A DNA stretch of 64,000 bases from a virus, in the IMG/VR virus record IMGVR_UViG_3300042874_000086, positions 1 through 64,000 of that record. The stretch is one strand, 5' to 3'. Positions 1 to 64,000 of the stretch are shown piece by piece; within the stretch, counting starts at the first letter, position 1, and the number at the start of each line of letters is the position of its first letter. Made by a program: the position numbers and the translations under genes. A model generated the notes under the pieces. That model saw only the letters and a list, made by a program, of their open reading frames with translations. It was not told the DNA's origin and made no database searches.

Positions 1-147
1 AGATGACCATGCAGATGACCATGCCGCTGACCGTGCCGCTGAATCTGCAGCTGAATCTGCCGCTGACCATGCAGATGACCATGCCGCTGACCGTGCCGCT
101 GACCGTGCCGCTGAATCTGCAGCTGACCGTGCCGCTGACCGTGCAGC
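1..147 (-). repeat. 12-bp coding tandem repeat (GCNGCANNNTCA-type)
   Basis: Imperfect 12-bp units run from the window edge to about 147. On the minus strand they encode AARS, AADS, AAWS and SAWS units. Variation sits mainly in the third codon of each unit (CGG, GAT or TGG), so the array keeps reading frame and helix periodicity while changing the exposed residue. Such arrays expand and contract by slippage. Confidence 0.8.
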
Positions 148-456
148 TAATCTAATATCATCATTTCCTGTTTCAAGCCAATCGATAATTAAGTCATAAT
201 TTTCTTCGGAGCAATATGGTTTAATCTTATCAATATTCTGCATTGCACAAAATCTGGCAAACGCACCTATCTCTTCATTGTGCCCTTCTATAGCCCTAAA
301 ACACCAAATTGCGTCTTCGATTCCATTGCTATTTAAAATGGTTAAAAGTGATAGTTCTTCATCGTCTGCCTTAGTTTTTCCAAGTGTTTTTAAAAGCTTT
401 TCCCATCCGTCTCTGCAGGGAGAATGCTCTCTTATTTTATTTAGTGTTGTTTTCAT
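1..456 (-). CDS. Phage hypothetical protein with AAxS tetrapeptide repeats (3' end outside window)
   Basis: The ATG is at 456 and the frame stays open to base 1, so the C-terminus lies outside the window. The visible 152 residues start MKTTLNKIREHSPC, an N-terminus I recognise from a widespread phage protein of unknown function. A conserved W/C/F-containing helical domain follows (about residues 12-95), ending IIDWLETGNDDIRL. From residue 104 the chain becomes an (A/S)-A-(R/D/W)-S tetrapeptide repeat, matching the Ala-rich helical tail of that family. No biochemical role is known. It is the most downstream visible member of the leftward small-gene cluster, and 31 nt separate it from the next gene upstream. 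Confidence 0.8.
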   Translation of the reverse strand, partial: MKTTLNKIREHSPCRDGWEKLLKTLGKTKADDEELSLLTILNSNGIEDAIWCFRAIEGHNEEIGAFARFCAMQNIDKIKPYCSEENYDLIIDWLETGNDDIRLAARSAARSAADSAARSAARSAAWSSAWSAADSAADSAARSAAWSSAWSS

Positions 457-487
457 AAGTAGTCCTTTCCACGTACGTCAAAATCAA

Positions 488-718
488 TTACCCCCGAACT
501 TGAATAACACGTTTAATAATATGCTGCAACCTTGAAGTAATACTGGAGTATTTTTCAAGGTTAAACCATTGTTCTGTGTTATTCTCACGAAACATTTGAG
601 TATTGTATGAATACACAATATAAGTATCCCCATGCCATACAGCATACGCAGAATTTCCTGTGAACACCTGACGATTTTTTATAAGGTCTGGAATTTGTTT
701 ATAATTAACCTGTGCCAT
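488..718 (-). CDS. Small phage protein of unknown function (76 aa)
   Basis: Starts MAQVNYKQIPDLIKNRQVF and has a compact beta-rich look: a short helix with IPDLIKNR, then WHGDTYIVYSYNT and a polar C-terminus. It resembles a common family of small early phage proteins (IxxIPxLIxNRxxFxGN...YVVYSY) with no known function. On the minus strand the ribosome-binding site is AAAGGGG within ATAAAGGGGTTTAAA, the same leader as several neighbours. A 16-bp palindrome sits 21 bp upstream of the start. Confidence 0.8.
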   Translation of the reverse strand: MAQVNYKQIPDLIKNRQVFTGNSAYAVWHGDTYIVYSYNTQMFRENNTEQWFNLEKYSSITSRLQHIIKRVIQVRG

Positions 719-738
719 TTTAAACCCCTTTATTTAAT

Positions 739-754
739 AGTTCCATGTGGAACT
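739..754. promoter_or_regulatory. 16-bp palindromic element, copy 1
   Basis: AGTTCCATGTGGAACT has two 7-bp arms (AGTTCCA/TGGAACT) around a 2-bp centre. It lies between the start of the 76-aa gene and an AT-rich stretch with TATAAT-like sequences. Six such sites occur between 739 and 2863; the regular size and symmetry suggest an operator for a dimeric DNA-binding protein. Confidence 0.6.
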
Positions 755-852
755 TTTTCTATTATTAGAGGGAGTTGAATTTTTCCCTTTAACACCCTAA
801 TTATACCCTATTCAAATAACATTATAACCCCCTTAGGAATTTTGAGAATCCA

Positions 853-1119
853 TTAAAGAGGGGTCTCGAATTTTAAGGTTTCTATAAGAGATTCAAACGG
901 AATTTCAGCGAACCCATAAAACTCATCTTCAACATAATTTGCAATAAAAGACGTGCAACATAAATCAACCTTAAAGTATTCTTGTAAATCCTTTAAAGAC
1001 CAACAACAAATCCCCCAAGAATTGTCTGAATCACCCACTGGACGAGGCGAAAACTTAGCAGTATACTGTATAGCGTCCACCGCAACACTTTCCACAATTT
1101 GATAATACATGTGAACCAC
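853..1119 (-). CDS. Hypothetical protein (88 aa)
   Basis: MVHMYYQIVESVAVDAIQY start, no recognised domain. Rich in aromatic residues and with several cysteines (ICCW, LCC), acidic overall; soluble by appearance. An AAAGGGGTGG-type ribosome-binding site lies just upstream on the minus strand, and palindrome copy 2 is 19 bp upstream of the start. The repeated leader shared with neighbours supports it as a real gene. Function unknown. Confidence 0.7.
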   Translation of the reverse strand: MVHMYYQIVESVAVDAIQYTAKFSPRPVGDSDNSWGICCWSLKDLQEYFKVDLCCTSFIANYVEDEFYGFAEIPFESLIETLKFETPL

Positions 1120-1137
1120 CCCTTTATCACTTTAAAA

Positions 1138-1153
1138 AGTTCCACATAGAACT
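1138..1153. promoter_or_regulatory. 16-bp palindromic element, copy 2
   Basis: AGTTCCACATAGAACT, one mismatch from perfect dyad symmetry. Same spacing class as copy 1: about 20 bp upstream of a leftward start codon, just outside the AAAGGGG ribosome-binding site. Confidence 0.6.
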
Positions 1154-1338
1154 TTTATTACTCTCTAAATCCCCCCAAAAATTCCTTTTAGGTGGGTACT
1201 ATAGTACCTTTTAAGGCACCTTTAAACCCTACATGATTTATTTTCCACTCTCAAAGGTAACTTCAAAGTACTTTCGTATACCGAGGTTACCTTGAAGTTC
1301 CCTTGAAGGACTGTGAACCTCACCATAAAAATTTTTTT

Positions 1339-1354
1339 ATACGGTTTTCCGTAT
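1339..1354. terminator. Hairpin downstream of the 42-aa gene
   Basis: ATACGG-TTTT-CCGTAT forms a 6-bp stem with a 4-nt loop, 7 bp beyond the stop codon of the small leftward gene at 1361. On the minus strand it is followed by an A-run and then a T-run rather than an immediate T-run; on the plus strand GTTTTG follows. A weak terminator or 3'-end stabiliser is plausible. Confidence 0.4.
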
Positions 1355-1360
1355 GTTTTG

Positions 1361-1489
1361 TCAGAACCCTAAGTGGTCGTTTAAGGTTTTTTTAAGGTTA
1401 CCTTCAAATTTGTTTAAGGTTACTAAAATTACCTTTAAAGTTACCATTAAGGTTACTCCAATTATTATCCAAGTTGCTACAAACTCCAT
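1361..1489 (-). CDS. Small single-span membrane protein (42 aa)
   Basis: The ATG is at 1489, preceded on the minus strand by ATAAAGGGGTTTAAA, the same ribosome-binding leader used by neighbouring genes, and the frame ends with TGA at 1361-1363. Residues 3-25 (VATWIIIGVTLMVTLKVILV region) are a continuous hydrophobic helix. The remainder is basic and polar (NKFEGNLKKTLNDHLGF), as in a single-pass inner-membrane peptide with a cytoplasmic tail. Palindrome copy 3 lies 27 bp upstream. Short phage membrane peptides of this kind often inhibit host or competitor functions, but no function can be assigned. The shared leader is the main support. Confidence 0.6.
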   Translation of the reverse strand: MEFVATWIIIGVTLMVTLKVILVTLNKFEGNLKKTLNDHLGF

Positions 1490-1515
1490 TTTAAACCCCT
1501 TTATGTTACCTTAAA

Positions 1516-1531
1516 AGTTCCATGTGGAACT
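1516..1531. promoter_or_regulatory. 16-bp palindromic element, copy 3
   Basis: AGTTCCATGTGGAACT, identical to copy 1. It overlaps the last base of the 78-aa gene and lies 27 bp upstream of the 42-aa membrane protein gene. Confidence 0.6.
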
Positions 1532-1767
1532 TATTTGCTTACCGTGATAGACTTCAACTCTGCCTTTAGGGTACGTGCAAGTTCCCCTCGGTACCCACTA
1601 GCATTACTTAAAAAGCGCAATACGACACTATAAGTCCCATCAAGACCGTAGTCGTCCCTCTCCATCGCTTTAAGGTAAGGTTCAGCATACACTGATACCT
1701 TTTTCCAATCCTTTCTAATTGCTCGAGCGATACGTGCAAAGGCTATTCTTTCTGATATTTCGTTCAT
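1531..1767 (-). CDS. Hypothetical protein (78 aa)
   Basis: Helical basic protein starting MNEISERIAFARIARAIRK, with YAEPYLKAM near the middle and a GELARTLKAELKSI C-terminus. The order IRKDWK...PYLxAM...YG.D...V..FL.NA..YRG..A...KAEL is one I associate with a small phage protein family of unknown function. A perfect sigma70 promoter (1904-1932) reads into it, with palindrome copy 4 in between. Its ribosome-binding site is GGGG in AATGGGGTTAAG. Confidence 0.75.
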   Translation of the reverse strand: MNEISERIAFARIARAIRKDWKKVSVYAEPYLKAMERDDYGLDGTYSVVLRFLSNASGYRGELARTLKAELKSITVSK

Positions 1768-1813
1768 CTTAACCCCATTATCGTTTTGTTATATTTGTCT
1801 TGCAAATTTAGAA

Positions 1814-1829
1814 AGTTCCACATGGAACT
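1814..1829. promoter_or_regulatory. 16-bp palindromic element, copy 4
   Basis: AGTTCCACATGGAACT, the other central orientation of copies 1 and 3. It lies between a consensus sigma70 promoter (-10 at 1904-1909) and the start codon at 1767, so a bound protein would act as a roadblock, or the transcript would carry a 6-bp hairpin. Confidence 0.6.
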
Positions 1830-1903
1830 CTCAAGGAACCTTCTAAATTTTCAGAAGGCACTATAAATCTTTTGTAACCGTATTATTTATATTTGCATAG
1901 CAA

Positions 1904-1932
1904 ATTATAACATAACCTTAAGGAAATGTCAA
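1904..1932 (-). promoter_or_regulatory. Perfect sigma70 promoter, leftward
   Basis: On the minus strand TTGACA (1932-1927) is separated by 17 nt from TATAAT (1909-1904), an exact match to the host consensus. It drives the 78-aa gene and probably the small genes to its left. This strength is typical of phage early promoters. Confidence 0.85.
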
Positions 1933-2000
1933 GGTAACTTATGAGTGACTAAAACTTTCTAAATTTTGTAGAACTTCCTAAAAATTACTAGAAAGCGGAT

Positions 2001-2024
2001 AATGTATAACACATGGTATACATT
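2001..2024. repeat. Inverted repeat, 8-bp arms
   Basis: AATGTATA and TATACATT flank an 8-bp centre, 14 bp from palindrome copy 5. It lies in the 368-bp gap 1768-2135, which holds no gene I can support; apart from this repeat the gap contains the promoter, two palindromes and a hairpin. Confidence 0.5.
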
Positions 2025-2037
2025 ATGTTCCTACAAT

Positions 2038-2053
2038 AGTTCTATATGGAACT
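2038..2053. promoter_or_regulatory. 16-bp palindromic element, copy 5
   Basis: AGTTCTATATGGAACT, one arm mismatch. It is not close to a leftward start codon; it lies about 105 bp upstream of the sigma70 -35 box at 1927-1932. Confidence 0.5.
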
Positions 2054-2082
2054 TTTTTATTCCGTTATAGACGACTAGGAAA

Positions 2083-2099
2083 ACAGAAACGGTTTCTGT
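2083..2099. terminator. Perfect palindrome after the 205-aa gene
   Basis: ACAGAAAC-G-GTTTCTGT, 8-bp arms with a 1-nt centre, 37 bp past the leftward stop codon at 2136; a short TTTT follows on the minus strand. Could be a weak terminator or a protein-binding dyad. Confidence 0.4.
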
Positions 2100-2135
2100 G
2101 ATTAACCGTTATTAACCATCTAGGTATGGTGGGCG

Positions 2136-2753
2136 TTACCCCACCAAATCAAAAAATGAATTTTCGTATGCTAGAATGTGTGCTTCGATTTTGTCTCGCA
2201 TAACATCGGTTAATGTCCCTTTGGTTTCCATCTCTCTTAGTGTCTCTCTCATTAGTGCGACGCTCTCATCAAATAATGTGAGAGTGGGATACTTTGCCGT
2301 ACTGACAACGGCGTTACGTTGTACGTTCAATACTTCGCGAACGTCCTCTACGGTATCCGCTTTAACGTCCTCTACGGTATCCTCTACGGTATCCGCTTTA
2401 ACGTCCTCTACGATACCCGCTACGGTATCCGCTTTAACTGGTGACTTAATCCCTCTTAGATAGTCATACAATTTAACAAAGCCGATTGTATTACAATAGC
2501 TAATGTCTATTTTATCGGCATAAGTGCGTAATATATTAATTGACGCAAACATTTTCTTAATATAACCTTCACTCCACACGTCAGCTAACTGAAGTTTAAT
2601 TTCTTTTAACTCTTCAGTACCGAGCACGGTATCACCGGCTACTGTTAACGCCCACTTAGACCCGCTCATTTCTGTTTTAGAAATCGCTACTGCAATTTTT
2701 TTTGCTTCTGCTACCGCTTTAATAACGTGTTGCGCCGTTGTTGTTGTTTTCAT
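2136..2753 (-). CDS. Hypothetical protein with VEDVKADT repeats (205 aa)
   Basis: MKTTTTAQHVIKAVAEAKK start, mostly helical. Residues about 109-141 hold degenerate repeats of AGIVEDVKADTVEDTVEDV type, encoded by recurring GTCCTCTACGGTATCC blocks on the plus strand; they look like an acidic spacer between an N-terminal domain and a C-terminal helix. No family is recognised. A perfect sigma70 promoter (2796-2824) and palindrome copy 6 lie upstream, and the AAAGGGGTTAAAG leader matches the other early genes, so early expression is likely. Confidence 0.75.
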   Translation of the reverse strand: MKTTTTAQHVIKAVAEAKKIAVAISKTEMSGSKWALTVAGDTVLGTEELKEIKLQLADVWSEGYIKKMFASINILRTYADKIDISYCNTIGFVKLYDYLRGIKSPVKADTVAGIVEDVKADTVEDTVEDVKADTVEDVREVLNVQRNAVVSTAKYPTLTLFDESVALMRETLREMETKGTLTDVMRDKIEAHILAYENSFFDLVG

Positions 2754-2795
2754 CTTTAACCCCTTTATGTTGTTGTTGCTTTTAATTCGAGTGTC

Positions 2796-2824
2796 ATTAT
2801 AGTACGATAAAAAAATAATGTCAA
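2796..2824 (-). promoter_or_regulatory. Perfect sigma70 promoter, leftward
   Basis: On the minus strand TTGACA (2824-2819), 17-nt spacer, TATAAT (2801-2796). It reads into the 205-aa gene at 2753. Palindrome copy 6 lies 24 bp upstream of the -35 box. Confidence 0.85.
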
Positions 2825-2847
2825 GGGCATAACCTCCTTTTATAAAA

Positions 2848-2863
2848 AGTTCTATATGGAACC
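2848..2863. promoter_or_regulatory. 16-bp palindromic element, copy 6
   Basis: AGTTCTATATGGAACC, the most diverged copy (last base and one internal base off symmetry). It lies upstream of the -35 element of the neighbouring sigma70 promoter, a position for an activator or UP-region repressor rather than a downstream roadblock. Confidence 0.5.
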
Positions 2864-3532
2864 CCCTCTATCTTCAATAGTAAAAATAAATACTAACTAA
2901 CAACTTAAAAGATACTTAAATGTAATATAAACGTGACCTTAAGGTGACATCAGTGCTACCTGTGGTTACACTTAAGGTGTGTTTAAGGTTACTTTTATGT
3001 TAAAAGGGGGGAGGTTAAAGTTCCTTTAAGGTTACCAGTCGGCGCACCCAGCAACTCACAAAATACTTTAAAGTTACTACTGGCGACATTATGTCTGCTT
3101 TAAAGGAATCTTTAAAGTTACTACTAGCGACATCGTGTCTGCTTTAAAGTTACCGTTAGGGGAATCTTTAAAGTTACTACTAGCGACATCGTGTCTGCTT
3201 AAAAGTTACCGTTAGGGGAATCTTAAGAGTTACCGTTAGGGGAATCTTAAAAGTTACCGTTAGGGGAATCTTTAAGGGAATCTTAAAAGTTACCGTTAGG
3301 GGAATCTTTAAGGGAATCTTAAAAGTTACCGTTAGGGGAATCTTTAAGGGAATCTTTAAAGTTACTACTAGGGAATCTTTAAAGTTACTACTAGGGAATC
3401 TTTAAGGGAATCTTTAAAGTTACTACTAGGGATATTTAGGGAACCCCCCAAGGGTTATTAAATACCTAAGGGAGCCTTTGAAGTATGCATATGCTTCAAA
3501 AAAAAAAAAAAATTAAAGCAGTCATACTCATT
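2864..3532. repeat. Non-coding region with interleaved short-repeat array
   Basis: No gene is supported in these 669 bases. From about 3062 to 3435 the sequence is built from interleaved units of three types: TTTAAAGTTACTACT followed by GCGACATCGTGTCTGC (three copies, near 3067, 3111 and 3168); TTAAAAGTTACCGTTAGGGG plus AATC (about seven copies); and TTTAAAGTTACTACTAGGG plus AATC (three copies). The shared core is TTTAA(A/G)GTTAC, which also recurs in 1190-1460. The right end has a GAAGTAT-GCAT-ATGCTTC hairpin (3480-3497) followed by 15 A residues (3498-3512). It could be a replication or packaging region, or a slippage-grown spacer. Confidence 0.7.
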
Positions 3533-3907
3533 TTACTGCCCAGTGGGAAATTTCAAGTATGCTTTTAAGTTATCAATGTAACCTTTCCAGTCCTCATTGA
3601 GCGCATACATGTAGGCTTCTTCAATATCTTTTGAAGTTTCTAAGTTTTGTTCTGTTTTCATTTCTTTCATTAGTAGGGCTACATACTCCCCCGATATATC
3701 TTGGAACTTCTTTTTATAGTGTTCCGCATTTTCTTGAATTACTAAAGAATCTTCCTGGAGTTTACTTTCTTTAGTATAGAAGTCTTGTGTCATACTATGT
3801 ATCAAACCTACCAAAGACTCTCTAGGTTGCTCACTATCCAGTATAGAGTCTGCCAACTTAATTATAGAATCATAGTACTTTAGTTGTACCTCCTCGTTGT
3901 TATCCAT
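3533..3907 (-). CDS. Hypothetical coiled-coil protein (124 aa)
   Basis: Acidic, almost wholly helical, with heptad-like stretches (KESKLQEDSLVIQENAEHYKK region, then MKEMKTEQNLETSKDIEEA). It ends in WKGYIDNLKAYLKF. No family recognised. It starts one base past the stop of the phosphoesterase gene, so the two are co-transcribed and probably translationally coupled. Confidence 0.75.
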   Translation of the reverse strand: MDNNEEVQLKYYDSIIKLADSILDSEQPRESLVGLIHSMTQDFYTKESKLQEDSLVIQENAEHYKKKFQDISGEYVALLMKEMKTEQNLETSKDIEEAYMYALNEDWKGYIDNLKAYLKFPTGQ

Positions 3908-3908
3908 C

Positions 3909-4721
3909 TTATTTATCCTCCACCATTACTGAAAATTGTTTTACTCTACGCCCATCATTTTCTGAAGTGTACCCAAAAGGATTACAAAGCAATCTTTTAC
4001 CCAACTTCTTATTGCCTAGTACTATTTCAGCTGGGTCGTGTACATGACCAAATACCCATACTTGTAATTTGGAATCTCTTTGGAGGTCCTCTTCATAATC
4101 AAAACCGAAAAACATACTGCTTTCGTAGTTTCTGAACTTAATATTTACGTGCGTCGGATTAATGGTAGGACGTACGTGCGTCATCATTATATCACACTTG
4201 TTATATAATGCCGCTACTTTTTTTATCTCTTCTTCAAAGGTTTCTAAAAAGGAATCACAAGCCTTGTAAGGATAATCATTCAAACAGCTTTTCCAAAATC
4301 CCTCTTTTACCTCGTTATCAGCATCATAACCTTGATATTTACCATCATACCACCCATCAGCGCCCCCTACGATGACGCCTTCGATATCCACGCTGGTACC
4401 ATCCAGTACAATAAACCCCGCTCTTTCGTATTCTAAAGTACTAATATCTTTCTTATTAACCCCATAAATTTCTCTACTAGTTTTATGAAGATACCTATCA
4501 TGGTTTCCGAGTACCAGTATAATCTCTTTATAACCATACTGTTGTTTAATAGACTGAAGGGTATTGATGTTTTGTTGTAGGTCATGGCCAATATCTCCAG
4601 CAATTAATAGATATTGACTTTCAGCAGTAGAAAATAAATCACAAAGTGTAGTACCCTGTTTTGAACCAAAAGTTAAATCAATATGTAAGTCGCTTACATA
4701 ATCGAACTGTACTTGTCTCAT
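3909..4721 (-). CDS. Calcineurin-like metallophosphoesterase
   Basis: Carries the metallophosphoesterase metal-binding motifs in order: SDLHID (residues 10-15), GDIGHD (42-47), GNHD (72-75), a THVRP histidine near 180 and FGHVHD near 229. The 270-aa length fits a single-domain phosphodiesterase. Substrate unknown; phage members can act on nucleic acids or cyclic nucleotides. A 17-bp palindrome (4728-4744) overlaps its ribosome-binding GGAG. It is distinct from the SbcD-like nuclease at 56940. Confidence 0.85.
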   Translation of the reverse strand: MRQVQFDYVSDLHIDLTFGSKQGTTLCDLFSTAESQYLLIAGDIGHDLQQNINTLQSIKQQYGYKEIILVLGNHDRYLHKTSREIYGVNKKDISTLEYERAGFIVLDGTSVDIEGVIVGGADGWYDGKYQGYDADNEVKEGFWKSCLNDYPYKACDSFLETFEEEIKKVAALYNKCDIMMTHVRPTINPTHVNIKFRNYESSMFFGFDYEEDLQRDSKLQVWVFGHVHDPAEIVLGNKKLGKRLLCNPFGYTSENDGRRVKQFSVMVEDK

Positions 4722-4727
4722 ACTATC

Positions 4728-4744
4728 TCCAATTTTAAATTGGA
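4728..4744. promoter_or_regulatory. Palindrome overlapping the phosphoesterase ribosome-binding site
   Basis: TCCAATTTTAAATTGGA is perfectly symmetric around one base. In the leftward mRNA the right arm includes GGA of the GGAG ribosome-binding site for the gene starting at 4721, so the hairpin would hide it. Confidence 0.4.
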
Positions 4745-4760
4745 AGTATAATAACTAAAT

Positions 4761-5159
4761 TTATATTAAAGAAATATTAACTAAATTACGGTATTTTTGA
4801 ATGTCAGGGGAATCTTCATAAGCCCACCCACCAGCTATCTTTACAGCAGAATATATAATATAGGCCTTAAATGAGTTAGTACCTTCTCCTATCATGGCCC
4901 TATAAAAAATTAAATCACAGTGCTTTTTGGAAAATAATTTAGAGGAATATAAAGCGTCATGTAGACAAGCAGCCTTTTGGTAACCACCAGTCATAGGACT
5001 CCCTATAATACTCCATAAAACCTGTGGGATTGACGCACCATCAAAATCAAACCCAGGGTAAACAGTAATTATCATAGAATCTTCTTGGTAGACTAGGGGG
5101 GATGTTAAAATAAATGTCTGTTCCCCAGCAACCTCTAGCGTTAATTTAGTTAGAAACAT
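4761..5159 (-). CDS. DUF1353 family protein
   Basis: Contains the family hallmark: PGFDFDGASIPQVLW, then GSPMTGGYQKAACLHDALY and a C-terminal KIAGGWAY. These proteins are common in phages and prophages. The conserved D, H and S residues resemble a small hydrolase or binding site, but the function is unproven. 132 aa is typical. A TACGATAAT element starts 36 nt upstream of the start codon on the same strand, so this gene may be under late sigma control. Confidence 0.85.
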   Translation of the reverse strand: MFLTKLTLEVAGEQTFILTSPLVYQEDSMIITVYPGFDFDGASIPQVLWSIIGSPMTGGYQKAACLHDALYSSKLFSKKHCDLIFYRAMIGEGTNSFKAYIIYSAVKIAGGWAYEDSPDIQKYRNLVNISLI

Positions 5160-5186
5160 ATTATACCTTTAAGAGAAATCTGATTA

Positions 5187-5195
5187 ATTATCGTA
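5187..5195 (-). promoter_or_regulatory. TACGATAAT element (candidate phage-sigma -10)
   Basis: On the minus strand TACGATAAT begins exactly 36 nt before the DUF1353 start codon at 5159. It forms one arm of the dyad TATCGT-ATA-ACGATA, whose other arm (5198-5206, AACGATAAC) points rightward to the divergent small genes. Confidence 0.55.
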
Positions 5196-5211
5196 TAACG
5201 ATAACCATATT

Positions 5212-5442
5212 ATGAGGAGTACTATAGACAGTATCATCGAGGAACTTTTTAAAGATAATGTTAAAGTACCTGAAAAGACACTTAAAAGGTATAAATTACC
5301 TATTAACGTACCTTACGAGAGCCTTTATATATTTAAAAGTACCCTCCCTAGTAAACATTGTATGTTTGATGAACTTTCTATACAAGATTGGGAAGAACTG
5401 TTTAGAAAAAATAGACAAAAGATAGAGGAACATTATGTATAA
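5212..5442 (+). CDS. Hypothetical protein (76 aa)
   Basis: Basic helical protein with two YK.P/Y-type segments (LKRYKLPINVPYESLYIFK) and an IQDWEELFRKNRQKIEEHYV C-terminus. No family recognised. The ATG at 5212 has no ribosome-binding site in front. AGGAG lies inside the first codons (5215-5219), followed by an in-frame ATA at 5224, so a slightly later, non-ATG start is possible. It overlaps the next gene by 8 bases. Confidence 0.6.
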   Translation: MRSTIDSIIEELFKDNVKVPEKTLKRYKLPINVPYESLYIFKSTLPSKHCMFDELSIQDWEELFRKNRQKIEEHYV

Positions 5443-5749
5443 ATTAAAAATTGATAACTTTTCTTTACCCTCATACATTACAATAACTAATATAGAATAC
5501 ATCGGTAATAAAGTAAGTATCAAAGGTTACACTATAAACCCCCTTGAGTGTACGGCTGAAGAAACTTTAAATTATCTTAGTGGGTTAGTAGAGGAAATCG
5601 TGATGATTAACGAGGTTAAAAGGGGAGTATATGAAGTATATATCACCCTTTTAGTGGCTTATGGGGTATACCTAGATAATAATTTAATAGGTATCACCAG
5701 TAAAGGGGATACTTTTAGGGTTACTAAAGAGTACTTACCGCCTCTTTAA
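5435..5749 (+). CDS. Hypothetical protein (104 aa)
   Basis: Beta-rich small protein (YKLKIDNFSLPSYITITN, then YEVYITLLVAYGVYLDNN). No family recognised. It starts inside the end of the previous gene with AGAGGA as ribosome-binding site. Its 3' end overlaps the 3' end of the convergent DNA ligase gene by 26 bases. The pair at 5212-5749 is the only rightward island within the leftward block. Confidence 0.65.
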   Translation: MYKLKIDNFSLPSYITITNIEYIGNKVSIKGYTINPLECTAEETLNYLSGLVEEIVMINEVKRGVYEVYITLLVAYGVYLDNNLIGITSKGDTFRVTKEYLPPL

Positions 5750-7007
5750 GTATATCTCCTAAAGAATCAGCGGTAAACTTATCCACCCGCTGCCAATTTG
5801 TAGCAAATCTTGGAAGAAATAAACTATAATTCCCTTTTTCATCCTTAATAAGGTCGTTGAATAACACCTCAGCAGGTAATCCAACACATTTACTGATATT
5901 ATCTGTAAACCAATCCCTATCTAAGTCGGTGCGTGGGTTTACATTAACCACTACCTTTTTATCAATACTTTCACAAGTAATTGAACCCACCTTACCTTTG
6001 TTTTTGCCCTCTCCATCAGTAAAACCAACAATAGTTAAGGTACAAGAACAAATTGCCTTTAGTTTACCCCAATTCTTACTTCGTTTCCATTCATAAGGAG
6101 TATTCGTCTTAATAATTACTCCCTCCCCACCATCTTTGCGTATATTTTCATAAAATTTCTTGATATCATCCTCGGTATCTGCCATGGTTTGCTCAACAGG
6201 TACAAAAGGGTACCCTAAAATTCCACTAATCCCAAGCACCTCGTGCGCTCTTTCAAAAGCTAATAATAATGATGTTTTACTTACCCACTCCTCTAAAGTT
6301 AAAAAGTCAAATACATGATATTCAATTTTATCATCAATCTCTTTCTTGTACCCAGATTTCATAAGGCTATTAATCTTACCCGAAGTTTTCTGTCGTAACT
6401 CTCCAGACATTAATAATTCCCCATCTAATACAAAATTGTCATTAGGAAACTCTATTAATATATCTTTAAGTTTCTTTAGGGGTATCGTATTCCCTGTTCT
6501 AGTAAGAAAAGTAATTATCCCATTCTTCTTTATAGTAATACAACGTATACCATCCAGCTTCTCTTGTACTAGTAAGGGCATAATTAAATCACCGGCAGGC
6601 TCCGCTAACATACAATCAAAAGTGGGGATTAAGTTTGGTATTATTTTATTAATAGATTTAGCAGCCATCCCAATACTCAAAGACTTAGTAAGGATACTTA
6701 TAAATACCTTCTGAGTCTGCTCTGGTACTTTTACTAAAAAAGTACTAACCATAAGGTGGTCTGCACTATTAACATTTTTGGAGGATAACACATTTAGTAT
6801 GTTTAAGAAACCATTAACCTCATCTTCTGCATAATTAATACTGCTGTTTACCGAGATTTTTTGTATTCCATAAGTTAGGTATGGGTTAAAGGCATGATAT
6901 AAAAGAGCCTGAAGGTCTTCGTTGTCTTTGTGGGTGGCTAAAATAAGCTCTTTTGCCTTATTCCCCGAGGTATTTTCTATCTTTTTGATAATTTCAATAG
7001 CTGTCAT
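5724..7007 (-). CDS. ATP-dependent DNA ligase
   Basis: Seals nicks during phage replication and repair. The nucleotidyltransferase motifs are clear: motif I EKLDG, the adenylated lysine near residue 149, motif III VFDFL with DGELL before it, motif IV EGVIIK near 297, and motif V KLKA. An OB-fold C-terminus follows (VGFTDGEGKNKGKVGSITC). The N-terminal 130 residues form the small helical domain of T4-type ligases. 427 aa is slightly shorter than T4 gp30. It is expressed with the nucleotide-metabolism genes and convergent with the 104-aa gene. Confidence 0.92.
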   Translation of the reverse strand: MTAIEIIKKIENTSGNKAKELILATHKDNEDLQALLYHAFNPYLTYGIQKISVNSSINYAEDEVNGFLNILNVLSSKNVNSADHLMVSTFLVKVPEQTQKVFISILTKSLSIGMAAKSINKIIPNLIPTFDCMLAEPAGDLIMPLLVQEKLDGIRCITIKKNGIITFLTRTGNTIPLKKLKDILIEFPNDNFVLDGELLMSGELRQKTSGKINSLMKSGYKKEIDDKIEYHVFDFLTLEEWVSKTSLLLAFERAHEVLGISGILGYPFVPVEQTMADTEDDIKKFYENIRKDGGEGVIIKTNTPYEWKRSKNWGKLKAICSCTLTIVGFTDGEGKNKGKVGSITCESIDKKVVVNVNPRTDLDRDWFTDNISKCVGLPAEVLFNDLIKDEKGNYSLFLPRFATNWQRVDKFTADSLGDILKEAVSTL

Positions 7008-7040
7008 GGTAGCTCCTTAGTGTTTAAGGAGCATTTTACA

Positions 7041-7304
7041 CTATAGTTTATTAAATTTAACTTTAACAGAGCTGGGATATGTAATAAAAGCAATAAGTAA
7101 ACCAGAGGCTGCTGAAATAAGACCCCCCAACCATAAATAAATACCCAACTTAAATCCCGCCCACAAAGAAGCACCTACGGTAATACCTAAACCACCCCAG
7201 CTGTATAAAAAATAACCAAAAGCAGACAGTACAGACACTATCATGGAGATACCTCCAGATAAAATAAGTAACCCCGCTACAAATAATATAGTAAATTTAA
7301 TCAT
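7041..7304 (-). CDS. Small polytopic membrane protein (87 aa)
   Basis: Three hydrophobic segments, roughly residues 3-30, 36-55 and 57-78, separated by glycine-rich turns and ending in basic VKVKFNKL. The ATG at 7304 is chosen because AAGGAG lies 9 nt upstream; an in-frame TTG at 7310 is too close to it. It overlaps the end of the dCMP deaminase gene by 8 bases, so translation is coupled. Role unknown; not close to the lysis genes. Confidence 0.7.
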   Translation of the reverse strand: MIKFTILFVAGLLILSGGISMIVSVLSAFGYFLYSWGGLGITVGASLWAGFKLGIYLWLGGLISAASGLLIAFITYPSSVKVKFNKL

Positions 7305-7728
7305 AATCAAAAACTCCTTCTAGTTGTTCTACACAAATACCAGCACCCACCAAATAATCAACCCCAGTAGGGTCCGTGTAGGTATCGTGGTAATAAACTG
7401 TAGTAATTCCGGATATCTCTATCAACTTAGCACACTGAATACAGGGTGAGGTTGTAATAAAAATAGAACACCCCTCGGTAGCTATACCCCTTTTAGCCGC
7501 ATTTCCTATTAGGTTAGCCTCGGCATGATGGACTATATCTTTGGTAACCCCCTCGTGTTCACAGCAATTATCCCTACCAGGAGAAGTACCATTATATCCA
7601 GATAAAAGTGGTCTATTGTCGGGGCTAACTAATAAAGCCCCTACCTTACGGCGTTTACAATGACTCAACTCCGTATAATTAAAAGCAGACTTCATATGAG
7701 CACGTTGAAATTTAGTTGCAATACCCAT
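7297..7728 (-). CDS. dCMP deaminase
   Basis: Deaminates dCMP to dUMP, the substrate of ThyX encoded just upstream. It shows the cytidine/deoxycytidylate deaminase zinc site: HAEAN (His and catalytic Glu) and SPCIQC (two Cys ligands), with the N-terminal CKRRKVGALLV strand. The 143-aa size is typical for phage dCMP deaminases. GGAGGA precedes the ATG, and the start overlaps the end of the GroES-like gene by 17 bases, so the two are translated in tandem. Confidence 0.92.
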   Translation of the reverse strand: MGIATKFQRAHMKSAFNYTELSHCKRRKVGALLVSPDNRPLLSGYNGTSPGRDNCCEHEGVTKDIVHHAEANLIGNAAKRGIATEGCSIFITTSPCIQCAKLIEISGITTVYYHDTYTDPTGVDYLVGAGICVEQLEGVFDYD

Positions 7729-7975
7729 AGATATCCTCCGACTTTAAAATATGGTACTCCGTATCAGCAAGCTTAATAATAGCACCGCTATATTTACCAA
7801 AAAATACGGTAGCTCCTACAGGGATACTAGTATCACTTTTAATTACTTTACCACTACTTGGTAACTCTTTGGTTTCCGTGGATTGTAAAATAATACCGGA
7901 CGAGGTTTCTTTCTCAACCTTAGTAGGCTCTACCAATAAATTGGTGTTGGTTGGAATAAACTCAGTTGCTTTCAT
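7712..7975 (-). CDS. GroES-like co-chaperonin
   Basis: 87 residues with GroES fold landmarks: P.NTNLLVEPTKVEKETSSGI in the first strand and mobile loop, then SSGKVIKS, IPVGATVFFGKYSG and a C-terminal YHILKSEDIYGY. The hydrophobic GII tripeptide of the mobile loop, which docks onto GroEL, is present. It is slightly shorter than host GroES (97 aa). As with T4 gp31, it may cap host GroEL to fold the phage capsid protein. It overlaps both neighbouring genes. Confidence 0.82.
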   Translation of the reverse strand: MKATEFIPTNTNLLVEPTKVEKETSSGIILQSTETKELPSSGKVIKSDTSIPVGATVFFGKYSGAIIKLADTEYHILKSEDIYGYCN

Positions 7976-8936
7976 TATTATCCATTTCTATAAGTTTAAG
8001 TTTAGCTTCTGCCAACCTACGAATTTCCCACTGTGCGTGGTTATCTAGGCGTAAATCGAAGAAGTTTTTAAGGCTGTGGTTGTCAAAACCAGACCAAACA
8101 AGTGTATACATAGCTTGAGGAATAATTCTCCTAGCCTCTTGGGGTAATACACCAGCAGCTATAGCAACATTATAATGATTTACACAAAGCGTTTCAAGAG
8201 TTTCCGTAGACAATTCATAGTGTTTTGAAACTTCCTCTGAAGAATCTTCGTAGTGAGATACAAAGTTTTTCATACGTTCCGAGTTGTAAAACTCAAAATC
8301 AACCTTTTTACCAGATACATAACGACGGCTCATCTCTTGCCAGTTAGCTTTTCGGTGTCGAATGTACTGGGCACGGGTATTTGTATCAATGTAGGATAAG
8401 AATACAGAATACTTCTCCAGCATCAACTCACATTCCGTCTCACTGTTGAAATACTTACGGATGTCCTCTACTTTTTTACCTTCAATAATATCAAATGCAG
8501 ATAGGGTAGCATGGTCTGAACATAAAGCACGGTAGTTAGTTAACAAATAATCACCAATAAACGTACCAAAGGTTAAAATATTAGGAAATTGACGGTCAGT
8601 ATCACTTTCTGTTACATAATTATAACAATTTAAGATATAATCTACACGTTCTTTACTTAGTAGTACTGGAATAAACTCAAAACTACTAGAAGGTAACCCC
8701 AAAGACTCCTGCTCAAGTCTATTAAACAATGTTTCACGACCCACCGCATTAGGGTTAGCATAACAAGCAGCCGCTACTAGGGTTACTGCCTCTACTCTAG
8801 ACTCCTCATTCATATTGGCTTTAGAGAAGTCAAAATAAGTTACCTCTGCAATATTATCTGCAAAAATATTAGACTCTGTCCCCCCTTTTATAACATACTT
8901 TAACTCTTTTTCTTTAATTTGTTGAAGATATTCCAT
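7962..8936 (-). CDS. thyX: Flavin-dependent thymidylate synthase
   Basis: Methylates dUMP to dTMP with FAD and methylenetetrahydrofolate. The ThyX signature RHR-X7-S is present as RHRKANWQEMS followed by RRY. The C-terminal QARRIIPQAMYT...NHSLKNFFDLR block supplies dUMP and FAD contacts. The ATG at 8936 is chosen because AAGGGG lies 7 nt upstream and it overlaps the previous stop codon as TGATG; the GTG six bases earlier is too close to the ribosome-binding site. The protein is 324 aa, longer than many bacterial ThyX. The neighbouring dCMP deaminase supplies dUMP. Confidence 0.92.
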   Translation of the reverse strand: MEYLQQIKEKELKYVIKGGTESNIFADNIAEVTYFDFSKANMNEESRVEAVTLVAAACYANPNAVGRETLFNRLEQESLGLPSSSFEFIPVLLSKERVDYILNCYNYVTESDTDRQFPNILTFGTFIGDYLLTNYRALCSDHATLSAFDIIEGKKVEDIRKYFNSETECELMLEKYSVFLSYIDTNTRAQYIRHRKANWQEMSRRYVSGKKVDFEFYNSERMKNFVSHYEDSSEEVSKHYELSTETLETLCVNHYNVAIAAGVLPQEARRIIPQAMYTLVWSGFDNHSLKNFFDLRLDNHAQWEIRRLAEAKLKLIEMDNNESN

Positions 8937-9181
8937 CAACACCCCTTTTTTATATTAACTGGTATGAGTTTTGACATACCTAAATCTTTATATCTTTTAA
9001 AAAATACAATAACATTTGACTCGTTAACCCACACTTTAGATAAAGTAACCAAAGAAGGGTCACTACAGTAAATAACTAAAGTATCATCTATGTAACTAGA
9101 CGCAACTTTAGTACACTCGCAAGTAGAATCTAAAGCTATTGTTAAGCACTCATTGCAGAGTACACATAGTTTTGCTATCAT
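8936..9181 (-). CDS. Hypothetical Cys-rich protein (81 aa)
   Basis: N-terminal CVLCNECLTIALDSTCECT has four or five Cys in CxxC-like arrangement, suggesting a small zinc site; the remainder is beta-rich (VWVNESNVIVFFKRYK). No family recognised. It overlaps its upstream neighbour (ATGA) and ThyX downstream (TGATG), so it belongs firmly in the operon. Confidence 0.7.
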   Translation of the reverse strand: MIAKLCVLCNECLTIALDSTCECTKVASSYIDDTLVIYCSDPSLVTLSKVWVNESNVIVFFKRYKDLGMSKLIPVNIKKGC

Positions 9182-9483
9182 GCAACCTTCAACTCTACGT
9201 CAAACACTTTTTGGAGTTTTTTTACAGTAAGGGAGTTAAGAAATGTCATAAACTCTGTATCTAGTTCTGTAATACGTTTAACCGCGGACTCTACGGAGGT
9301 CATGGCATTATTATATTTATCTGCATGTAGCAATTTTCGTAACTTAATTAAAGCTTGCGGGAGATTAGCATGGTACGTTACATCTTTAGCAATCTCAGTA
9401 CCTGCACTATTTTGTCCTAGCTTATATACCTTAAAATTAAGGTTATCTACTTTTTCTACGACGTAATTCTCATAAATTAACAT
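9178..9483 (-). CDS. Hypothetical protein (101 aa)
   Basis: Starts MLIYENYVVEKVDNLNFKVYK, then a strand-helix pattern with LPQALIKLRKLLHADKYNNA and a C-terminal helix. The N-terminal strands plus LPQAL..L.. helix resemble small phage proteins of the DUF5405 type, a weak likeness only. No catalytic residues are evident. Confidence 0.65.
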   Translation of the reverse strand: MLIYENYVVEKVDNLNFKVYKLGQNSAGTEIAKDVTYHANLPQALIKLRKLLHADKYNNAMTSVESAVKRITELDTEFMTFLNSLTVKKLQKVFDVELKVA

Positions 9484-9527
9484 GGTGTATCCTATTTTTG
9501 TAATAACTAATTATATTTAGGTAATGC

Positions 9528-9926
9528 TTAAGATACGCTTACACGGTCTTTATTATGAAGTAATCTGTGACAGTTTGCACAAAGTAACATGCACTTCTCA
9601 ACTTCTTGCATGAATATATGAGGAGAGCGATTACTATTTTTAGATAGGCCGAAAGATTTTAGTTGGGGATTAATATGATGAAAGTCAAATACAACTGAGT
9701 TGGTGCCATCATATTGTAGACCACAATGGTTACATTTACCCCCTAAGTGGAGTATAGCATTATGAGTATTTTCTTTTCTTTTAGTTTTTTGGGAAGAACT
9801 CCTACATTTTCTACAGTAGGGGGAATGGTCTATACGTCCGTTGGGTTGTTTAGTAAAACAGCTTAGAGGGAGTTCCTCTAAACACTTTTTACAGACTTTA
9901 GTACTCACCCTTGACAACTCACACAT
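9528..9926 (-). CDS. HNH endonuclease (free-standing, homing-type)
   Basis: N-terminal zinc ribbon (CKKCLEELP...YCRKC) followed by an HNH nuclease core: CNHCG, FDFHHI, and CANCHRLLHN. This architecture is typical of mobile phage HNH endonucleases. It starts within the last 22 bases of nrdA in another frame and lies directly downstream of that intein-containing gene, a common homing-endonuclease position. It might cut intron- or intein-free nrdA alleles or simply be inserted here. Confidence 0.88.
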   Translation of the reverse strand: MCELSRVSTKVCKKCLEELPLSCFTKQPNGRIDHSPYCRKCRSSSQKTKRKENTHNAILHLGGKCNHCGLQYDGTNSVVFDFHHINPQLKSFGLSKNSNRSPHIFMQEVEKCMLLCANCHRLLHNKDRVSVS

Positions 9927-12625
9927 TCTGACTTATCAATCTTATGCTTCATGGCCTTATTCTGGGATTGTATATAGTACAGCCCATGAATCCACTCATC
10001 TTTAAAGGCTATATCATGAATCCTAGCAATTTCTTCTTCGGTCTCATCTGCAGTAAAGAATAGATTTACTGATTGTCCTTGGTCGACGTTAGGCTGACGG
10101 TGAGAAGCCATTAGCAGGATAGACTCTTGGGGTATTTCAAAGGCAGTCCTAAATATATCTCGCTCGTGTTGAGTAAGCCATCCCTCCCCCTGAACAGACC
10201 CTTGGTCATCTGCTATACGCTTCATAACCTCCTCTGTGTATACCCCACGCTCTTTCATAATGTCTAACAGCACTGGGTTAATTCTATAAACAGTGCCCCC
10301 AGCGGTATCTTGCTCATACACATTAGCGAATACTGGCTGTATTCCCTCACTAACTCCCCACTGGATTACTGATGTGGACTTAGTGGGGGGTAGTGCAAGT
10401 CTATGAGAACAGCGTTCCCCAGTTCCTACCATCCATTCAGGCTCTCCCAACTCTCTTGCAAGTAACCTTGACGCTTCTAAAGTTTGCTCATTTAGCATTT
10501 TGAAAAGCGATTGATTAAACATAATAGATTGTAAATCACCAAACACCCAAGACTTCGTTTGGTAATAGGTAGATTGACCAAGAACTCCCAATCCTTGTGC
10601 ACGGGACTTCTCAGTAAATGCAATAACTCTTTCAAAACCACTTTCTTGTTTTGCTTTAATCAACATATCTGAAATTACTGCGTCTAAAAAGATAGTAGCA
10701 ATCTGTGGTGTTTTAGTACCAACCCACTCATCGTATTTTGCAATATTTAGAGAGGATAACACGCAAGTAAATGAATGATTTTCATCAGACATTAAAGCAA
10801 TCTCTGAACAGTTTCCAGTAAGTACTCCATTAAACATTAATTTATTAACTAAAGGCTCTGTGCCACAATAAGTAGGGGCTGATTTTCCCTCATCCTCAAC
10901 AGACACTACTTGTACAAACTGTCGAGCCTGTCTTTGGTACTCTCTCCTAGTTGGGACAACCCTTGATGTCTGCAACCCTAAGTCTAACAAAGTATTCAAC
11001 TCTGACCCAGCAATTAATAATCTATAAGTTTGTTTTGTCCAATACTGTTTATACTCCCCAGTACCATTATTTGTAGGTAACCAACTATATCCTGCGTCAG
11101 CTCCTTTCGATATAGTACTATGTACCCCCAACTCTTGTAGGAGAAGTAGAACTTCTTTAAGGAATGATAATTCAATACTGGCTACTTGAATACTCTCTGT
11201 TCCATTATTATTAGTCAAAGTACCATCTGCGTCTAAGTACCCAGATACCCATAGCAACCTATCCTCTACACAAAAGCTACTATTAGGGACAAAAAACTTA
11301 TCTTCTAGTATACCCGCAGGGTATTGTAGGTTTAGTATCCTGCCTTCTTTTGAGTAGCTTACGGAGTAAAACCCAGTAAATCTAGATACTAGTGTTTGTT
11401 TGTTATCGTGTAGTGATATCCTTGGTTTATTAGACTTTTTATATACTGTACCATCCCCCGAGTGAAACCCATTTACGTACGCAAGGGGTAACCTACTATT
11501 ACCATGAGTTATAGGCTCTAAAGAGAATTTAATTAGCTTGTCCCCAGGTACCAAGTCAATCGTACGTTTTTCTACCTGTTTACTATAACCGTCCATTATA
11601 TACCACTTATGGTAAGGGGTAGCCTCAATAGTAGTATAGTTACCCAAAGTAACTTTAATAACAGCCTGACATTCTGATGTTTTAAATAAATCAGTTAAAG
11701 ACCACTCTTTTCCATTCCAACACTCCAAAGACTCCCCAACCACTTGTTCAATATTTATATACCCATAGTTTTTTGTAAGAACTTTGGTATCTCCAGTTAC
11801 ACATAAGTTTGAGTGGCGTACTTTAAACCCCCTGTCTTTATACACTTTAGGTGCGTGTCTATTAACCTTATCTAAAAAGAAGAAGTAACCCTTACCTTTA
11901 GTTGCCTTAGTCTTTAACATACGCTCCCAAAGATAGTCAGCGTGGTCTGGGTCTCTATCAAATAAAGTCTCAAACTCATCCGTGATATTCCAACCAATAT
12001 TCCAACCCATATCATCAGCCACTAACTGGTCTACAAGCTCATCAAAGTCATCGTGTAGGGGGTTTAGGTACATACCACAACTTCCTCTACGTGAATTTCC
12101 TTGTGATACGTCCTCCATATCTCTTACTACCCCAGAAGCAAACTGCATGATACCATTTGCAGTCCCCCCTTTTGAAATAGGTGTCCCACGGGAGCGGATA
12201 GGGTCTAAACAAGTAGAGGTTCCGTAACCACGTTGAGTTAGCTGTGCCATCTCTTTTCTAGCTGTATAAAAAGACTCAATAGAGTCTCCAACGTAAGTAC
12301 CAGAGCAACTAATAGGATGTCCTCGGTTATTCCCCATATTTGTTAATACAGGAGTGGAGGGAGATAACCAACCATTCCACATCTCAGTAAAGAAACACTC
12401 CTCCCAACTACTATAACCAAAATCAGAGGGTATATTAAAGGTAGTTAACCCAGCCGCCCTTTTAGCAATACGTGTGTACATATCCTTAGGGGTTTCGGCT
12501 GTATCCAAGTAACTTTGATTAACCAGCATTTGGTAACCAGCTGTAGTCAGCCACTGGGGAGCTAATCCATCTTGTTGTAGTTGTTTTCTTTTATGAGATA
12601 ATCTCTCGTATTTTGTTTTACCCAT
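9905..12625 (-). CDS. nrdA: Ribonucleotide reductase class I alpha subunit with intein
   Basis: Reduces ribonucleotides to deoxyribonucleotides with NrdB. The ATG at 12625 is preferred: AGGAG lies 7 nt upstream and it overlaps the nrdB stop as TAATG. The precursor is 906 aa; residues 275-605 are an intein, leaving a 575-aa mature enzyme without the N-terminal ATP cone of E. coli NrdA. Active-site Cys are visible: C107 (ISCSG), the thiyl-radical Cys in NL-C-SE (C606, first residue after the intein) and C621 (TCVLSSLN). The C-terminal CVSCQG supplies the reducing dithiol. The C-terminus overlaps the HNH gene. Confidence 0.93.
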   Translation of the reverse strand: MGKTKYERLSHKRKQLQQDGLAPQWLTTAGYQMLVNQSYLDTAETPKDMYTRIAKRAAGLTTFNIPSDFGYSSWEECFFTEMWNGWLSPSTPVLTNMGNNRGHPISCSGTYVGDSIESFYTARKEMAQLTQRGYGTSTCLDPIRSRGTPISKGGTANGIMQFASGVVRDMEDVSQGNSRRGSCGMYLNPLHDDFDELVDQLVADDMGWNIGWNITDEFETLFDRDPDHADYLWERMLKTKATKGKGYFFFLDKVNRHAPKVYKDRGFKVRHSNLCVTGDTKVLTKNYGYINIEQVVGESLECWNGKEWSLTDLFKTSECQAVIKVTLGNYTTIEATPYHKWYIMDGYSKQVEKRTIDLVPGDKLIKFSLEPITHGNSRLPLAYVNGFHSGDGTVYKKSNKPRISLHDNKQTLVSRFTGFYSVSYSKEGRILNLQYPAGILEDKFFVPNSSFCVEDRLLWVSGYLDADGTLTNNNGTESIQVASIELSFLKEVLLLLQELGVHSTISKGADAGYSWLPTNNGTGEYKQYWTKQTYRLLIAGSELNTLLDLGLQTSRVVPTRREYQRQARQFVQVVSVEDEGKSAPTYCGTEPLVNKLMFNGVLTGNCSEIALMSDENHSFTCVLSSLNIAKYDEWVGTKTPQIATIFLDAVISDMLIKAKQESGFERVIAFTEKSRAQGLGVLGQSTYYQTKSWVFGDLQSIMFNQSLFKMLNEQTLEASRLLARELGEPEWMVGTGERCSHRLALPPTKSTSVIQWGVSEGIQPVFANVYEQDTAGGTVYRINPVLLDIMKERGVYTEEVMKRIADDQGSVQGEGWLTQHERDIFRTAFEIPQESILLMASHRQPNVDQGQSVNLFFTADETEEEIARIHDIAFKDEWIHGLYYIQSQNKAMKHKIDKSECVSCQG
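10811..11803 (-). mobile_element. Intein with LAGLIDADG-type homing endonuclease in nrdA
   Basis: 331 codons inserted immediately before the thiyl-radical cysteine codon. Block A starts CVTGDTKVLT; a splicing block B appears as TIEATPYHKW (T..H). Two dodecapeptide motifs, YVNGFHSGDGT and WVSGYLDADGT, show an intact LAGLIDADG nuclease domain. The C-terminal junction reads VLTGN then C, so Asn and the +1 Cys are present. The usual penultimate His is Gly, an atypical but tolerated state in some inteins. The exteins join as SNL-CSEIAL, matching the conserved NLCxE motif. Confidence 0.92.
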
Positions 12626-13629
12626 TATTTTACTCCTAGGAAAGGTTTTCTTGAAAATCCATCTAAAGACCACCCACGGCGATACTGGTTAGTACCACTA
12701 GCAAAAAAGTCATGTACTTTAATGGAGTTGGCTCCTTTATAGAACCAATCAGCTATTGGATTTTCTTTTATTTCATATAAAGGCTCCATACCAAGGTCAG
12801 ATAGAACTTGGTTAGCCCTAGACCTAATGAAATTTTTCAACTGAGAAGCAGTTATATCATTAATAGCTGCTTCCCCTGGGAATCCATAGTCAATTACGGA
12901 GTCTTCGTGGGCTACAATCTTCTCTGTTAATTTTCTTACTGCTTTTTCGTGCTCCACTAGGGGGAAACTTCCATATACTGTTGGGTACTCTTCAATATAA
13001 ACATTGTGTAAGTAAGTAGCGAAAACACCATGAATAACTTCATCATTTACTACATAGTCTACACCAGTTAGTGTATTAGGAATCATTTTATGACCATTAG
13101 CTTTAAAAGATTTCAACATAGCAAAATTACTAAATAAGAGTACTTGCTCAATTAAAGCTACGGTAGCTAAAGATAAAGGCTTATCCTTGTCCAAGTTACT
13201 CGTAATTTTGTTTAGGAAGTCTAACTTCTCTTTAAGAACTAATATAGTTTGTTGGTTTTTAGCAGTATCTTCTGGGTCTATATTAAGTACATCCGACATC
13301 TTTTGATAAAAGAAAGCGTGTACAGACTTTTCCATAGCAGCTATTTGTGTGCAAGCCCCGTCAATCTCTGAGTGAGGAAACCAGTTAGCTATACTACTCC
13401 ACACATCTCCTACTTTTTGTTCAATTTCTACAAACAACTGCAGAGTAAGTGTGATTAAGTGATAAGACTCTCTAGACATATTATGACGGTAGTCTTGTAT
13501 ATCATTCTCTACTTTAATTTCTTGAGCAAACCAGTTTATATCCTGTTGTTGTTCCATTAATTCTTTAGCAAATGGGTACAAATATAAACCGAACATACTA
13601 TTTGGAGTCTCTATAGGTAATTTAACCAT
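12625..13629 (-). CDS. nrdB: Ribonucleotide reductase class I beta subunit
   Basis: Radical-generating partner of NrdA. Ferritin-like helices carry carboxylate/His metal ligands: E in WFAQEIKVENDIQDYRH, EKSVHAFFY (Glu/His plus the candidate radical Tyr), and EVIHGVFATYLH. 334 aa fits the family. The stop codon overlaps the nrdA start (TAATG), as expected for equimolar subunits. The spacing in E-KS-V-H differs by one from the usual ExxH, so the exact metal ligands need a structural model. Confidence 0.9.
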   Translation of the reverse strand: MVKLPIETPNSMFGLYLYPFAKELMEQQQDINWFAQEIKVENDIQDYRHNMSRESYHLITLTLQLFVEIEQKVGDVWSSIANWFPHSEIDGACTQIAAMEKSVHAFFYQKMSDVLNIDPEDTAKNQQTILVLKEKLDFLNKITSNLDKDKPLSLATVALIEQVLLFSNFAMLKSFKANGHKMIPNTLTGVDYVVNDEVIHGVFATYLHNVYIEEYPTVYGSFPLVEHEKAVRKLTEKIVAHEDSVIDYGFPGEAAINDITASQLKNFIRSRANQVLSDLGMEPLYEIKENPIADWFYKGANSIKVHDFFASGTNQYRRGWSLDGFSRKPFLGVK

Positions 13630-13677
13630 GTAATTAATCCTTATATTTTTATAATTATACAGTAAATAACCTTAATA

Positions 13678-13977
13678 CTACTTAAGTAAGGACTGTAGTA
13701 TTCCCTGTGTTATGTTATTGCTTGGTACCTTAAAAGTTGAAGTATCAAAGGCTTCAGGTTGGTAGGTTATATTATATATAAAAGTAGTCGCTGACTCCAT
13801 ATCAGGGAAGGTATCATCTATACATAAGATAGGCACTAATGAAGAGTCTCGTAAGATAATGGAGGTAACACTATTATCGTTATCTAAACTGAAATCCCAA
13901 CTTAAATTTTTATTAAAAACTAATGTTTTTACGTATAAAAACATTTCAGAATTATTCATTTTGTTCTTCCCATCCAT
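13678..13977 (-). CDS. Hypothetical protein (99 aa)
   Basis: Acidic, mixed alpha/beta, with MFLYVKTLVFNKNLSWDFSLD near the start and FIYNITYQPEAFDT later. No recognised domain. It overlaps the previous gene's end by 22 bases, consistent with coupled translation within the operon leading to nrdBA. Confidence 0.65.
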   Translation of the reverse strand: MDGKNKMNNSEMFLYVKTLVFNKNLSWDFSLDNDNSVTSIILRDSSLVPILCIDDTFPDMESATTFIYNITYQPEAFDTSTFKVPSNNITQGILQSLLK

Positions 13978-14198
13978 GAGGTTTTTCTCTCGGCTAACTT
14001 AATAAAATAGTTAGTAGAACCACCAAACCTATCTGTAATAAGCTCCTTAGAACACTCTACGTAAGTTCGTAGTTGTAAAATGTTATAAATAGCTTTATCG
14101 GTAAGTCCATAAGAATCCGAGAGGGTTGATTGAGAGCTACCAGAAAGGTAGTCTAAAATGATATTAGTAATATCTTTACATAGTAGCTCTCGTTTCAT
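13956..14198 (-). CDS. Small helix-turn-helix protein (80 aa)
   Basis: Residues 8-40 read as a helix-turn-helix: ITNIILDYLSGSSQSTLSDS, then YGLTDKAIYNILQLRTYV. The pattern (G.SQ..L...YGL....I..IL..RTY) fits small phage DNA-binding proteins of unknown target. Basic C-terminus (ERKTSWMGRTK). It is a candidate for binding the repeated palindromes or controlling the nrd operon, but nothing in the sequence shows its target. Confidence 0.65.
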   Translation of the reverse strand: MKRELLCKDITNIILDYLSGSSQSTLSDSYGLTDKAIYNILQLRTYVECSKELITDRFGGSTNYFIKLAERKTSWMGRTK

Positions 14199-14201
14199 TA
14201 T

Positions 14202-14732
14202 TTATCTTTGAATGTCATCTGTAAAGTTATCAAGAAGCGCTTGTAGCTCTACCTCTGGTCCTACAAAACCTTCTGGTTTTTTTACTTTACCGTTCTCGTC
14301 CAAATCGTTACCTTTTTCATAGTTCTTTTTAGTAACTACCTCAAGTCCCTTAATAATTAAATCTGGAATTCCTTCCATACTACTAATGGGAAGTGCTTGT
14401 ACCAAATACTTAGAAAATACAATATACATATCAACAAAGTGTGATGAATATTTATTCATGAAAGCTAACATATCATCAGAGTCGTCGGCATGCTGCATCC
14501 ACTTTGTGTAAGTACCACATAATACAAAGGCATAGTCACATACGGCGTCTAACATATCAACCGCTGAGGTAGCTGATAAAAATTCATGGTACTCTTCTAT
14601 CAACATGTCCTGTTCTAGGTCTTTACTAAAATGCAAGTTGTTTCTGTCTAGATTCCACTGACGAATTTGTGGGTAAAACTGTAAAACAATAGCATCAACT
14701 AGTTGGTTTTTTTCCAAGATTGGTAACAACAT
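14202..14732 (-). CDS. MazG-like nucleotide pyrophosphohydrolase
   Basis: All-alpha NTP-PPase pattern: EEYHEFL (ExxxE metal-binding helix) followed about 20 residues later by DMLDAVCDYAFV (DxxxD). These families hydrolyse NTPs or dNTPs to monophosphates; a phage copy may adjust dNTP pools or (p)ppGpp signalling. It is the first gene after a perfect sigma70 promoter (14756-14784), so it probably leads the transcript covering the nrd genes. Confidence 0.75.
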   Translation of the reverse strand: MLLPILEKNQLVDAIVLQFYPQIRQWNLDRNNLHFSKDLEQDMLIEEYHEFLSATSAVDMLDAVCDYAFVLCGTYTKWMQHADDSDDMLAFMNKYSSHFVDMYIVFSKYLVQALPISSMEGIPDLIIKGLEVVTKKNYEKGNDLDENGKVKKPEGFVGPEVELQALLDNFTDDIQR

Positions 14733-14755
14733 ATCATCTCCTTCTTTTTCTTGTT

Positions 14756-14784
14756 ATTATATCAAAATAATAAATTAATGTCAA
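14756..14784 (-). promoter_or_regulatory. Perfect sigma70 promoter, leftward
   Basis: On the minus strand TTGACA (14784-14779), 17-nt spacer, TATAAT (14761-14756), with AAGGAG and the MazG-like start codon about 25 nt beyond. Host RNA polymerase could transcribe the nucleotide-metabolism operon from here, independently of the terminase genes upstream. Confidence 0.85.
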
Positions 14785-14785
14785 G

Positions 14786-15046
14786 TTAAATACTAATATT
14801 TTTTAACCCAGTAAATTCTTTTGAGTCATACAACTCTCTTTGTACCCAAATAACTAAAGGAACCTCCTTAGTAAAGTCTTTCATGGCCTTCTTATTCCTA
14901 CGTAGCCCCATATTAGAACGTATTTTTCTTATGGAGACACCATTAGTACTACCAAGTATTTCCGCTAAGGCATTATCTGATAAATACAAGTAATTTTCTC
15001 TGAGAAAGCTTTTTTCAGCCTCTGAAAAGGGAGGTCTAATAATCAA
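14786..15046 (-). CDS. Small DNA-binding domain protein (86 aa)
   Basis: FSEAEKSFLRENYLYLSDNA then LAEILGSTNGVSIRKIRSNM with GLRR: a Myb/SANT-like helix-turn-helix of the type found at the N-terminus of some phage HNH and regulatory proteins. Start is TTG at 15046 with GGAG eight nt upstream, overlapping the previous stop (TTGA). The C-terminus after residue 55 is unlike any family I know. Confidence 0.6.
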   Translation of the reverse strand: MIIRPPFSEAEKSFLRENYLYLSDNALAEILGSTNGVSIRKIRSNMGLRRNKKAMKDFTKEVPLVIWVQRELYDSKEFTGLKNISI

Positions 15047-15498
15047 TTACGTATCTCCTTAAATTTCCACGTTAATATTTTATTATTATGTAATACACGT
15101 ATCCTCTCTTTATACCCAGTATTTAATTGTAAATCTCTAAATATTAATGTATCAAACATTGTATTTAACTTATCAACAGGTTTTATTTCAGAAGCTATAC
15201 CAACACCTTCCGGTATTTTAGAACATAAGTACTTGAACTCTTTTTCTAACTCATAAAAAGGCACTATTATAAATGTTCTTCCTTTGAATATTAATGTAAA
15301 TTGTTTAACAGCAAACTCCGGTATAAACTGACTCTTATACCTTAAGGTCATCTCCTCATATAGAGGTTTTAGGGCTAGAATAGTAGCTGTAGTGAGGTAT
15401 ACAGGGGTTAACCTCTTTTTATCTTTTTCAGATAGTCCTAGGGCTTCTATTTTATCTTTAATGGGATTAACTTCGTACCATTCATCAAAATTCAACAT
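15043..15498 (-). CDS. Hypothetical protein (151 aa)
   Basis: Mixed alpha/beta, with a helical N-terminus (DEWYEVNPIKDKIEALGLSE), a beta region FTLIFKGRTFIIVPFYELEK and a basic C-terminus. No family recognised. It lies immediately downstream of the large terminase (4-nt gap), but no packaging role can be assigned. Confidence 0.65.
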   Translation of the reverse strand: MLNFDEWYEVNPIKDKIEALGLSEKDKKRLTPVYLTTATILALKPLYEEMTLRYKSQFIPEFAVKQFTLIFKGRTFIIVPFYELEKEFKYLCSKIPEGVGIASEIKPVDKLNTMFDTLIFRDLQLNTGYKERIRVLHNNKILTWKFKEIRN

Positions 15499-15502
15499 AC
15501 TT

Positions 15503-16894
15503 TTATCCTTTATTTTTAATCACTTGAATCGATAAATCTTTATTCATTTCCCACGTATATACCATGTACCTTAAAGTAGATAAAGCAAGGTCAAAGTGTT
15601 TATGGCGTTTTGTTCGTTGTACTTCTTTAGTCTTAGGGTTCTTCCATGACATATTTTTAATCTCACTAATAAGCTCTTTACAGTTGTCTAAAATAAATAA
15701 CTTACCATGGTAGAACATAGCATTAACTTTATCCACACCTTCATCAATCCTATTCATTGCGGGATTAGTATAATAGTTATAACTTGTAGCCATATCATGA
15801 ATTAGCTGGGCAGCAGAAGGGTCAGTGTACCGCATAGTAACATTATTGCTACTAAAGTATTCTAACTCTTTACTTTTAAAGTTATGTACGTGTTGTGCTA
15901 GCGCTAACTGTTCTTCAATATACTCCCCAACAATATTGATGTTACCAGTAAGTGCCTCTACAACTCCCAATAACTGCCCAGTGTTATCAGAGAACCCAAA
16001 GTCAATGGCTACTAATTTAGCTTTGCCATTATTTAGAATATCTGGTAATGCTGAAGCTGGTTTAATATTACGTTCTGGGTCAAATGAGTAGTAAACTAAA
16101 GAGTCCCTTAACGATTGCCAAATACCCCTATACTCCATATCAAAGGTTTTCTTAGGGAGTGTTTGTTCCTTCTTAAGTAAATAATCCTTTGGGATATATG
16201 GGTTTGCTGATGTTGGGAAATTGAATGAGATATACCCCGGGGTATTAAGCTCACCACGTTCGTATGGGATATAAAAGTCATTATCAAAGTCACGTACAGT
16301 ACCAATAAACATAGTTTTAGAAAACATAAAACCATCTTCTTGAAGACCATAGTCAGATTGTGCAGGTCCAATTTTATTCTCCCAGATTTCCATGAGGTCA
16401 TTAATATCCTGAGACTCGTCGAAGATTACTAGTGAGTATTTAAACCCTAGGACGTTTGCAATAGACTTTGGGGTAGCACAAATGATGGTCTGCCCATACT
16501 CTAAAGTAAATGTAAGTAATTTAATGTCCTTACTCTTAATTTTAAGGCCTTGTTTTATGATAGCAAGCTCAACTTTGTCATAAATTGCTTTAGCATTTGC
16601 AAAGGTAGGCGTTACAAGTAACACACGTGCCTGTGGAATCAATAACTCAGTGGAGGCAATGGTAGACATCACCTCGGACTTTCCGAAGCGCCTACCGCAA
16701 GCTAGGGTTAGTACATCAAACATTCTGTTGGCTACAACATCCATTACTTCAGACTGTGCTGGGTGTGGTTTAAATTTTAACGCCTTAGAGGCGGCGGAGT
16801 AATCAATCTTAGTTATAACTGATTGATATAACTCAACATCAGCAGTAACTAAGTTATCAAATAACTCTTCCGATAAACTATTATCTTCTATCAT
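15503..16894 (-). CDS. terL: Terminase large subunit
   Basis: DNA-packaging motor. ATPase half: adenine-binding region near residue 43 (PHPAQSEV), Walker A GRRFGKSE near 67-74, Walker B LVIFDESQ near 155. Nuclease half (RNase H fold): AIDFGFSD near 294, YTDPSAAQ near 357, HFDLALSTLRY near 440, providing acidic metal ligands. 463 aa is typical. Its start overlaps the small-subunit stop (ATGA). It is transcribed leftward, away from the portal gene, which is unusual. Confidence 0.93.
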   Translation of the reverse strand: MIEDNSLSEELFDNLVTADVELYQSVITKIDYSAASKALKFKPHPAQSEVMDVVANRMFDVLTLACGRRFGKSEVMSTIASTELLIPQARVLLVTPTFANAKAIYDKVELAIIKQGLKIKSKDIKLLTFTLEYGQTIICATPKSIANVLGFKYSLVIFDESQDINDLMEIWENKIGPAQSDYGLQEDGFMFSKTMFIGTVRDFDNDFYIPYERGELNTPGYISFNFPTSANPYIPKDYLLKKEQTLPKKTFDMEYRGIWQSLRDSLVYYSFDPERNIKPASALPDILNNGKAKLVAIDFGFSDNTGQLLGVVEALTGNINIVGEYIEEQLALAQHVHNFKSKELEYFSSNNVTMRYTDPSAAQLIHDMATSYNYYTNPAMNRIDEGVDKVNAMFYHGKLFILDNCKELISEIKNMSWKNPKTKEVQRTKRHKHFDLALSTLRYMVYTWEMNKDLSIQVIKNKG

Positions 16895-17385
16895 TTTTTA
16901 ACAATCTGTTGCAGTAGAGTAATATAAGTATCTTCATTAGTTCCAAGTTCTTTCTTCTCACGCTCTTTAAGCATAGAGTCTTGAATCATAATAAGGTCTA
17001 CTAAATCTTTCTTAGTAGCTTGAGCATAATCCCCGGCTAAGTCGTTCTCAATAGCATCAATTTTAGCTTTTATAACCTTGTCAAGAAGGCTGATACGGTA
17101 CTCTTTGGTCATATCGTATTGGGTACTTACAAGCTCTTGAATAAATGATTTAATATAATCCTTTGATAGAATACGCTTAACCTGCCCTACACTGATACCT
17201 AAGTATGTAGCAATACCAGTGCGGGTCTTACTATCTGCATAAAGCTCACATATAGCCCTCTCAAGTAAACTTAGGGGCTTACTTGGTAGTACTCCATCAG
17301 TAAATACAAGTTCCATTGATAATTTAGATTCTACTTCTGGGCTTAACTCATCAGGTATAGTAAGGCTATTTAATAAATCTTCCAT
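16891..17385 (-). CDS. terS: Probable terminase small subunit
   Basis: DNA recognition subunit candidate. It sits directly upstream of terL with a 4-base overlap. A helix-turn-helix (RTGIATYLGISVGQVKRILS, about residues 55-74) is followed by a long helical stretch (KEYRISLLDKVIKAKIDAIE) suited to oligomerisation. 164 aa fits TerS. Call rests on position plus helix-turn-helix. Confidence 0.78.
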   Translation of the reverse strand: MEDLLNSLTIPDELSPEVESKLSMELVFTDGVLPSKPLSLLERAICELYADSKTRTGIATYLGISVGQVKRILSKDYIKSFIQELVSTQYDMTKEYRISLLDKVIKAKIDAIENDLAGDYAQATKKDLVDLIMIQDSMLKEREKKELGTNEDTYITLLQQIVKK

Positions 17386-17386
17386 A

Positions 17387-17635
17387 TTAAACCCTATTTA
17401 ATTTATGTGTATATTCTGTAAATACATTCTCGTGCATAAAAGTAGCAAGCTCTGTAAACTCTTTAGGAGAAAGTTCTGGAATATTTTCAGCAAACTCTAA
17501 ACATACCTCACACCTAGTTGAAGTAACTACTCCGTCCTTAAGTGTAAAGGGTCTACCACAAACACACTCTAAAGTAACAAGCGGTCCCTCAATTGAGATA
17601 ATGGTATTAATTGGGGTATTCTTTAATTCTATCAA
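17387..17635 (-). CDS. Small zinc-ribbon protein (82 aa)
   Basis: CVCG and CEVC pairs (residues about 24-45) suggest a four-cysteine zinc ribbon, followed by a helical tail (SPKEFTELATFMHENVF). TTG start with AGGAG 7 nt upstream. It is the first leftward gene of the divergent control region; a TACGATAAT element begins exactly 36 nt before its start codon. Function unknown; possibly linked to packaging because it leads the terminase genes. Confidence 0.7.
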   Translation of the reverse strand: MIELKNTPINTIISIEGPLVTLECVCGRPFTLKDGVVTSTRCEVCLEFAENIPELSPKEFTELATFMHENVFTEYTHKLNRV

Positions 17636-17662
17636 TTTTAATCTCCTGTGTTTCTCTATACT

Positions 17663-17671
17663 ATTATCGTA
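17663..17671 (-). promoter_or_regulatory. TACGATAAT element upstream of the terminase operon
   Basis: Read leftward, TACGATAAT starts 36 nt before the TTG start at 17635. A TAAA lies 14 nt upstream on the same strand, as in FliA/SigD-type promoters (TAAA-N15-GCCGATAA). Candidate promoter for the phage sigma factor at 59580. Confidence 0.55.
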
Positions 17672-17737
17672 GCTAGAGAAAAAGTTTTAATGTTTTTGAC
17701 TCTATTAGTAGTAAATAATTAAATATCTTCTCTATAG

Positions 17738-17797
17738 TAATAATAGGTAAGTTAAGGTTCCTAAAAGGAGTAAACAAGTGATAGGTCTTGGGACAAG
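17738..17797 (+). repeat. 60-bp dispersed direct repeat, copy A
   Basis: 58 of 60 bases match 54002-54061; the differences are at 17746 (G/A) and 17763 (A/C). It includes GGAGTAAACAAGTGATAGG and TCTTGGGACAAG. Both copies lie in divergent intergenic control regions. An in-frame GTG ATA GGT CTT GGG follows GGAG by 7 nt, a possible leader peptide. Confidence 0.85.
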
Positions 17798-17883
17798 GTG
17801 TTTTTGACGTATTTATTATAGTTTATTAGTATATTTTCTACGTCAAAAACACCTTGTCCCAAGACCTATCACTTGTTTACTCC
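17767..17883. repeat. Perfect inverted repeat, 45-bp arms, 27-bp loop
   Basis: Left arm 17767-17811 and right arm 17839-17883 are exact reverse complements with an AT-rich 27-bp spacer. The left arm is the 3' part of the 60-bp dispersed repeat plus GTGTTTTTGACGTA. Any transcript across it would form a 45-bp RNA duplex; as DNA it could extrude a cruciform. It sits between the divergent terminase and head operons. Confidence 0.92.
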
Positions 17884-17884
17884 A

Positions 17885-17913
17885 TTGACTTATTTTAATA
17901 AACCTGCTATAAT
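17885..17913 (+). promoter_or_regulatory. Sigma70 promoter for the head operon
   Basis: TTGACT (17885-17890), 17-nt spacer, TGCTATAAT with an extended -10 (TATAAT at 17908-17913). It starts two bases after the inverted repeat and reads toward the portal gene. A TACGATTAT element follows 20 bp downstream, so host- and phage-sigma promoters appear in series. Confidence 0.8.
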
Positions 17914-17932
17914 ATATACTAATTAAAGAATA

Positions 17933-17941
17933 TACGATTAT
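17933..17941 (+). promoter_or_regulatory. TACGATTAT element upstream of portal
   Basis: TACGATTAT followed after three bases by GTAATAAAT, 36 nt before the portal start codon. The same compound element with the same 36-nt spacing precedes the tape measure gene (26058). Confidence 0.6.
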
Positions 17942-17968
17942 TAAGTAATAAATGAAATTGGAGACCTT

Positions 17969-19321
17969 ATGGGAATGTTAGATTTTCTTTTTGGTAAGGA
18001 GACAGTTACTTCTTCTGAAAAAGGTAGTAGTGTTTTAATTACCACCAAAGCTTCTAAAAACACTAAAGAAGCTATGAAGAGTTACACAGATGGAAATGGG
18101 CGTTTAGCTAAATCCTCTGAAGAAAACTCTTTACACACCAGTGAGCTTGTTTATAGTTGTGTTGACTATATCTGTAAGGCTGCCTCTCAAGCTATCCCGG
18201 TAGTTGGTAAAGTTGACAAATATGGTAAGTTTGAGGCTATGCCCGAAAAGGATAAATTGTGGTTATGGGCTAAGAACCCTAACCCGTTCTTTACTTGGGG
18301 TGAGATGATTGAACTTAACATTCAAGCACTACTCCTAGGTGGTACATCTTTTATGACTTTTGAGACAGTTAAGGGTCGTTATGAGTCTTGGTTTTTGGGT
18401 GCTCCATCTTCGGTTAAGATTGTTCCACATGCCACAAATTATATGGAAGGGGTAATCTGGAAAGATACTACTGCATATAAATCCGATGAGGTATGTATTT
18501 TTAGGAACCCTACTTTAAATAATATGTATTATGGCGTTCCTTCAGTACGTCCTTTATTTGATACATTGACCCTAGAAAGCTATGCACTCACAGACCTTAA
18601 GAACTTCTATGAGAACTCAAGTATGCTTACTGGTCTATTAGAGTCTGAGTACGCATTATCCCCAGAGCAGATTTCAGCAATTCAAGACCAGTTTCAAACA
18701 CTATACGGTAAGGGGGGTACTAAACGTGGGGGTACTGCTGTTTTGCCTAGTGGTCTTAAGTACAATGCTATCCAGGCGTCCCCTAATGATTCTAAGATTC
18801 TTGACTCGCTAGGGATTAGTGATAAACGAGTACTACGTGTGTTTAAGATTAACGCTCTTGCGCTTGGTGGGGAAAACACTTCAACATCTAAACCACAAGA
18901 CCTAATGAAGTCTGTATTTAATACTGCTGTTCGTCCTTATTTATATAAAATTGAGGATTCAATTACACTGTTCCTACAAAATAAATTTAAAGATAACACT
19001 ATTAAATTTTACTTTGATTTGGATAGGGTAGTAGAACTTGAAACAAGTCTTGATGTTAAAACTGAGGCCGCTAAGGCTAATTATTCTACTGGTCTGGCTT
19101 CCCTTAATGAGGCTCGTGACATGGTTGGGTTACCTAGGATTGACTCAGAAAATGCTGACAAAAATATATTAGCCGCTTACCTATTTGGTACTGGAGCTGT
19201 ATATGTACAAGACGGTGCTACGCTTACGTCGACGGCTCCTACAGCATCTACTTTACCAGGCGGTGCAGGTAGTACAGACCCCCAAGGCGGCACACCAGAT
19301 GGCGCAACAGCTGGAAACTGA
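17969..19321 (+). CDS. Portal protein (HK97 family)
   Basis: Forms the dodecameric ring at the capsid vertex through which DNA enters. Recognised by the HK97-portal run: NSLHTSELVYSCVDYICKAA near the start, WLWAKNPNPFFTWGEMIE, and later GGTKRGGTAVLPSGLKY, LGISDKRVLRVF and LNEARDMVGLP. 450 aa is normal. The N-terminus has a short polar leader and the C-terminus is Pro/Gly/Thr-rich and probably disordered. GGAG lies 6 nt before the ATG. First gene of the rightward late operon. Confidence 0.92.
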   Translation: MGMLDFLFGKETVTSSEKGSSVLITTKASKNTKEAMKSYTDGNGRLAKSSEENSLHTSELVYSCVDYICKAASQAIPVVGKVDKYGKFEAMPEKDKLWLWAKNPNPFFTWGEMIELNIQALLLGGTSFMTFETVKGRYESWFLGAPSSVKIVPHATNYMEGVIWKDTTAYKSDEVCIFRNPTLNNMYYGVPSVRPLFDTLTLESYALTDLKNFYENSSMLTGLLESEYALSPEQISAIQDQFQTLYGKGGTKRGGTAVLPSGLKYNAIQASPNDSKILDSLGISDKRVLRVFKINALALGGENTSTSKPQDLMKSVFNTAVRPYLYKIEDSITLFLQNKFKDNTIKFYFDLDRVVELETSLDVKTEAAKANYSTGLASLNEARDMVGLPRIDSENADKNILAAYLFGTGAVYVQDGATLTSTAPTASTLPGGAGSTDPQGGTPDGATAGN

Positions 19322-19330
19322 TACGATAAT
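19322..19330 (+). promoter_or_regulatory. TACGATAAT element upstream of prohead protease
   Basis: TACGATAAT immediately after the portal stop codon, 52 nt before the protease start; spacing is longer than for most other copies. Confidence 0.4.
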
Positions 19331-19373
19331 GTTTTTAGATAATAACTTAAACCGAATTTAAGAGGATTTGTTA

Positions 19374-20588
19374 ATGGATAAGCTAGTTCTTACAGTAAAA
19401 GATTTGCAGGTAGAGAAAAAGGAGCTAGGCTCTGAGTCCCCTAAAGTCCTTTACATTAAAGGGTATGCAAACCGCTACCTAGATAGTATGGGGCAGTTGG
19501 TTGTAGACCGTTCTGGGGACTCGGTAATTCCTACTGGGTATGAGTTGACTAACTTTATGAAAAACCCAATTTTATTATCTTACCACTCGAAGCAAGAGCC
19601 TATAGGTAAAGTGGTTGATATTAAAATTAGCATGGAGGGTTTAGAAATTACCGCTGAGGTACATGAGCTTCTTAATCCTACTGTCTATTATGCTGTAGAG
19701 CAAGGAATCCTTAAAACATTCTCAATTGGGTTTAAGTCTCTAGACACATTCTACGATGGCCCTAATGACATTTACTACTACAAAGCTGTAGAGCTTCTCG
19801 AAGTATCCATTGTTTCTGTACCAGATAACCAAGACTCTATCTTTACAGTTCTAACTCAATCCCCGTGTGCTACAGGTATGTGTATGCTCGCCTCTAAGGC
19901 AACTGATGAACACACTGTTAAATGTGCTAATACAATTAAAAATAAAGATATTTCATCCCGGCGCTGGAATGATATTGATAAGGCTTTTCTACTTGACTCT
20001 GTTAATAACTTGGGTATACCAGAAGCTATTAAGGAAGCATACCTCATTGTTGGTGATGTTGAGAAACAAACTTCTTGGAAATTCCCACACCACGAGGTAA
20101 AAGGTAATACGTTACTACTTAATAAGGAGGGGCTATTATCTGCTCTATCTGCTCTTAAGTCTGCTAAGGATGTTGAGAAATTTTCGGTTGAGGAAAAACT
20201 AGATGCGTTGAAACACCTTGAGAAACACTTCAATGATTTATTAGAAGCTAAAGAGATTGAAGGAATGCCTTCTGATATTTCAGCACTTCTTACGGAACTT
20301 ACTGAAACCAAATCAACAGAGGAAAACACCGACGATAATAACCCTGATAACACTAAAGTAAAAACCGAAGATGGTTCTAGCTCTGGTACCCAAGACGCTG
20401 AGGGAACTTCCCAAACTGCTGAGGGGAACGACACTAAACCTGCCGAGATTACTTTTGAGCAAATTATGTCGTTCGTTGAGTCTATCGAAGGCTCTGATGA
20501 AAATGTTAATCACCTTCTATCTTTGTATGACAAAGTAGGGGTACGGGCTAATACCTTGATTAATGAACACTTAACCCAAACAAACTAA
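19374..20588 (+). CDS. Prohead protease (HK97 type) with long C-terminal extension
   Basis: Serine protease that matures the procapsid. The catalytic His lies in SYHSK and Ser in KTFSIGFK, followed by LLEVSIVSVPDN; this domain spans about residues 1-165. The 240-residue extension contains a KFPHHEVKGNTLLLN...LKHLEKHF block seen fused to some phage head proteases, then an acidic Ser/Thr/Gly-rich stretch that could serve as scaffold. ATG 19374 chosen: AGAGGA lies 7 nt upstream; a TTG two codons earlier is too close. Next gene is the capsid. Confidence 0.87.
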   Translation: MDKLVLTVKDLQVEKKELGSESPKVLYIKGYANRYLDSMGQLVVDRSGDSVIPTGYELTNFMKNPILLSYHSKQEPIGKVVDIKISMEGLEITAEVHELLNPTVYYAVEQGILKTFSIGFKSLDTFYDGPNDIYYYKAVELLEVSIVSVPDNQDSIFTVLTQSPCATGMCMLASKATDEHTVKCANTIKNKDISSRRWNDIDKAFLLDSVNNLGIPEAIKEAYLIVGDVEKQTSWKFPHHEVKGNTLLLNKEGLLSALSALKSAKDVEKFSVEEKLDALKHLEKHFNDLLEAKEIEGMPSDISALLTELTETKSTEENTDDNNPDNTKVKTEDGSSSGTQDAEGTSQTAEGNDTKPAEITFEQIMSFVESIEGSDENVNHLLSLYDKVGVRANTLINEHLTQTN

Positions 20589-20599
20589 GGAGTCCTTAA

Positions 20600-21802
20600 A
20601 TGGCAATCGAAGCTATTGAAAAAATGTCAAAGGAGCTAGACGCTCTTAAAGTAGAAATGGAAGCACAGAAAACTGCTGCTGAAAAACAACTCGAAGAACT
20701 TCATAAAGAAGTTGATAGTAAACTTGCAGAACGCAAAACTACTTTTGAAGAAAAAGTTGTTGGTGATGTTGAAGTTGCTAAAGCAAGAAAAGATGGTGCT
20801 GACCTTTATTTGAAATCAGTACTTACTGGTCGTCCTGTTGAATCTTTCAAAGAATTCAAAGACATCATGTCTATCGTTGAAAAAGCAATCGTCCCTGCTG
20901 ATATCTCTAGTTGGTTGGCTGAGGAATTTAGTGGTCAAATGTTGACTAAACTTGATGCAGAATTGATGGTTGAGCCGTTGTTTACTAAGTTGACTATGCC
21001 TGCGAATCGTAACCAATTCAGTATCCCTGGCCGCTCAACTGACGCAATTGCATACCTTATCGCTCCTGGTGTTGACGCAATCGAATCAACAATCGCTGCT
21101 GGTAAAGTAACATTTGCTACTAGCCGTATCAAAACACTTGTTAGTGTAACTGACCAAGCTGACCAAGAGGCAGTGGTTGCTGTTATGGATTTGGTTCGTC
21201 AAGAACTTGTAAGCTCACTTGCTCGTGCCTCTGAAAAAGGTATTATCGCTGGTGATACTGCTGTTACTGATTCAAATGATGTTCGTAAAGCATTTGATGG
21301 TCTTTTGAAAATCGCTGTTGTTGCTGGTAATGTTGTAGACGGTGGTGGTGCTATCTCTGCTGCTGGTATCCTCGCTGGTCGTAAAAAACTTGGTGTTTAT
21401 GGTTTGAATCTTGCTGATTTGGCTATCATCGCTCCAGTTAAAATTGCTTACGATATGCTTGGTCTTACTGAAGTTATGACTGTTGATAAGTACGGTACTG
21501 CTGCTACTATCTTGACCGGTGAAATTGGTAAACTTTATGGTATGCCAATCGTTGCTTCTGCTTACCTTCCAGAGAACTTGACTGCTGCTGGTATTGTTGA
21601 TGATATTGAACCTGTAGGAACTAAAACAGCTGTTCTTATTGTTAACAAACGTTTCTTCGGTATTGCTGACCGTGGTACAATCGGAATCGAAGAGGAACGT
21701 AAAGCGGTTTCAAGCTCTACTCTCTATGTAGGTTACCGTGATGTTGACTTCAAAAAACTCTCTATCGTTGCTACTCCTGTAGCTGCAATCGTCAATCTTT
21801 AA
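20600..21802 (+). CDS. Major capsid protein (HK97 fold)
   Basis: 400 aa. Residues 1-60 form a charged coiled coil (delta-domain-like), probably removed by the protease. The mature part has HK97 landmarks: SWLAEEFSGQMLTKLDAELM, ALARASEKGIIAGDT-type core helix (SSLARASEKGIIAGDTAV), LTGEIGKLYGMPIVAS and a beta-rich C-terminus. Codon use is visibly different from neighbours (GGT, GCT, CGT, AAA, CTT dominate), as in very highly expressed genes. AAGGAG precedes the ATG and a terminator-like hairpin follows. Confidence 0.93.
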   Translation: MAIEAIEKMSKELDALKVEMEAQKTAAEKQLEELHKEVDSKLAERKTTFEEKVVGDVEVAKARKDGADLYLKSVLTGRPVESFKEFKDIMSIVEKAIVPADISSWLAEEFSGQMLTKLDAELMVEPLFTKLTMPANRNQFSIPGRSTDAIAYLIAPGVDAIESTIAAGKVTFATSRIKTLVSVTDQADQEAVVAVMDLVRQELVSSLARASEKGIIAGDTAVTDSNDVRKAFDGLLKIAVVAGNVVDGGGAISAAGILAGRKKLGVYGLNLADLAIIAPVKIAYDMLGLTEVMTVDKYGTAATILTGEIGKLYGMPIVASAYLPENLTAAGIVDDIEPVGTKTAVLIVNKRFFGIADRGTIGIEEERKAVSSSTLYVGYRDVDFKKLSIVATPVAAIVNL

Positions 21803-21810
21803 TTGACACT

Positions 21811-21828
21811 TCAGGGCTAACGCCCTGA
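21811..21828 (+). terminator. Intrinsic terminator after capsid gene
   Basis: TCAGGGC-TAAC-GCCCTGA, 7-bp GC-rich stem with 4-nt loop, followed by CTTAGTTTTT. Probably partial, limiting read-through from the capsid gene into the lower-demand connector genes. Confidence 0.75.
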
Positions 21829-21883
21829 CTTAGTTTTTATCCGAGTTGTTTAAGACAACTGAGTTAAGAATTGAGGATTATAT

Positions 21884-22237
21884 ATGCCAAAAGTAAAATA
21901 TAGTGGTAATGGTATTACTACAATTGGTGTTGACTTCGTAGATGGTGTTGAGTATGACCTATCAGACAAAGCATGTTCATATGTACTTGAAAACTTCCCT
22001 ACTCACTTCTCTGTAGTTGGAAAACAAACTAAGGTTGTTGAGGTTGCACCTAAAGTAGAAGAAGTAACACTCGAAGTTGTTGCTGATGTTGTAGCAGATG
22101 AGCCTGTGCTTATGGAAGTTACTGCGGAAGTTACTGCGGAAGTTACTGCGGAAGTTACTGCGGAAGTTACTGCGGAAGTTACTGCGGAAGTTACTGCGGA
22201 AGTTACTGTAGAAAAACCATCTCGTCGTCGAAGTTAA
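21884..22237 (+). CDS. Small head-region protein with EVTA repeats (117 aa)
   Basis: Residues 1-55 form a compact domain (YSGNGITTIGVDFVDGVEYD then VLENFPTHFSVV) like short proteins found after capsid genes in siphophages. The rest is a Val/Glu-rich repeat with eight EVT(A/V) units and a basic end KPSRRRS. Could be a decoration or head-completion protein; no enzymatic motif. The C-terminal repeat arises from a 12-bp tandem repeat. Confidence 0.65.
   Translation: MPKVKYSGNGITTIGVDFVDGVEYDLSDKACSYVLENFPTHFSVVGKQTKVVEVAPKVEEVTLEVVADVVADEPVLMEVTAEVTAEVTAEVTAEVTAEVTAEVTAEVTVEKPSRRRS
22115..22210 (+). repeat. 12-bp coding tandem repeat (8 units)
   Basis: GAAGTTACTGCG repeated eight times; the last unit differs (GTA for GCG). 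Units are essentially identical at DNA level, indicating recent expansion by slippage; each adds EVTA without disturbing frame. Confidence 0.92.
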
Positions 22238-22246
22238 GGATAATAT

Positions 22247-22792
22247 ATGTTCCCTGAGTTAGAAAAACAGTTCCTTGAGTACGTTGATGTACAAGAGTCT
22301 GACATAGCGGTTAAAGATTCTTTAGCCCAGATTCTAACTTGGGCCGAAGAGTATATTTATAGTACTTACTACGTATCAATTATTCCACGCACAGTTACCG
22401 AGAATTTAGATGGTAGTGGTACCCCCAAACTATATACCTCCCGAGGTAACATCAATGCTATTACTTCGTTGACTATATCTGGTGAAGTAGTTAGTACTTC
22501 TCTCCTTAAAACAAACAAAAATATCGTAGTTTATGGTGCTTCTACTTTTATTTCTGGTACTTTAAATATAGACATTACCTACTCAATAGGTTATAATACC
22601 TATGATTTAGTCCCCTCTGGGTTGGTTAACGCACTTTTTGTAATTGGTAGAAAAATGTATACAGACGCGACTAAAAACTTTGATGGTATTTCTTTAATTC
22701 AATCTGATACAAAACAATCAATTAAACCTCTAGATACTATTCCCTACTTGGCTGAAAATATTCTTCAGGCTTATCGAATCTTTAAATTTTAG
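22247..22792 (+). CDS. Head-tail connector (gp6-like adaptor)
   Basis: Helical N-terminus (VKDSLAQILTWAEEYIYSTY) followed by a beta region with PRTVTENLDGSG and SLTISGEVV, and a C-terminal helix: the order seen in HK97 gp6/SPP1 gp15-type adaptor proteins that dock on the portal. 181 aa and the position after capsid agree. Sequence motifs are weak, so the call relies on context plus secondary-structure pattern. Confidence 0.65.
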   Translation: MFPELEKQFLEYVDVQESDIAVKDSLAQILTWAEEYIYSTYYVSIIPRTVTENLDGSGTPKLYTSRGNINAITSLTISGEVVSTSLLKTNKNIVVYGASTFISGTLNIDITYSIGYNTYDLVPSGLVNALFVIGRKMYTDATKNFDGISLIQSDTKQSIKPLDTIPYLAENILQAYRIFKF

Positions 22793-22801
22793 GGGTACAT
22801 A

Positions 22802-23416
22802 ATGCGGCAAACGCTAGGTGACGGTACCGCAGACTTATTAAAACTAAGCCAATCGTTTCGACTAAGTTTAGAGAAAATTACAAAAGCAACCGCCAGGTCT
22901 TTCTTTAATGAGAGTAAAAAGTCCATTAACTCTTGGGAACACACAGTCTATAAACTGCTTAGCAAAAGAGTTAGTTCTGCTATTGTAAAAGGTAGGAGGC
23001 AAAGACCAGATGATAACCCACTCCCACACTATATACCAGACTCCCTATCTAAAAGTAAAGTAAAACTAAGGGACTCATTACACACATCATCAACTTTACA
23101 CTACACAGAGGCTGGTAATGCTTCAATATCTCTAAGTGCGTCTGTTGGTATAGTAGGAGGAGTTGAACTGCCCTCTGCTAAATATACTAATATGCCAGCC
23201 CCTAGTCGTAAAGATGGTTCTACTGCCTCGTGGGCGGGTTGGCACGACAAGGTTATGAGACCTACACAAGACGGCTGGAATGAGTTTACTGCGTCGTCAC
23301 GATTATCTAGTAACATAGGTATTTCCAATTTAGGAACTACTAGGCTTAAGTCTGTGTACGATATTATGGATGAGATATTATCTAACAGAAAATCTTTACC
23401 CACTAGAAGGTTATAG
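22802..23416 (+). CDS. Probable head-closure or tail-completion protein
   Basis: Basic helical N-terminal half (FRLSLEKITKATARSFFNES) and a central PAPSRKDGS...SWAGWHDKVM region. Lies between the connector and tail-terminator genes, where siphophages encode stopper/neck and HK97 gp10-like completion proteins. No clear family signature. Confidence 0.55.
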   Translation: MRQTLGDGTADLLKLSQSFRLSLEKITKATARSFFNESKKSINSWEHTVYKLLSKRVSSAIVKGRRQRPDDNPLPHYIPDSLSKSKVKLRDSLHTSSTLHYTEAGNASISLSASVGIVGGVELPSAKYTNMPAPSRKDGSTASWAGWHDKVMRPTQDGWNEFTASSRLSSNIGISNLGTTRLKSVYDIMDEILSNRKSLPTRRL

Positions 23417-23418
23417 TT

Positions 23419-23829
23419 ATGCGTATTGAAATTATTGAGTCACTAATAGCTGACTTAGAAAGAACTAAAAAGTTTAGAAAAATTTATAAGAATACTATAC
23501 CTATGTGGAATGAAGTAAAAGACTTCCCGGCAGTTGGTGTTGTATATGAATCAGACCAAATGGATAGGTCAAACTTAGTTAATAGTAAAGCATTTACTTT
23601 AGCTACTATTCCTATTTTTGTTTATAATAAACAAAGAGGGTCTGATGTAGAAGATAACTTATCAGAACTAGTTGAGGTAGTACAGAAGGTTGTTGAATCT
23701 AATCAACTACTTAAAACACAAACTATTGAAGCAATGATTACAGATTTTAAGAGGGATGGTGGTATGTTAATGCCATACTCTGTTGCCCAGCTTATTCTTA
23801 AAGTAAAATATATTAAAAGGCTAGTTTAA
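23419..23829 (+). CDS. Probable tail terminator protein
   Basis: 136 aa with the alpha/beta rhythm of gpU-like terminators: N-terminal helix, WNEVKDFPAVGVVYES strand, NSKAFTLATIPIFVYNKQ strand, helix LSELVEVVQKVVES and C-terminal strand LILKVKYIKRLV. Position just before the major tail protein fits. It starts two bases after the previous stop. Confidence 0.65.
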   Translation: MRIEIIESLIADLERTKKFRKIYKNTIPMWNEVKDFPAVGVVYESDQMDRSNLVNSKAFTLATIPIFVYNKQRGSDVEDNLSELVEVVQKVVESNQLLKTQTIEAMITDFKRDGGMLMPYSVAQLILKVKYIKRLV

Positions 23830-23846
23830 CACTATCTCTAAATCTT

Positions 23847-23855
23847 AACGATAAT
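23847..23855 (+). promoter_or_regulatory. AACGATAAT element upstream of major tail protein
   Basis: AACGATAAT begins 38 nt before the start codon at 23885, in a 55-bp intergenic gap; variant of the TACGAT(A/T)AT element. Confidence 0.45.
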
Positions 23856-23884
23856 AGTTTGATTTAACTTAAAGGACATAACAC

Positions 23885-24913
23885 ATGGCGATTTATCGTT
23901 CTAATAGTGCCGTATATGCTATTCTAAAAGAAGCAACTTTTAACGCTGGCGGTACTTTCACAAACGCAGACGTTGTTGAGGTAACTTCAGATACTTCAAT
24001 GAAACCTGAGGGAGATTCTATTGAGCGTAAAGCTATTAAGAACTCATTCCTTGGGCAACCTAAAATGGCTGGTAAAATCTATGGTTCTGGAACTGTAGGT
24101 GTTGAGCTTATTCCATTGGGTGGTGCATCAAAAGACCTTAATGGTTCAGATATCCTTGAGGTTGCTCTTGGTATTCGTGAAGAAGCCGGGCTTGCTACTG
24201 GTGCATTTATTGGTTACTCTGACGCTGGTGTAACACCCGCTAAGAAAATTTATGAAGCTGTAGCTACTGAGACTAGTACTGCTGTATTATATAAATTGGC
24301 AAAACCTTGTGGTAGCCAACCATCATTGTCAATCAAACAGTTTCTTGGTTGTGACACTGGGGATAGTCAATCTATCACTTACACTGGTATTGTACCTTCT
24401 TCTGTTAAGTTTGACTTCCCAACAGCTGACTTGGCTACGATTTCTTTTGATGTTGGTGCCTCTGGTTATACTACTGCGGCTGGTGGAGCTATCCTTACTG
24501 GTACTGCAATTGTAGAAAACCCGTATGTTGGTAAAAATGCTACATTTACTGTAGATAATGTTGAGTATGAGGCAACAAACCTTTCATTCTCTATTGAGAA
24601 TACTGTAACTGACCGTGAGGCTATTACAAGTGAAGGTATTACATCTAAAGCTGTTACCAAAAAAATGGTAAAAGGTTCTTTGTCAGTTGTATTTGAAAAC
24701 TACGATGAGTTGAATAAATTCAAAAATAACACAGACGCTGCTATCTACCTAGAAATGGTTTCTGGTACACACAAATTTGCAATCTATTTCCCACGTGCTC
24801 GTTACACCGCGGTTAATATTGAAGACGCAGATGGTATCCTTGAAAACAAAATTGAGTTTGAGGCGTATGAAGATGCGACTCTTGGAGAAGCTGTTTACAT
24901 CGCACACATGTAA
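23885..24913 (+). CDS. Major tail (tube) protein
   Basis: 342 aa, beta-rich, with TSDTSMKPEGDSIERKAIKN near the start, typical of siphophage tube proteins (E.K......G......SG..G.EL). Central VENPYVGKNATFTVDNVEYE and C-terminal ARYTAVNIEDADGILENKIE. Codon use shows the same high-expression bias as the capsid gene. It follows the terminator gene and precedes the chaperone pair, and a hairpin terminator follows it. Confidence 0.83.
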   Translation: MAIYRSNSAVYAILKEATFNAGGTFTNADVVEVTSDTSMKPEGDSIERKAIKNSFLGQPKMAGKIYGSGTVGVELIPLGGASKDLNGSDILEVALGIREEAGLATGAFIGYSDAGVTPAKKIYEAVATETSTAVLYKLAKPCGSQPSLSIKQFLGCDTGDSQSITYTGIVPSSVKFDFPTADLATISFDVGASGYTTAAGGAILTGTAIVENPYVGKNATFTVDNVEYEATNLSFSIENTVTDREAITSEGITSKAVTKKMVKGSLSVVFENYDELNKFKNNTDAAIYLEMVSGTHKFAIYFPRARYTAVNIEDADGILENKIEFEAYEDATLGEAVYIAHM

Positions 24914-24920
24914 GCTACCT

Positions 24921-24935
24921 GAGGGCAAAGCCCTC
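24921..24935 (+). terminator. Hairpin after major tail protein
   Basis: GAGGGC-AAA-GCCCTC followed by ATATTTG; 6-bp GC-rich stem. Probably a partial terminator, parallel to the one after the capsid gene. Confidence 0.65.
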
Positions 24936-24963
24936 ATATTTGATTAAACCTTAGGAGAAAAAA

Positions 24964-25389
24964 ATGCCACTAGTTGTTTCCACAAAAAAAGATGAATCAT
25001 TTGAATACGTACCTGTACTATTCCGAGGTGATGAAGAGCCGTTCACTGTAAAAATTAAGCGTATTGATGCCCGTAGTTTTGCTAAACTTGAAGACGGGTT
25101 AACAAAAATTAATCAAGAAGATTCTACTATTTCTTTTGCTTCTGGCTCATTCAATTGGAACGTTGTAAAACGTGGAGTACTTGGGTGGTCTAATGTAACT
25201 GATGAGAATGGGGCACTTCTTAAATTTAAGAAAGACGCTAACGGGTTTATGGATGACTCCTCTATTGAAGTCCTACCCCTTGATATAATCAGTGAAATTG
25301 CTACTACTATTGCTTCTATTACTAGAACTCCAGAACATACTGCCTTATTCCTAGGGCAGTCTGAGGTTACTAGTGATTCCGATTCATAA
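24964..25389 (+). CDS. Tail assembly chaperone (gpG-like)
   Basis: 141 aa between the tube protein and tape measure, the standard place for the gpG chaperone. It reads FEYVPVLFRGDEEPFTVKIK early and DIISEIATTIASITRTPEHT late, the latter resembling the helix before frameshift sites. Its last 17 bases overlap the next open frame, as in gpG/gpGT pairs. Confidence 0.7.
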   Translation: MPLVVSTKKDESFEYVPVLFRGDEEPFTVKIKRIDARSFAKLEDGLTKINQEDSTISFASGSFNWNVVKRGVLGWSNVTDENGALLKFKKDANGFMDDSSIEVLPLDIISEIATTIASITRTPEHTALFLGQSEVTSDSDS

Positions 25390-26050
25390 AGTAACTTACT
25401 TCTATACGCCTCAGGTATACTTGGATTCGTCCTTACCTGAGGTTACAGTTGTTTACAATACCCTTTCTAATTCCCAACTAAAATCAGCAGACTTTGTATA
25501 TTCCAGTGGTAATTATAAAGAGTACGTATATAGGGTATGTGAGTTTGCTATTAGTAAGATTGAAACAGTAGACGGTGATACACTAACAATTAATAGTCTA
25601 CCCTCTAGTTTACTGTCAAATATAGCTAATGAGATTATTAAGACCTCCACACTCAGCCCTGAGGATATGGATAAGATTGAAACATCATTATCTGTGTTTT
25701 TCTCTGAGCAATTATCTTCTGATACTTGGAAATGTGATATTTGCAAACAGAAGCGTTTAGATAATACACGTAATTGTGGTTTTAAACAAGATGCTCCACA
25801 CAACCCTGATTTTAAGATTATGGTTAATAAAACTATCTATACGCATTGCCCTATTTTTGATGTAGACAATAACATAATATCATCTGGTATCGAGGCGTAT
25901 AACGTACTAAAAGGTAGATTTTTGCCAGATTCTGGGGGTTGGGCAGACCAGACCCAGGCGTTTACCATACTATCTGTTATTGTAAATAATAAGATTGAAG
26001 AGAGAAATAAAATACAAATGGATAAAATGTTAAAAGAAAATAAAAGGTAG
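25373..26050 (+). CDS. Second tail chaperone-region protein (gpT-like) with Cys motif
   Basis: 225 aa in the +1 frame relative to the chaperone. GTG start has GAGG 6 nt upstream, so separate initiation is possible. The frame is open back only to 25355, so any frameshift fusion must occur between 25355 and 25386. Residues about 122-170 hold CDICKQKR...CGF...THCPIFD, a possible zinc site. Most gpGT fusions use a -1 shift; here +1 or -2 would be required. Confidence 0.65.
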   Translation: MIPIHKVTYFYTPQVYLDSSLPEVTVVYNTLSNSQLKSADFVYSSGNYKEYVYRVCEFAISKIETVDGDTLTINSLPSSLLSNIANEIIKTSTLSPEDMDKIETSLSVFFSEQLSSDTWKCDICKQKRLDNTRNCGFKQDAPHNPDFKIMVNKTIYTHCPIFDVDNNIISSGIEAYNVLKGRFLPDSGGWADQTQAFTILSVIVNNKIEERNKIQMDKMLKENKR

Positions 26051-26091
26051 CCCCCAATACGATTATAGGGTAATAAATCCCTAAAGGGCTA
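26048..26091 (+). promoter_or_regulatory. Nested hairpin covering the tape-measure ribosome-binding site
   Basis: TAGCCC (26048-26053) pairs with GGGCTA (26086-26091), and inside it TAGGG (26066-26070) pairs with CCCTA (26079-26083). The right arm contains AAAGGG, the only ribosome-binding site for the ATG at 26094. Confidence 0.5.
26058..26066 (+). promoter_or_regulatory. TACGATTAT element upstream of tape measure
   Basis: TACGATTAT then, after three bases, GTAATAAAT, 36 nt before the ATG; nearly identical to the element before the portal gene (17933), including the downstream half. Confidence 0.6.
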
Positions 26092-26093
26092 CA

Positions 26094-29000
26094 ATGGCTA
26101 ATACTTCAATTAATATAGACTTAAAGTTTACTGGACAGGGCCTAAGAGGTCTGGAATCGTCATTAGTAAGTTTAACAAAAGATACCCAGAAATTATCTAA
26201 AGCGTCGGAAACAATCTTTGCTGGGGACTTAACATCACTTAATAAAACAAAGAAGACTATTGATGGTTTAACTAATAATTTGGTTGGGTTATTTACTCAA
26301 TCGCAGGAAGTATCTAAAGCTCTGTCTATTATGGGTCAGGGACTAAAAGGAAAAGAGCTTAACGAGGCGACCTCAGGACTAAGCGCATCCCTAAGAAAAA
26401 TGGTTAAGTCTAGTAATCTAGAGGGTTTACACTCAGAGTACCTACGAATATCAAGAGCTATGGGGGATGTAAGTCTTACAACTAAGGGTTTACAGCAAGC
26501 ATTTGCTGGTACTACTGTTGGAATTAAAAATAATATAGAAAACACTATAAGTGCTTTAAAACAATTAGGAACTAATACTCAAACGTTATCTAATTTCAAA
26601 ACTAGACTGACGGAAGCAACTACTATTTTAAATAAAACAGGTGATAGTACTTATCTATCGAGAGTAAATAAAGACTTAGACGCTTCTTTAAAAAATACTT
26701 TAAAATTATATGACGCAAGTCAAAAGTTACAGTCTTTACAAATACAGACTAAACCTGTACAAACAGCAGTTGGTAATTTAGGAGCACTACAGCAAAAGAC
26801 TGCTTCTGGCACCGCAACCGGGCAGGACGTAACATTAGCCCTTAGGGAGTCCAGCAAGTTGTATGATGAAATTAGAGCGAAGGAAAAGGATTTGGAGGCT
26901 TCTAGAAGGGCTTCTAATAAGCTCCTTTCTGACAATATTGCATTACTGAAAGCACAAGAAACATCCCTTAAGACTACCATTACTAATAAATCGGGTGTTG
27001 CAACTCCTACCGACATTTCGGCAGCAAAAAATAAACTTACTGAAGTAACTGCCGAGATTACCAAACTATCTAACATAAAAGCCCCTGACGTTTTAGATAC
27101 TAGGAAAATTAACGCATTTAGTAAAACAGTTCAGGCAACTACTGCAGATGTTACTAAGTTAGCCGGAGAAGCCGCTAAGGTAAAGTTTGATGTTAACTTG
27201 TCAAAGGCCTTGTCTGACGCTAAGAAGTCTGCTGGACAACTAAGCTTGGAGATGCGTGATTTTCAAAAGTCTGCAGCTACAGGTGTTGCCAGCAGTTTAC
27301 AGTCTCTACGAGCACAAGCAAGCATAGTTAGGAACGACATAAGAAAGGGTAATGTACGACCGGAGGTGGCTAAAGAAGACTTAGAGTTACTTAATAAAAA
27401 GTTTAATCTGTTAAAACAATTAAATGATTTACAGTTAAAGACTAATGCAGCTACCGGAGTTATGTCTAACTCTGATATTGCTAAAGTAACCTCTGATATT
27501 GCCACGTTATCTAGGAGTGTATCAACTGCTACCGGACCCCTTGGTGTTTTTGCAGAGAGATTTAAAGAAATTAAGATAGCCGTTTCTGGTAAAATTACTT
27601 ATGACGCTGGGTATGATAGAATAACCCAATCTTACGAGAAACAAATATTAGCACTCAATAACCTAATAAATACAAAACAAAAATGGGCTAGTGACAAGAG
27701 TCTAGAGTTGGCTAGACAAAAAGTTAGAGAACTAGAGGACGCACTTAGGGGTGCAGAGGCTCGGAAAAGAGCATTTGATTCCGCTTTTTCAGCAGACCCA
27801 TCAACCGCAGTTAGGAGTGCTGCGTCCGAGGTAACTAGACTTAGGGGTGAACTAAATTCCGCTACTACCAGTGCTCGCACAGTATCTCAAGCACTGACCG
27901 AAATTTCTGGGGTTAAGTGGTTTACTAATATTGCCCAACGTGCGCTGGCGTACTCTGGTTTATTTGGTGGGATATATAGTGTCGTTAATACAATCCAAAA
28001 TGGATTGAAGTATGTTATTGAGTATGACCAAGCTATTCATACCCTATCCGCCGTTTTAGATATGAGCGCACTGTCAGCTGCAAGGCTAGAGGGTAATTTA
28101 GCTAAACTAGGTACACAATACGGCGGGGCTTTAAAAGATATTAATGAGGCCGCACTAACTTTAGGACGTGCTGGGATTGATAAAGCAGACGTTACTGAGG
28201 CCACCGAGGCTGTTATAAAAATGGCTAGACTTACAGGGGATACTTTTGCTACCTCCGCGTCTGCTATGATTACTTATAAGGAAGTTTTTGGGAAAGTTAA
28301 AGATACTAATACTGGACTAACCCCATCTATTGAAGATTTGGGTAATATGTTAGCATATATGGCTAACCAATCTCGGATGTCTACTCAAGATATTGGAACA
28401 TTCTCCAACTATGCTTTGGCCGCCGCTAAATCATCTGGTATGACGGCCGACGCGGTTAGTGCTATGGCAATTTCATTCTCTAATGCCGGGGTTAATGCTT
28501 CTACTATTGGTACACAAATTCGTAGGTTTTCTAGCGTTCTCGCCGAGACTTCTAGTGAGACTGTTAATTTCTTCGACTCTATTGGAGTAAGTCAAGAGAT
28601 GATGATGGCCCGTATGAAAATGGGTACAGAAGAGTCTAATAAAGCTATGGCGGAATTCGTGGGGAAACTAAAAGGTTTAACAGACGCGGAGTTTAGCCAA
28701 ATTACTAGAGGTATGGATATTCTTGCACTACAATCCCTTACTTTATTACGTAATAATGCTGACGAGTTCTTTAGACACCTACAAAAGATGCAAGGGGGTG
28801 TGGAAGGTGAGATTGATAAAGCTAACTTCATTACAGAAAGTTATGCTATTACGTGGGAAAAGTTAGGAAATACTCTAGCACTTTCTTTTAATCAAACTGT
28901 AGGTAACTTATTGCCTTTTGGTAAGGCTATGGTCGAGTTTGCTACAGGTGCTCTGAATACTTTTAATGATGTAGTTACAACCATAATCAAAAACTGGGAT

Positions 29001-32000
29001 ATGTTTAAAACTATATTTTTCTCCGTAATCGGAGTTGCTTCGGTAGCGGCAATATCCAGAATATCAATAGCCCTAGCTTCTGCTACATTTTGGGCTAGCT
29101 CCTTAGGTACGGCGTTAAGGGCAGCCCAGGCTACTATGTTATTTATGTCCCGTACACCAATGGGTATAGTTTTAAGTGCTGCTGTTATCGCTGCTGGTAG
29201 TTTATATGCGTTTATGAGAGATACTAAAGAGGAGGCTGCTGGGTTAGAGGTTGAGGTAGAAAAAGCTAAAGAGCAAATAAGGGAGTATATAGAGTTAAAA
29301 AATAAAGCCCTTAAAGACCAGAATACCGTAGAGGCTGCAAGGTTAGAGTTAGTTATTACGGCGAGACAAGCTGGGGTAGATAAATTAACTACTGCCATTA
29401 ATGTTAACTCTGCTTTACTGGAGGCTAAAAATTCTGCAAAAGAGGCTGAGGTATTTTTAACAGCATTTAGAGACCAAACATCCTCGGGAGTCCTAACTAA
29501 AGTTAGTGGTGAAAAAGCACAAACTGCTCTGGTTACTACAATAGATAGTCATATTACTACTTTGACTAAAACATTAGGTAAAGTAGATAAAGATGATAAA
29601 GAAAGAGCAAAAGCTATTCGTAGTTTTATTGACGAATTAGAGCTAAGTAAAAAAAGGGTACAACAGGGTGATTTTACTAGCGACGCTAATAAGAAGAATA
29701 TGGACAAGTGGGTTACTGCACTAGATACTATAACAAAAACTTCTGCACAACTATCTGAGTTCTTAATTAAAAACGTAAATCAGACTGGGACTAACCAATT
29801 TAAAAAGAGTGAACATTTTGACCCAAAACTTAGGGCACAGTACATGGATGTTTTGTTTCTCAAGAGTAAAATAGATACAGGTCAAAATACACTACCAGTT
29901 GGAATTAGAGACAACCTAATTAAGATGTCTGGGTATTTAGCTAATATATCGGCTGGTACTGGAAAAAATTACGACGTAACCAGTGCTTATGATTCTAGAC
30001 CCGGTAACGCCAATAGCCAACATCTTAAAGGGGCGGCTGTAGATATCCAAGGGAAAGAAAAAGAGATTACCGAGGCCGCTGGGTTAGAGGCTATGAGGTA
30101 TATTGCGTCCCACAGAGAGCTTTTTACTGGTATTGGCCAGGTTATTTTAGAAAAAGTACAATCAGGTAGGTATGTACTTCACATGGGGTTGGATGAAAAA
30201 GGACAAGGTACATCTTTTGCTAGGGGGTATCAACCAAAAGGTGGTAAATTACAAAACTACGAAAATTATAACCCACTTACAAATACTTATGCTACGAGTA
30301 AAAAAGGTGCGTCAGCTACTGCCCCATCTTTAAATAACTTACCATTAATACAAGACCCAAATACTGTTATAAAGTCATCCAGTGGGCTTGTCAGTATGAT
30401 AAGTGATGAATTCTTACAAAGTATTGAAAAGTATGCGTCAATACTTAAAGAAAACTTTACTAATAACCAAAATATTACTAAAGACTCTGGTGTATTATTA
30501 AATAAAATAACCAATACTATTGGTAAGATTGAGTCTAGCAGGGCGGTATCTTTACAAAAATTAATTGATTTTACCCCTACTGGTGCTAAGGAATTTGCTG
30601 AAGATTTTCGTATTAAAATTAGTAAAACTAAAGACCCCCTAGAGGCTCAGGAGGTTATTGGTAAGATAACTAAAGAGATAAATGCAGCCACTGCTAGTAT
30701 GACCGAGTCTGAGGCAAGTCCTTATAATGGTGTCATTGCAGCTATGAAGAAATTTGTTAAGTATTCAGAGGATATTAAAAATCTTAAAAAAACTTTTACT
30801 GAAGTACAAGCTATCGGTAAATTAGATACTACCGAACAGACAAAAGGACTAAACAATAAACTAAATGACCAACAACAAAAACATTTAGAAAATGTAAGTG
30901 CACTATCGTTAAATCTTTTGCAGTCTCAAGAAGAATATGATAGAGTATTAAATAACACCGTCTCTAATATGGCAGAGAGTGCAAAATTATCAGAACAAAT
31001 TTTACGTGAGACTGAATCACTAAAAACATCTGAAACTAGGTTAGAAGGTCTTACAAGACTCCGTGCAGAGCATTTAGATAAAATTGCGTACCACAATGCA
31101 AATAATGCAGGCGATAAAAAAGAGGAAGAGGCGTTAACAAAAAATCTTGCTAGGATTGATGGGGATATAGCGACTACGTCAGGGGTTATTGATAAACACC
31201 GGGAAAATATTCTAAAGAATACTGTAAGTTCTGTTAATGCACAAACCACAGAACTCAACTTACTAAGACAAATTAACAGGGAATACCAGGATTTCGCTAA
31301 CGAAAATAACTATCAAGCAAAAAACCAAGAAAGGTTATTACGCGTAGCTAACTCCCAAAAAGCTGGTAGTTTAGACCCTTATGGTATGGAAATTAATAGG
31401 CAAGATATTCAGTACGGCAGGGATACAAAAGCACTAGATGAGAAGTATGGGATGGGATATGATGAATTTAACCCTAACGTACAAACCACTCCTTGGTTAG
31501 CTAACCAAAAGGGTATTGAGGCTGGTAGACAAGGGGCTAATGCTGGAAAAGCCCTAATAGAAACTATCAATAAAGATTTTGACGCGGTAGCAAACACCAT
31601 ACAACAAAGAATGTCTACTATAGACGAGCGATATACAAATGAGTCTGCGTATAACCAATCTGGTTTAGATATAAATGCTGGGCAACAAAATGCTGATGGA
31701 AGCACTATGTATAATCCAGAAGAGCAGATGGCAATAAAAGCCGCACAAGATGAGCTAATGTTACAACAACGTGCGTCCATAGACGCTAGAATAATAGAAA
31801 TGGAGAGAGCCAAAGCTGACCTAATAGTTAATGAGAGGAAAAGGGTAGACACTATAGAGGCCGCCTCTTTTGGACTACGCTTAGGGCAAACTCAACAAAT
31901 GTTTGATAGTATGCAAAATATCGCCCAAACATACTATACGCTTTCAGGTAATAAGTCAAAAGCAGCCTTTAAAACTATGCAAGCACTGTCTGTTGCCACT

Positions 32001-32411
32001 ACTGTAATAAAAACATACGAAGCTGCACAAGCAGCTTATGCGAGTACCGTAGGTATCCCATATGTTGGTCCATACCTAGCCCCTGTGGCGGCTGCAGGTG
32101 CTATTGCGGCTGGTATGCAACAAGTTGCCCAAATAAAGGCACAAACCTTTCACACAGGGGGGTACGTAGCTAACGATAATAGAGCAGGTCTTAGAAGCGA
32201 CGAAGTTCCTGCTGTTTTACAGACTGGGGAATACGTGCTATCTAGAAACGACATGAAAGCAATTCAAGGGTCTTCTAAAGGAGTGGGGGTAAGTGCTCCT
32301 ACCCAACCTTCTGAGGTAGTGGTAGTTAATTCCATAGACCCTTCTATTGTTGAACAGTACCTTTCTTCTAGAGAGGGAAGACAGATAATTAATAATTCTA
32401 TTAAACGCTAA
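26094..32411 (+). CDS. Tape measure protein with internal M15-like peptidase domain
   Basis: 2105 aa, sets tail length and is injected with DNA. N-terminal ~900 residues are long coiled coils. Hydrophobic helices at about 965-1045 (WDMFKTIFFSVIGVASVAAI and following) are the membrane-crossing segment. Residues about 1285-1370 read SRPGNANSQHLKGAAVDI...VLHMG, the SxHxxGxAxD plus distal His of M15 zinc DD-peptidases, suited to cutting peptidoglycan during infection. The C-terminus has the common FHTGGYVAND...LQTGEYVLSR motif. GTG and ATG alternatives are not needed; AAAGGG precedes the ATG. Confidence 0.93.
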   Translation: MANTSINIDLKFTGQGLRGLESSLVSLTKDTQKLSKASETIFAGDLTSLNKTKKTIDGLTNNLVGLFTQSQEVSKALSIMGQGLKGKELNEATSGLSASLRKMVKSSNLEGLHSEYLRISRAMGDVSLTTKGLQQAFAGTTVGIKNNIENTISALKQLGTNTQTLSNFKTRLTEATTILNKTGDSTYLSRVNKDLDASLKNTLKLYDASQKLQSLQIQTKPVQTAVGNLGALQQKTASGTATGQDVTLALRESSKLYDEIRAKEKDLEASRRASNKLLSDNIALLKAQETSLKTTITNKSGVATPTDISAAKNKLTEVTAEITKLSNIKAPDVLDTRKINAFSKTVQATTADVTKLAGEAAKVKFDVNLSKALSDAKKSAGQLSLEMRDFQKSAATGVASSLQSLRAQASIVRNDIRKGNVRPEVAKEDLELLNKKFNLLKQLNDLQLKTNAATGVMSNSDIAKVTSDIATLSRSVSTATGPLGVFAERFKEIKIAVSGKITYDAGYDRITQSYEKQILALNNLINTKQKWASDKSLELARQKVRELEDALRGAEARKRAFDSAFSADPSTAVRSAASEVTRLRGELNSATTSARTVSQALTEISGVKWFTNIAQRALAYSGLFGGIYSVVNTIQNGLKYVIEYDQAIHTLSAVLDMSALSAARLEGNLAKLGTQYGGALKDINEAALTLGRAGIDKADVTEATEAVIKMARLTGDTFATSASAMITYKEVFGKVKDTNTGLTPSIEDLGNMLAYMANQSRMSTQDIGTFSNYALAAAKSSGMTADAVSAMAISFSNAGVNASTIGTQIRRFSSVLAETSSETVNFFDSIGVSQEMMMARMKMGTEESNKAMAEFVGKLKGLTDAEFSQITRGMDILALQSLTLLRNNADEFFRHLQKMQGGVEGEIDKANFITESYAITWEKLGNTLALSFNQTVGNLLPFGKAMVEFATGALNTFNDVVTTIIKNWDMFKTIFFSVIGVASVAAISRISIALASATFWASSLGTALRAAQATMLFMSRTPMGIVLSAAVIAAGSLYAFMRDTKEEAAGLEVEVEKAKEQIREYIELKNKALKDQNTVEAARLELVITARQAGVDKLTTAINVNSALLEAKNSAKEAEVFLTAFRDQTSSGVLTKVSGEKAQTALVTTIDSHITTLTKTLGKVDKDDKERAKAIRSFIDELELSKKRVQQGDFTSDANKKNMDKWVTALDTITKTSAQLSEFLIKNVNQTGTNQFKKSEHFDPKLRAQYMDVLFLKSKIDTGQNTLPVGIRDNLIKMSGYLANISAGTGKNYDVTSAYDSRPGNANSQHLKGAAVDIQGKEKEITEAAGLEAMRYIASHRELFTGIGQVILEKVQSGRYVLHMGLDEKGQGTSFARGYQPKGGKLQNYENYNPLTNTYATSKKGASATAPSLNNLPLIQDPNTVIKSSSGLVSMISDEFLQSIEKYASILKENFTNNQNITKDSGVLLNKITNTIGKIESSRAVSLQKLIDFTPTGAKEFAEDFRIKISKTKDPLEAQEVIGKITKEINAATASMTESEASPYNGVIAAMKKFVKYSEDIKNLKKTFTEVQAIGKLDTTEQTKGLNNKLNDQQQKHLENVSALSLNLLQSQEEYDRVLNNTVSNMAESAKLSEQILRETESLKTSETRLEGLTRLRAEHLDKIAYHNANNAGDKKEEEALTKNLARIDGDIATTSGVIDKHRENILKNTVSSVNAQTTELNLLRQINREYQDFANENNYQAKNQERLLRVANSQKAGSLDPYGMEINRQDIQYGRDTKALDEKYGMGYDEFNPNVQTTPWLANQKGIEAGRQGANAGKALIETINKDFDAVANTIQQRMSTIDERYTNESAYNQSGLDINAGQQNADGSTMYNPEEQMAIKAAQDELMLQQRASIDARIIEMERAKADLIVNERKRVDTIEAASFGLRLGQTQQMFDSMQNIAQTYYTLSGNKSKAAFKTMQALSVATTVIKTYEAAQAAYASTVGIPYVGPYLAPVAAAGAIAAGMQQVAQIKAQTFHTGGYVANDNRAGLRSDEVPAVLQTGEYVLSRNDMKAIQGSSKGVGVSAPTQPSEVVVVNSIDPSIVEQYLSSREGRQIINNSIKR

Positions 32412-32422
32412 AGGACATATAA

Positions 32423-34015
32423 GTGGCTTACCGAATAGGGATTAATAAAAACACCCAAGAAATGTTTAATGATATCCACGATGTCTTAGTAGAGGACGGG
32501 TGGGAGAAAATTAGTGATGGTCTTATAAACTCTATAAAGACAAGCCGAGGTATTACTTTTAATGGTAATGCTATAGCTGTAGAGGGTAAGTATGCTGATA
32601 CTATTGGGATGTATCTATCCCACCGTAATTCACTAAAGCATTCTGAGTACTCTAGTAGTGTTGTAACAACCTCACAATACTTTGCAGAGTACCCAACCAA
32701 CTTCTCATATTCCATGTGGTTTAATATGGCTAATTATAATGAGATGGACCACGCATGGGGTACTGGGGCAGATGTTAGTACTAATGGTAATTCCTTACAT
32801 GTTAACCAAGCTTTTGGGTGTGTGGAGCCGGCTATATACCCGGCGTACAGTGGGATAACCAGCACTTCGGTTAGATTACGGATTGGTGTTGGTTTAGCCT
32901 TTAGGAAAACGGGTCCTGTGGTTTTTGGGCACCATATATCTATATTACCGCTCTTGGAATGTTTTGACTTAAGCGGGGATATGACAGGTAAATCCTGGAT
33001 GCACCTTACTATTACTATTGATACTACGAACTCTCTTATGCGAGCGTACTTAAATGGGCAGGAAGTACCATTTGATGGAGATTTGACACACACTTTCCGA
33101 CATACAGACTTATTTGGGGCCATTTGGGGATTTAGACCCTCCCACTCTGTTACAATAGATGAAGCAATAGTTTGGAACACTGTATTATCTCCTGCTGAAG
33201 TACTATCTATTTATAATAGCCCAGTTAGTATTCCTAGTACAGACTCAAGGATTTTTGAAAAGTATACGGAAAATATTTATACACAAATGGGAGGGTATTA
33301 TAATAAGACTACGGCTACTGGGGCACAGACCACTTTTAGTATTCTAGCTAATTTAAACAATAACATTGAACTTAAAACAATGCAGTATGGGTGGGATTCT
33401 AGTATTTCTTTTGGGGAAATAAAACGAATGGCTTCTTATATTACCCTACCTAGCACCTCTATGTATATAGCTGGAGTCCACCCAACAAGCACAGTTCTTA
33501 AAAAGTATTGGGTTACCGCTAAAAACGATAGATTAATCATAGCGACAAAACTACACAATATTTCAGCTAACCGTACAACACCACTATACCAAATTGGGTA
33601 TATAGGTAGAATTAGTAGTGTAGGTTCTGATGGGCAGAGTATGGCTATTGCTGGTAACACCACAACCTCTACATATTTATGGACTACGCTTAATACGACC
33701 GCGTTTAGAAATGGTTTATTATATAATACTAACCTACGATTTAAAATAGGTAGTACTTATATAACACCGAGTGTTGGGGCAATCACAACAACGCTTTCCT
33801 CCTTCGTTTCTATATCTAATTCTGTATTTTTAAACAATATATCCTTATACGACACTACTAATTTATATGGGGTAGCAAATGGTATATACGCGGTGTCATC
33901 CGCACAAACAAACCCAGAAGATGTAATAACCATTAATGCTATTGATTATGTCGTAGTAGATGATGCTGACGGTACTGCCGTCAGCGGTGTTCGTTTTGCA
34001 ATTAGATTGGAGTAG
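32423..34015 (+). CDS. Tail protein with LamG/concanavalin-like domain
   Basis: Residues about 80-275 form a jelly-roll lectin pattern: FSYSMWFNMANYN, KSWMHLTITIDTTNSLMRAY then LNGQEV, and IDEAIVWNTVLSPAEVLSIY, the classic LamG_3 ending. The C-terminal half is beta-rich without a family. Probably exposed at the tail tip and binding host surface glycans. GTG start with AAAGGA 8 nt upstream. Lies between the tape measure and tip genes. Confidence 0.72.
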   Translation: MAYRIGINKNTQEMFNDIHDVLVEDGWEKISDGLINSIKTSRGITFNGNAIAVEGKYADTIGMYLSHRNSLKHSEYSSSVVTTSQYFAEYPTNFSYSMWFNMANYNEMDHAWGTGADVSTNGNSLHVNQAFGCVEPAIYPAYSGITSTSVRLRIGVGLAFRKTGPVVFGHHISILPLLECFDLSGDMTGKSWMHLTITIDTTNSLMRAYLNGQEVPFDGDLTHTFRHTDLFGAIWGFRPSHSVTIDEAIVWNTVLSPAEVLSIYNSPVSIPSTDSRIFEKYTENIYTQMGGYYNKTTATGAQTTFSILANLNNNIELKTMQYGWDSSISFGEIKRMASYITLPSTSMYIAGVHPTSTVLKKYWVTAKNDRLIIATKLHNISANRTTPLYQIGYIGRISSVGSDGQSMAIAGNTTTSTYLWTTLNTTAFRNGLLYNTNLRFKIGSTYITPSVGAITTTLSSFVSISNSVFLNNISLYDTTNLYGVANGIYAVSSAQTNPEDVITINAIDYVVVDDADGTAVSGVRFAIRLE

Positions 34016-34021
34016 TCAAGA

Positions 34022-35485
34022 ATGTATACTAAAATTGAAAAAGATGTTTATTACGGAGTTGAGGGGGTAACCCCTACTATAATTGATTGGTTAGCTACTC
34101 AATTTACATCCGCTGGTTGGGTTGTAGATAAAGTTGCTACCGGAATTACGCGATATGATAATGGGCAAGGGTCTATCTACCCCTTTCGTACAATTAGGAT
34201 TGGGAGAATACCCTTAATAGGTACAGGCACTTATAGTAATACCTTATACTCCGGTACACATATAAGTAATGGAGCGTTGGGAGTATTTGAACATTATGGG
34301 TGGAAGAGTACAGCAGTAGGGTTCCGGTACTCTTGTACAAATTATGACTATACCAATTTTACTTTTCCTGGATATAGCTACCTCACTACCTCGTTTGATA
34401 TGTTACCCACCTACCCATACAGGCTAGCGATATCCAAATTTCGAAAAAATTTACAAGGAAATATGGGTATATTTTGGCAAGCCTCACTAACTGCGGAGCT
34501 AGTTAGTATGCGGGTAGGGGGGTTAGAGCTTAATTCTAGTCAGGACGACTCTGGTGTATCAATTACAATTAACTCTGACCACAATACTCGTAATATTACA
34601 TTTAATGATGTAAACACCAGTAAGAAATTACTAGTATATGATACCTATACAGACAACACCAGTTCAAATGTTTCTGGGTGGTTGTTTGGGGCAACCTCCT
34701 TCACGTTGGGTACTCCGATAGCCTTACCTCCAATGAGCACAGAACTTTATGTGCATAGTATTGCTACAAACGGTGAAAGTTTATATTATTCATTCTACCA
34801 TGACTGGACGAATGGGTATCTTTATATGTACACAAACAGGGGGTTTGATACAGCATTAGCAGTTAATATACAGCCTGGTACAGTATCTGCGGCGGACAAC
34901 TCTGTGTATGACTACCACCGTATAGATTATCTGTTTCAGCACTTTGCTTATACCCCAGTAGACCTATACTTTTCCGGGGACCAAAACTATTTCTTTTTTA
35001 ATGTATTTAGTAACTGGACTTCGAGGTATGCAGCAACTAATGTTAACGAGGCTGCGTTCAATAGAAATGAATTTCTTTATGGTGGCTCTTTAGATAAAGC
35101 GGTGCCTTTCACTGGAGGACAAATATCGCTGGGGTCTCAATATTCCTCCTCACCATTTTACTTATATTATGACGGGAATTATTATGGTTCCTCCATTACT
35201 ACTTCAGTAACTACTAAACAGGGGTATAGTGATATGGTAACGCCTGTTAATTTTACCACCACAAATATTAATCTATTCTCAGGTAATGTGTCATTTACCC
35301 CATATGTGGCGGGGGTTAACCTAACCCTTAATAACAACGGGGAGTACAAACCACTAGGTTTTGTTAGAAACTTATATAAATTTTATAAAGCTACACCCCT
35401 ACAAAATATGACAATAAGACAGGGAACCAAGAAGTTTGCCACGTTCTTTAAGGATACAAATAATAGATATGCAGTAGAGTACTAA
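34022..35485 (+). CDS. Tail-associated beta-rich protein (487 aa)
   Basis: Rich in Tyr, Ser, Thr and Asn, repeated beta-strand look, no catalytic motif. The N-terminal WLATQFTSAGWVVDK segment resembles the N-terminal segment of the 530-aa protein upstream (IHDVLVEDGWEKI), suggesting a shared docking helix. Likely a tail fibre or tip ornament. Family unknown. Confidence 0.6.
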   Translation: MYTKIEKDVYYGVEGVTPTIIDWLATQFTSAGWVVDKVATGITRYDNGQGSIYPFRTIRIGRIPLIGTGTYSNTLYSGTHISNGALGVFEHYGWKSTAVGFRYSCTNYDYTNFTFPGYSYLTTSFDMLPTYPYRLAISKFRKNLQGNMGIFWQASLTAELVSMRVGGLELNSSQDDSGVSITINSDHNTRNITFNDVNTSKKLLVYDTYTDNTSSNVSGWLFGATSFTLGTPIALPPMSTELYVHSIATNGESLYYSFYHDWTNGYLYMYTNRGFDTALAVNIQPGTVSAADNSVYDYHRIDYLFQHFAYTPVDLYFSGDQNYFFFNVFSNWTSRYAATNVNEAAFNRNEFLYGGSLDKAVPFTGGQISLGSQYSSSPFYLYYDGNYYGSSITTSVTTKQGYSDMVTPVNFTTTNINLFSGNVSFTPYVAGVNLTLNNNGEYKPLGFVRNLYKFYKATPLQNMTIRQGTKKFATFFKDTNNRYAVEY

Positions 35486-35494
35486 AGGTAAATT

Positions 35495-36766
35495 ATGGCT
35501 GATGGATTAGCTCAACCACTAGGACTGTCTGCCACTTCTAATATTGGTACAGTTTTTGCACACTTTAAAAAAGATAGTACAGTACCTATTATAGGTACGT
35601 CCGTACAATCTAATATTGGTACAGTTTTTGCACACTTTAAAAAAGATAGTACAGTACCTATACTAGGTACGTCCGTACAATCTAATATAGGCTTCCCTAG
35701 GGTTTATAATCTGAGGGACGCCTCCTACCTATATATTATCCCTGCCAGTAACTACACCCAGTTTAATTATGTAAATGATGAAATGTTTATTGGGGTTATA
35801 TCCTCACATGGTACTTTGTATACCCCCACCCCTACCAATAGAATTGGGTTTTTTATCGATGATTTACAAGACGCATTACCTAAGTATTTTGGCCCCAACT
35901 CCTATAATGAATCAACCAACAGTGAAACACCTTATGAGGTAGTTACACAAGCAAGCAACAGAGAAGTAAATTTTGGGGTTATAACAGCGGATAAGACTAT
36001 AATTTTAGCAATAGAAAATAATAGACTAGATAATATAATTCTAACGTCCCACACGGTACCTACAGAATTTGGGTGTGTAATATCAGGAGTAGATATAGGG
36101 CAGGTAATACCCCCAAATACTACTGTATACCTAATTATTACCGCAAAACTAATGGTAGGGTTGGAGGAAATAGCTGCGTGGTGCCCTATATACTTTGATA
36201 AAGTTACTATCAATGTATTTGTAAATATAACCAGACAACCAACCGTGGTGTACTCTATGTTTCCTGATAGAGATTCTTATAAAGAATCTTATACCTTCAA
36301 GACAAATATATTTGAATCAACCTCCGGAAGAGAGACCCGCCAAACTACACTAAGTACCCCTAAAGTGGCTATTGATTACTCTATCACTACAACTAATGTT
36401 AGGGAGACTGGGTTTGTATTAAACAATTTATATACGGGGATAGGCTCTATTATGTATCAACCTTTGTGGGCATTTGCTACAACCCTAACTACCGAGGCCA
36501 TTAATACTAATGTGTTATTGTGTGATACTTACACAGGTGTATTTTCTGTAGATAGTTATTGTGGTGTATACTTAGACGAGTTTACTGTTATATTGATGCG
36601 TATTCAGAATATATCTATAGGTAGTTTAGAATTGACCAAAAATACATCTGCACCCGCGGGGGCTTATGTAGTACCTTTAATAGTTGGTACCCCTAATACC
36701 TCAGCTGCCTATAATTATAGTGTAAGTACCTCAAGTAAAATAAAAATGTCATTGGTGGAATTATGA
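35495..36766 (+). CDS. Tail-associated protein with N-terminal tandem repeat (423 aa)
   Basis: Residues 15-38 and 39-62 are near-identical 24-residue repeats starting SNIGTVFAHFKKDS, and a third copy begins (SNIGFPRV). The rest is beta-rich with conserved-looking Gly/Pro/Asn and no known motif. It overlaps the next gene by 4 bases (ATGA). Probably virion-surface. Confidence 0.6.
   Translation: MADGLAQPLGLSATSNIGTVFAHFKKDSTVPIIGTSVQSNIGTVFAHFKKDSTVPILGTSVQSNIGFPRVYNLRDASYLYIIPASNYTQFNYVNDEMFIGVISSHGTLYTPTPTNRIGFFIDDLQDALPKYFGPNSYNESTNSETPYEVVTQASNREVNFGVITADKTIILAIENNRLDNIILTSHTVPTEFGCVISGVDIGQVIPPNTTVYLIITAKLMVGLEEIAAWCPIYFDKVTINVFVNITRQPTVVYSMFPDRDSYKESYTFKTNIFESTSGRETRQTTLSTPKVAIDYSITTTNVRETGFVLNNLYTGIGSIMYQPLWAFATTLTTEAINTNVLLCDTYTGVFSVDSYCGVYLDEFTVILMRIQNISIGSLELTKNTSAPAGAYVVPLIVGTPNTSAAYNYSVSTSSKIKMSLVEL
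35537..35680 (+). repeat. 72-bp tandem direct duplication (two units)
   Basis: Units 35537-35608 and 35609-35680 differ only at a few bases (for example ATTATAGG versus ATACTAGG). In-frame, so the protein carries two copies of a 24-residue segment; near identity points to recent duplication. Confidence 0.9.
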
Positions 36767-37803
36767 AAAGAATATACGTAGACCATTACGACGCTACTGG
36801 TTTTATTGCCCCCACCTCTAATGCACTATTTAACAATGCAGAGGCACAGTATAAGATACCGTCTAAATATATTATGGGCGCATACTTAGAGTATTTAGGG
36901 GAAACTATATCTGACATTTATTTAACTCCAACATCTTCTTTTGTTACTTTTGAGGCTGACATATCTATCGTGGAGTCTGGGTATTATACACTTAAGGTAA
37001 CAGCCACATCCGGGAGCTACCAGCTTTACGTAAACGAAGACTTAGTGTTGTCTTCATTTGAAGGTAATGGTGAGATTACAATACTTATGTATAATGGTAT
37101 TGCCTCTATTAGATTTAAGTACTTAGGAACTACGGGTTACAATATTACATGGAAAGCCCCAACTAATTCAGTTTTTGTTAATATTCCGGATACTCAATTA
37201 CCTGTGTATGGTCGTACAATATTTCCTTTTACTATCTATGACTCTGTAGATGTACAACTACGGAATGAGTACAATATTATAGGGGAACTATACCAAAATA
37301 GGGTACTAAATAAATTAAAAAAACCTGGTAGGACATTTAAAGTTACCTTAAAACAAGATAATGTTTACGATAGGCTTACGGTAAAGTATTGGTTTGTATC
37401 TACCCGAGGTAAATATAAGTCGTTCTTATTTCCTTCTAATGCGTCAGATTTTATTTTAAAGTCATTACCAGAAGCTGGGGATTTGTATATAACTATATTA
37501 AAGAATTTTTCAACCATAGCTCACGAGTATACCCAAAGATTAATATACATACCCGAGTTACAGTTCATTACTCCAGTATACTCGGTAGAACCAATTCTAG
37601 AGGGGGGCATTGAGTACGAAAAACTAGTAATACCAGACGCAATACCTAGTGACGTAGGTTCATGTAATATACAGTTAATGTTCCTTTGTAGATTAGACAC
37701 AGATACCCTATCTTTTGAGTTGGAAGATATTAACTTTAGCTCTTGTGATTTTACTATAAAAGAATTATCAAACGATAATCAATTATTAAGAATATTTACT
37801 TGA
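36763..37803 (+). CDS. Tail tip protein with PA14-like N-terminal domain
   Basis: Residues about 45-130 read VESGYYTLKVTATSGSYQLY, VNEDLVLSS and later FKYLGTTGYNITW, a PA14-like carbohydrate-binding beta fold. The second half (LPVYGRTIFPFTIYDSVDVQ ... RTFKVTLKQDN ... VKYWFVSTRGKYKSFLFPSN) resembles distal-tail/gpM-type modules of lambda-like tips. Directly precedes the L-like gene. Confidence 0.55.
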   Translation: MKRIYVDHYDATGFIAPTSNALFNNAEAQYKIPSKYIMGAYLEYLGETISDIYLTPTSSFVTFEADISIVESGYYTLKVTATSGSYQLYVNEDLVLSSFEGNGEITILMYNGIASIRFKYLGTTGYNITWKAPTNSVFVNIPDTQLPVYGRTIFPFTIYDSVDVQLRNEYNIIGELYQNRVLNKLKKPGRTFKVTLKQDNVYDRLTVKYWFVSTRGKYKSFLFPSNASDFILKSLPEAGDLYITILKNFSTIAHEYTQRLIYIPELQFITPVYSVEPILEGGIEYEKLVIPDAIPSDVGSCNIQLMFLCRLDTDTLSFELEDINFSSCDFTIKELSNDNQLLRIFT

Positions 37804-37812
37804 GGGAATAAT

Positions 37813-38547
37813 GTGGATTTATACAAAGTAAGCTTATTTAACAATACCTACTATTATTCCTCTGGGGTAGATGTTACATTTTTAGGGACTCCTTACGTAG
37901 GTAAACCCATAAACCGAACCGAAATAACAGTAGAATTACAAGATTCGGATATAAGAATAACCGCCCCCTTAAACTTAGAGCCTTTTTCAGTCTATATTAC
38001 AGCTTCTCCCTCTTCAGATATGAGCCTAACCTTATATGATTATGATTCAGGGTTTGAAATGTTTTCGGGTATTTTAATATCACTCACTTATAAAATTGAC
38101 ACTGGGGTTGTTGACTTAAAATTTCAGAAGAAGGAATCGTTTTTTGATAGTGAAGTTCCATATAGAACCTATGGTACTTTATGTTCTTTTGATTTATACT
38201 CAGCGGAGTGTGGGGTCCAAAAAGCAGATAACCAAATAGTAACAGCCACCTTCACGCTTGCTGAGGATAGACGCTCTGTTACAGTACCTGGCATATCTGG
38301 TATACTAGATAATACATACCGATACGGGGTTGTTGGTACCGATACCGGGGAAACTTCCTTCATAATCAGTCAAGTAGGAACTACGGTTGTATTTGATACA
38401 CCTTTATTCATAATTCCATCTTCCATATATTTAATAAAAGGGTGTGATAAATCATTTAGTGGTTGTGGGAGTAATTTTAATAATTCTATTAGGTATGGGG
38501 GATTCCCTGTTATACCCGCAAAAAATCCAGTTACGGAGTCTATCTAA
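37813..38547 (+). CDS. Minor tail protein L-like (BR0599 family)
   Basis: Family signature at the C-terminus: GCDKSFSGCGSNFNNSIRY then GGFPVIPA, with earlier LCSFDLYSAECGV. The four conserved cysteines match those that hold an iron-sulfur cluster in lambda gpL. The N-terminal half (ITVELQDSDIRITAPLNLEP) is the usual beta domain. GTG start with GAGGG upstream. The stop overlaps the next start (TAATG). Part of the tail tip that caps the tube. Confidence 0.82.
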   Translation: MDLYKVSLFNNTYYYSSGVDVTFLGTPYVGKPINRTEITVELQDSDIRITAPLNLEPFSVYITASPSSDMSLTLYDYDSGFEMFSGILISLTYKIDTGVVDLKFQKKESFFDSEVPYRTYGTLCSFDLYSAECGVQKADNQIVTATFTLAEDRRSVTVPGISGILDNTYRYGVVGTDTGETSFIISQVGTTVVFDTPLFIIPSSIYLIKGCDKSFSGCGSNFNNSIRYGGFPVIPAKNPVTESI

Positions 38548-38771
38548 TGCCATGGCTTTTAATTTTTACCATTGTTCTTTTGGTTGTTTCTTACTTATTT
38601 GCCCCTACCCCCGATGTACCTACGATGAGTCCGGCTGGTTTAGATGAGTTTTCAATACCAGAGAATAATACCTATAAGGCGGTACCAAAAGTGTATGGTA
38701 CGGTATACTTAAAGGGTAATTGCATCTATTATGGTAATTTAACATCATTAGCAATAACAAAATGTGCATAG
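38547..38771 (+). CDS. N-terminal fragment of J-like tail hub (74 aa, ends at in-frame amber)
   Basis: One hydrophobic helix (WLLIFTIVLLVVSYLFAP) then IPENNTYKAVPKVYGTVYLK and CIYYGNLTSLAITKCA. In relatives this block is the N-terminus of one large tail hub protein and continues into GG.....VGY.Y.L. Here a TAG at 38769-38771 stops it. The next gene is in the same frame 12 bases on, so the two are a split single gene or are joined by read-through. Confidence 0.75.
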   Translation: MPWLLIFTIVLLVVSYLFAPTPDVPTMSPAGLDEFSIPENNTYKAVPKVYGTVYLKGNCIYYGNLTSLAITKCA

Positions 38772-38783
38772 AAGGATTTTAAA

Positions 38784-41030
38784 ATGGGCAAGAGTGGTGG
38801 GTGCCAGGTAGTCGGTTACAGTTATTTTCTAGATATGGCTTATGCATTTTGTGATTATACCGACCACATACTTGGCTTTTATCTTCAGGAGAATAATGTA
38901 GTCAGTCTCAATCTTTCTAATAATGGGCAGACGTTTACAACACCAACGGGGATTAAATCAGAGCTGGGGGGTTCTTTAGGTGCTGACGCCGTCGTTACTT
39001 ACTACTCCGGTACCCAGACCACATCAGACCCTTATTTAGAGTTGAAATCGGGCAAGGCATTAGCATACCATAATGTGTGTTACTTGGTATTTAAACAAGC
39101 ATTTATAGGGGATAATGTACGTACTGTACCTACCTATGGAGTACTTCTAGAACGAACTGGGATATTATCTGCCAGTTCTTTACCTAATTATGCTACCTAT
39201 AGTAAAATAATGGGTACTAAGGTAATTAGTTCTTTTTCTTACACACAAAGTTCTAGTAGCACTGGTTCTATCCCCTTAGCGGAGTTACAAAGTAGTGTTG
39301 GATGGCTTAGCCAAAGGGCAAGAGTTGTTGGTAATGAGTTATTGGTCGATATAGCTACAGCTAACCCCGCTTATATTATTTACGATATTTTAGTAACACT
39401 ACTTAAAGTAAATCCATCTTTAATAGATACTACCTCCTTCAGTACTGCTGCTGAAACTTTATATAATGAGAAACTTGGTATTAATATAGTCTTATCCTCT
39501 TCTAAGAAGGGGGTGGACTGGATTAATGAAATACTTCGGTATGCTAGTGGAATTGTTTATTTTAATACTAACATAGGAAAGTATACTATAAAGTTATTTA
39601 GAAGTGATTATATAAGTAGTGACCTATTGGAGGTATCTATTGACAACGCTAATTCGATAGAATTCGAAAGACCCTCTAGAGCTAACTTACCAAACACTTT
39701 TACTATTAAATACGCTAATATTACTGGTACTGGAGTCCCCAAAAAAGATTCATTAACACTTACTAACTATGCTAATCTAACTATTGCCGGGTTTATAAAG
39801 AATATGGAGGTAGACTTTACTTGTGTAAATACAGATGAGGCTTTAGAGTACTTAGCGAGTTTATATTTTAAAAAGTTATCTTATCCACTAGCTACAATAA
39901 AGTTCAAGATTAATATATTAGACGCTATGTACTTACAAATAGGGGAGACCTTTTCGTTTTATCACGAGACATTAACAAGTACTGGGTCTATAATATTTAG
40001 GGTCTTAAAAGTTACTGGTGATTCATCTAAGGAGCCATACCTTACTATAGAGGCGATTGAGGACATCTTTCATGTAGGGGAGGTTGTATCAATACATAAT
40101 AGTGTATCACTGGTGCTTCCTCCCCTACTCTCCTTATACCAGCCCCCCGACAAGATGAAATTTTTTGACTGTACCCCAGAGAGTGGTACCTACCGGGGGG
40201 TATACGTTGCCACCCATTACACCAATCCACCAGGGTCTGTAATTAGAAATTTAGTTGCGGTAGAGCCTAATCAGTCACAAATAACATTTCAATCTTGGGG
40301 GTATGGGGAAGTAATAAATATTCAGAATTACTCTGATGAATCTGTTGATTATGACTTAATTATTACCATTACAGACCCTTATGAGTCTTTACAGGAAATA
40401 CTCGGAACATCTGCGGATTTACAACGGAATGTTTACACCGCGTATTGGGGGAATGAGGGAATATCGTATAAAACCTGTATTTTAGTTGATGTTGGTGTAT
40501 ATGAGATTAAAGGAATAATTAGAGGCGCAATGGGGTCTAAAACTGCCCACTCTATCGGCGAAGAATTCTGGGTAACCCCAGTATCTGCTAATCAGCTACG
40601 TCCACTACCTATTGTATCTATTACCCCAACTATTTCAGTATACGCGGAAAATAGTGTTGGGACCTCCCCAAGTATTTCAAGCACGTATACTTATAATTAT
40701 TCTTTGGAAACCCCATACCCTCCCAACTCTTTGAGGGTTACCCCTATGGTTGGGTACGCCAATTTATTGTGGTCTCCTTGTGTAAGACTTGCTGGTGCTA
40801 ACTACAGAAACTGTGATACTATAGTAGCGGGGCATGACGAGGGGGTTGTTGAGGGTTCCTTTAAGATATATAAAGACAACGTTTATGTTACAACCATTAT
40901 CCCAAAAACCTCGGATACTTTTATTAGTTATCAAGTGACACAAACTGGAACTTGGGCTATTAGTACTGTTGTTGGTTCTTTTGAATCAGTTAAAGTTACC
41001 AGCGTAGTGTCTAGTGGTGATATTTTATAA
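38784..41030 (+). CDS. J-like tail tip / central hub protein (748 aa)
   Basis: N-terminal SGGCQVVGYSYFLDMAYAF continues the block interrupted at 38771. Middle part (PSRANLPNTFTIKYANI ... EALEYLASLYFKKLSYPLAT ... LDAMYLQIGETFSFYHETL) is the hub-domain pattern of siphophage tip attachment proteins. The C-terminus has an fn3-like beta domain (PYPPNSLRVTPMVGYANLLW). Its own ribosome-binding site AAGGA lies 7 nt before the ATG. Determines tail closure and probably receptor interaction. Confidence 0.83.
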   Translation: MGKSGGCQVVGYSYFLDMAYAFCDYTDHILGFYLQENNVVSLNLSNNGQTFTTPTGIKSELGGSLGADAVVTYYSGTQTTSDPYLELKSGKALAYHNVCYLVFKQAFIGDNVRTVPTYGVLLERTGILSASSLPNYATYSKIMGTKVISSFSYTQSSSSTGSIPLAELQSSVGWLSQRARVVGNELLVDIATANPAYIIYDILVTLLKVNPSLIDTTSFSTAAETLYNEKLGINIVLSSSKKGVDWINEILRYASGIVYFNTNIGKYTIKLFRSDYISSDLLEVSIDNANSIEFERPSRANLPNTFTIKYANITGTGVPKKDSLTLTNYANLTIAGFIKNMEVDFTCVNTDEALEYLASLYFKKLSYPLATIKFKINILDAMYLQIGETFSFYHETLTSTGSIIFRVLKVTGDSSKEPYLTIEAIEDIFHVGEVVSIHNSVSLVLPPLLSLYQPPDKMKFFDCTPESGTYRGVYVATHYTNPPGSVIRNLVAVEPNQSQITFQSWGYGEVINIQNYSDESVDYDLIITITDPYESLQEILGTSADLQRNVYTAYWGNEGISYKTCILVDVGVYEIKGIIRGAMGSKTAHSIGEEFWVTPVSANQLRPLPIVSITPTISVYAENSVGTSPSISSTYTYNYSLETPYPPNSLRVTPMVGYANLLWSPCVRLAGANYRNCDTIVAGHDEGVVEGSFKIYKDNVYVTTIIPKTSDTFISYQVTQTGTWAISTVVGSFESVKVTSVVSSGDIL

Positions 41031-41034
41031 ATAA

Positions 41035-41043
41035 AACGATTAT
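41035..41043 (+). promoter_or_regulatory. AACGATTAT element upstream of fibre gene
   Basis: AACGATTAT starts 34 nt before the ATG at 41069 in a short intergenic gap; same position class as the other elements. Confidence 0.45.
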
Positions 41044-41068
41044 AACAATAATACTAAGAGGTAATTAA

Positions 41069-41755
41069 ATGGCACTTTTGGCTAATGGGTTAGAGACCCT
41101 CGAAATAGGGGCAACTGCTTGGCGGTTGATTGTAAATGCTAACATAGAGAAACTTTATAGTAAAACTGAATGTGATACTAAGTACGTAGCAAAAGCTGGT
41201 AGTACTATGACGGGGCTTCTAGTCCTATCCGCAAACCCATCTGCTCCCTTAGGGGCAGCTACAAAACAGTATGTGGACGATAAAGTTACTTTAGAGAATA
41301 TTCAAGATTTGCTGGGGTCTTCTTTTGTAAACTCAACTTCTATTGATTGTAGTTATAATGATATTAGTAATAACTGGGTATTTTCTGTTATATTTGGGAC
41401 AACATCTACTACCGTAGCTACCGGAAATCATAAACATAATAATATGTACTCGGTTACCATGTCCTCGGACCTATCCCCCTCCAATATGGATATATATGAT
41501 AACTTTTATATTACTCTAGGGGCTAGTATAGCAGTCAATAATCCTACCAACCATTCAGTAGGACAAACAGGTAAAGTGGTATTCAAACAAGATGTTACTG
41601 GGGCCAGGGTAGTTACTTGGGGTTCTTATTACTTATTTCCCGGGGGAACCGAGCCTACTTTATCAACTGTGGCAAATGCTGTAGATACCTTTAGTTATTT
41701 TGTACTTTCTTCTACAGAGATTCTAATTACTAACATTAATTTAGCGATGTCTTAA
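41069..41755 (+). CDS. Probable tail fibre protein (228 aa)
   Basis: TMTGLLVLSANPSAPLGAAT plus KQYVDDK is the repeat typical of phage tail fibres and collar fibres. The N-terminus (ALLANGLETLEIGATAWR) may dock on the hub. C-terminal beta strands and glycine turns. Lies directly after the hub gene. Confidence 0.72.
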   Translation: MALLANGLETLEIGATAWRLIVNANIEKLYSKTECDTKYVAKAGSTMTGLLVLSANPSAPLGAATKQYVDDKVTLENIQDLLGSSFVNSTSIDCSYNDISNNWVFSVIFGTTSTTVATGNHKHNNMYSVTMSSDLSPSNMDIYDNFYITLGASIAVNNPTNHSVGQTGKVVFKQDVTGARVVTWGSYYLFPGGTEPTLSTVANAVDTFSYFVLSSTEILITNINLAMS

Positions 41756-41759
41756 TAGG

Positions 41760-42395
41760 ATGAATACTTTTATCAGAATACTTAATTATACAAAGTGTTT
41801 ATGGTCGAAATATAATCCGTTTGACTTAAATGATGAATTTATAGGTATTAATGAACATCTTATAAACGTTTATAATAAAGTTGTAGGTATAGAAAATGCA
41901 ATTATTATAGAGTTGGAAACTTATAAACAAGAACGATTATATTATCATAACTTAGTAGAAGCTATTGGTGATGTTTCTCCCGACATGTTATGGGCTAAGA
42001 ATTTAGATGGTAAATATATTTATGCAAATAATGCAATAAAAAATGGACTACTGCTAGACCATGACCCAATTGGTAAAGATGATGTCACCTTAGCACTGGC
42101 CGCTAAGGAAAGATTTGGTGAAGAAAACCACACTTTCGGGGAACTTTGTGCCGACTCCGACACAATTACTTTGACAGCATTAAAAGAATGCTCTTTTTGG
42201 GAGTACGGGAAAGTTAAGGGCAGTGACTTACACTTACTGGTAAAAAAGAAACCACTCTATGTTGATGGTGAATTGTATGGAACTGTAGGTAGTGGGAGGG
42301 ATATAACAGATTTAGTTATATTATCTAACACAGTTAATAATAATTGCTCTACTTATACATCTTTTTTTGATATCTTAGAAAAATATAAATTTTAG
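41760..42395 (+). CDS. PAS-domain protein (211 aa)
   Basis: Residues about 64-185 match a PAS fold: SPDMLWAKNLDGKYIYANNA, IGKDD, HTFGELCADSD, then FWEYGKVKGSD and GELYGTVGSGRDIT, the usual PAS ending. The N-terminal 60 residues are helical, beginning IRILNYTKCLWSKYNP. No kinase, GGDEF or DNA-binding output domain is attached. It sits between a fibre gene and the XhlA-like/lysin cassette, with a 4-base gap before it. Function in a phage is unclear; virion-associated or lysis timing roles are possible. Confidence 0.78.
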   Translation: MNTFIRILNYTKCLWSKYNPFDLNDEFIGINEHLINVYNKVVGIENAIIIELETYKQERLYYHNLVEAIGDVSPDMLWAKNLDGKYIYANNAIKNGLLLDHDPIGKDDVTLALAAKERFGEENHTFGELCADSDTITLTALKECSFWEYGKVKGSDLHLLVKKKPLYVDGELYGTVGSGRDITDLVILSNTVNNNCSTYTSFFDILEKYKF

Positions 42396-42403
42396 GGGTG
42401 AAC

Positions 42404-42679
42404 ATGTCAGTTGGGTCTTGGGATGAGTTAAAATTTTATCTTACTAAAACAATAGATGAGATAAAATCAGACCTTCATTATATACGCAAAGAACAGTTGG
42501 ATACTAGAGAAAAACTCACAAATGTTTCTGCACAACTCCAAGGGCTTGATATCATTAAAACAGACTTACATGTGGTACAAGAAAAAGTTACAATTATCCA
42601 AACCAAGTTACTTGTGGGGGTTGCTATAGTAGGTGTGGTTGCTTCTGCAATCGTGCAATGGCTTGGAAGATTATTTTAA
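42404..42679 (+). CDS. XhlA-like membrane-anchored coiled-coil protein
   Basis: 91 aa: coiled coil (LTKTIDEIKSDLHYIRKEQL onward) and one C-terminal membrane helix (LLVGVAIVGVVASAIVQWL). This is the arrangement of hemolysin XhlA/BhlA-type proteins that work with holins. The ATG at 42404 is chosen because AGGGG lies 6-9 nt upstream; a GTG at 42398 overlaps the ribosome-binding site. Followed at once by the M15 peptidase. Confidence 0.7.
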   Translation: MSVGSWDELKFYLTKTIDEIKSDLHYIRKEQLDTREKLTNVSAQLQGLDIIKTDLHVVQEKVTIIQTKLLVGVAIVGVVASAIVQWLGRLF

Positions 42680-42688
42680 GGAACTACG

Positions 42689-43087
42689 ATGGATATAGTA
42701 TATACCCAATGGGAATTTGTTAAAAATATTAGTAAACTTTTAACATTTATTGAGGGGTCTAATTTTATGGTAACCTTAGGGGAAGCTTATAGGCCCTATG
42801 AATTACATTTGTTATATCTTCACGGGTTATCCGTAGAGGAGTATGGAGACTCACTTAATTTCGTACCCACTAAGCAAAAAGCCCGTACAAAAACTTCAAA
42901 GCACCTTAAACGTCTAGCTATTGACTTTAACTTCTTTATTAAAAACGATAATGGTGAGTACGATTTGACTTATGATACTTACTTGTTGACCTTAATAGGT
43001 GAGTACTGGGAAACTCTAAATGAAAATAATGTGTGGGGCGGTTTTTGGAAACACCCAGACCCTACCCACTTTCAAATGTCATACTAA
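42689..43087 (+). CDS. M15 family peptidase, candidate endolysin 1
   Basis: 132 aa. SKHLKRLAIDFNFF carries the first zinc His and Asp (SxHxxxxAxD) and WKHPDPTHFQM the last His, as in L-alanyl-D-glutamate or VanY-type peptidases. GEAYRPYELHLLYL gives the substrate-binding arginine region. No signal peptide, so it would need a holin. Adjacent to the XhlA-like gene. Confidence 0.85.
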   Translation: MDIVYTQWEFVKNISKLLTFIEGSNFMVTLGEAYRPYELHLLYLHGLSVEEYGDSLNFVPTKQKARTKTSKHLKRLAIDFNFFIKNDNGEYDLTYDTYLLTLIGEYWETLNENNVWGGFWKHPDPTHFQMSY

Positions 43088-43097
43088 AGGGAAATAT

Positions 43098-43325
43098 ATG
43101 AAAAATTTTATTATACTTAGGTTAATTAATATGTTATTAGGTAGGGATACCTATGATGTTATTTTTAAGCTTGTATTTAATTTAGCCACAACCCAAAGCA
43201 CTGGGGAAGAGAAAAAGACTAAAGTTAAAGAATCTTTAAAAGACCTTAGACTGGACGTAAAAGACTCTGTAATAAATTTAGCAATTGAACTAGCAGTTGC
43301 CCAATTAACTTTAAAGGATAAATAA
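43098..43325 (+). CDS. Small protein of the lysis cassette (75 aa)
   Basis: MKNFIILRLINMLLGRD start, amphipathic helices, then a Lys/Glu-rich coiled segment (TGEEKKTKVKESLKDLRLDV) and hydrophobic end (INLAIELAVAQLTL). ATG 43098 follows AAAGGGAAAT; an upstream ATG at 43020 lies inside the lysin gene. No clear transmembrane helix. Could be a holin-associated or antiholin-like protein. Ends TAATG, overlapping the next gene. Confidence 0.55.
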   Translation: MKNFIILRLINMLLGRDTYDVIFKLVFNLATTQSTGEEKKTKVKESLKDLRLDVKDSVINLAIELAVAQLTLKDK

Positions 43326-43744
43326 TGGCTATTGTTGCTGCAGTTTGTGACTCTTACTTAAAAGAATTGTATGAAGGTACCCACGTAGCTACCGACAATT
43401 ACTACATAGCTTTATACTTGGACACTGCTAACTTGGGGAGTACTACCACAAGTTACTCAATTACTGATGAGACCTCTGGAACGGGGTATACTGCCGGGGG
43501 GCAACTACTGGTTGGGTTTAATACACTTATAGACTCGGGCGTATCTATTTTAGATTTTAGCACTGACGCGGTGTGGTCAGTATCTACAATAACCGCTGCC
43601 GGGGCACTGATATATAACTCAACAAAATCCAATAAAGCCGTTGCAGTGCTAGATTTTGCTGGGAATGTATCCTCGGTTGATGGCGATTTTATTGTTGAAT
43701 TTCCGCTTCCTACCTCTACAGCTGGATTAATAAGGATTTCATAA
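43325..43744 (+). CDS. Probable virion structural protein (139 aa)
   Basis: Beta-rich; ends AGALIYNSTKSNKAVAVLDF...FIVEFPLPTSTAGLIRIS, a pattern I recognise from small structural proteins of marine and enteric siphophages. No enzyme motif. Overlaps the next start (TAATG). Located between the two peptidase genes. Confidence 0.6.
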   Translation: MAIVAAVCDSYLKELYEGTHVATDNYYIALYLDTANLGSTTTSYSITDETSGTGYTAGGQLLVGFNTLIDSGVSILDFSTDAVWSVSTITAAGALIYNSTKSNKAVAVLDFAGNVSSVDGDFIVEFPLPTSTAGLIRIS

Positions 43745-44169
43745 TGCCAGCCTTTGGGTCATCTTCACAACAACGTTTACAAAAGGTACACCCCGACTTA
43801 GTTAAGGTTATGAACGAAGCTATCAAACATATTGATTTTTCAATTATGTTTGGTTACCGCTCCCCAGAAGAACAATTAGAGTTATTTAAAAAAGGTCGTT
43901 CATTCCTAAAAGGAAAATGGGTAATTACTAGCAAGAAATCTGTCGTTACATATATGGACGGTACTACTAAAAAATCAAACCATAACTTCAGTCCCGCTAG
44001 AGCAGTTGATATTATGCCTTACCCGTTCCTTCAAAGTTACTGGAAAGACTCTAAAATTTGGTATGAGTACTCCGAGGCTATTAAAAAAGCTGCCGATACT
44101 ATTGGTGTAAAAATAGTTTGGGGCGGGGATTGGAAAATGTTTGACGCCCCACATTTTGAGTTAGTCTAA
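43744..44169 (+). CDS. M15 family peptidase, candidate endolysin 2
   Basis: 141 aa, similar in plan to T5-type L-alanyl-D-glutamate endopeptidase: N-terminal QQRLQKVHPDLVKVMNEAIK, GYRSPEEQLELFKKG, SNHNFSPARAVDIMP (H and D zinc ligands) and PHFELV (final His). A central insert KWVITSKKSVVTYMDG is found in other phage M15 lysins. No export signal. The better match of the two to a classical endolysin. Confidence 0.87.
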   Translation: MPAFGSSSQQRLQKVHPDLVKVMNEAIKHIDFSIMFGYRSPEEQLELFKKGRSFLKGKWVITSKKSVVTYMDGTTKKSNHNFSPARAVDIMPYPFLQSYWKDSKIWYEYSEAIKKAADTIGVKIVWGGDWKMFDAPHFELV

Positions 44170-44189
44170 ATCCACAGCTAGTTAATCCA

Positions 44190-44198
44190 TACGATTAT
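44190..44198 (+). promoter_or_regulatory. TACGATTAT element upstream of 641-aa structural gene
   Basis: TACGATTAT begins 49 nt before the ATG at 44239. It lies between two ACTAGTTAAT/GCTAGTTAAT direct repeats (44177-44186 and 44215-44224). Confidence 0.45.
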
Positions 44199-44238
44199 TG
44201 AGTAGTTATCAAAAACTAGTTAATAATAAAGGATTTAC

Positions 44239-46164
44239 ATGGCTTTAATTGCCTCCGACTGGACAGTATCTACAAATGGTGATATAAGGTACATTGGTGC
44301 AGCACACGGTATCACCGGTGCTTCGTATGCAACAGTTATTGAGTTGCATAGATGGTTACAAGACTTAGCGGATGACGCAAGTGCTTCTGGTGATGATTTA
44401 CTTGACATTACCGGTTTAACACCTTCAGGCCGTGATACAGATAACATTATCAATCTACTTGGTACGTATAATATCAATCAGGCAACATCAGAACATCTTT
44501 ATGATGGTACAATTAAGCAAGCGTTAGGTGCTGATATCTGGGATGGTATTGTCAACTATGGTAATGAGGGTATTGATATTCAGCTCATCCAAAATGGTGC
44601 GTTGGTTGCAAATGACTTCTGGAATAGTCTACCTTTTGGTGCGACACTTACCGGTCTTAATCGTGATTTAGTTCAAGGTATCTCACACCGTTTCTTAGTT
44701 AAGACCCGTACAGCCGGTGTGGATATTGATGCCCGACGTATTCTAGGTATCACTCGTGAGTATGGTAAGACATACGCTGAATTTAATATCAACGCGACTG
44801 CCTCAGGAAATAACGTTCTTGCATTGGTTAATGCACTAGATGGAAATAACACTACTGCGTCAGGAACTGTAGGGGCATGGGATAGTATTACAAATGCAAA
44901 AACCGATAGTACAACTACCGTAAATGGTACTAATGCTATTAGTTCAACTACACTCAATGTTGTGTCGGGTGCTGCATTTACTAAAGGTAACTTCATTACA
45001 ATTGGGTCATTGACGCATGAGTACCAAATTACTAATATTGCAACCAATGCGTTGACAGTCACCCCGGGGTTGGAGGAAGCAACTACCGGTGGGGAAATTG
45101 TTTATAAGTTAGGTTTGGGATATAACGGAATTGATATTAATAATGATACTGTCAACGAGTTCTACTACACTAATTGGAATCGTGATTCATACACAATTAA
45201 CCAATTTTTTGAAAGAATGAAGTACCTTACTCGTGTTGGGTCTACTGGTAGAATGTATGGATTAAATGCGGAGATATTCCGTGGTATTACCCACGAGATT
45301 ACTGTTGACACACCTACTGGTACATTTGCAGCTGTAGAGCGTGTTACATGGACTGGTGGTACTGGGCAGATGTTAGCTATAACCTCACCAACTACGCCTA
45401 CTAAAATGTGGATTCAGTTACTAACTGGTACTGCGCCTGTTGATAACGTTGTGATTACTGGTACTGTCAGCACTGCTACCGCTACTGTCAATGTTACCGT
45501 TACAGAGCGTACAGCACTGATTAAGCAACCATTTGCCGGAACTTCAACGGGTACAGCTTTATCGGGCGGGTATGGTATAGGTATTGAAAAGCTTGACTTG
45601 ACCGCTGCTGACAAAGTATTTGACTTAACGAATGCGCAGTACTCTCCACCTGACTATCGTGTAACTACAGTCGCTGGTTTGATTAGTACGGAGGATAGAG
45701 TTCTTGTTGGTCCAGATAATGCAGGTGCGCTTCAAGATGGTCAGTTCTTGTTGAATGCAGGTATTACATCTGGTGCAACATCAATTACCGTTAAGGTTGG
45801 TACGGAAACTCCTGGTACCAGTACGCAGTCAGCAATGGATACACCATCTGCAGGAACTTTACGTGTCAAAGATAATACAGGTGTATATCAGCGTGTTACC
45901 TATACAGGGTTTACTGTTGCTGCAAGTACAATGACATTCACAGGATGTTCTGGTGCTCCTACAGCGGCTTTGGATAACCAAGTATTTATCTCGTATCTTG
46001 ATAAGTTGGCAGACGGTACTTCGGTAACATTTACTACCATTTATCATTCGCCTAGAACATTATTTGCTCGTGTACGTGATGGTGGTGGGTCGCCTATTAA
46101 AACGTTTGAAAATACCGTTGCTCTCGGCGGATCTATTAGTGCTATCCGTACTCCAGACGTATAA
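44239..46164 (+). CDS. Large virion structural protein (641 aa)
   Basis: N-terminus ALIASDWTVSTNGDIRYIG then YATVIELHRWLQDLADDA, EHLYDGTIKQALG, WDGIVNYGN and VDIDARRI form a run I recognise from large structural proteins of siphophages and cyanophages. The remainder is beta-rich with Thr/Gly repeats. Likely a fibre or tail-surface component. Base composition is richer in G+C than the genes at 32-42 kb. Confidence 0.68.
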   Translation: MALIASDWTVSTNGDIRYIGAAHGITGASYATVIELHRWLQDLADDASASGDDLLDITGLTPSGRDTDNIINLLGTYNINQATSEHLYDGTIKQALGADIWDGIVNYGNEGIDIQLIQNGALVANDFWNSLPFGATLTGLNRDLVQGISHRFLVKTRTAGVDIDARRILGITREYGKTYAEFNINATASGNNVLALVNALDGNNTTASGTVGAWDSITNAKTDSTTTVNGTNAISSTTLNVVSGAAFTKGNFITIGSLTHEYQITNIATNALTVTPGLEEATTGGEIVYKLGLGYNGIDINNDTVNEFYYTNWNRDSYTINQFFERMKYLTRVGSTGRMYGLNAEIFRGITHEITVDTPTGTFAAVERVTWTGGTGQMLAITSPTTPTKMWIQLLTGTAPVDNVVITGTVSTATATVNVTVTERTALIKQPFAGTSTGTALSGGYGIGIEKLDLTAADKVFDLTNAQYSPPDYRVTTVAGLISTEDRVLVGPDNAGALQDGQFLLNAGITSGATSITVKVGTETPGTSTQSAMDTPSAGTLRVKDNTGVYQRVTYTGFTVAASTMTFTGCSGAPTAALDNQVFISYLDKLADGTSVTFTTIYHSPRTLFARVRDGGGSPIKTFENTVALGGSISAIRTPDV

Positions 46165-46174
46165 GCCTATCCGT

Positions 46175-46191
46175 CCCTCCTACTTGGAGGG
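46175..46191 (+). terminator. Hairpin after 641-aa gene
   Basis: CCCTCC-TACTT-GGAGGG, 6-bp GC stem with 5-nt loop, 10 bp past the stop codon; no T-run follows, so it may protect the 3' end or weaken read-through rather than terminate fully. Confidence 0.5.
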
Positions 46192-46213
46192 GCCAAATAC
46201 AAAAGGATAATAT

Positions 46214-46705
46214 ATGCAATACCTAACTAAAGGTGAGTTACTAGTCGCGTTAGGTGATAGCGCAGATAGTTTCACAGCGTTCATGATGAACCCAGAGGCG
46301 TACGGCGTTACTGAACCCGCCCTAACAGCGCTGGGAGTGACTAAACAAAAATTAGATTGGACAGCAAACGTTGATATGGGCTTACCTGAAGTCAGTAGCC
46401 TCATAACTATGCTACAAAGCCTTGGGATCATTTCGCAAGCAGCAGCTGATACCTTAAGAGATACGCCAGACAGAACTGAATATGACCAATACACTATATA
46501 CGTAAAAGCACAAGATGATATTACAGTAAATAACATATACGGAGCAGTGTTCGATGGCAACTTATGGAAAGTTGTAATGGACTACTACAATAACACTAAA
46601 GACATACACATCATAGAGGACGCGTACTTCAGCAGCGAGCCCACTACAGAAGAGATAACACTCCTAGTAAATGATAAATTAACAGAGTTGAAGAGGGAGG
46701 TGTGA
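46214..46705 (+). CDS. Hypothetical protein (163 aa)
   Basis: Helical N-terminal half (ADSFTAFMMNPEAYGV ... LGVTKQKLDW) and a beta-rich C-terminal half (YDQYTIYVKAQDDITVNNIY). No family recognised. Ribosome-binding site AAAGGATAAT. Its stop is followed directly by the apparent ATC-initiated structural gene, so the two are probably coupled. Confidence 0.65.
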   Translation: MQYLTKGELLVALGDSADSFTAFMMNPEAYGVTEPALTALGVTKQKLDWTANVDMGLPEVSSLITMLQSLGIISQAAADTLRDTPDRTEYDQYTIYVKAQDDITVNNIYGAVFDGNLWKVVMDYYNNTKDIHIIEDAYFSSEPTTEEITLLVNDKLTELKREV

Positions 46706-46706
46706 C

Positions 46707-49331
46707 ATCGCAACTTTTACAATCACCGATACAAAAAATCTCGATGAACTGACATCAAAGGCTGGCGGGGACACATACAATGTCAATGGCGGTAACTTAA
46801 CAATTGACGGGCACTCAAGATTCGACCTTAATGCAAGTAATGCTTCTGCATCAGCTGCTACATCCCTTGGAACTGTAACCATCTCTGCTACTCTTGGGGG
46901 GAATTGCACATTTGATGGTACTAAAGTCAGGTTAATAGCGTATACAGATGGAAGCGGAACACTGCCAGCACTTGGCTCTACAGTGACCAAAGGTTCAGCT
47001 AGTGGCAAATTGATGTGTGTTTATTCGTCAATGACTGATATGCCAGTTGTATCAGGAACAATTCCAGCTACTGGTTGGATACAAATTAAACAATGGAATG
47101 AAGTAGAGTACACTTCAGGCGCATTGACAATCACGGACGTATCTGCCAATTCATCAGGGGCTAGTAAAGTTGGCTTCTTGGAGATTATGGGTGACGACGC
47201 AAAGAGTATTGTTGCTAATAGACTTGGTACATTTAATGTAACAGGTGCTTGGTTCAGTTTAGGTTCGACTTCGGGCTCATCTAATCAAACAATCCAAATT
47301 CCAAATCACGGGACTAAACGATTTATTAGTGGGGTGTTTATAGAAAAAACATCAGGCCAAAAGGATTATGAGTTCTATCCAAATGCTGGGACTGCTACTA
47401 CAATTGGTACTGAAGCTGAACGCGGTAAAGTTGTTTGGATAGATGACACTGGATTGATTAGGATTGGACATAATGGCACTGACCCTATGGGGTATACTCC
47501 GGTTGCTAATCTTGAAGTAGTTATCGGAAATATCTTCTTTTGTACCAATACCACATCCGCTAGAAATGAGGTGTGCATCCCCCATGCCACACCTGGTACA
47601 AGATACGATTACACTACTACCGGTGGTGGTGTTCTAAACATTGACAAGTGTGAGTCATCATGGTACCTCAGTATAGTACAAGCTTACAGCTGTAACGTTA
47701 GTAATAGTGGGTTTGTAGACTCAGTCTATGTTCAAGAGGTGGCTACTCCTATGACGTGGAGTAATGTTGGTGTTGGTAATAAACCAAATACAGCCTTGGT
47801 GACATCGGGCTTGTTTATGTACTACAACTATGTCGGGGGTGTATTTAACGATTGTGTTTTCACTCGTGTATCACTGGCAACCTCTGGTTCGTACACAGCT
47901 GTAATTCAAGACACTATAGGATTTACATTTAACAGGTGTGCTTTTAGGGCTAATACCCGTCAAGGGCACTCATCAGTGTATTCTATATACGGGCTTAGGA
48001 TTAAAGATACTACTTTTAACGACTGTACGATTATTCAAGGGTATAGTATGCTCAGCACTTGTGAGGATATTGTCTACAACAATACGGCATATATAAACAA
48101 TGTGTCGGGGACTACTCCTACTACTTATCCAACTCATGTGTGGTACACCTCAGCTAATAGTGTGAACTGTACGTTTAACGGGCTAAAGTTACCTGTGACT
48201 GATTGTCATCCATATACTTCGTTATTAGCCAGTACATATGGAGCTAGTAATATCAAGTTGCGCAACATCGGGACGAGAACAGTACCCTTAAACTTAGGAA
48301 CAACAAATAATTGTGCTTTCATTTATGTCATTAGCTCTAATACCTCAAATGTAAAGGTACAGCGTGTTTATGCGTCCAACACTAGAACTGGAATTATGAC
48401 AGGGAACAACTCTTGTCATGAGATTACAGAAGAGAATGTGTTTGGTGACTATGCAGATGCAACAGATGTTATGGCTTGTATCAATATGAAGCGTAAAGGC
48501 ATGGGTGGCACCGGTGTATTGAACAGTCAGATATCGATTTACGGTACTCATTGGATGGACTCATTTATAAATACAACTGAAGGACGTATTGCCATCCTAA
48601 TGAATGAGGCTTCAACAATTACTGCAGCCCAAGTGACTTTAGGTACCGGCTCATCATTCACCAGCTCGGGTGGTTTGTATATGCCAAATGTAGACCACAC
48701 GGTTACGTTTGAAATGCCAGAGTATACTCTAGGACATACAGGGTTTGTTAATACCACATTAATAATGGCTGGTGGTACTAGCACAAAATACAACTATAAC
48801 TACGCTATTGACAAAAATGACAATGCAGGTTGGAGTGCAATGACGACGGATAACTTCACCCCTACTACACTAGGAACTGCATTGAGTAATATCACAGGGA
48901 TTGATGCTAGTAAAGGGTTTAAGTTACGGCTTAAAATTACTACAATTACTGGCAACACTAATGCTATCACAAGTGTATATGTTAAAACAACAAGTTCAGC
49001 AACAGCTCAAGATTACCAATATCCACTTGATACTGTCCCTTTGTCGTTTGCTGTTAAGCATATAGATACAGGAAGTCCGCTGGCTGGTGCTAGACTATAC
49101 CTAGTAGCAGGAGCTGGTGGGCCATTAGCCCAGGGTACTCTAATTCTAAATACACTGACTGATGTCAATGGGAATGTAACTGGTGCGGTAGAGCTGTCAG
49201 GAAATCAGCCAGTAGTGGGCAGAGTTAGGTTCGGAACCACCCCCAACTTCTACAAAACAGTTCCAATTAGTGAGATTATAAATAGTACAAGTGGGTTGTC
49301 ATTGAATATATCAATGATCCCCGATGCATAA
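46707..49331 (+). CDS. Large virion structural protein (874 aa), apparent ATC start
   Basis: The frame extends well upstream of the first GTG (46983). The upstream 92 codons encode IATFTITDTKNLDELTSKAG then DTYNVNGGNLTIDGHSR, the expected N-terminus of a structural family whose members begin MATFTI...NGG.L.ID..SR. The only codon placed for initiation is ATC at 46707, 6 nt after GGGAGG, where relatives would have ATG. The middle is a long beta-solenoid-like stretch with N/T/S-rich turns; the C-terminus (AGARLYLVAGAGG ... DVNGNVTGAVEL) is an Ig-like domain. Probable tail spike or fibre. Confidence 0.72.
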   Translation: MATFTITDTKNLDELTSKAGGDTYNVNGGNLTIDGHSRFDLNASNASASAATSLGTVTISATLGGNCTFDGTKVRLIAYTDGSGTLPALGSTVTKGSASGKLMCVYSSMTDMPVVSGTIPATGWIQIKQWNEVEYTSGALTITDVSANSSGASKVGFLEIMGDDAKSIVANRLGTFNVTGAWFSLGSTSGSSNQTIQIPNHGTKRFISGVFIEKTSGQKDYEFYPNAGTATTIGTEAERGKVVWIDDTGLIRIGHNGTDPMGYTPVANLEVVIGNIFFCTNTTSARNEVCIPHATPGTRYDYTTTGGGVLNIDKCESSWYLSIVQAYSCNVSNSGFVDSVYVQEVATPMTWSNVGVGNKPNTALVTSGLFMYYNYVGGVFNDCVFTRVSLATSGSYTAVIQDTIGFTFNRCAFRANTRQGHSSVYSIYGLRIKDTTFNDCTIIQGYSMLSTCEDIVYNNTAYINNVSGTTPTTYPTHVWYTSANSVNCTFNGLKLPVTDCHPYTSLLASTYGASNIKLRNIGTRTVPLNLGTTNNCAFIYVISSNTSNVKVQRVYASNTRTGIMTGNNSCHEITEENVFGDYADATDVMACINMKRKGMGGTGVLNSQISIYGTHWMDSFINTTEGRIAILMNEASTITAAQVTLGTGSSFTSSGGLYMPNVDHTVTFEMPEYTLGHTGFVNTTLIMAGGTSTKYNYNYAIDKNDNAGWSAMTTDNFTPTTLGTALSNITGIDASKGFKLRLKITTITGNTNAITSVYVKTTSSATAQDYQYPLDTVPLSFAVKHIDTGSPLAGARLYLVAGAGGPLAQGTLILNTLTDVNGNVTGAVELSGNQPVVGRVRFGTTPNFYKTVPISEIINSTSGLSLNISMIPDA

Positions 49332-49340
49332 AGGATAGTA

Positions 49341-49547
49341 ATGGATGCTTATCAAGAGTTAAATCAGAGAAACTTCATGGCGATGTCGGAAGGTTTGAAG
49401 AGTGTGAGAGCTATGTGTGAGCGATTAGAGAATGAGGTGCGAGCTATGCGAGAAGCTAACGGAGAGCTTGTACAAACAGTGGCTACTCTACGACAGCAAA
49501 ATGGTGTGTTGTTAGCTAGATTTCACGGGACTGGAAGCACATCATGA
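49341..49547 (+). CDS. Small coiled-coil protein (68 aa)
   Basis: Continuous heptads: LKSVRAMCERLENEVRAMRE, then ANGELVQTVATLRQQNGVLL. No membrane segment. Overlaps the next gene (ATGA). Perhaps a chaperone or trimerisation partner for the preceding fibre-like protein. Confidence 0.6.
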   Translation: MDAYQELNQRNFMAMSEGLKSVRAMCERLENEVRAMREANGELVQTVATLRQQNGVLLARFHGTGSTS

Positions 49548-50146
49548 CTATTGATTGGGGAACTAAAGTCATTAATATATTCAAGACTGATATGCTGTTA
49601 GTACAAGCAAGCCCTACTGAAATATGGGAATTAGATATCCCTAACTTTAAGATGTCCTTAGGTGATTTACTTGATGATGAGCACGGTATGATATACCCAG
49701 ATATATTCAAACACAACCCCGAGGTATCTGTAGGGGGAGTTAGCCTAGCTAAGGTTATTGAAATACTACCTCCCTATACTATAACATTCGAGGATGGTCA
49801 ATACGCAGTAAATTTAGTAGGGGCTAACAACAACGTAGGGGATAGAACTAATGTTAATCAAGTATCTATACGCTCTGCTAACTCAGCTGGGATGATTACC
49901 GTAGTAAATGGTGGTACTTCTGTTATTGATAGTAATACTATTACTAATATTGCCAATACAGTTTGGAGTGTACCAAAAGGTAACACTGTCTACCAACGCA
50001 GTATTGGGGGGTTTCGAAAAAATTATACAAACAATACAATTATTATGCTTAATGAAGATGGTACTGATGGTATAACTTATGCTTGTTTTGATAGATATGG
50101 GGTATCCTCCCTAACTACTGTAGATAGAATGGAATTAGTTCCGTGA
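49544..50146 (+). CDS. Virion structural protein (200 aa)
   Basis: Recognised pattern from many phage virion proteins: VQASPTEIWELDIPNFKMSL, DDEHGMIYPDIFKHNPEVSV and VTFEDGQYAVNLVGANNN-type core (TFEDGQYAVNLVGANNNVG) with NVNQVSIRSANSAG. Function in the particle not established. Overlaps the next gene (GTGA). Confidence 0.75.
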   Translation: MTIDWGTKVINIFKTDMLLVQASPTEIWELDIPNFKMSLGDLLDDEHGMIYPDIFKHNPEVSVGGVSLAKVIEILPPYTITFEDGQYAVNLVGANNNVGDRTNVNQVSIRSANSAGMITVVNGGTSVIDSNTITNIANTVWSVPKGNTVYQRSIGGFRKNYTNNTIIMLNEDGTDGITYACFDRYGVSSLTTVDRMELVP

Positions 50147-50376
50147 ACCGTATAAATGTATGCTCTGGGAGATGTTTAGAACTAATTAGTGATACTACTG
50201 GAACCCTTAGTCATACCAAAGTATCAGTATTAATGGCCAACGTAGCGGGTACGGTAGCTTTTTTATACCAAGTATTTTCAGTAGGACTTACGGTTGAATT
50301 ATTACTGGGTTTCTTAGCCGCTATAGGCGCACAAAGGTATGGCTCTAAATACCTTGATATAAAAGGAGGGGGTTGA
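50143..50376 (+). CDS. Small membrane protein, holin candidate (77 aa)
   Basis: Two hydrophobic helices, about residues 27-48 (KVSVLMANVAGTVAFLYQVF) and 51-65 (LTVELLLGFLAAIGA), after a polar N-terminus with GTLSHTK; the arrangement resembles small phage membrane proteins next to structural genes that are often called holin-like. GTG start. It is 6 kb from the peptidase genes, so its role in lysis is uncertain. Confidence 0.55.
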   Translation: MNRINVCSGRCLELISDTTGTLSHTKVSVLMANVAGTVAFLYQVFSVGLTVELLLGFLAAIGAQRYGSKYLDIKGGG

Positions 50377-50379
50377 TAA

Positions 50380-50625
50380 ATGACAGCTTTTTCATTTGCA
50401 ATAGGGGGTGGAGGTCAGATTCAAATAGTTGAGGTAACTATCCCAATTCCTATGAAAGTTGAAACCAGCCCTTTCGGAACCTCTTTGGGTAGAACCCCGT
50501 TTGGTATAGGGACTATAAAAAGTGACTTTGGGGTGGTTGATAAATCCCCCATTATAAACGATAATGTTATTAGTGAATCATTTGGTGCTACACCAAAACA
50601 AATCTACTTTAATGTGAGAAATTAA
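50380..50625 (+). CDS. Hypothetical protein (81 aa)
   Basis: Gly-rich start MTAFSFAIGGGGQIQIVEVT, then SPFGTSLGRTPFGIGTIKSD. No membrane segment. It follows GGAGGGGG as ribosome-binding site, and its stop abuts the next ATG. In related modules such proteins accompany the 200-aa structural protein. Confidence 0.55.
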   Translation: MTAFSFAIGGGGQIQIVEVTIPIPMKVETSPFGTSLGRTPFGIGTIKSDFGVVDKSPIINDNVISESFGATPKQIYFNVRN

Positions 50626-50925
50626 ATGACTGAACAAACTGAAATTATTTATGCGGGTTCTTCTATTTTTATGGATTTTGCTATTGATGGTGGAGTAATT
50701 CCAGCTACTATGAGTTGTACGGCAAAGCTGGTAACTAAAGAGGGGGTAGTAGCAAACACCTATATAGCTACACCAAATCTTACCGATGGTGTATTTGAGT
50801 TGCGTATTCCTTATACAGATACCACTGCGTATGCGGGGGTAATGCACACACTACTCGTACGGGTTACAGATACTGCAACCTCATACTCTGATGTTATCTA
50901 TGATAAAAAAATCAGTTGGCGTTAA
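50626..50925 (+). CDS. Small beta-sandwich protein (99 aa)
   Basis: GSSIFMDFAIDGGVIPATMS ... DGVFELRIPYTDTTAYAGVM ... LLVRVTDTATSYSDVIYDKK: alternating strands like baseplate-upper-type N-terminal domains. Last gene of the rightward structural block; its 3' end overlaps the convergent RuvC-like gene by 14 bases. Confidence 0.6.
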   Translation: MTEQTEIIYAGSSIFMDFAIDGGVIPATMSCTAKLVTKEGVVANTYIATPNLTDGVFELRIPYTDTTAYAGVMHTLLVRVTDTATSYSDVIYDKKISWR

Positions 50926-51388
50926 CCAAACCTTCTGCGTATTTAGCTAAGGCATATGCATCGGCCAAATCATCTTTCTTTTTATAGCCTTTAAACTCTT
51001 CTAAAACATCTTTAGGGAGGGTATTTATCATATCCTCTTTAGACGCTTTTCCATTTCCTGTAAAGAACTTTTTGTTTGCTGAAGGTGGTACTAAAGTTAC
51101 CACATAACCTTTATGAAGCAACCCATAGTAAACTCCACCAACTAGCATACTAAGGTCAACAACTTTACCGTTAGCCATAAAAGCTGGAGCTTCAATACAT
51201 ACTACAACTTCAGTAGGCTTGAAGTTTGCTATAAATTTCATACAATCCCTAACTACGTAGGAGCACCTTGTACGAATATCTGGAACCGTTGGGGATATTA
51301 CTAAGTGTTTGTACAAACCACCTTTAGCGCCTAATACCACTATTGCAGTATTGGTACTAGAAGTATCTATTCCTATAAATAAACTCAA
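50912..51388 (-). CDS. RuvC-like Holliday junction resolvase
   Basis: RNase H-fold nuclease: IGIDTSSTNTA (first Asp), CIEAPAF (Glu, strand 4 end) and DDLADAYALAKY (paired C-terminal Asp residues). 158 aa matches RuvC. It would resolve branched replication intermediates before packaging. The TTG start overlaps the PhoH-like stop (TTGA), so translation is coupled. Confidence 0.87.
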   Translation of the reverse strand: MSLFIGIDTSSTNTAIVVLGAKGGLYKHLVISPTVPDIRTRCSYVVRDCMKFIANFKPTEVVVCIEAPAFMANGKVVDLSMLVGGVYYGLLHKGYVVTLVPPSANKKFFTGNGKASKEDMINTLPKDVLEEFKGYKKKDDLADAYALAKYAEGLVNAN

Positions 51389-52686
51389 GAGAAAATCTTG
51401 TCAACAAGCTTAGTCAAATCAGACCTTTGAATATGTTGTAGGTTAATAAAAGAAATCAAAGGGTTTCCTTTACAATTAGGTAGTAACTTTTTGTAACCCT
51501 CATGTCCCGTATTTGCACCATACGTCTGTTCTGGGTCTAGTAACAAAATAAGCTTAGAGCCTCTTGCAATACGACTCATAACCTGCTTGAGTGCTGTTGT
51601 ACTAAGTAGCTGAGATTCATCTACAATAAGGATATCCCCATTAATAGAGGCGCCTTGAATACTCTCCAAATTGATAGGACTAAAGAACTCTTCAAATACA
51701 GCATTGGCACGTTCGTTCAGTACATCAGCTTCTGTAATCTCAAACAGAAATTTTAGGTTAGTCAAGAAACCTGCTAACCAGTTGCCCATTTTAGCCTCCA
51801 TAGAACCAGGTAAAAACCCTATGGCTAAATTTCTATCTACAGGGATAGGGGGGCGTGTTACATAAACTTTATTATATAGCACGTTTGTCCTACTTGCAAT
51901 ACCTCTAGTTCTAGCCAAAGCACCTGCAATTGACATAAGAGACTTTCCACTTCCTACTTTACCTTGTACGACAGTCAGGGGAGTCTCACTATCAAATATC
52001 ATATTGAACGCTACAGCCTGCTCAGGATGAAGAAAACTAATAGGTAGACCTAAGTCCCTTACCCGTTTAATAGAAACGCTCACAGGCTCTACCTTGTCCC
52101 CTCTACGTCGATATAATACATACTTTTCATCATACCTAATACTTGGGTAGATTATTAGATATTGGTTCTCCTCAAGGTGAGTCAATACATCCTCTTGTGT
52201 CATATATAAAGCCATCTCAGCAATAAATTCATCATACATAAACGAAGATTTATTATGAATAAGAGTTTGAGCAAAATACATGTGTTCTACATCAAATTCT
52301 ACATAACCTAAGTATGATTTATCCCAGTCGGTGCCAACAGAAAAGTCCAGAACTGGTACGTCCTGTGCAAACGCAACAACCCTTGCCCCAATATCATTAG
52401 TAATAATACTACTACCAGAGTCTTTTGCAGACTTAACAATAAGCTCATCGTTTGTTGTAAAGTTAGTAGGGAGGTCTACAATTTGAATGGACTTGTCTTT
52501 TACACATTCCCAAATTTTCTTAATTGCAGTACGGGCAGGGTAATTTAAGTTTTGGTCAAACTTCTTTTTATCAAGCTCTCTGAGAACTACATAAGGTAGT
52601 ACAAAGTCATAAGTGGTAGTGTCATTTAGGATATCACTATTATCCAGTAGAATGTTTGTATCTAGTACGACTTTAATCTTTTCCAA
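51385..52686 (-). CDS. phoH: PIN-PhoH fusion ATPase
   Basis: N-terminal PIN nuclease domain (KVVLDTNILLDNSD, later DELIVKSAKDSGSSIITND) of about 130 residues, then a PhoH P-loop ATPase: VVQGKVGSGKSL (Walker A near 243), ILIVDESQLL (Walker B near 348) and an SRIARGSKLILLLDPEQT motif. PIN-PhoH proteins are RNA helicase/ribonucleases in bacteria; phages carry them often, role unsettled. TTG start with AAGGA upstream. Confidence 0.9.
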   Translation of the reverse strand: MEKIKVVLDTNILLDNSDILNDTTTYDFVLPYVVLRELDKKKFDQNLNYPARTAIKKIWECVKDKSIQIVDLPTNFTTNDELIVKSAKDSGSSIITNDIGARVVAFAQDVPVLDFSVGTDWDKSYLGYVEFDVEHMYFAQTLIHNKSSFMYDEFIAEMALYMTQEDVLTHLEENQYLIIYPSIRYDEKYVLYRRRGDKVEPVSVSIKRVRDLGLPISFLHPEQAVAFNMIFDSETPLTVVQGKVGSGKSLMSIAGALARTRGIASRTNVLYNKVYVTRPPIPVDRNLAIGFLPGSMEAKMGNWLAGFLTNLKFLFEITEADVLNERANAVFEEFFSPINLESIQGASINGDILIVDESQLLSTTALKQVMSRIARGSKLILLLDPEQTYGANTGHEGYKKLLPNCKGNPLISFINLQHIQRSDLTKLVDKIFS

Positions 52687-52733
52687 AGGGTTTTCCTTAA
52701 ATTTTTATTAAACACTTAACATAAATACTATAC

Positions 52734-53819
52734 TCAAGTGGGGCCTTTATTATAATTACTTAATAAAAAACCTCCATTTGGTATAGTTAATATAGAAAAA
52801 GCATATTTACTATGTTCAGTTAACTTAAAAGAAGCTTCATCTATAAATTTTAAAGGAGCCTTAATAAGTGTCTTAATATTCTTAAGCTTTTCTATTAGTT
52901 TACTTTTGTATTTTGTAAAAGTATTCTTACTAATCCCCCACATTTCTGCGGCTTTTCTGGAGGTAATCTTAGTAACGGAGTATAAAGGAGCAAGGTTAGA
53001 ACATACTTTATTGTACAATTCATCAAACTTTTTATCAGCCTGACGTTGGGCAACTCTTTGGTTAAACTGAATAGTACGTTCAGAAGTTTTATAATTACCC
53101 TTACGGTACTTAGTAGCCATGAAAGTATTGATAGAATGTGCTATTTTAAGCACCTCTGAGTGTCCTAGTGGCTTACTAAATATACTATTTTTTGCCAATA
53201 GGTCATTAGTAATATTGACAGTGCCAGTAGTGTATGCAAAAGCACTTCCATACTGGAATAAGGTACTATTACGTTCCCCCTCAGGAATTTTATTGAAGTC
53301 AATAAAAAGTTGTTGAGCATATTTACTTCCTCCTACGGATTTTTTAAGCTCTACCTCGTATTCAGGTAGAATAAATTCAGAAAAACGTACTACTTTTTCT
53401 GAAAAAACTGATGTGTGTTTTAGTGGGTTTCTCCAAATACGCCCGGAGGCCCCGGTAGTTGCATTAATATCTGCCCCAAACAACCCCTGAAGATAACGAA
53501 TAATGTGTTTTAATTTATTTAATTGTTTTATATTTGATGTTTTAATAGGGTTATCCAAGAACCAGTGAATATGTGTACCCTTCTGTGTTTCAACAATAAA
53601 AGTAGGCTCTGGTAGATTATTATCGGATATAACTTTTAGTACATCTGACTTAAAATCTATGTCAATAGATACTGCAGGGATAAAAAATTTATTACCAAAT
53701 CTTAAAAAGTTTTCTTCTAAGGCTTCCTCAAGGACTAAAAATTTATAATTGTCACCTTTATTAGGCGAACACTGTACTTTAAAGTATGAATCAAGTTTTT
53801 CTAGTAAAAGTCTCTTCAC
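52734..53819 (-). CDS. ColE2-like replicase/primase with C-terminal helix-turn-helix
   Basis: AEP-type primase core: VSIDIDF (IDID metal motif near residue 70), KGTHIHWFL (HxH), and SGRIWRNPLKH, the RNPxH run of ColE2-type Rep (PF03090 family). The C-terminal third has a helix-turn-helix (AEMWGISKNTFTKYKSKL). Such Rep proteins bind their origin and make the leading-strand primer. GTG 53819 is chosen: AAGGAG lies 6 nt upstream; an ATG seven codons earlier has no ribosome-binding site. Directly upstream are a TACGATAAT element and the candidate origin. Confidence 0.75.
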   Translation of the reverse strand: MKRLLLEKLDSYFKVQCSPNKGDNYKFLVLEEALEENFLRFGNKFFIPAVSIDIDFKSDVLKVISDNNLPEPTFIVETQKGTHIHWFLDNPIKTSNIKQLNKLKHIIRYLQGLFGADINATTGASGRIWRNPLKHTSVFSEKVVRFSEFILPEYEVELKKSVGGSKYAQQLFIDFNKIPEGERNSTLFQYGSAFAYTTGTVNITNDLLAKNSIFSKPLGHSEVLKIAHSINTFMATKYRKGNYKTSERTIQFNQRVAQRQADKKFDELYNKVCSNLAPLYSVTKITSRKAAEMWGISKNTFTKYKSKLIEKLKNIKTLIKAPLKFIDEASFKLTEHSKYAFSILTIPNGGFLLSNYNKGPT

Positions 53820-53841
53820 ATTATTCTCCTTGTGCCTCATT

Positions 53842-53850
53842 ATTATCGTA
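53842..53850 (-). promoter_or_regulatory. TACGATAAT element upstream of replicase
   Basis: Read leftward, TACGATAAT begins 31 nt before the GTG at 53819. A TACGATATT lies close by on the plus strand (53858-53866). Confidence 0.45.
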
Positions 53851-53887
53851 GTATAATACGATATTATTACTTCAATCTAGCTTAAAA

Positions 53888-53955
53888 TTAATATATACTA
53901 TATTATGTATTAAAGCAGTTTTAAGTACGTTAATACATAATATAGTATATATTAA
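53888..53955. repeat. Perfect inverted repeat, 26-bp arms, 16-bp centre (candidate origin)
   Basis: Arms 53888-53913 and 53930-53955 are exact reverse complements and almost pure A+T; the centre is AGCAGTTTTAAGTACG. It lies in the 306-bp divergent gap between the ColE2-like replicase and flap exonuclease genes, a natural place for a replication origin with easily melted DNA. Confidence 0.9.
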
Positions 53956-54001
53956 AGTAATTCATATATTAATTATTATACTCTTAATATACCCTTTATA
54001 A

Positions 54002-54061
54002 TAATAATAAGTAAGTTAAGGTTCCTCAAAGGAGTAAACAAGTGATAGGTCTTGGGACAAG
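54002..54061 (+). repeat. 60-bp dispersed direct repeat, copy B
   Basis: Matches 17738-17797 at 58 of 60 positions. Unlike copy A, it has no mirrored partner. It is preceded by TATAAT (53997-54002) and points toward the exonuclease gene; GGAG then GTG ATA GGT CTT could encode a 13-aa leader. Confidence 0.88.
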
Positions 54062-54125
54062 CATATTTTTAAGCTGTAATTAAGGATAATTACTATATTA
54101 TTGTACAAATATTAAAGGAGCGGAT

Positions 54126-55037
54126 ATGGATATTGTAGTAATAGATTACAGACTTTGTGCATTTGAATATAGCTTTCATGCACATAAGCCTTTTAATCAT
54201 ATCTTTACAAAACTTTCGCAACTCTTACTTTCTCATAGAATTAATCCTAAGAAGTTAATTTTTGCAGTTGATACGGGTGCAAGTAAAAGACGGGAGATTT
54301 ATCCTGAGTATAAACTACATAGAACTAAACAGCAAAAGAAAGCAACCCCTGCTGAACAACTACGAAGGCAGGAATTTGAAAGATTCTACAAGGAGTCTAT
54401 TCAATGGTTAAATAAGTTAGGTACAGTTCTAGATTTAGCTGGTATTGAGGCAGATGATATTGGTTCTATTGTTGCGCATAGATTTGCTGATACAGAACAC
54501 CAAATTACTTTAGTTACTTCCGATAAAGACTGGGCAAGTTTTTTGGTGGCAGATAATATACGAATATTACATGTATCAAGAGATACTTTTATTAGTGCTA
54601 AGAATTGTGTGGAGGAATACGAACTAGACCCTTTGGGTATTTTTTGGGTTCAATGTTTCGCAGGGTCTGATAAAGAGAATGTTAAAGGTATCTTTAAGTT
54701 TGGTATTAAAACCTTTAAAAAGATTTATGATGAACAAACCCCCAAGGATTTTGATAAAATTAAAACAACAATAGAGGAGGATTATCTGGTTAAGGGTTTC
54801 CGGGGTATGCAGCTACCCGAGGGAGTTAATTATGATGATATGTGTTCCCTTAATTACAGTCTGTTTAAACCAGTGGTGTTTGAAGATTTGTCTATGGAAG
54901 AGCAAGATTTGTTTCTACAAAAATTTCATGTCTCTACTAAAGATACTTACGATAATCTAGTGTTAGAACTCTTAATGGATTACGGGGTTAGTTTAACCCT
55001 AACCCCACAAGAGCGCTCTATTTATAAACTAAAATAA
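54126..55037 (+). CDS. 5'-3' exonuclease / flap endonuclease
   Basis: FEN family as in T5 D15 and T4 RNase H: IDYR near the start, FAVDTGASKRREIYPEYKLH with RT, GIEADDIGS (paired Asp), TSDKDW and a helix-hairpin-helix-like GSDKENVKGIFKFG. Removes RNA primers and flaps in lagging-strand synthesis, working with the ligase at 5724. 303 aa is normal. AAAGGAG precedes the ATG. Confidence 0.9.
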   Translation: MDIVVIDYRLCAFEYSFHAHKPFNHIFTKLSQLLLSHRINPKKLIFAVDTGASKRREIYPEYKLHRTKQQKKATPAEQLRRQEFERFYKESIQWLNKLGTVLDLAGIEADDIGSIVAHRFADTEHQITLVTSDKDWASFLVADNIRILHVSRDTFISAKNCVEEYELDPLGIFWVQCFAGSDKENVKGIFKFGIKTFKKIYDEQTPKDFDKIKTTIEEDYLVKGFRGMQLPEGVNYDDMCSLNYSLFKPVVFEDLSMEEQDLFLQKFHVSTKDTYDNLVLELLMDYGVSLTLTPQERSIYKLK

Positions 55038-55047
55038 AAGGAATTTT

Positions 55048-55593
55048 ATGGCACGAGTTATTCAACTCTCTGGTAAAAAAAGAAAAGGAAAAAGTACTGT
55101 AGCAGAAATACTGACAGGTATGTTACCTAACTCTACTACGTTAAACTACGCAGACCCCCTTAAAGCTATTGTAGCTATTACTTTAGGTATGACGGTAGAG
55201 GAATTAGACCACGAAAAAAATATGAACCCTAAGTACAGGGACATTCTTCAGCGTTTTGGTACCGAGGCGATGAAACCTATTTTTGGGGATAATGTTTGGT
55301 ATAATATTTTGGTAAATTCTTTAAAAGACTTTGGGGAAGATACTTATGTTATCATAGCTGACTGGCGATTCCCAGAAGAGATTATTGAAGGTTCTTTTAA
55401 AGTACGCATTACCCGGCCTGAATTTTATGACGCAGAAGACCCACATCTGTCTGAGGTTGCTTTAGACTCATACGAGGCTTTTGATTATAACTTGGTAAAT
55501 GAAGAGGGACCTGAAAACTTAGTTAAAGCTGTTACTAACTTAGCAATTAAAATTAGAGAACACTTTAATGACCCAATCTTAGATGACGCTTAA
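55048..55593 (+). CDS. Deoxynucleoside monophosphate kinase
   Basis: P-loop LSGKKRKGKST at residues 7-17, then YADPLKAIV, KYRDILQRFGTEAMK, VIIADWRFPEE and ITRPEF, the order of T4 gp1/T5-type dNMP kinases. Converts dNMPs to dNDPs, feeding the phage dNTP supply. Stop codon overlaps the zinc-ribbon gene (TAATG). Confidence 0.88.
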   Translation: MARVIQLSGKKRKGKSTVAEILTGMLPNSTTLNYADPLKAIVAITLGMTVEELDHEKNMNPKYRDILQRFGTEAMKPIFGDNVWYNILVNSLKDFGEDTYVIIADWRFPEEIIEGSFKVRITRPEFYDAEDPHLSEVALDSYEAFDYNLVNEEGPENLVKAVTNLAIKIREHFNDPILDDA

Positions 55594-55769
55594 TGGTAGT
55601 AGATTTCAAGTGCACCTTTTATGGGTGCTTGGACTACAATGTAGAAAAAACTCTACACATCCGAATGGCAGACTTAGATAAACAAGTTTGTGAACATTGT
55701 GGTAAGCCTATGCAACGGGTGTGGAATTCAAAAACTGCTATTAAAACTTCGGATGGTTATAAGTCCTAA
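55593..55769 (+). CDS. Small zinc-ribbon protein (58 aa)
   Basis: The ATG overlaps the kinase stop as TAATG. Two cysteine pairs, CTFYGC near residues 7-12 and CEHC at 33-36, frame a zinc ribbon of FmdB-like layout (FKC..YGC.....V......A......C..CG..M.RVW). Ends at TAA just before a strong terminator. Likely a small regulatory or nucleic-acid-binding accessory; no further function can be read. Confidence 0.72.
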   Translation: MVVDFKCTFYGCLDYNVEKTLHIRMADLDKQVCEHCGKPMQRVWNSKTAIKTSDGYKS

Positions 55770-55778
55770 CTATATTTT

Positions 55779-55800
55779 GAGCACTTTCTGTGCTCTTTTT
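55779..55800 (+). terminator. Intrinsic terminator
   Basis: GAGCAC-TTTCT-GTGCTC, 6-bp stem, then TTTTT. Closes the exonuclease-kinase-zinc ribbon transcript before the next promoter. Confidence 0.85.
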
Positions 55801-55810
55801 CAAAAACACC

Positions 55811-55839
55811 TTGACATTCATTTTATTTTCTGCTATAAT
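55811..55839 (+). promoter_or_regulatory. Perfect sigma70 promoter with extended -10
   Basis: TTGACA (55811-55816), 17-nt spacer, TGCTATAAT (TATAAT 55834-55839). Drives the SSB-like gene and the following recombination genes; directly preceded by the terminator. Confidence 0.88.
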
Positions 55840-55904
55840 TTTCATGTTAGACAATTACTTAGGTAACTTGCCAACTAAAAACATACCAAACACAAGGATA
55901 CACG

Positions 55905-56699
55905 ATGGCTTACTCTAAAGAAGAATTAATTGCAATGGGGTTCGATGAAGCAACTGCAGTTGAAATGACAAAAAATGTTTCAGAAACAGGTGCAGGGTCT
56001 CCCTTCAAAAAAATTGGAATGAACTATAGTGACACTATTACAGATGCTTGTAATATTAAAAAAGGACACTTTATTGCTGGTTATGTAGAGGATAAAAAAA
56101 CTCTTACTGTAAAAGAGGAGGGTGTTGATTTTGGTAATGAGATTGAGTTCTATATTGTAAGTCATACATTCCAGTGTAGTCAATTTGATACCGCTACAAA
56201 CTCTAATGTGTTTATGACACCTTTTTATAGTGACCACTATTCTACTAAAACGCAGAGAGATAAAAAAACAGGGCAAACCGTAGAAGAGCGTAAAGCACAA
56301 AATCACCGTGTTGTGTTTAACCAAATTCTTTTAATGATGGTGAAACAAGCGGATGGTTCATTTGCACCATACCTACATTATCTGCACGGTACAAACTATA
56401 ACCAATGGAATACTCAGCTTGAAGCAAACGGGGCAGTTATGAATTTGACTACTTTGTTTAAAATTAAGTCTAAGAAAGTTTCTACTAACTTTGCTCCAGC
56501 TTGGTGTTTTGATTTTGTATCAGCTACCGACCGTATGGCAGATGTACCAAAATCAATCAAAGAAGTTAGTGAAGCAATCAAGGCGTTCAACAAGTGGATT
56601 GATAGCTCAAATGCACAAGGAAGTTCTTCTACATCTGCCTCTACCCCACAAGCAAGCTCCGCTGTGGAAGAAGATACAGATGATGATATCGCATTTTAA
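55905..56699 (+). CDS. ssb: Probable single-stranded DNA-binding protein
   Basis: 264 aa, beta-rich core with many aromatics (HTFQCSQFDTATNSN, FYSDHYSTKTQRD) and a disordered Ser/Thr/Ala linker ending EEDTDDDIAF. That acidic tail mimics the DDDIPF tip through which bacterial SSB recruits partners. First gene after a perfect sigma70 promoter, with codon use biased as in abundant proteins. No OB-fold motif can be proven by eye, so the call rests on tail, expression and context. Confidence 0.68.
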   Translation: MAYSKEELIAMGFDEATAVEMTKNVSETGAGSPFKKIGMNYSDTITDACNIKKGHFIAGYVEDKKTLTVKEEGVDFGNEIEFYIVSHTFQCSQFDTATNSNVFMTPFYSDHYSTKTQRDKKTGQTVEERKAQNHRVVFNQILLMMVKQADGSFAPYLHYLHGTNYNQWNTQLEANGAVMNLTTLFKIKSKKVSTNFAPAWCFDFVSATDRMADVPKSIKEVSEAIKAFNKWIDSSNAQGSSSTSASTPQASSAVEEDTDDDIAF

Positions 56700-56709
56700 A
56701 GATTAACTT

Positions 56710-56943
56710 ATGACTACTGAACAAAGTAAACAAGCTATTTCTTTAATAGCACAGGTGGCACATAAAAATCCTAAGGATTTTTCAGTTTACATTCCTTTAT
56801 CTGCTTATAGAATGGATTCTTTAGATATGATAAGTGCCATAACCGCTATTGAGGAGGCTTTTAATATAAAAGTTCCTGATTCTGTCTTACCAGGTTTTAA
56901 CTGTGGTAGTGATATTTTAGATTATTTAGAAGAGGTCGTATGA
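56710..56943 (+). CDS. acpP: Acyl carrier protein
   Basis: 77 aa, acidic, four-helix plan. MDSLDMISAITAIEEAFNIK carries DSL, the Ser for 4'-phosphopantetheine, followed by VPDSVL and GSDILDYLEEVV, as in AcpP. It is co-transcribed between the SSB-like and SbcD-like genes, and its stop overlaps the SbcD-like start (ATGA). Phage ACPs are uncommon; possible roles are mimicry of host ACP partners or acyl delivery. Confidence 0.87.
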   Translation: MTTEQSKQAISLIAQVAHKNPKDFSVYIPLSAYRMDSLDMISAITAIEEAFNIKVPDSVLPGFNCGSDILDYLEEVV

Positions 56944-57920
56944 CCTCTTTGTTTGTGGCTGATATACACCTCAATTTACGCTCAAATAAAGAGTGGGAAC
57001 AATCAAGATTTTTAACATTGTTTAAACACCTAGCAAATCATACCGCGGATACAATTATTTTGGGTGGTGATATCTTTGATTTACCTAAGCCCTCTTTAGA
57101 AGAAATAAATACATTCTATACTGGTATTGGGTATTTAAAAGATAAGACTGTATATTTGATTTCAGGTAACCATGAGAATTTGTCTGAGACTAAAACAGTT
57201 TTTGACTATTTACCCCACGTCGGATTTATTTACCTAGAGAATACTATGTTATCTGTTAAGGGGTATGATTTATATTTTGTGTCACATATCAAATGTAAAC
57301 AAATTGTGGAATATAAAAAAGAACTAAGCTCATCACGAAAAAATATTTTATTTTCCCACTTTAGGGCAAATTACGGAACTTTTATTAAAGGGGAAATTGA
57401 TGTTAAGGAAGTTTCAGATATTTTTGATTTCTGCTTTGTTGGTGATATTCATCATGTGTACAGTCCTTACCATAACGTTTACTATCCTAGTAGCCCATAT
57501 GGAATACACTACGAGGTAGCTCGTGATTATGGCGTATACGTAATAGACTTTGGGGTAGAATTTAAGTTTACTTGGGAGAGATTACATCTACCCTCTAAAA
57601 TTTTAGTAGAAACTACCGAGGATACTATAGATTTATCAGGATTGGATGAAAACAATAGGTATAAAGTGGTGGTAAAAGGTAGTCCTAGTACTAAAATTAC
57701 CTCCACTTTGATGAAAGACACACGAGTAGCTTCTTTTGATTATAAACCAACTGAAGTAGAGGATACTGAGGAGTTTGAGAAATTAGTTGATGAGCTTTCC
57801 TCTCATATTGAAGAAGATATTACTGATACTATTATAAAGTTGGTAAAGAGCACTGACTTTGTATTAGATGAAGAAACAGAAAAATATTTAAAGGCGGTAA
57901 TGTTAGATGTTAGAAATTAA
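56940..57920 (+). CDS. SbcD/gp47-like exonuclease subunit
   Basis: Metallophosphoesterase nuclease: ADIHLN (7-12), GGDIFD (42-47), SGNHEN near 76, SHFRAN and VGDIHH (final His). 326 aa as T4 gp47/Mre11. Acts with the SbcC-like ATPase to process DNA ends for recombination-dependent replication. Overlaps acp upstream and sbcC-like downstream (14 bases). Confidence 0.9.
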   Translation: MTSLFVADIHLNLRSNKEWEQSRFLTLFKHLANHTADTIILGGDIFDLPKPSLEEINTFYTGIGYLKDKTVYLISGNHENLSETKTVFDYLPHVGFIYLENTMLSVKGYDLYFVSHIKCKQIVEYKKELSSSRKNILFSHFRANYGTFIKGEIDVKEVSDIFDFCFVGDIHHVYSPYHNVYYPSSPYGIHYEVARDYGVYVIDFGVEFKFTWERLHLPSKILVETTEDTIDLSGLDENNRYKVVVKGSPSTKITSTLMKDTRVASFDYKPTEVEDTEEFEKLVDELSSHIEEDITDTIIKLVKSTDFVLDEETEKYLKAVMLDVRN

Positions 57921-59583
57921 GACACTAAAAGTATCTAACTATTACTCAATAGGGGAGGTAGAGTTATCCCTTCAAAAAGGTTTACATTACATAGTTGGAA
58001 TAAATAAAGACATAGAGACTATCTCGGTAGCTTCTAATGGTGCTGGTAAAACTGCTATATTTTCTGCTATATACCAAGGATTATTTAATAAGAATATTAA
58101 GAACCCTAAAGGTGTTATTGAATCTGTAAATAATTCTGTGACTGGAAAGCCCTATAGTGTAGAGATAACATTTAGTAAAGAAGGGGACGCAGATTATAAG
58201 ATTACCAACGATAGGAACAACAATAAAATAACCATTGAGCGCAACTCAAAAGAGATTCAAGTAAAGGGTATAGCAAACCAGCTTAAACAAATAAAAGATA
58301 TTATTGGATTAGATTTCGAGACCTTTTCTGCTTTAACTTACATAAGCCAAAGTACTTTACAAGCTATTTTAGATACCACCAATAAGGATAATATTCTTTA
58401 CCAGTTCTTTAATGTGGAAACTATACATAAAGCTGAAGGTTTACTTAAAGATGAGCGTAAGGAGCTTAAAAATACTAGAAACTTATTAATAGCTAGATTA
58501 AGAGGTGCTGAGAAGAATTTATCTATATTGACGGGTTTTGAGAGAGTAGACCTTGACGAGCTTGAGAGTAACCTTAAGATTTTGACCGAGTCTTTACTAT
58601 CCCTTACTAAAGATAAAAGACACATACAAGTAAAGATGTTGTCTCAACAGACTTATAAACTTAGGGAAGAGAAAGCAGTCTTAAACGCTGAGGGTATTGG
58701 ACTAAAAGTACAGTTTGACCACCTACAAAAACAGCAAGAACTTTTATCTCAGAAAATTTGCCCCGTGTGTGGGTCTGATACCGAGGGAATGGACTTACAT
58801 TTCCTAGACGAACTTATTACTTTAGAGAAAGCTATGGATGGGCTACGGGAGGAACTCCGAGAAAAATCTGAATATTTAAAAATGTTAGAAGGTAAATTAA
58901 CTGGTTTTGAGGATAGCTTAAGGGATGATGAAAATTCTATAGTTACTAAAATAAATCAAGTTAAATCAAAAATTCTAGTAGTATCAGAACAAAATTCACA
59001 GTATGAAAAGATTAAGTTTCAAAAACAAGAAATAGAGTCTGATATAGCTAGTATTTATTCCGATATGGGTAGCCTGGATAAAAAATTAGGTGCTATAGAA
59101 CAGTGTATTAACCTAATTAAAAATGGAGCACTTGTTAATGAATACCTTAATAAGTTTAGGAAGGTATTTGTATCAGTTTTAAAAGAACTTATGCAGAAAA
59201 CTGACTTCGGTATTACTATAAATGTGTCCGTATCTTCTGGTAAGTTATCTTACAGATTTTTTGACCGAGGTATCGAGAAGGGGTTCAATGATTTGTCTGC
59301 TGGGGAAAAGACCAGAGTATCCCTTGTGTTGTTAATTTCAACAATTTTTACTCTAGAAAAAGTAACTGGTTTTTCTAGTAACTATTTAGTTATTGATGAG
59401 ATGTTGGGAGTGCTAGATGAGGAGGGTATTGAGATGATTAAAAAGTTTCTTGAGATTATTCGTCAAGATAAAGCAGTATACTTAATAACACATCACAATG
59501 AGATACCTATAGAATTTTTTGATTCTACTATTACCTTCATAAAAGAAAAGGGTATAACCAGCTTACAAAAGGATGTTAAATGA
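57907..59583 (+). CDS. SbcC/gp46-like recombination ATPase
   Basis: Rad50/SMC type. Walker A SNGAGKT at 43-49, coiled coil, zinc hook CPVC near 285, coiled coil, signature motif LSAGEKTRVSL near 466 and Walker B YLVIDEMLGVLD near 495. 558 aa equals T4 gp46 length. Partner of the SbcD-like subunit. Overlaps the sigma-factor gene by ATGA. Confidence 0.92.
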   Translation: MLEIKTLKVSNYYSIGEVELSLQKGLHYIVGINKDIETISVASNGAGKTAIFSAIYQGLFNKNIKNPKGVIESVNNSVTGKPYSVEITFSKEGDADYKITNDRNNNKITIERNSKEIQVKGIANQLKQIKDIIGLDFETFSALTYISQSTLQAILDTTNKDNILYQFFNVETIHKAEGLLKDERKELKNTRNLLIARLRGAEKNLSILTGFERVDLDELESNLKILTESLLSLTKDKRHIQVKMLSQQTYKLREEKAVLNAEGIGLKVQFDHLQKQQELLSQKICPVCGSDTEGMDLHFLDELITLEKAMDGLREELREKSEYLKMLEGKLTGFEDSLRDDENSIVTKINQVKSKILVVSEQNSQYEKIKFQKQEIESDIASIYSDMGSLDKKLGAIEQCINLIKNGALVNEYLNKFRKVFVSVLKELMQKTDFGITINVSVSSGKLSYRFFDRGIEKGFNDLSAGEKTRVSLVLLISTIFTLEKVTGFSSNYLVIDEMLGVLDEEGIEMIKKFLEIIRQDKAVYLITHHNEIPIEFFDSTITFIKEKGITSLQKDVK

Positions 59584-60149
59584 CCGCGGATATACCTAAA
59601 GATGATTATGAGTTTGTACAGAAGATTGCTTATAAGTACTTTCTACGAAGTAACTACTACGTAGAGTTGGATGATTTAGTCCAAGAGGGTATGTTAGCTT
59701 ATATCAAAGAGCGTGAGAAGTATGATGAGACTCGTAATAATTTCTTTATGGGCTACGCTTATTTAAGGGTAAGTGGAGCTATTAAAGACTACATAGGTAA
59801 AAACTCACCCAGAGGTGGGGCTACTGTACGCCCCAATTCTTCGGTAGTTAATAAAGAGGTTTATAATTTTTCCTCTATAGGATTAGACGAGAATGACTTT
59901 GAGGACACTTTCTCTCTTACTGTTGAAGATGAAATAGTTAAACAACAATACTTTGAGGAATTCTATAGGTACTTAGGGACTTTAACTAACCTAGAAACGA
60001 GGGTATTATATGAGTATTTTATTCTCCAAAATTCGGTTGTAAAAATATCTGAACGAGTTAAAATGAGTAGGATAAAACTTAAAAAGATACTAAATGCCTG
60101 CTTATACCACATGAAGAGTTACTTTCAAATAGACGATTATATAGTATAA
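59580..60149 (+). CDS. Sigma-70 family RNA polymerase sigma factor
   Basis: 189 aa with region 2 (LDDLVQEGMLAYIKEREKYD, then FFMGYAYLRVSGAIKDYIG), the arrangement of FliA/SigB-type alternative sigma factors, and region 4 helix-turn-helix (LTNLETRVLYEYFILQNSVV, KISERVKMSRIKLKKIL). Region 1 is absent and the region 3 linker is short. It would redirect host RNA polymerase, probably to late genes; TACGAT(A/T)AT elements upstream of late genes are candidate targets. Coupled to sbcC-like by ATGA. Confidence 0.85.
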   Translation: MTADIPKDDYEFVQKIAYKYFLRSNYYVELDDLVQEGMLAYIKEREKYDETRNNFFMGYAYLRVSGAIKDYIGKNSPRGGATVRPNSSVVNKEVYNFSSIGLDENDFEDTFSLTVEDEIVKQQYFEEFYRYLGTLTNLETRVLYEYFILQNSVVKISERVKMSRIKLKKILNACLYHMKSYFQIDDYIV

Positions 60150-60169
60150 GACTATATAAGAGAGTAACT

Positions 60170-61573
60170 ATGAATGAGTACAAAGTAATAGCCCAAATTA
60201 AAACATCCATCCCCTCCAAAGCTCAAGAGGCTTTTAAAAATGCTCTTGAGCTTTACCCAGAGCTTTTAATAGTTCTATCCTCCTTTGAGATACAAAACCC
60301 CTACAATATTTCTTTATCAATAAGACCTACCCGTAACCCTTTAAATGTTAGTTTATTAGAGGGGTTAGCTAGGGTATGTTATTGGTTAACCTTATCAGAT
60401 GAAAAGGCGGCCAAGTCCGAGTTTGTTAAATTAAGTACCGAGCAACAGCAAATAATTTACGGACTCTTCAAAGGGCACTTCCAAAGGTATGTTGGTAGAG
60501 ATTTTATGTTAGATAATATCCCAAAATTGTATGAATTGCAGGATTTATATGCGTCTTTTATAAAACTGCCCAGCAAACTTGAAAGTGACTTTGAGGAACA
60601 TTTAGAGGGTATTAAAAAAGATTTCGATTTATCAAAAGCTAAGTTACCAGTACATATGATTATTATACCAAAAAGTAGCCGTAAGAGTTCTAAAATATAC
60701 TACATTATTAAGAAAGGTAACTCAATTCATAGTAATCTTAGTAATAACCTTATACGGGAGTACTTTAAGAATAATTTTCACTACGCCAGTTTTGGGTGTA
60801 TCTTTCTATATAGTAAAGTTGCGAATAGAAGATACGGTAAGCACATTATACCTATCTGTTTCAGTCTAGAATACAGAAGTATACTGGAGTTATATAAAGG
60901 AAATACCGAAGTAAAATTAGAGGGTATCATTTTTGATACCAAAAAGTACTTCCCAGAAATAAAATCAAACTACATTGACGTTAAATTCCCACAAACAAAA
61001 TTATTAGGTACCTCAGAAGTATTTGAACAACATCTTAGAGGTGCTAAGGAAAATAACTTATTAGTATTCTCAAATGGAATTGTAAAGATTAACTTCATTA
61101 CTAAATATAGGTCTGTAAAGGTTGCTGATTTTATTTTAGATGATGAATTCATACCTATAGGACTACTTACAGTAGAGGGCACTAAACATTTTATAAATAT
61201 ATCTAACGACTTTGTGGAGGGGGGACTTGATAATAGGTATATTACAGTAACCGATAGATTTTTGGGTAATATTAAGGTAAGTACCAAGTTATTTGATATT
61301 CAAGGAAAAGGCTTATTTCAATGTAATCATTGCGGTGCAGTTACTAAAACAAATATCAAAGGGTTATGTAGTAGTTGTTATAGTAGATTTCATAACATAG
61401 CAGAGTTTTGTGGGGAGGGTATTACGATACCAGAGGGGTCTTTGAATCCATTCAATATAAAATTATGCAAGTGCGATATTAAGGGTGATTCTGAACTAAC
61501 TTTTATTATTAATTATGAGAACGTAATAGGAAAGCAATTAAGCCTTCCTATTTATGAGTATTGGGTAGGGTAG
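60170..61573 (+). CDS. Unknown protein with C-terminal zinc ribbon (467 aa)
   Basis: No recognised family in residues 1-380, which mix helices and strands (LEGLARVCYWLTLSDEKAAK; VHMIIIPKSSRKSSKIYYII). Residues about 383-405 read CNHCGAVTKTNIKGLCSSC, a four-Cys zinc ribbon, followed by CKCD. It is last in the replication-recombination operon after the sigma gene, so a role in late transcription or replication is possible but unproven. Confidence 0.65.
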   Translation: MNEYKVIAQIKTSIPSKAQEAFKNALELYPELLIVLSSFEIQNPYNISLSIRPTRNPLNVSLLEGLARVCYWLTLSDEKAAKSEFVKLSTEQQQIIYGLFKGHFQRYVGRDFMLDNIPKLYELQDLYASFIKLPSKLESDFEEHLEGIKKDFDLSKAKLPVHMIIIPKSSRKSSKIYYIIKKGNSIHSNLSNNLIREYFKNNFHYASFGCIFLYSKVANRRYGKHIIPICFSLEYRSILELYKGNTEVKLEGIIFDTKKYFPEIKSNYIDVKFPQTKLLGTSEVFEQHLRGAKENNLLVFSNGIVKINFITKYRSVKVADFILDDEFIPIGLLTVEGTKHFINISNDFVEGGLDNRYITVTDRFLGNIKVSTKLFDIQGKGLFQCNHCGAVTKTNIKGLCSSCYSRFHNIAEFCGEGITIPEGSLNPFNIKLCKCDIKGDSELTFIINYENVIGKQLSLPIYEYWVG

Positions 61574-61576
61574 AGT

Positions 61577-61834
61577 TTATAACCCTTTCTGTATTACATA
61601 GTCACCACAAGACTCACAAGGTTCATCGTCAGAATAGGTAATTTCACCAAAGCCATCTACTAAGTACCTAATATTATTTTCGTATTCATCTTTGGTAAAT
61701 TGGATACCCTGTAGTGTTACACATAGAGCTTGCCAGGCTTCTGTAAGCTCTTCAATACTTAAGTCATCTAGACTCTTTCCTTTATATGTTGTCCAGAACG
61801 CTGTGCAGCCGCTGCTTGTTTCAAAATCCTTCAT
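61577..61834 (-). CDS. Hypothetical protein (85 aa)
   Basis: Acidic helical protein ending in DDEPCESCGDYVI with one CxxC pair. ATG at 61834 overlaps the upstream stop codon (TGATG) with GAGGA nearby; a TTG one codon earlier is less likely. Contains TAFWTTYKGKSLDDLSIEEL. No family recognised. Confidence 0.6.
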   Translation of the reverse strand: MKDFETSSGCTAFWTTYKGKSLDDLSIEELTEAWQALCVTLQGIQFTKDEYENNIRYLVDGFGEITYSDDEPCESCGDYVIQKGL

Positions 61835-62019
61835 CAATCTTCCTCCTCATATACTTCTATACCATTACCCCAGAGAATTTGTATATCGTCTGGTGATAAC
61901 ACCCCCAACTCAATAACACAATCCCCGTCTGAACAAGATATGTAAGCGGTACCCCAGCCCGCAAATACATCAACATGAACACTACAATCCATTCCTAAAT
62001 AATATGATAGGTTTTTCAC
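61834..62019 (-). CDS. Hypothetical protein (61 aa)
   Basis: Small acidic protein (GWGTAYISCSDGDCVIELGV). GTG start at 62019, nine nt after GGAG; an overlapping ATG is out of frame and stops at once. Coupled to the 85-aa gene downstream. Function unknown. Confidence 0.55.
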   Translation of the reverse strand: MKNLSYYLGMDCSVHVDVFAGWGTAYISCSDGDCVIELGVLSPDDIQILWGNGIEVYEEED

Positions 62020-62058
62020 ATTTTAATTCTCCTTAATATGTTAAAGGCTTCTTTAAGT

Positions 62059-62934
62059 TTATTTACTAATGAATTCATTATAGTCTTTACAATCACTCGT
62101 GTAGAATGGTACTAAGTCTTTTAAAAGTCGGGCGTGTTTAATCTCAAAGTAATCTGAAAGGTCGCTCTGAAGATATTTTATAACTGCCTCTTGTCCTACT
62201 TTATCTTGGTCAAACATCAAGTAGATAGTTTCAACTCCTTGCTTTAACAACTGTGATATTTTATCAGCCCCAAAGGTGTTATTAACCCCAAAGTTGAAGA
62301 TTGCTGGAATACCACTTTGAACTAAAGACAGGGCGTCCATAACACCCTCACAAAGTACTATATAGGGGGTATAAGGTTCTACAGGTGGGTATATTAAACT
62401 ATATACATTTAACCCTTTAGAATACTTGTACTTCTGCATACCATCCTTGATTTCCCCTAGTGCCCTAGAGTTAAACGCTATAGGTGTTCCATCATAATCA
62501 GGCATAGGGAATATAATACGGTCTTCAAAATGGCCGTAATCACAGAAATATAACCCATATTTAGTCATGGTTTCTTTTGTAAGACCCCTCCAAACTTCTG
62601 GAAGTTCCTTTTCTGAATGAGGGGGAAATAAAACATTTACTTTTTCTTTCTCCCCAGTCTTAGAAAAGATTTCTTCCACTTTCTTATAGAGAGATTGGCG
62701 CATAATGTCATCTACCATATCTTCATCTTCAACATCAAACAACCAAAACTTCTTATTTATCTTATAAGAACAACTAAAACAAATTCCATACCCGTTTTCT
62801 AGGTTTACTGAAAAGGATGGGTGCTTATCTTGGTGGTTTGGATTAAAACAAGTGGTAAGTATAAATCCCTTACCAGACGGTTGAATAGGTTTACCAAGCC
62901 CTTTTATCTTTGCTTCAATTATTTCTTTTAACAT
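62059..62934 (-). CDS. DnaG-like primase
   Basis: N-terminal zinc-binding motif CFNPNHQDKHPSFSV...CFSC (C29, H34, C52, C55), RNA polymerase basic domain (YGHFEDRIIFPMPDYDG ... AFNSRAL) and TOPRIM (VLCEGVMDALS near 200, MFDQDKVGQEA near 243). 291 aa, so the helicase-binding C-terminus is minimal. Synthesises lagging-strand primers with the DnaB-like helicase encoded next. ATG after GGAGACCGA. Second primase of the window. Confidence 0.9.
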   Translation of the reverse strand: MLKEIIEAKIKGLGKPIQPSGKGFILTTCFNPNHQDKHPSFSVNLENGYGICFSCSYKINKKFWLFDVEDEDMVDDIMRQSLYKKVEEIFSKTGEKEKVNVLFPPHSEKELPEVWRGLTKETMTKYGLYFCDYGHFEDRIIFPMPDYDGTPIAFNSRALGEIKDGMQKYKYSKGLNVYSLIYPPVEPYTPYIVLCEGVMDALSLVQSGIPAIFNFGVNNTFGADKISQLLKQGVETIYLMFDQDKVGQEAVIKYLQSDLSDYFEIKHARLLKDLVPFYTSDCKDYNEFISK

Positions 62935-62957
62935 TCGGTCTCCTTTACTACGGTTAT

Positions 62958-62986
62958 ATTATAACATACTTTTAGCGAGTTCGCAA
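62958..62986 (-). promoter_or_regulatory. Candidate sigma70 promoter for primase
   Basis: On the minus strand TTGCGA (62986-62981), 17-nt spacer, TATAAT (62963-62958). The -35 box falls inside the inverted-repeat arm at 62977-62991. Confidence 0.6.
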
Positions 62987-63043
62987 AGCTTCGAGCTAAC
63001 CTTCGGGTTCGCTAAAGGTATTTTAAGGAAGCTTTGCGAACTC
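62971..63043. repeat. Overlapping alternative hairpins
   Basis: Arms 62977-62991 (GAGTTCGCAAAGCTT) and 63029-63043 are a perfect 15-bp inverted repeat. TTTAGCGA (62971-62978) can instead pair with TCGCTAAA (63009-63016), and AACC-TTCG-GGTT between them forms a stable tetraloop hairpin. The two long pairings overlap at 62977-62978, so only one can be complete, like an attenuator switch. Confidence 0.65.
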
Positions 63044-63078
63044 TTCCTCAATTTGCCTAATTTTTATTAGGAACTTCC

Positions 63079-63486
63079 ATGCCTAAACTTAATAAAGTAG
63101 AGATAATTTGCCCAATACGTGGTAGTTTTTTACAACAGCCTAATAATCACCTACAGGGGAAGGGCTGTAGTAATTGTCAAAAGAATGGGTTTCAGAAGGC
63201 ACTCCCAGCTACTTTATATTACTTAAAAGTTACTTCTGGGGATACTGTACTATACAAAATAGGTATTACAAATAGAACAGTTAAACAAAGGTATACCACA
63301 ACAAACCATAACTTAATAAATATAGTATTTATTAAGGAGTTTAAAAGTGGTTTAGATTGTTATAATGAAGAGCAGCGGTTACTTAAAAAGTATAAAGACT
63401 ACCTATATAAAGGAAGCCCTATACTGAGCTCTGGCAACACAGAACTTTTTACAAAGGATATTATGTGTCTAGAATACATTACATAA
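63079..63486 (+). CDS. GIY-YIG-type endonuclease with truncated DUF723 zinc region
   Basis: N-terminal VEIICPIRGSFLQQPNNHLQ with GCSNC is the end of a DUF723 repeat, the zinc-binding DNA-reading module. LYYLKVTSGDTVLYKIGITN with RTVKQRY is a GIY-YIG-superfamily nuclease. Homologues usually have longer N-termini (HxxKYDYS...), so this copy may be shortened or degenerating. It lies on the strand opposite to the helicase and primase genes, between them, as mobile endonucleases do. Confidence 0.75.
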   Translation: MPKLNKVEIICPIRGSFLQQPNNHLQGKGCSNCQKNGFQKALPATLYYLKVTSGDTVLYKIGITNRTVKQRYTTTNHNLINIVFIKEFKSGLDCYNEEQRLLKKYKDYLYKGSPILSSGNTELFTKDIMCLEYIT

Positions 63487-64000
63487 TAATATCAGTAGAA
63501 TTAAACCGCATATGGGAGAAATCAGTACCAAGTATGTAAGTAGCTTTAGCACTATTTCTACTTTTGATAGTAAATACCCTAAGAACTTTTTCAGCGTACT
63601 CTTCTTTAGATGCATACAAATGTAAGAACAAAGTAGACGAAAATTCGAGTTCTTTTGACCCCCTGGGGGATACGGTAATTTCATCACCCTCCAACTTTAC
63701 ATCAGTCATATTTACTTGTATAGGTGTCAAAATGACTATTGAAAGTTCCATCGTTAACTGATGTAATAGCTTAACTAGGTGGCTAAGTTGTTTCCAATCT
63801 TCCCCAACCCCAGTCATCTCCACTAACTGAATGTAATCAAGTACAAATAGTTGAATACCAATACTTGCCTGCTCTCTAATGGTTGTTTCTATTTCATCTG
63901 CTGAATACCTTATACTCTTAATATTAAATGCAACATCCCCAGAAAAATATTTTTGTTTCCATGAATTTACACCCGCCACTACTACTGGGTCTGTATTACC
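63479..64000 (-). CDS. DnaB-like replicative helicase (5' part outside window)
   Basis: The frame is open to the window edge (173 residues seen). IGIQLFVLDYIQLVEM is the Walker B/DYLQL motif, VILTPIQVN the sensor motif (SQLNR in DnaB), RGSKELEFSSTLFLHLYASK follows, and the end FTIKSRNSAKATYILGTD matches the C-terminal arginine-finger region. Ends at TAA overlapping the 3' end of the GIY-YIG gene by 8 bases. A GTG at 63979 is internal, not the start. Confidence 0.85.
   Translation of the reverse strand, partial: GNTDPVVVAGVNSWKQKYFSGDVAFNIKSIRYSADEIETTIREQASIGIQLFVLDYIQLVEMTGVGEDWKQLSHLVKLLHQLTMELSIVILTPIQVNMTDVKLEGDEITVSPRGSKELEFSSTLFLHLYASKEEYAEKVLRVFTIKSRNSAKATYILGTDFSHMRFNSTDIIM

Follow-up and report, generated by a model that had tools for sequence, protein, structure and literature searches.

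The nrdA gene in the window, by which we mean the whole stretch of 64,000 nucleotides analyzed here, taken from a virus record of 89,672 bases, encodes a class I ribonucleotide reductase (RNR) large subunit interrupted by an intein directly before the radical cysteine. Very probably, the insert is an ordinary mobile intein of class 1 (Cys1/Asn/Cys+1) that harbors a LAGLIDADG homing endonuclease and occupies a heavily used site in phage class I RNR genes, and the HNH gene adjacent to nrdA is a separate element. This interpretation draws on gene structure, family membership, intact motifs, a predicted fold, a sporadic distribution and signs of transfer between nrdA genes. The initial annotation of the locus was an accurate observation of what is most likely ordinary biology, namely one more intein of the known nrdA-site type.

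The nrdA precursor and its intein

The nrdA precursor coding sequence occupies positions 9905 to 12625 on the minus strand, with an ATG at 12625, a stop at 9905 and 906 unbroken codons (906 amino acids). A broken frame, which the initial annotation had named as evidence that would count against its reading, was looked for and the frame is intact. Profile searches place the Pfam models Ribonuc_red_lgC and Ribonuc_red_lgN both above their cut-offs in the precursor. The N-extein (residues 1 to 274; 11804 to 12625, minus strand) ends in HSNL, and the C-extein (301 amino acids plus stop; 9905 to 10810, minus strand) begins with CSEI and ends with CVSCQG. Between them lies the 331-residue intein (10811 to 11803, minus strand), which runs from Cys1 to Gly330-Asn331 and is inserted in frame, so that the layout is HSNL / intein ending in LTGN / CSEI.

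Removal of residues 275 to 605 leaves a 575-residue R1 protein with a continuous sequence and an NLCxE active-site loop. Across the junction, the spliced product (RHSNL-CSEIAL) matches both intein-free alleles and solved class I R1 chains, and its best PDB matches are the R1 structures 6dqx (E 2.9e-96) and 6dqw. The C-terminal junction, Gly330-Asn331 / Cys+1, spans positions 10808 to 10816 on the minus strand. Cys+1 sits within NLCxE, where alignment reveals continuity with intein-free alleles, and we take it to be the radical cysteine that corresponds to C439 of E. coli NrdA. The placement originally reported, directly before this cysteine, is thus exact.

The nrdB gene for the small subunit (12625 to 13629, minus strand; PF00268, 142.9 bits) is located upstream (5') of nrdA in the list of open reading frames (ORFs), and its stop shares one base with the nrdA start. 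At the diiron helix, NrdB of the window has the spacing E-x3-H (MEKSVHAFFY); most R2 proteins have E-x2-H there, with the E. coli spacing. The E-x3-H spacing is identical in the five closest relatives described below, related E-x3-H forms occur at three other loci (L011, L014 and L044), and the solved R2 structure 9dws aligns to this helix with a one-residue gap.

The intein begins with CVTGDT and ends with GVLTGN. Block B is TPYH (Thr62 and His65; 11609 to 11620, minus strand), and Cys1, Thr62 and His65 are invariant in the 21 inteins of alignment A1, which comprises the window and 20 homologs from named phages and one plasmid. Because Cys1, block B, the C-terminal Asn331 and Cys+1 are all present, the element is a class 1 intein by its catalytic residues. 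Both LAGLIDADG motifs are intact, as initially described: motif 1, LAYVNGFHSGDG (11450 to 11485, minus strand), keeps its acidic residue, and motif 2, LLWVSGYLDADG (11222 to 11257, minus strand), keeps its acidic Asp, which is Asn in the closest intein found. An alignment of 62 sequences shows little or no variation at Cys1, TxxH, the acidic motif residues and Cys+1.

The LAGLIDADG_3 model scores 51.3 bits against a cut-off of 22.5 and TIGR01445 (intein_Nterm) scores 28.3 bits against 24.5, whereas Pfam Intein_splicing, at 23.5 bits, remains below its cut-off of 35.8. Because the first two models exceed their cut-offs and homologs occur in 320 of 50,697 phage records, a chance match is excluded. 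An AF2 model of the intein (m845541e3ac32), computed from an alignment of the window sequence and 61 natural homologs, has a mean pLDDT of 94.9 and predicts a complete Hint splicing domain together with a two-repeat LAGLIDADG nuclease. The model matches the TliVMA intein (Z 24.9, 297 aligned residues, 4.5 A), PI-PfuI (Z 23.2, 298 aligned, 5.1 A) and PI-SceI, and the splicing domain alone matches the Ssp DnaB mini-intein 1mi8 (Z 19.0, 133 aligned, 2.2 A).

From these features we infer that the protein splices, that its nuclease cleaves DNA and supports homing, and that the unspliced precursor is inactive. The precursor, once translated, would be expected to splice autocatalytically. Cys1 would carry out the N-S shift, the N-extein would then be transferred to Cys+1, the extein nucleophile and eventual radical cysteine, and Asn331 would cyclize without help from a penultimate His. 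HSNL would thereby be joined to CSEI, and the ligated NrdA would be the active enzyme; RNR chemistry suggests that ribonucleotides could be reduced by the ligated protein only. In co-infecting phages whose nrdA is intein-free, the LAGLIDADG nuclease would be expected to cleave that gene, and repair would then copy the intein in. Points against this explanation are the Pfam Intein_splicing score below its cut-off, the mismatches of the L001 allele described below, and the fact that the third step, Asn cyclization, would proceed in the window without either of the usual His helpers, at positions G:6 (penultimate) and F:13.

Distribution and transfer of the intein

Among the 320 phage records with intein homologs, 306 match over at least 80% of the intein length. 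They include the record of Vibrio phage ICP1, which is annotated 'intein-containing', and SPbeta-type bnrdE. The ICP1 literature describes nrdA as a particularly common intein site (PMC9040626). A megablast search of window positions 1 to 25000 against phages gave no match, and viral contigs scanned with the intein sequence alone yielded no relative, so alignment A1 was used instead. A Pfam Intein_splicing search of the 89,672-base record revealed no second intein, its one match being the present intein, below cut-off; a control search with this model was positive in six of 14 named genomes.

The initial annotation proposed a comparison with intein-free nrdA alleles in relatives, and tblastn and allele alignment established that the five nearest NrdA relatives identified (L001 to L005) are all intein-free and align across the junction. 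Extein identity to NrdA of the window is 82% for L001, 71% for L002, and 62-63% for L003 to L005. In contrast, the closest intein found, in IMG/VR contig L084, is 72% identical over 331 residues, and the exteins around it are just 33-34% identical to those of the window. This disparity suggests that the intein moved between distant RNR genes long after those genes had diverged, and mobility between distantly related nrdA genes therefore appears well supported by the alignments. The locus offers a clean example of apparent intein transfer between distant phage RNR genes, with the closest relatives of the host gene intein-free.

Vertical descent is not absent, however, since identity matrices of intein and C-extein from 74 sequences are weakly correlated (r = 0.27, p = 0.001). 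Comparison of the window and L084 inteins gives pN 0.198 and pS 0.727, and the Hint and nuclease parts are alike in this respect. The low pN relative to pS fits constraint on both the splicing and nuclease parts, although this estimate of selection is rough because synonymous sites are near saturation. Around the insertion site, the intein-free L001 allele equals the window at 21 of 30 bases; with the remaining nine of 30 different, cutting of L001, and homing into the known relatives, is uncertain.

Several other insertions at or near this site were observed. In L006 to L010, which are near-identical contigs and apparently one lineage, a diverged insert lies one residue later (NIC / CLAG..LTGN / SEI; positions 6001 to 8739 of L008). 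In this shifted register, as read from the L008 sequence and from tblastn for L006 to L010, the radical cysteine falls at position -1 and Ser at +1. Burkholderia phage FLC6 (L062, 3001 to 3417) has a 139-amino-acid mini-intein that lacks a nuclease, at the identical nrdA site. The nrdA gene of L133 contains a probable second intein before the PIS-C cysteine (RGLPIS/CFASGT), in addition to one ending at CSEI.

The C-terminal junction and alternative readings

The penultimate residue of the intein is Gly330, as had been read from the sequence, and the penultimate His that is a common but non-obligatory feature of class 1 inteins is therefore absent. The homologs in alignment A1 share this character: 18 of 20 have penultimate Gly, AM24 has Met, DAC16 has Ser, and none has His. 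The C-terminal junctions of a larger set of homologs were also tallied. This set comprised 88 loci (L084 to L171), of which 87 gave an ORF (L162 did not) and 85 a resolved C-terminal junction (L101 and L126 did not); of 181 confirmed places in viral contigs, the best 80 were retained. Because the search patterns were built from N-terminal blocks, the set was not selected on the C-terminus. The junction pattern allowed any penultimate residue but called for N or Q as the last one, with C/S/T-x-E after it, so that junctions with other last residues would escape it. The 85 junctions represent 67 different 16-residue ends, and some are near-duplicates. A separate pattern search in which Gly was fixed was kept out of the tally, and N-junction counts were left out because the automatic N-boundary was wrong in several multi-domain cases.

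In these 85 junctions, with viral contigs represented by the best 80 of 181 places, the penultimate residue is Gly in 83, Met in one and Ser in one, with His in none; the intein ends in Gln in 49 cases and in Asn in the other 36; and the +1 residue is Cys in all 85. Within the same set, His occurs at F:13 in 37 homologs, and 48 have neither the G:6 nor the F:13 His. The window, with Asn at F:13, also lacks both. The junction, initially called atypical, is thus atypical relative to inteins in general, but it is the norm in its own family (Gly in 83 of the 85 junctions tallied). The absence of a penultimate His characterizes the nrdA-site intein family as a whole, which corrects a tempting misreading of the junction. 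Natural junctions of this family lack the His and end in either Asn or Gln, and they lend themselves to probing catalysis of the final splicing step. We found no count of this junction across the family in the open-licence literature and claim no priority for ours.

The initial annotation went further and proposed that splicing could be slow or conditional (redox-gated, for instance) as a result of the Gly junction, in which case the intein would act as a switch on dNTP supply. Splicing is required to place the radical cysteine beside its loop, and RNR would be limited by any delay. The literature describes regulated inteins, an intein located between metal ligands of Aquifex NrdB is reported to raise iron loading (PMC8772380), and the window intein has no His at G:6 or F:13. 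However, a residue that is the norm across the family, as Gly is, says nothing particular about nrdA of the window, and close relatives do without any intein. Moreover, a mycobacteriophage intein with penultimate Gly is described as splicing to completion in its natural form and as strongly slower when Gly is changed to His (PMC5050341), and the G:6 and F:13 His residues are reported not to be needed by all inteins, with about 5% of functional inteins having another residue at G:6 (PMC4031507). Gly therefore provides no basis for slow or conditional splicing; that deduction was rejected, and we consider the switch itself improbable. Somewhat less doubtful, though still unlikely, is the idea that phage inteins at the nrdA site belong to a broad subclass in which the usual His help in the last splicing step is replaced. 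Perhaps the partly folded RNR active-site loop, the source of Cys+1, activates C-terminal cleavage, such that splicing is tuned to correct RNR folding. This idea stems from the nearly constant Gly at G:6, the absence of the F:13 His in more than half of the homologs, and the use of either Asn or Gln as the cyclizing residue.

Alternatively, the intein might be decaying, with its nuclease or splicing domain already dead and the element heading for loss. Its sporadic distribution, the Asn in place of the motif 2 acid in L084, and the degenerating phage nrdA genes described in Campylobacter phages (PMC3653736) would be compatible with such a fate. Yet the window intein keeps every block, both acids and an open frame, and pN is far below pS, which makes decay very improbable. 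Group I introns with HNH genes are often found in phage RNR genes (PMC3653736, PMC7344957), and the insert could in principle be part of such an intron or another mRNA-level element. An Rfam search of the window, with zero matches at gathering scores, argues against a group I intron around nrdA, and the in-frame insert carries a Hint block at each end; a protein-level intein is therefore preferred, and an origin at the mRNA level is almost certainly wrong.

The HNH gene and related systems

A free-standing HNH endonuclease-like gene, P0002 (9528 to 9926, minus strand; phrog_2255 HNH endonuclease, E 1.4e-26), overlaps the 3' end of nrdA by 22 nucleotides if translated from its ATG, or by four nucleotides (GTGA) if translated from an in-frame GTG at 9908. 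No Pfam model scores above cut-off in P0002. In L001, where synteny with the window extends downstream of nrdA, this slot holds a different HNH gene (7694 to 8335, with an HHIIPK motif), whose score of 20.7 bits with the Pfam HNH model is slightly under the cut-off of 21.4; tblastn with P0002 at E values up to 1 gave no match in L001. ORF inspection revealed no endonuclease-like ORF directly after nrdA in L002 to L005. Relatives of P0002 occur at 20 loci, and at one of these (L069) the relative lies just downstream of an intein-free nrdA, which makes the HNH gene look independent of the intein. Phage genomes have been described in which homing endonucleases replace one another at the same slots (PMC10448857). 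By gene content and homology, P0002 appears to be such an exchangeable free-standing endonuclease gene, sporadic at this slot. This agrees with the earlier suggestion that it is a second mobile element at the locus.

Regarding known systems, the NrdA intein of Vibrio phage ICP1 (gp203; PMC9040626, PMC10448857) resembles that of the window in its site (SSNL/C), domain layout, penultimate Gly and lack of His at F:13, with 41.5% identity. However, it ends in Gln rather than Asn, ICP1 NrdA is longer and belongs to a different branch, and an HNH gene directly after nrdA was not seen in the annotated stretch. An intein is also described in SPbeta bnrdE (PMC8270828). In the SPbeta-type example from Bacillus phage Goe13 (L061), the site (FSNL/C..TGN/C) and the Gly-Asn end are like those of the window, but the intein has 385 amino acids, its host gene is annotated bnrdE (class Ib), and block F has Asp in place of Cys. 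The L084 intein has a C-terminal sequence, NKLMFNGVLTGN/C, identical to that of the window, although its host NrdA is only 33-34% identical and its motif 2 acid is replaced by Asn. The characterized mycobacteriophage intein with penultimate Gly (PMC5050341), which is in Bethlehem gp51 (RDF), is likewise a class 1 phage intein; it resides in another host protein and is likened to the window by description, not by sequence.

The locus further resembles HEG-islands and the free-standing HNH genes, Aeh1 mobE among them, that are found close to RNR genes of phages; in these systems, homing endonuclease genes adjoin or interrupt nrdA and cognate slots hold unrelated endonucleases (PMC10448857, PMC3653736). 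A HEG-island has homing endonuclease genes on either side of an essential gene or module; nrdA of the window has a free-standing endonuclease gene on one flank only, the 3' side, besides the intein inside it, with nrdB on the 5' side, and so lies outside the HEG-island definition.

Elsewhere in the window, a T5orf172 endonuclease-like gene (63079 to 63486; PF10544, 21.5 bits against a cut-off of 20) is flanked closely by a primase-like gene on one side and by the 3' end of a helicase-like gene on the other, both named by inspection, and is likely another mobile endonuclease of the phage, judging from this profile match. Simple-repeat proteins, with SAARSAAWSSA-type and VTAEVTAE runs, are encoded at positions 1 to 456 and 21884 to 22237.

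Follow-up and report, generated by a model that had tools for sequence, protein, structure and literature searches.

The origin of a ColE2-type plasmid lies downstream of rep or within the 3' end of that gene. It is marked by CAGATAA repeats, alpha and beta sites and an AGA primer site, and the pairing of Rep and origin is plasmid specific. No known origins are smaller than those of ColE2 class C replicons, whose Rep, a primase, both binds and unwinds them (PMC5304414, PMC4538821). The short primer made by Rep is extended by DNA polymerase I (PMC4538821). RepA proteins related to ColE2 Rep are built from the same three parts (PMC3632715). In RSF1010, ssiA and ssiB are two short recognition sites for the plasmid AEP primase RepB' (PMC4538821). 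Here, these systems are compared with a short repeated element of a tailed phage, one copy of which adjoins a gene for a Rep of the ColE2 type.

The window, that is, the whole 64,000-nucleotide stretch of DNA analyzed, corresponds to positions 1 to 64,000 of an 89,672-bp virus record in IMG/VR (G000). The record encodes portal, capsid, tape measure, and TerL proteins, a 5'-3' exonuclease and a family A DNA polymerase, as well as a DnaG-like primase, RNR, SbcCD, and rIIA/rIIB. Given the portal, capsid, tape measure, TerL, replication, and rIIA/rIIB genes, G000 is a tailed phage and probably a lytic one. Its TerL is T5-like (26%), and positions 1 to 3047 recur at 86626 to 89672 as a direct terminal repeat of 3,047 bp with one mismatch. 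Relatives were collected by a TerL-based search, which yielded seven close IMG/VR contigs with TerL identities of 72 to 80%: two long contigs (G005 and G007) and five fragments (G001 to G004 and G006). Several of these contigs end near or in the region matching the terminal repeat. In the simplest interpretation, the genome is linear and bears a direct terminal repeat of about 3 kb, in a manner comparable to T5. The GC skew of G000 tracks gene direction and is uninformative on replication forks.

A preliminary description of this DNA had reported a 60-bp element at two places, and the match between positions 17738 to 17797 (S1+) and 54002 to 54061 (S2), both on the plus strand, was as claimed, at 58 of 60 bases; the surrounding 114 bp are 81% identical. 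S1+ has the leftward terS operon on one side and the rightward portal gene on the other. S2 is flanked in the same manner, with rep running leftward and the 5'-3' exonuclease gene running rightward. Extending the search to the full genome and its relatives, as had been suggested, added two copies outside the window in the same record, S3 (78177 to 78233, minus strand) and S4 (84002 to 84049, plus strand). It also defined a core of about 28 to 31 bp, asymmetric and noncoding, that is conserved in the seven related contigs. The core of S1+, at about 17767 to 17796 on the plus strand, reads GGAGTAAACAAGTGATAGGTCTTGGGACAA. In the window, the 27-bp core has 3 matches, compared with none in 100 shuffles. 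The perfect inverted repeat reported at S1 was also reproduced: a left arm of exactly 45 bp (17767 to 17811, plus strand), a spacer or loop of 27 bp (17812 to 17838) and a right arm (17839 to 17883, minus strand) that matches the left without a single mismatch. The right arm, S1-, is an inverted copy of the element. Because it lacks the upstream part of about 29 bp that S1+, S2, and S3 possess, S1- is a truncated secondary copy produced by local head-to-head duplication, and the suggestion of recent copying applies to this arm. A strong sigma-70-like promoter (TTGACT-17-TATAAT; 17885 to 17913, plus strand), directed toward portal, abuts it. A second long AT-rich palindrome, with 33-bp arms that are 91% identical, lies between rep and S2 (53888 to 53955); it was not seen in G005 or G007.

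At the terS/portal junction, the element is found in G005, G006, and G007, the last of which has a tandem pair spaced by 58 bp, and G001 to G004 carry a five-base variant (the AAACC variant site). The remaining copies of G005 and G007 occupy the same junctions in the same orientation as those of G000. The copy between rep and the exonuclease gene keeps its junction and orientation in all three genomes, and the copy just upstream of rIIA points away from rIIA and is antisense to both neighboring genes in each of them. Three junctions (terS/portal, rep/exonuclease, and upstream of rIIA) are universal, with all copies in the same genome direction. A further copy, after the rIIAB block, is present in two of the three genomes (G000 and G005) and faces opposite to the others. 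The copy number per genome is 3 to 5. Whereas proteins flanking the sites are mostly 40 to 74% identical, the 15-bp heart of the element, ATAGGTCTTRGGACA, is almost unchanged, and the alignment of the core is gapless across copies except for a 1-bp indel in G007. Selection, which had been offered as the other explanation for the similarity of the copies, is borne out by this retention of the same sites despite diverged proteins. Each phage has one site variant that is common to its copies, as expected of coevolution with a trans-acting factor. Conserved positions, a gapless core, and one variant per phage together imply that the core is under selection and that it has a trans-acting partner differing between phages.

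In IMG/VR, the element is confined to this group. A degenerate pattern scan of 2.9 million viral contigs in IMG/VR returned seven stretches, all of this clade, and the exact core had no match beyond the clade in IMG/VR, GTDB, or phages. A 16-mer gave 36 matches in GTDB, one per contig, against about 120 expected by chance, with no signal of CRISPR-repeat mimicry. A second conserved motif, AAAATAGG, was noticed downstream of several copies, often between CC and GG (loci L007, positions 7045 to 7100, L048, L049, L053, L058, and L060). Its distance from the core is exactly 35 bp in G005 and G006 and 45 bp at S3 and S4 of G000, so that the two spacings differ by roughly one turn of the helix.

The gene adjoining S2 (52734 to 53840, minus strand) encodes a Rep with the architecture of a ColE2-type initiator-primase, comprising AEP/Replicase, PriCT-1, and a C-terminal helix-turn-helix. 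PriCT_1 (PF08708) scored above its cutoff, and Replicase (PF03090) fell just under threshold, at 24.2 bits against a cutoff of 26. A plasmid replication initiation protein of ColE2 type was matched by tblastn at 2e-8. Alignment with five ColE2-type plasmid Reps by hhalign covered 266 columns, near full length and with the C-terminal helix-turn-helix included, at an E value of 5.5e-16. The AlphaFold model of Rep is of low confidence (pLDDT 52.6) and adds weak support only. Its top Foldseek matches in the PDB include Prim-Pol domains and the origin-binding domain of ColE2-P9 Rep; the latter (3vw4) gave the best probability, 0.84, and no match reached an E value below 0.001. Judged by these comparisons, the phage Rep is a full-length homologue of ColE2-type plasmid replication proteins, with the predicted helix-turn-helix included. 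In each of the three genomes with a rep gene (G000, G005, and G007), a copy of the element adjoins it. In G000 that copy, S2, lies 161 bp upstream of the rep start, and the other copies are far away.

The likeness to a ColE2-type replicon goes beyond the shared Replicase, PriCT-1, and helix-turn-helix parts. The phage core, at 28 to 31 bp, is asymmetric and of the size of an origin. Plasmids matched by the phage Rep carry repeats of 28 to 35 bp just downstream of rep, in tandem and 59 to 60 bp apart, close to the 58 bp that separate the tandem copies of G007. The plasmid-specific pairing of Rep and origin also has a counterpart in the phage-specific site variants. The differences concern setting and sequence: here the host of the module is not a plasmid but a tailed phage whose terminal repeats are long, it has four or five dispersed sites instead of one locus, and S2 is upstream of rep, whereas the plasmid origin is downstream of rep or inside its 3' end. 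Comparison of the element with the origin-like repeats of four ColE2-type plasmids gave no significant alignment, its position weight matrix and alignment did not match the plasmid origins or a Paenibacillus plasmid, and CAGATAA is absent from it. Because origin sequence similarity was not found and the position relative to rep differs, we propose by analogy that the element works like a ColE2 origin and do not claim membership in that origin family. The ssiA and ssiB sites of RSF1010, short sites read by a plasmid AEP primase, resemble the element as it is interpreted here, but the phage Rep matches the ColE2 type.

Dispersed origins read by Rep are proposed on the basis of the Rep homology, the biology of ColE2 origins and the length and spacing of the plasmid repeats, which are near those of the tandem copies in G007. 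Our leading explanation, which we regard as about as likely as not, takes the element for a dispersed origin resembling that of ColE2, or for a priming site bound by Rep, duplicated head to head at S1. We put forward more tentatively that the phage replicates from several such origins of about 30 bp by means of a ColE2-type Rep, with one of them doubled so that forks leave both ways. Rep, the proposed trans-acting factor, would use its C-terminal helix-turn-helix domain to recognize the 28- to 31-bp core, and it would then open the core and synthesize a short RNA primer. The family A DNA polymerase of the phage would extend that primer in one direction, in parallel with the extension of ColE2 primers by DNA polymerase I, and the 5'-3' exonuclease encoded next to S2 (PF02739; 54126 to 55037, plus strand) could possibly remove it. 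If each copy is unidirectional, the inverted pair at S1 would constitute a locally bidirectional origin. The preliminary description had listed a replication signal among several possible roles. This one is favored because the gene for a ColE2-type Rep adjoins the element; binding, unwinding, and priming by Rep are steps that we infer, as is the effect of the inverted pair. The DnaG-like primase that the phage also encodes counts against the Rep-origin reading, and Rep and element were seen together in three genomes only. For most lytic phages, no origin is known. If the proposal is true, a whole phage group would have origins that are minimal and portable and that depend on one initiator protein, the origins would be mapped to the base pair, and a plasmid replication module would run a virus of roughly 90 kb from several places.

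An operator or upstream activator is an unlikely but credible alternative. A phage regulator would bind the core and switch the adjacent divergent operons, as in the case of the mycobacteriophage stoperators or other intergenic repeats. Every site is at an operon or gene junction, divergent genes flank two of the three universal sites, and the site variants are lineage specific, all of which suits this explanation. Mycobacteriophage intergenic repeats (stoperators, SAS, and the 17-bp repeat of Cluster O) are likewise multicopy motifs specific to a phage group. However, a core of about 30 bp without symmetry does not resemble the dyads to which dimeric regulators bind. The 17-bp repeat of Cluster O phages is such a dyad (PMC4351075), and it is palindromic and occurs more than 30 times per genome, in contrast to the 3 to 5 asymmetric copies described here. 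Furthermore, no constant distance from the element to promoters was seen, and no candidate regulator adjoins the sites.

It is improbable that the element is a middle promoter for an RNA polymerase modified or encoded by the phage, with antisense RNA from the rIIA-side copy silencing the right-end genes. Like T7-type promoters, it is asymmetric, about 25 to 30 bp long, multicopy, and lineage specific. A search for a single-subunit RNA polymerase (PF00940) was silent, although it was silent in controls too, and at one of the conserved sites the element runs antisense to the genes on either side. The motif probably used by a phage sigma factor is a different sequence, ACGATWATW. It occurs genome-wide about 20 to 40 nucleotides before start codons and precedes many late genes (for example, 17670-, 17934+, 23848+, 26059+, 41036+, 44191+, and 53849-), and it is probably the late promoter of a phage sigma-like factor. 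The Sigma70_r2 protein encoded at 59580 to 60149 (plus strand) is its likely reader. Around the two element loci, the late motif is found as ACGATTATT before portal (17934 to 17942, plus strand), where it differs from the element, and as ACGATAATA toward terS (17662 to 17670, minus strand) and toward rep (53841 to 53849, minus strand). The element as a promoter for the late sigma factor was rejected, given that this motif sits elsewhere.

Concerning S1 itself, the right arm at 17839 to 17883 might be an assembly artifact, so that the single element alone would be real. The inverted arm is known from one metagenomic assembly only. Nevertheless, the sequence is unique on both sides of it, the strong promoter directly abuts it, and G007 has independently acquired a tandem duplicate at this locus; an artifact is therefore doubtful.

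A strand-specific nick site, cut late in infection as in the DNA of T5, phiKMV-like phages and phage tf, is very unlikely. The known sites resemble the element in being few, conserved in position, variable among lineages, mostly on one strand, and present in phages with direct terminal repeats. The T5-like terminase (26%), the long terminal repeats, and the three universal copies on one strand agree with this interpretation, and so does the variation of the nick consensus among related phages (PMC3517423). In phage tf and its relatives, nick sites are on one strand only (PMC3517423), but in G000 two copies, S3 and S1-, are on the opposite strand. Moreover, the known sites have a far shorter consensus, of 7 to 18 bp (PMC3517423). 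A role at DNA ends, raised earlier for the inverted repeat, is also unlikely: the record ends in the 3-kb direct terminal repeat, which is elsewhere.

A structured RNA, acting as a leader, antiterminator or terminator, with a double-stranded RNA hairpin at S1, is the least probable explanation, since stems are rare, Rfam is empty at the gathering score, and the copy beside rIIA lies antisense to its genes. At S1 the predicted hairpin is highly stable (-89 kcal/mol, compared with -29.8 ± 3.5 for shuffled sequences; z = -17), an outer stem of 10 bp occurs in G005_ii and one of 9 bp in G002_i, and some copies have a downstream hairpin. However, 11 of the 13 copies either lack the outer stem or have one that does not exceed chance, and conserved, covarying secondary structure across copies was not found. 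Below the Rfam gathering score, matches were nearly all to miRNA-type hairpins. The leader RNA and double-stranded RNA decoy suggested earlier are disfavored by this lack of conserved structure and by the site that is antisense to both neighbors in three genomes. The same is true for a simple bidirectional terminator, as a search for a GC stem-loop followed by a U-tract found none at S1 or S2. The core in G000 also reads as a Shine-Dalgarno sequence followed by GTG (MIGLGT...), with an IKPxKIG-like tail common to S3 and S4; this mini-ORF was rejected, as the relatives have no start codon. A tblastn search with it returned nothing convincing, and the element is noncoding.

Several further features of the phage genome were recorded. 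The family A DNA polymerase gene is split in two (L006:745-5327; G000 64745 to 69327), and two endonuclease-like ORFs, one of them HNH/I-HmuI-like, lie between the halves; the split is probably due to self-splicing introns. In the window, the gene for the large subunit of ribonucleotide reductase (9905 to 12673) is broken by what is probably an intein containing a LAGLIDADG domain. A tRNA-Arg (CCT) gene is located at L006 11370 to 11446. Repeated, operator-like palindromes resembling GTTCCAYRTGGAAC occur near the genome ends (window positions 735 to 772, 1120 to 1157, and 1805 to 1834, and L007 near 6985). Tandem repeats with a 12-bp period are present at window positions 1 to 168, 3056 to 3457, and 22060 to 22233, some of them apparently within coding sequence.
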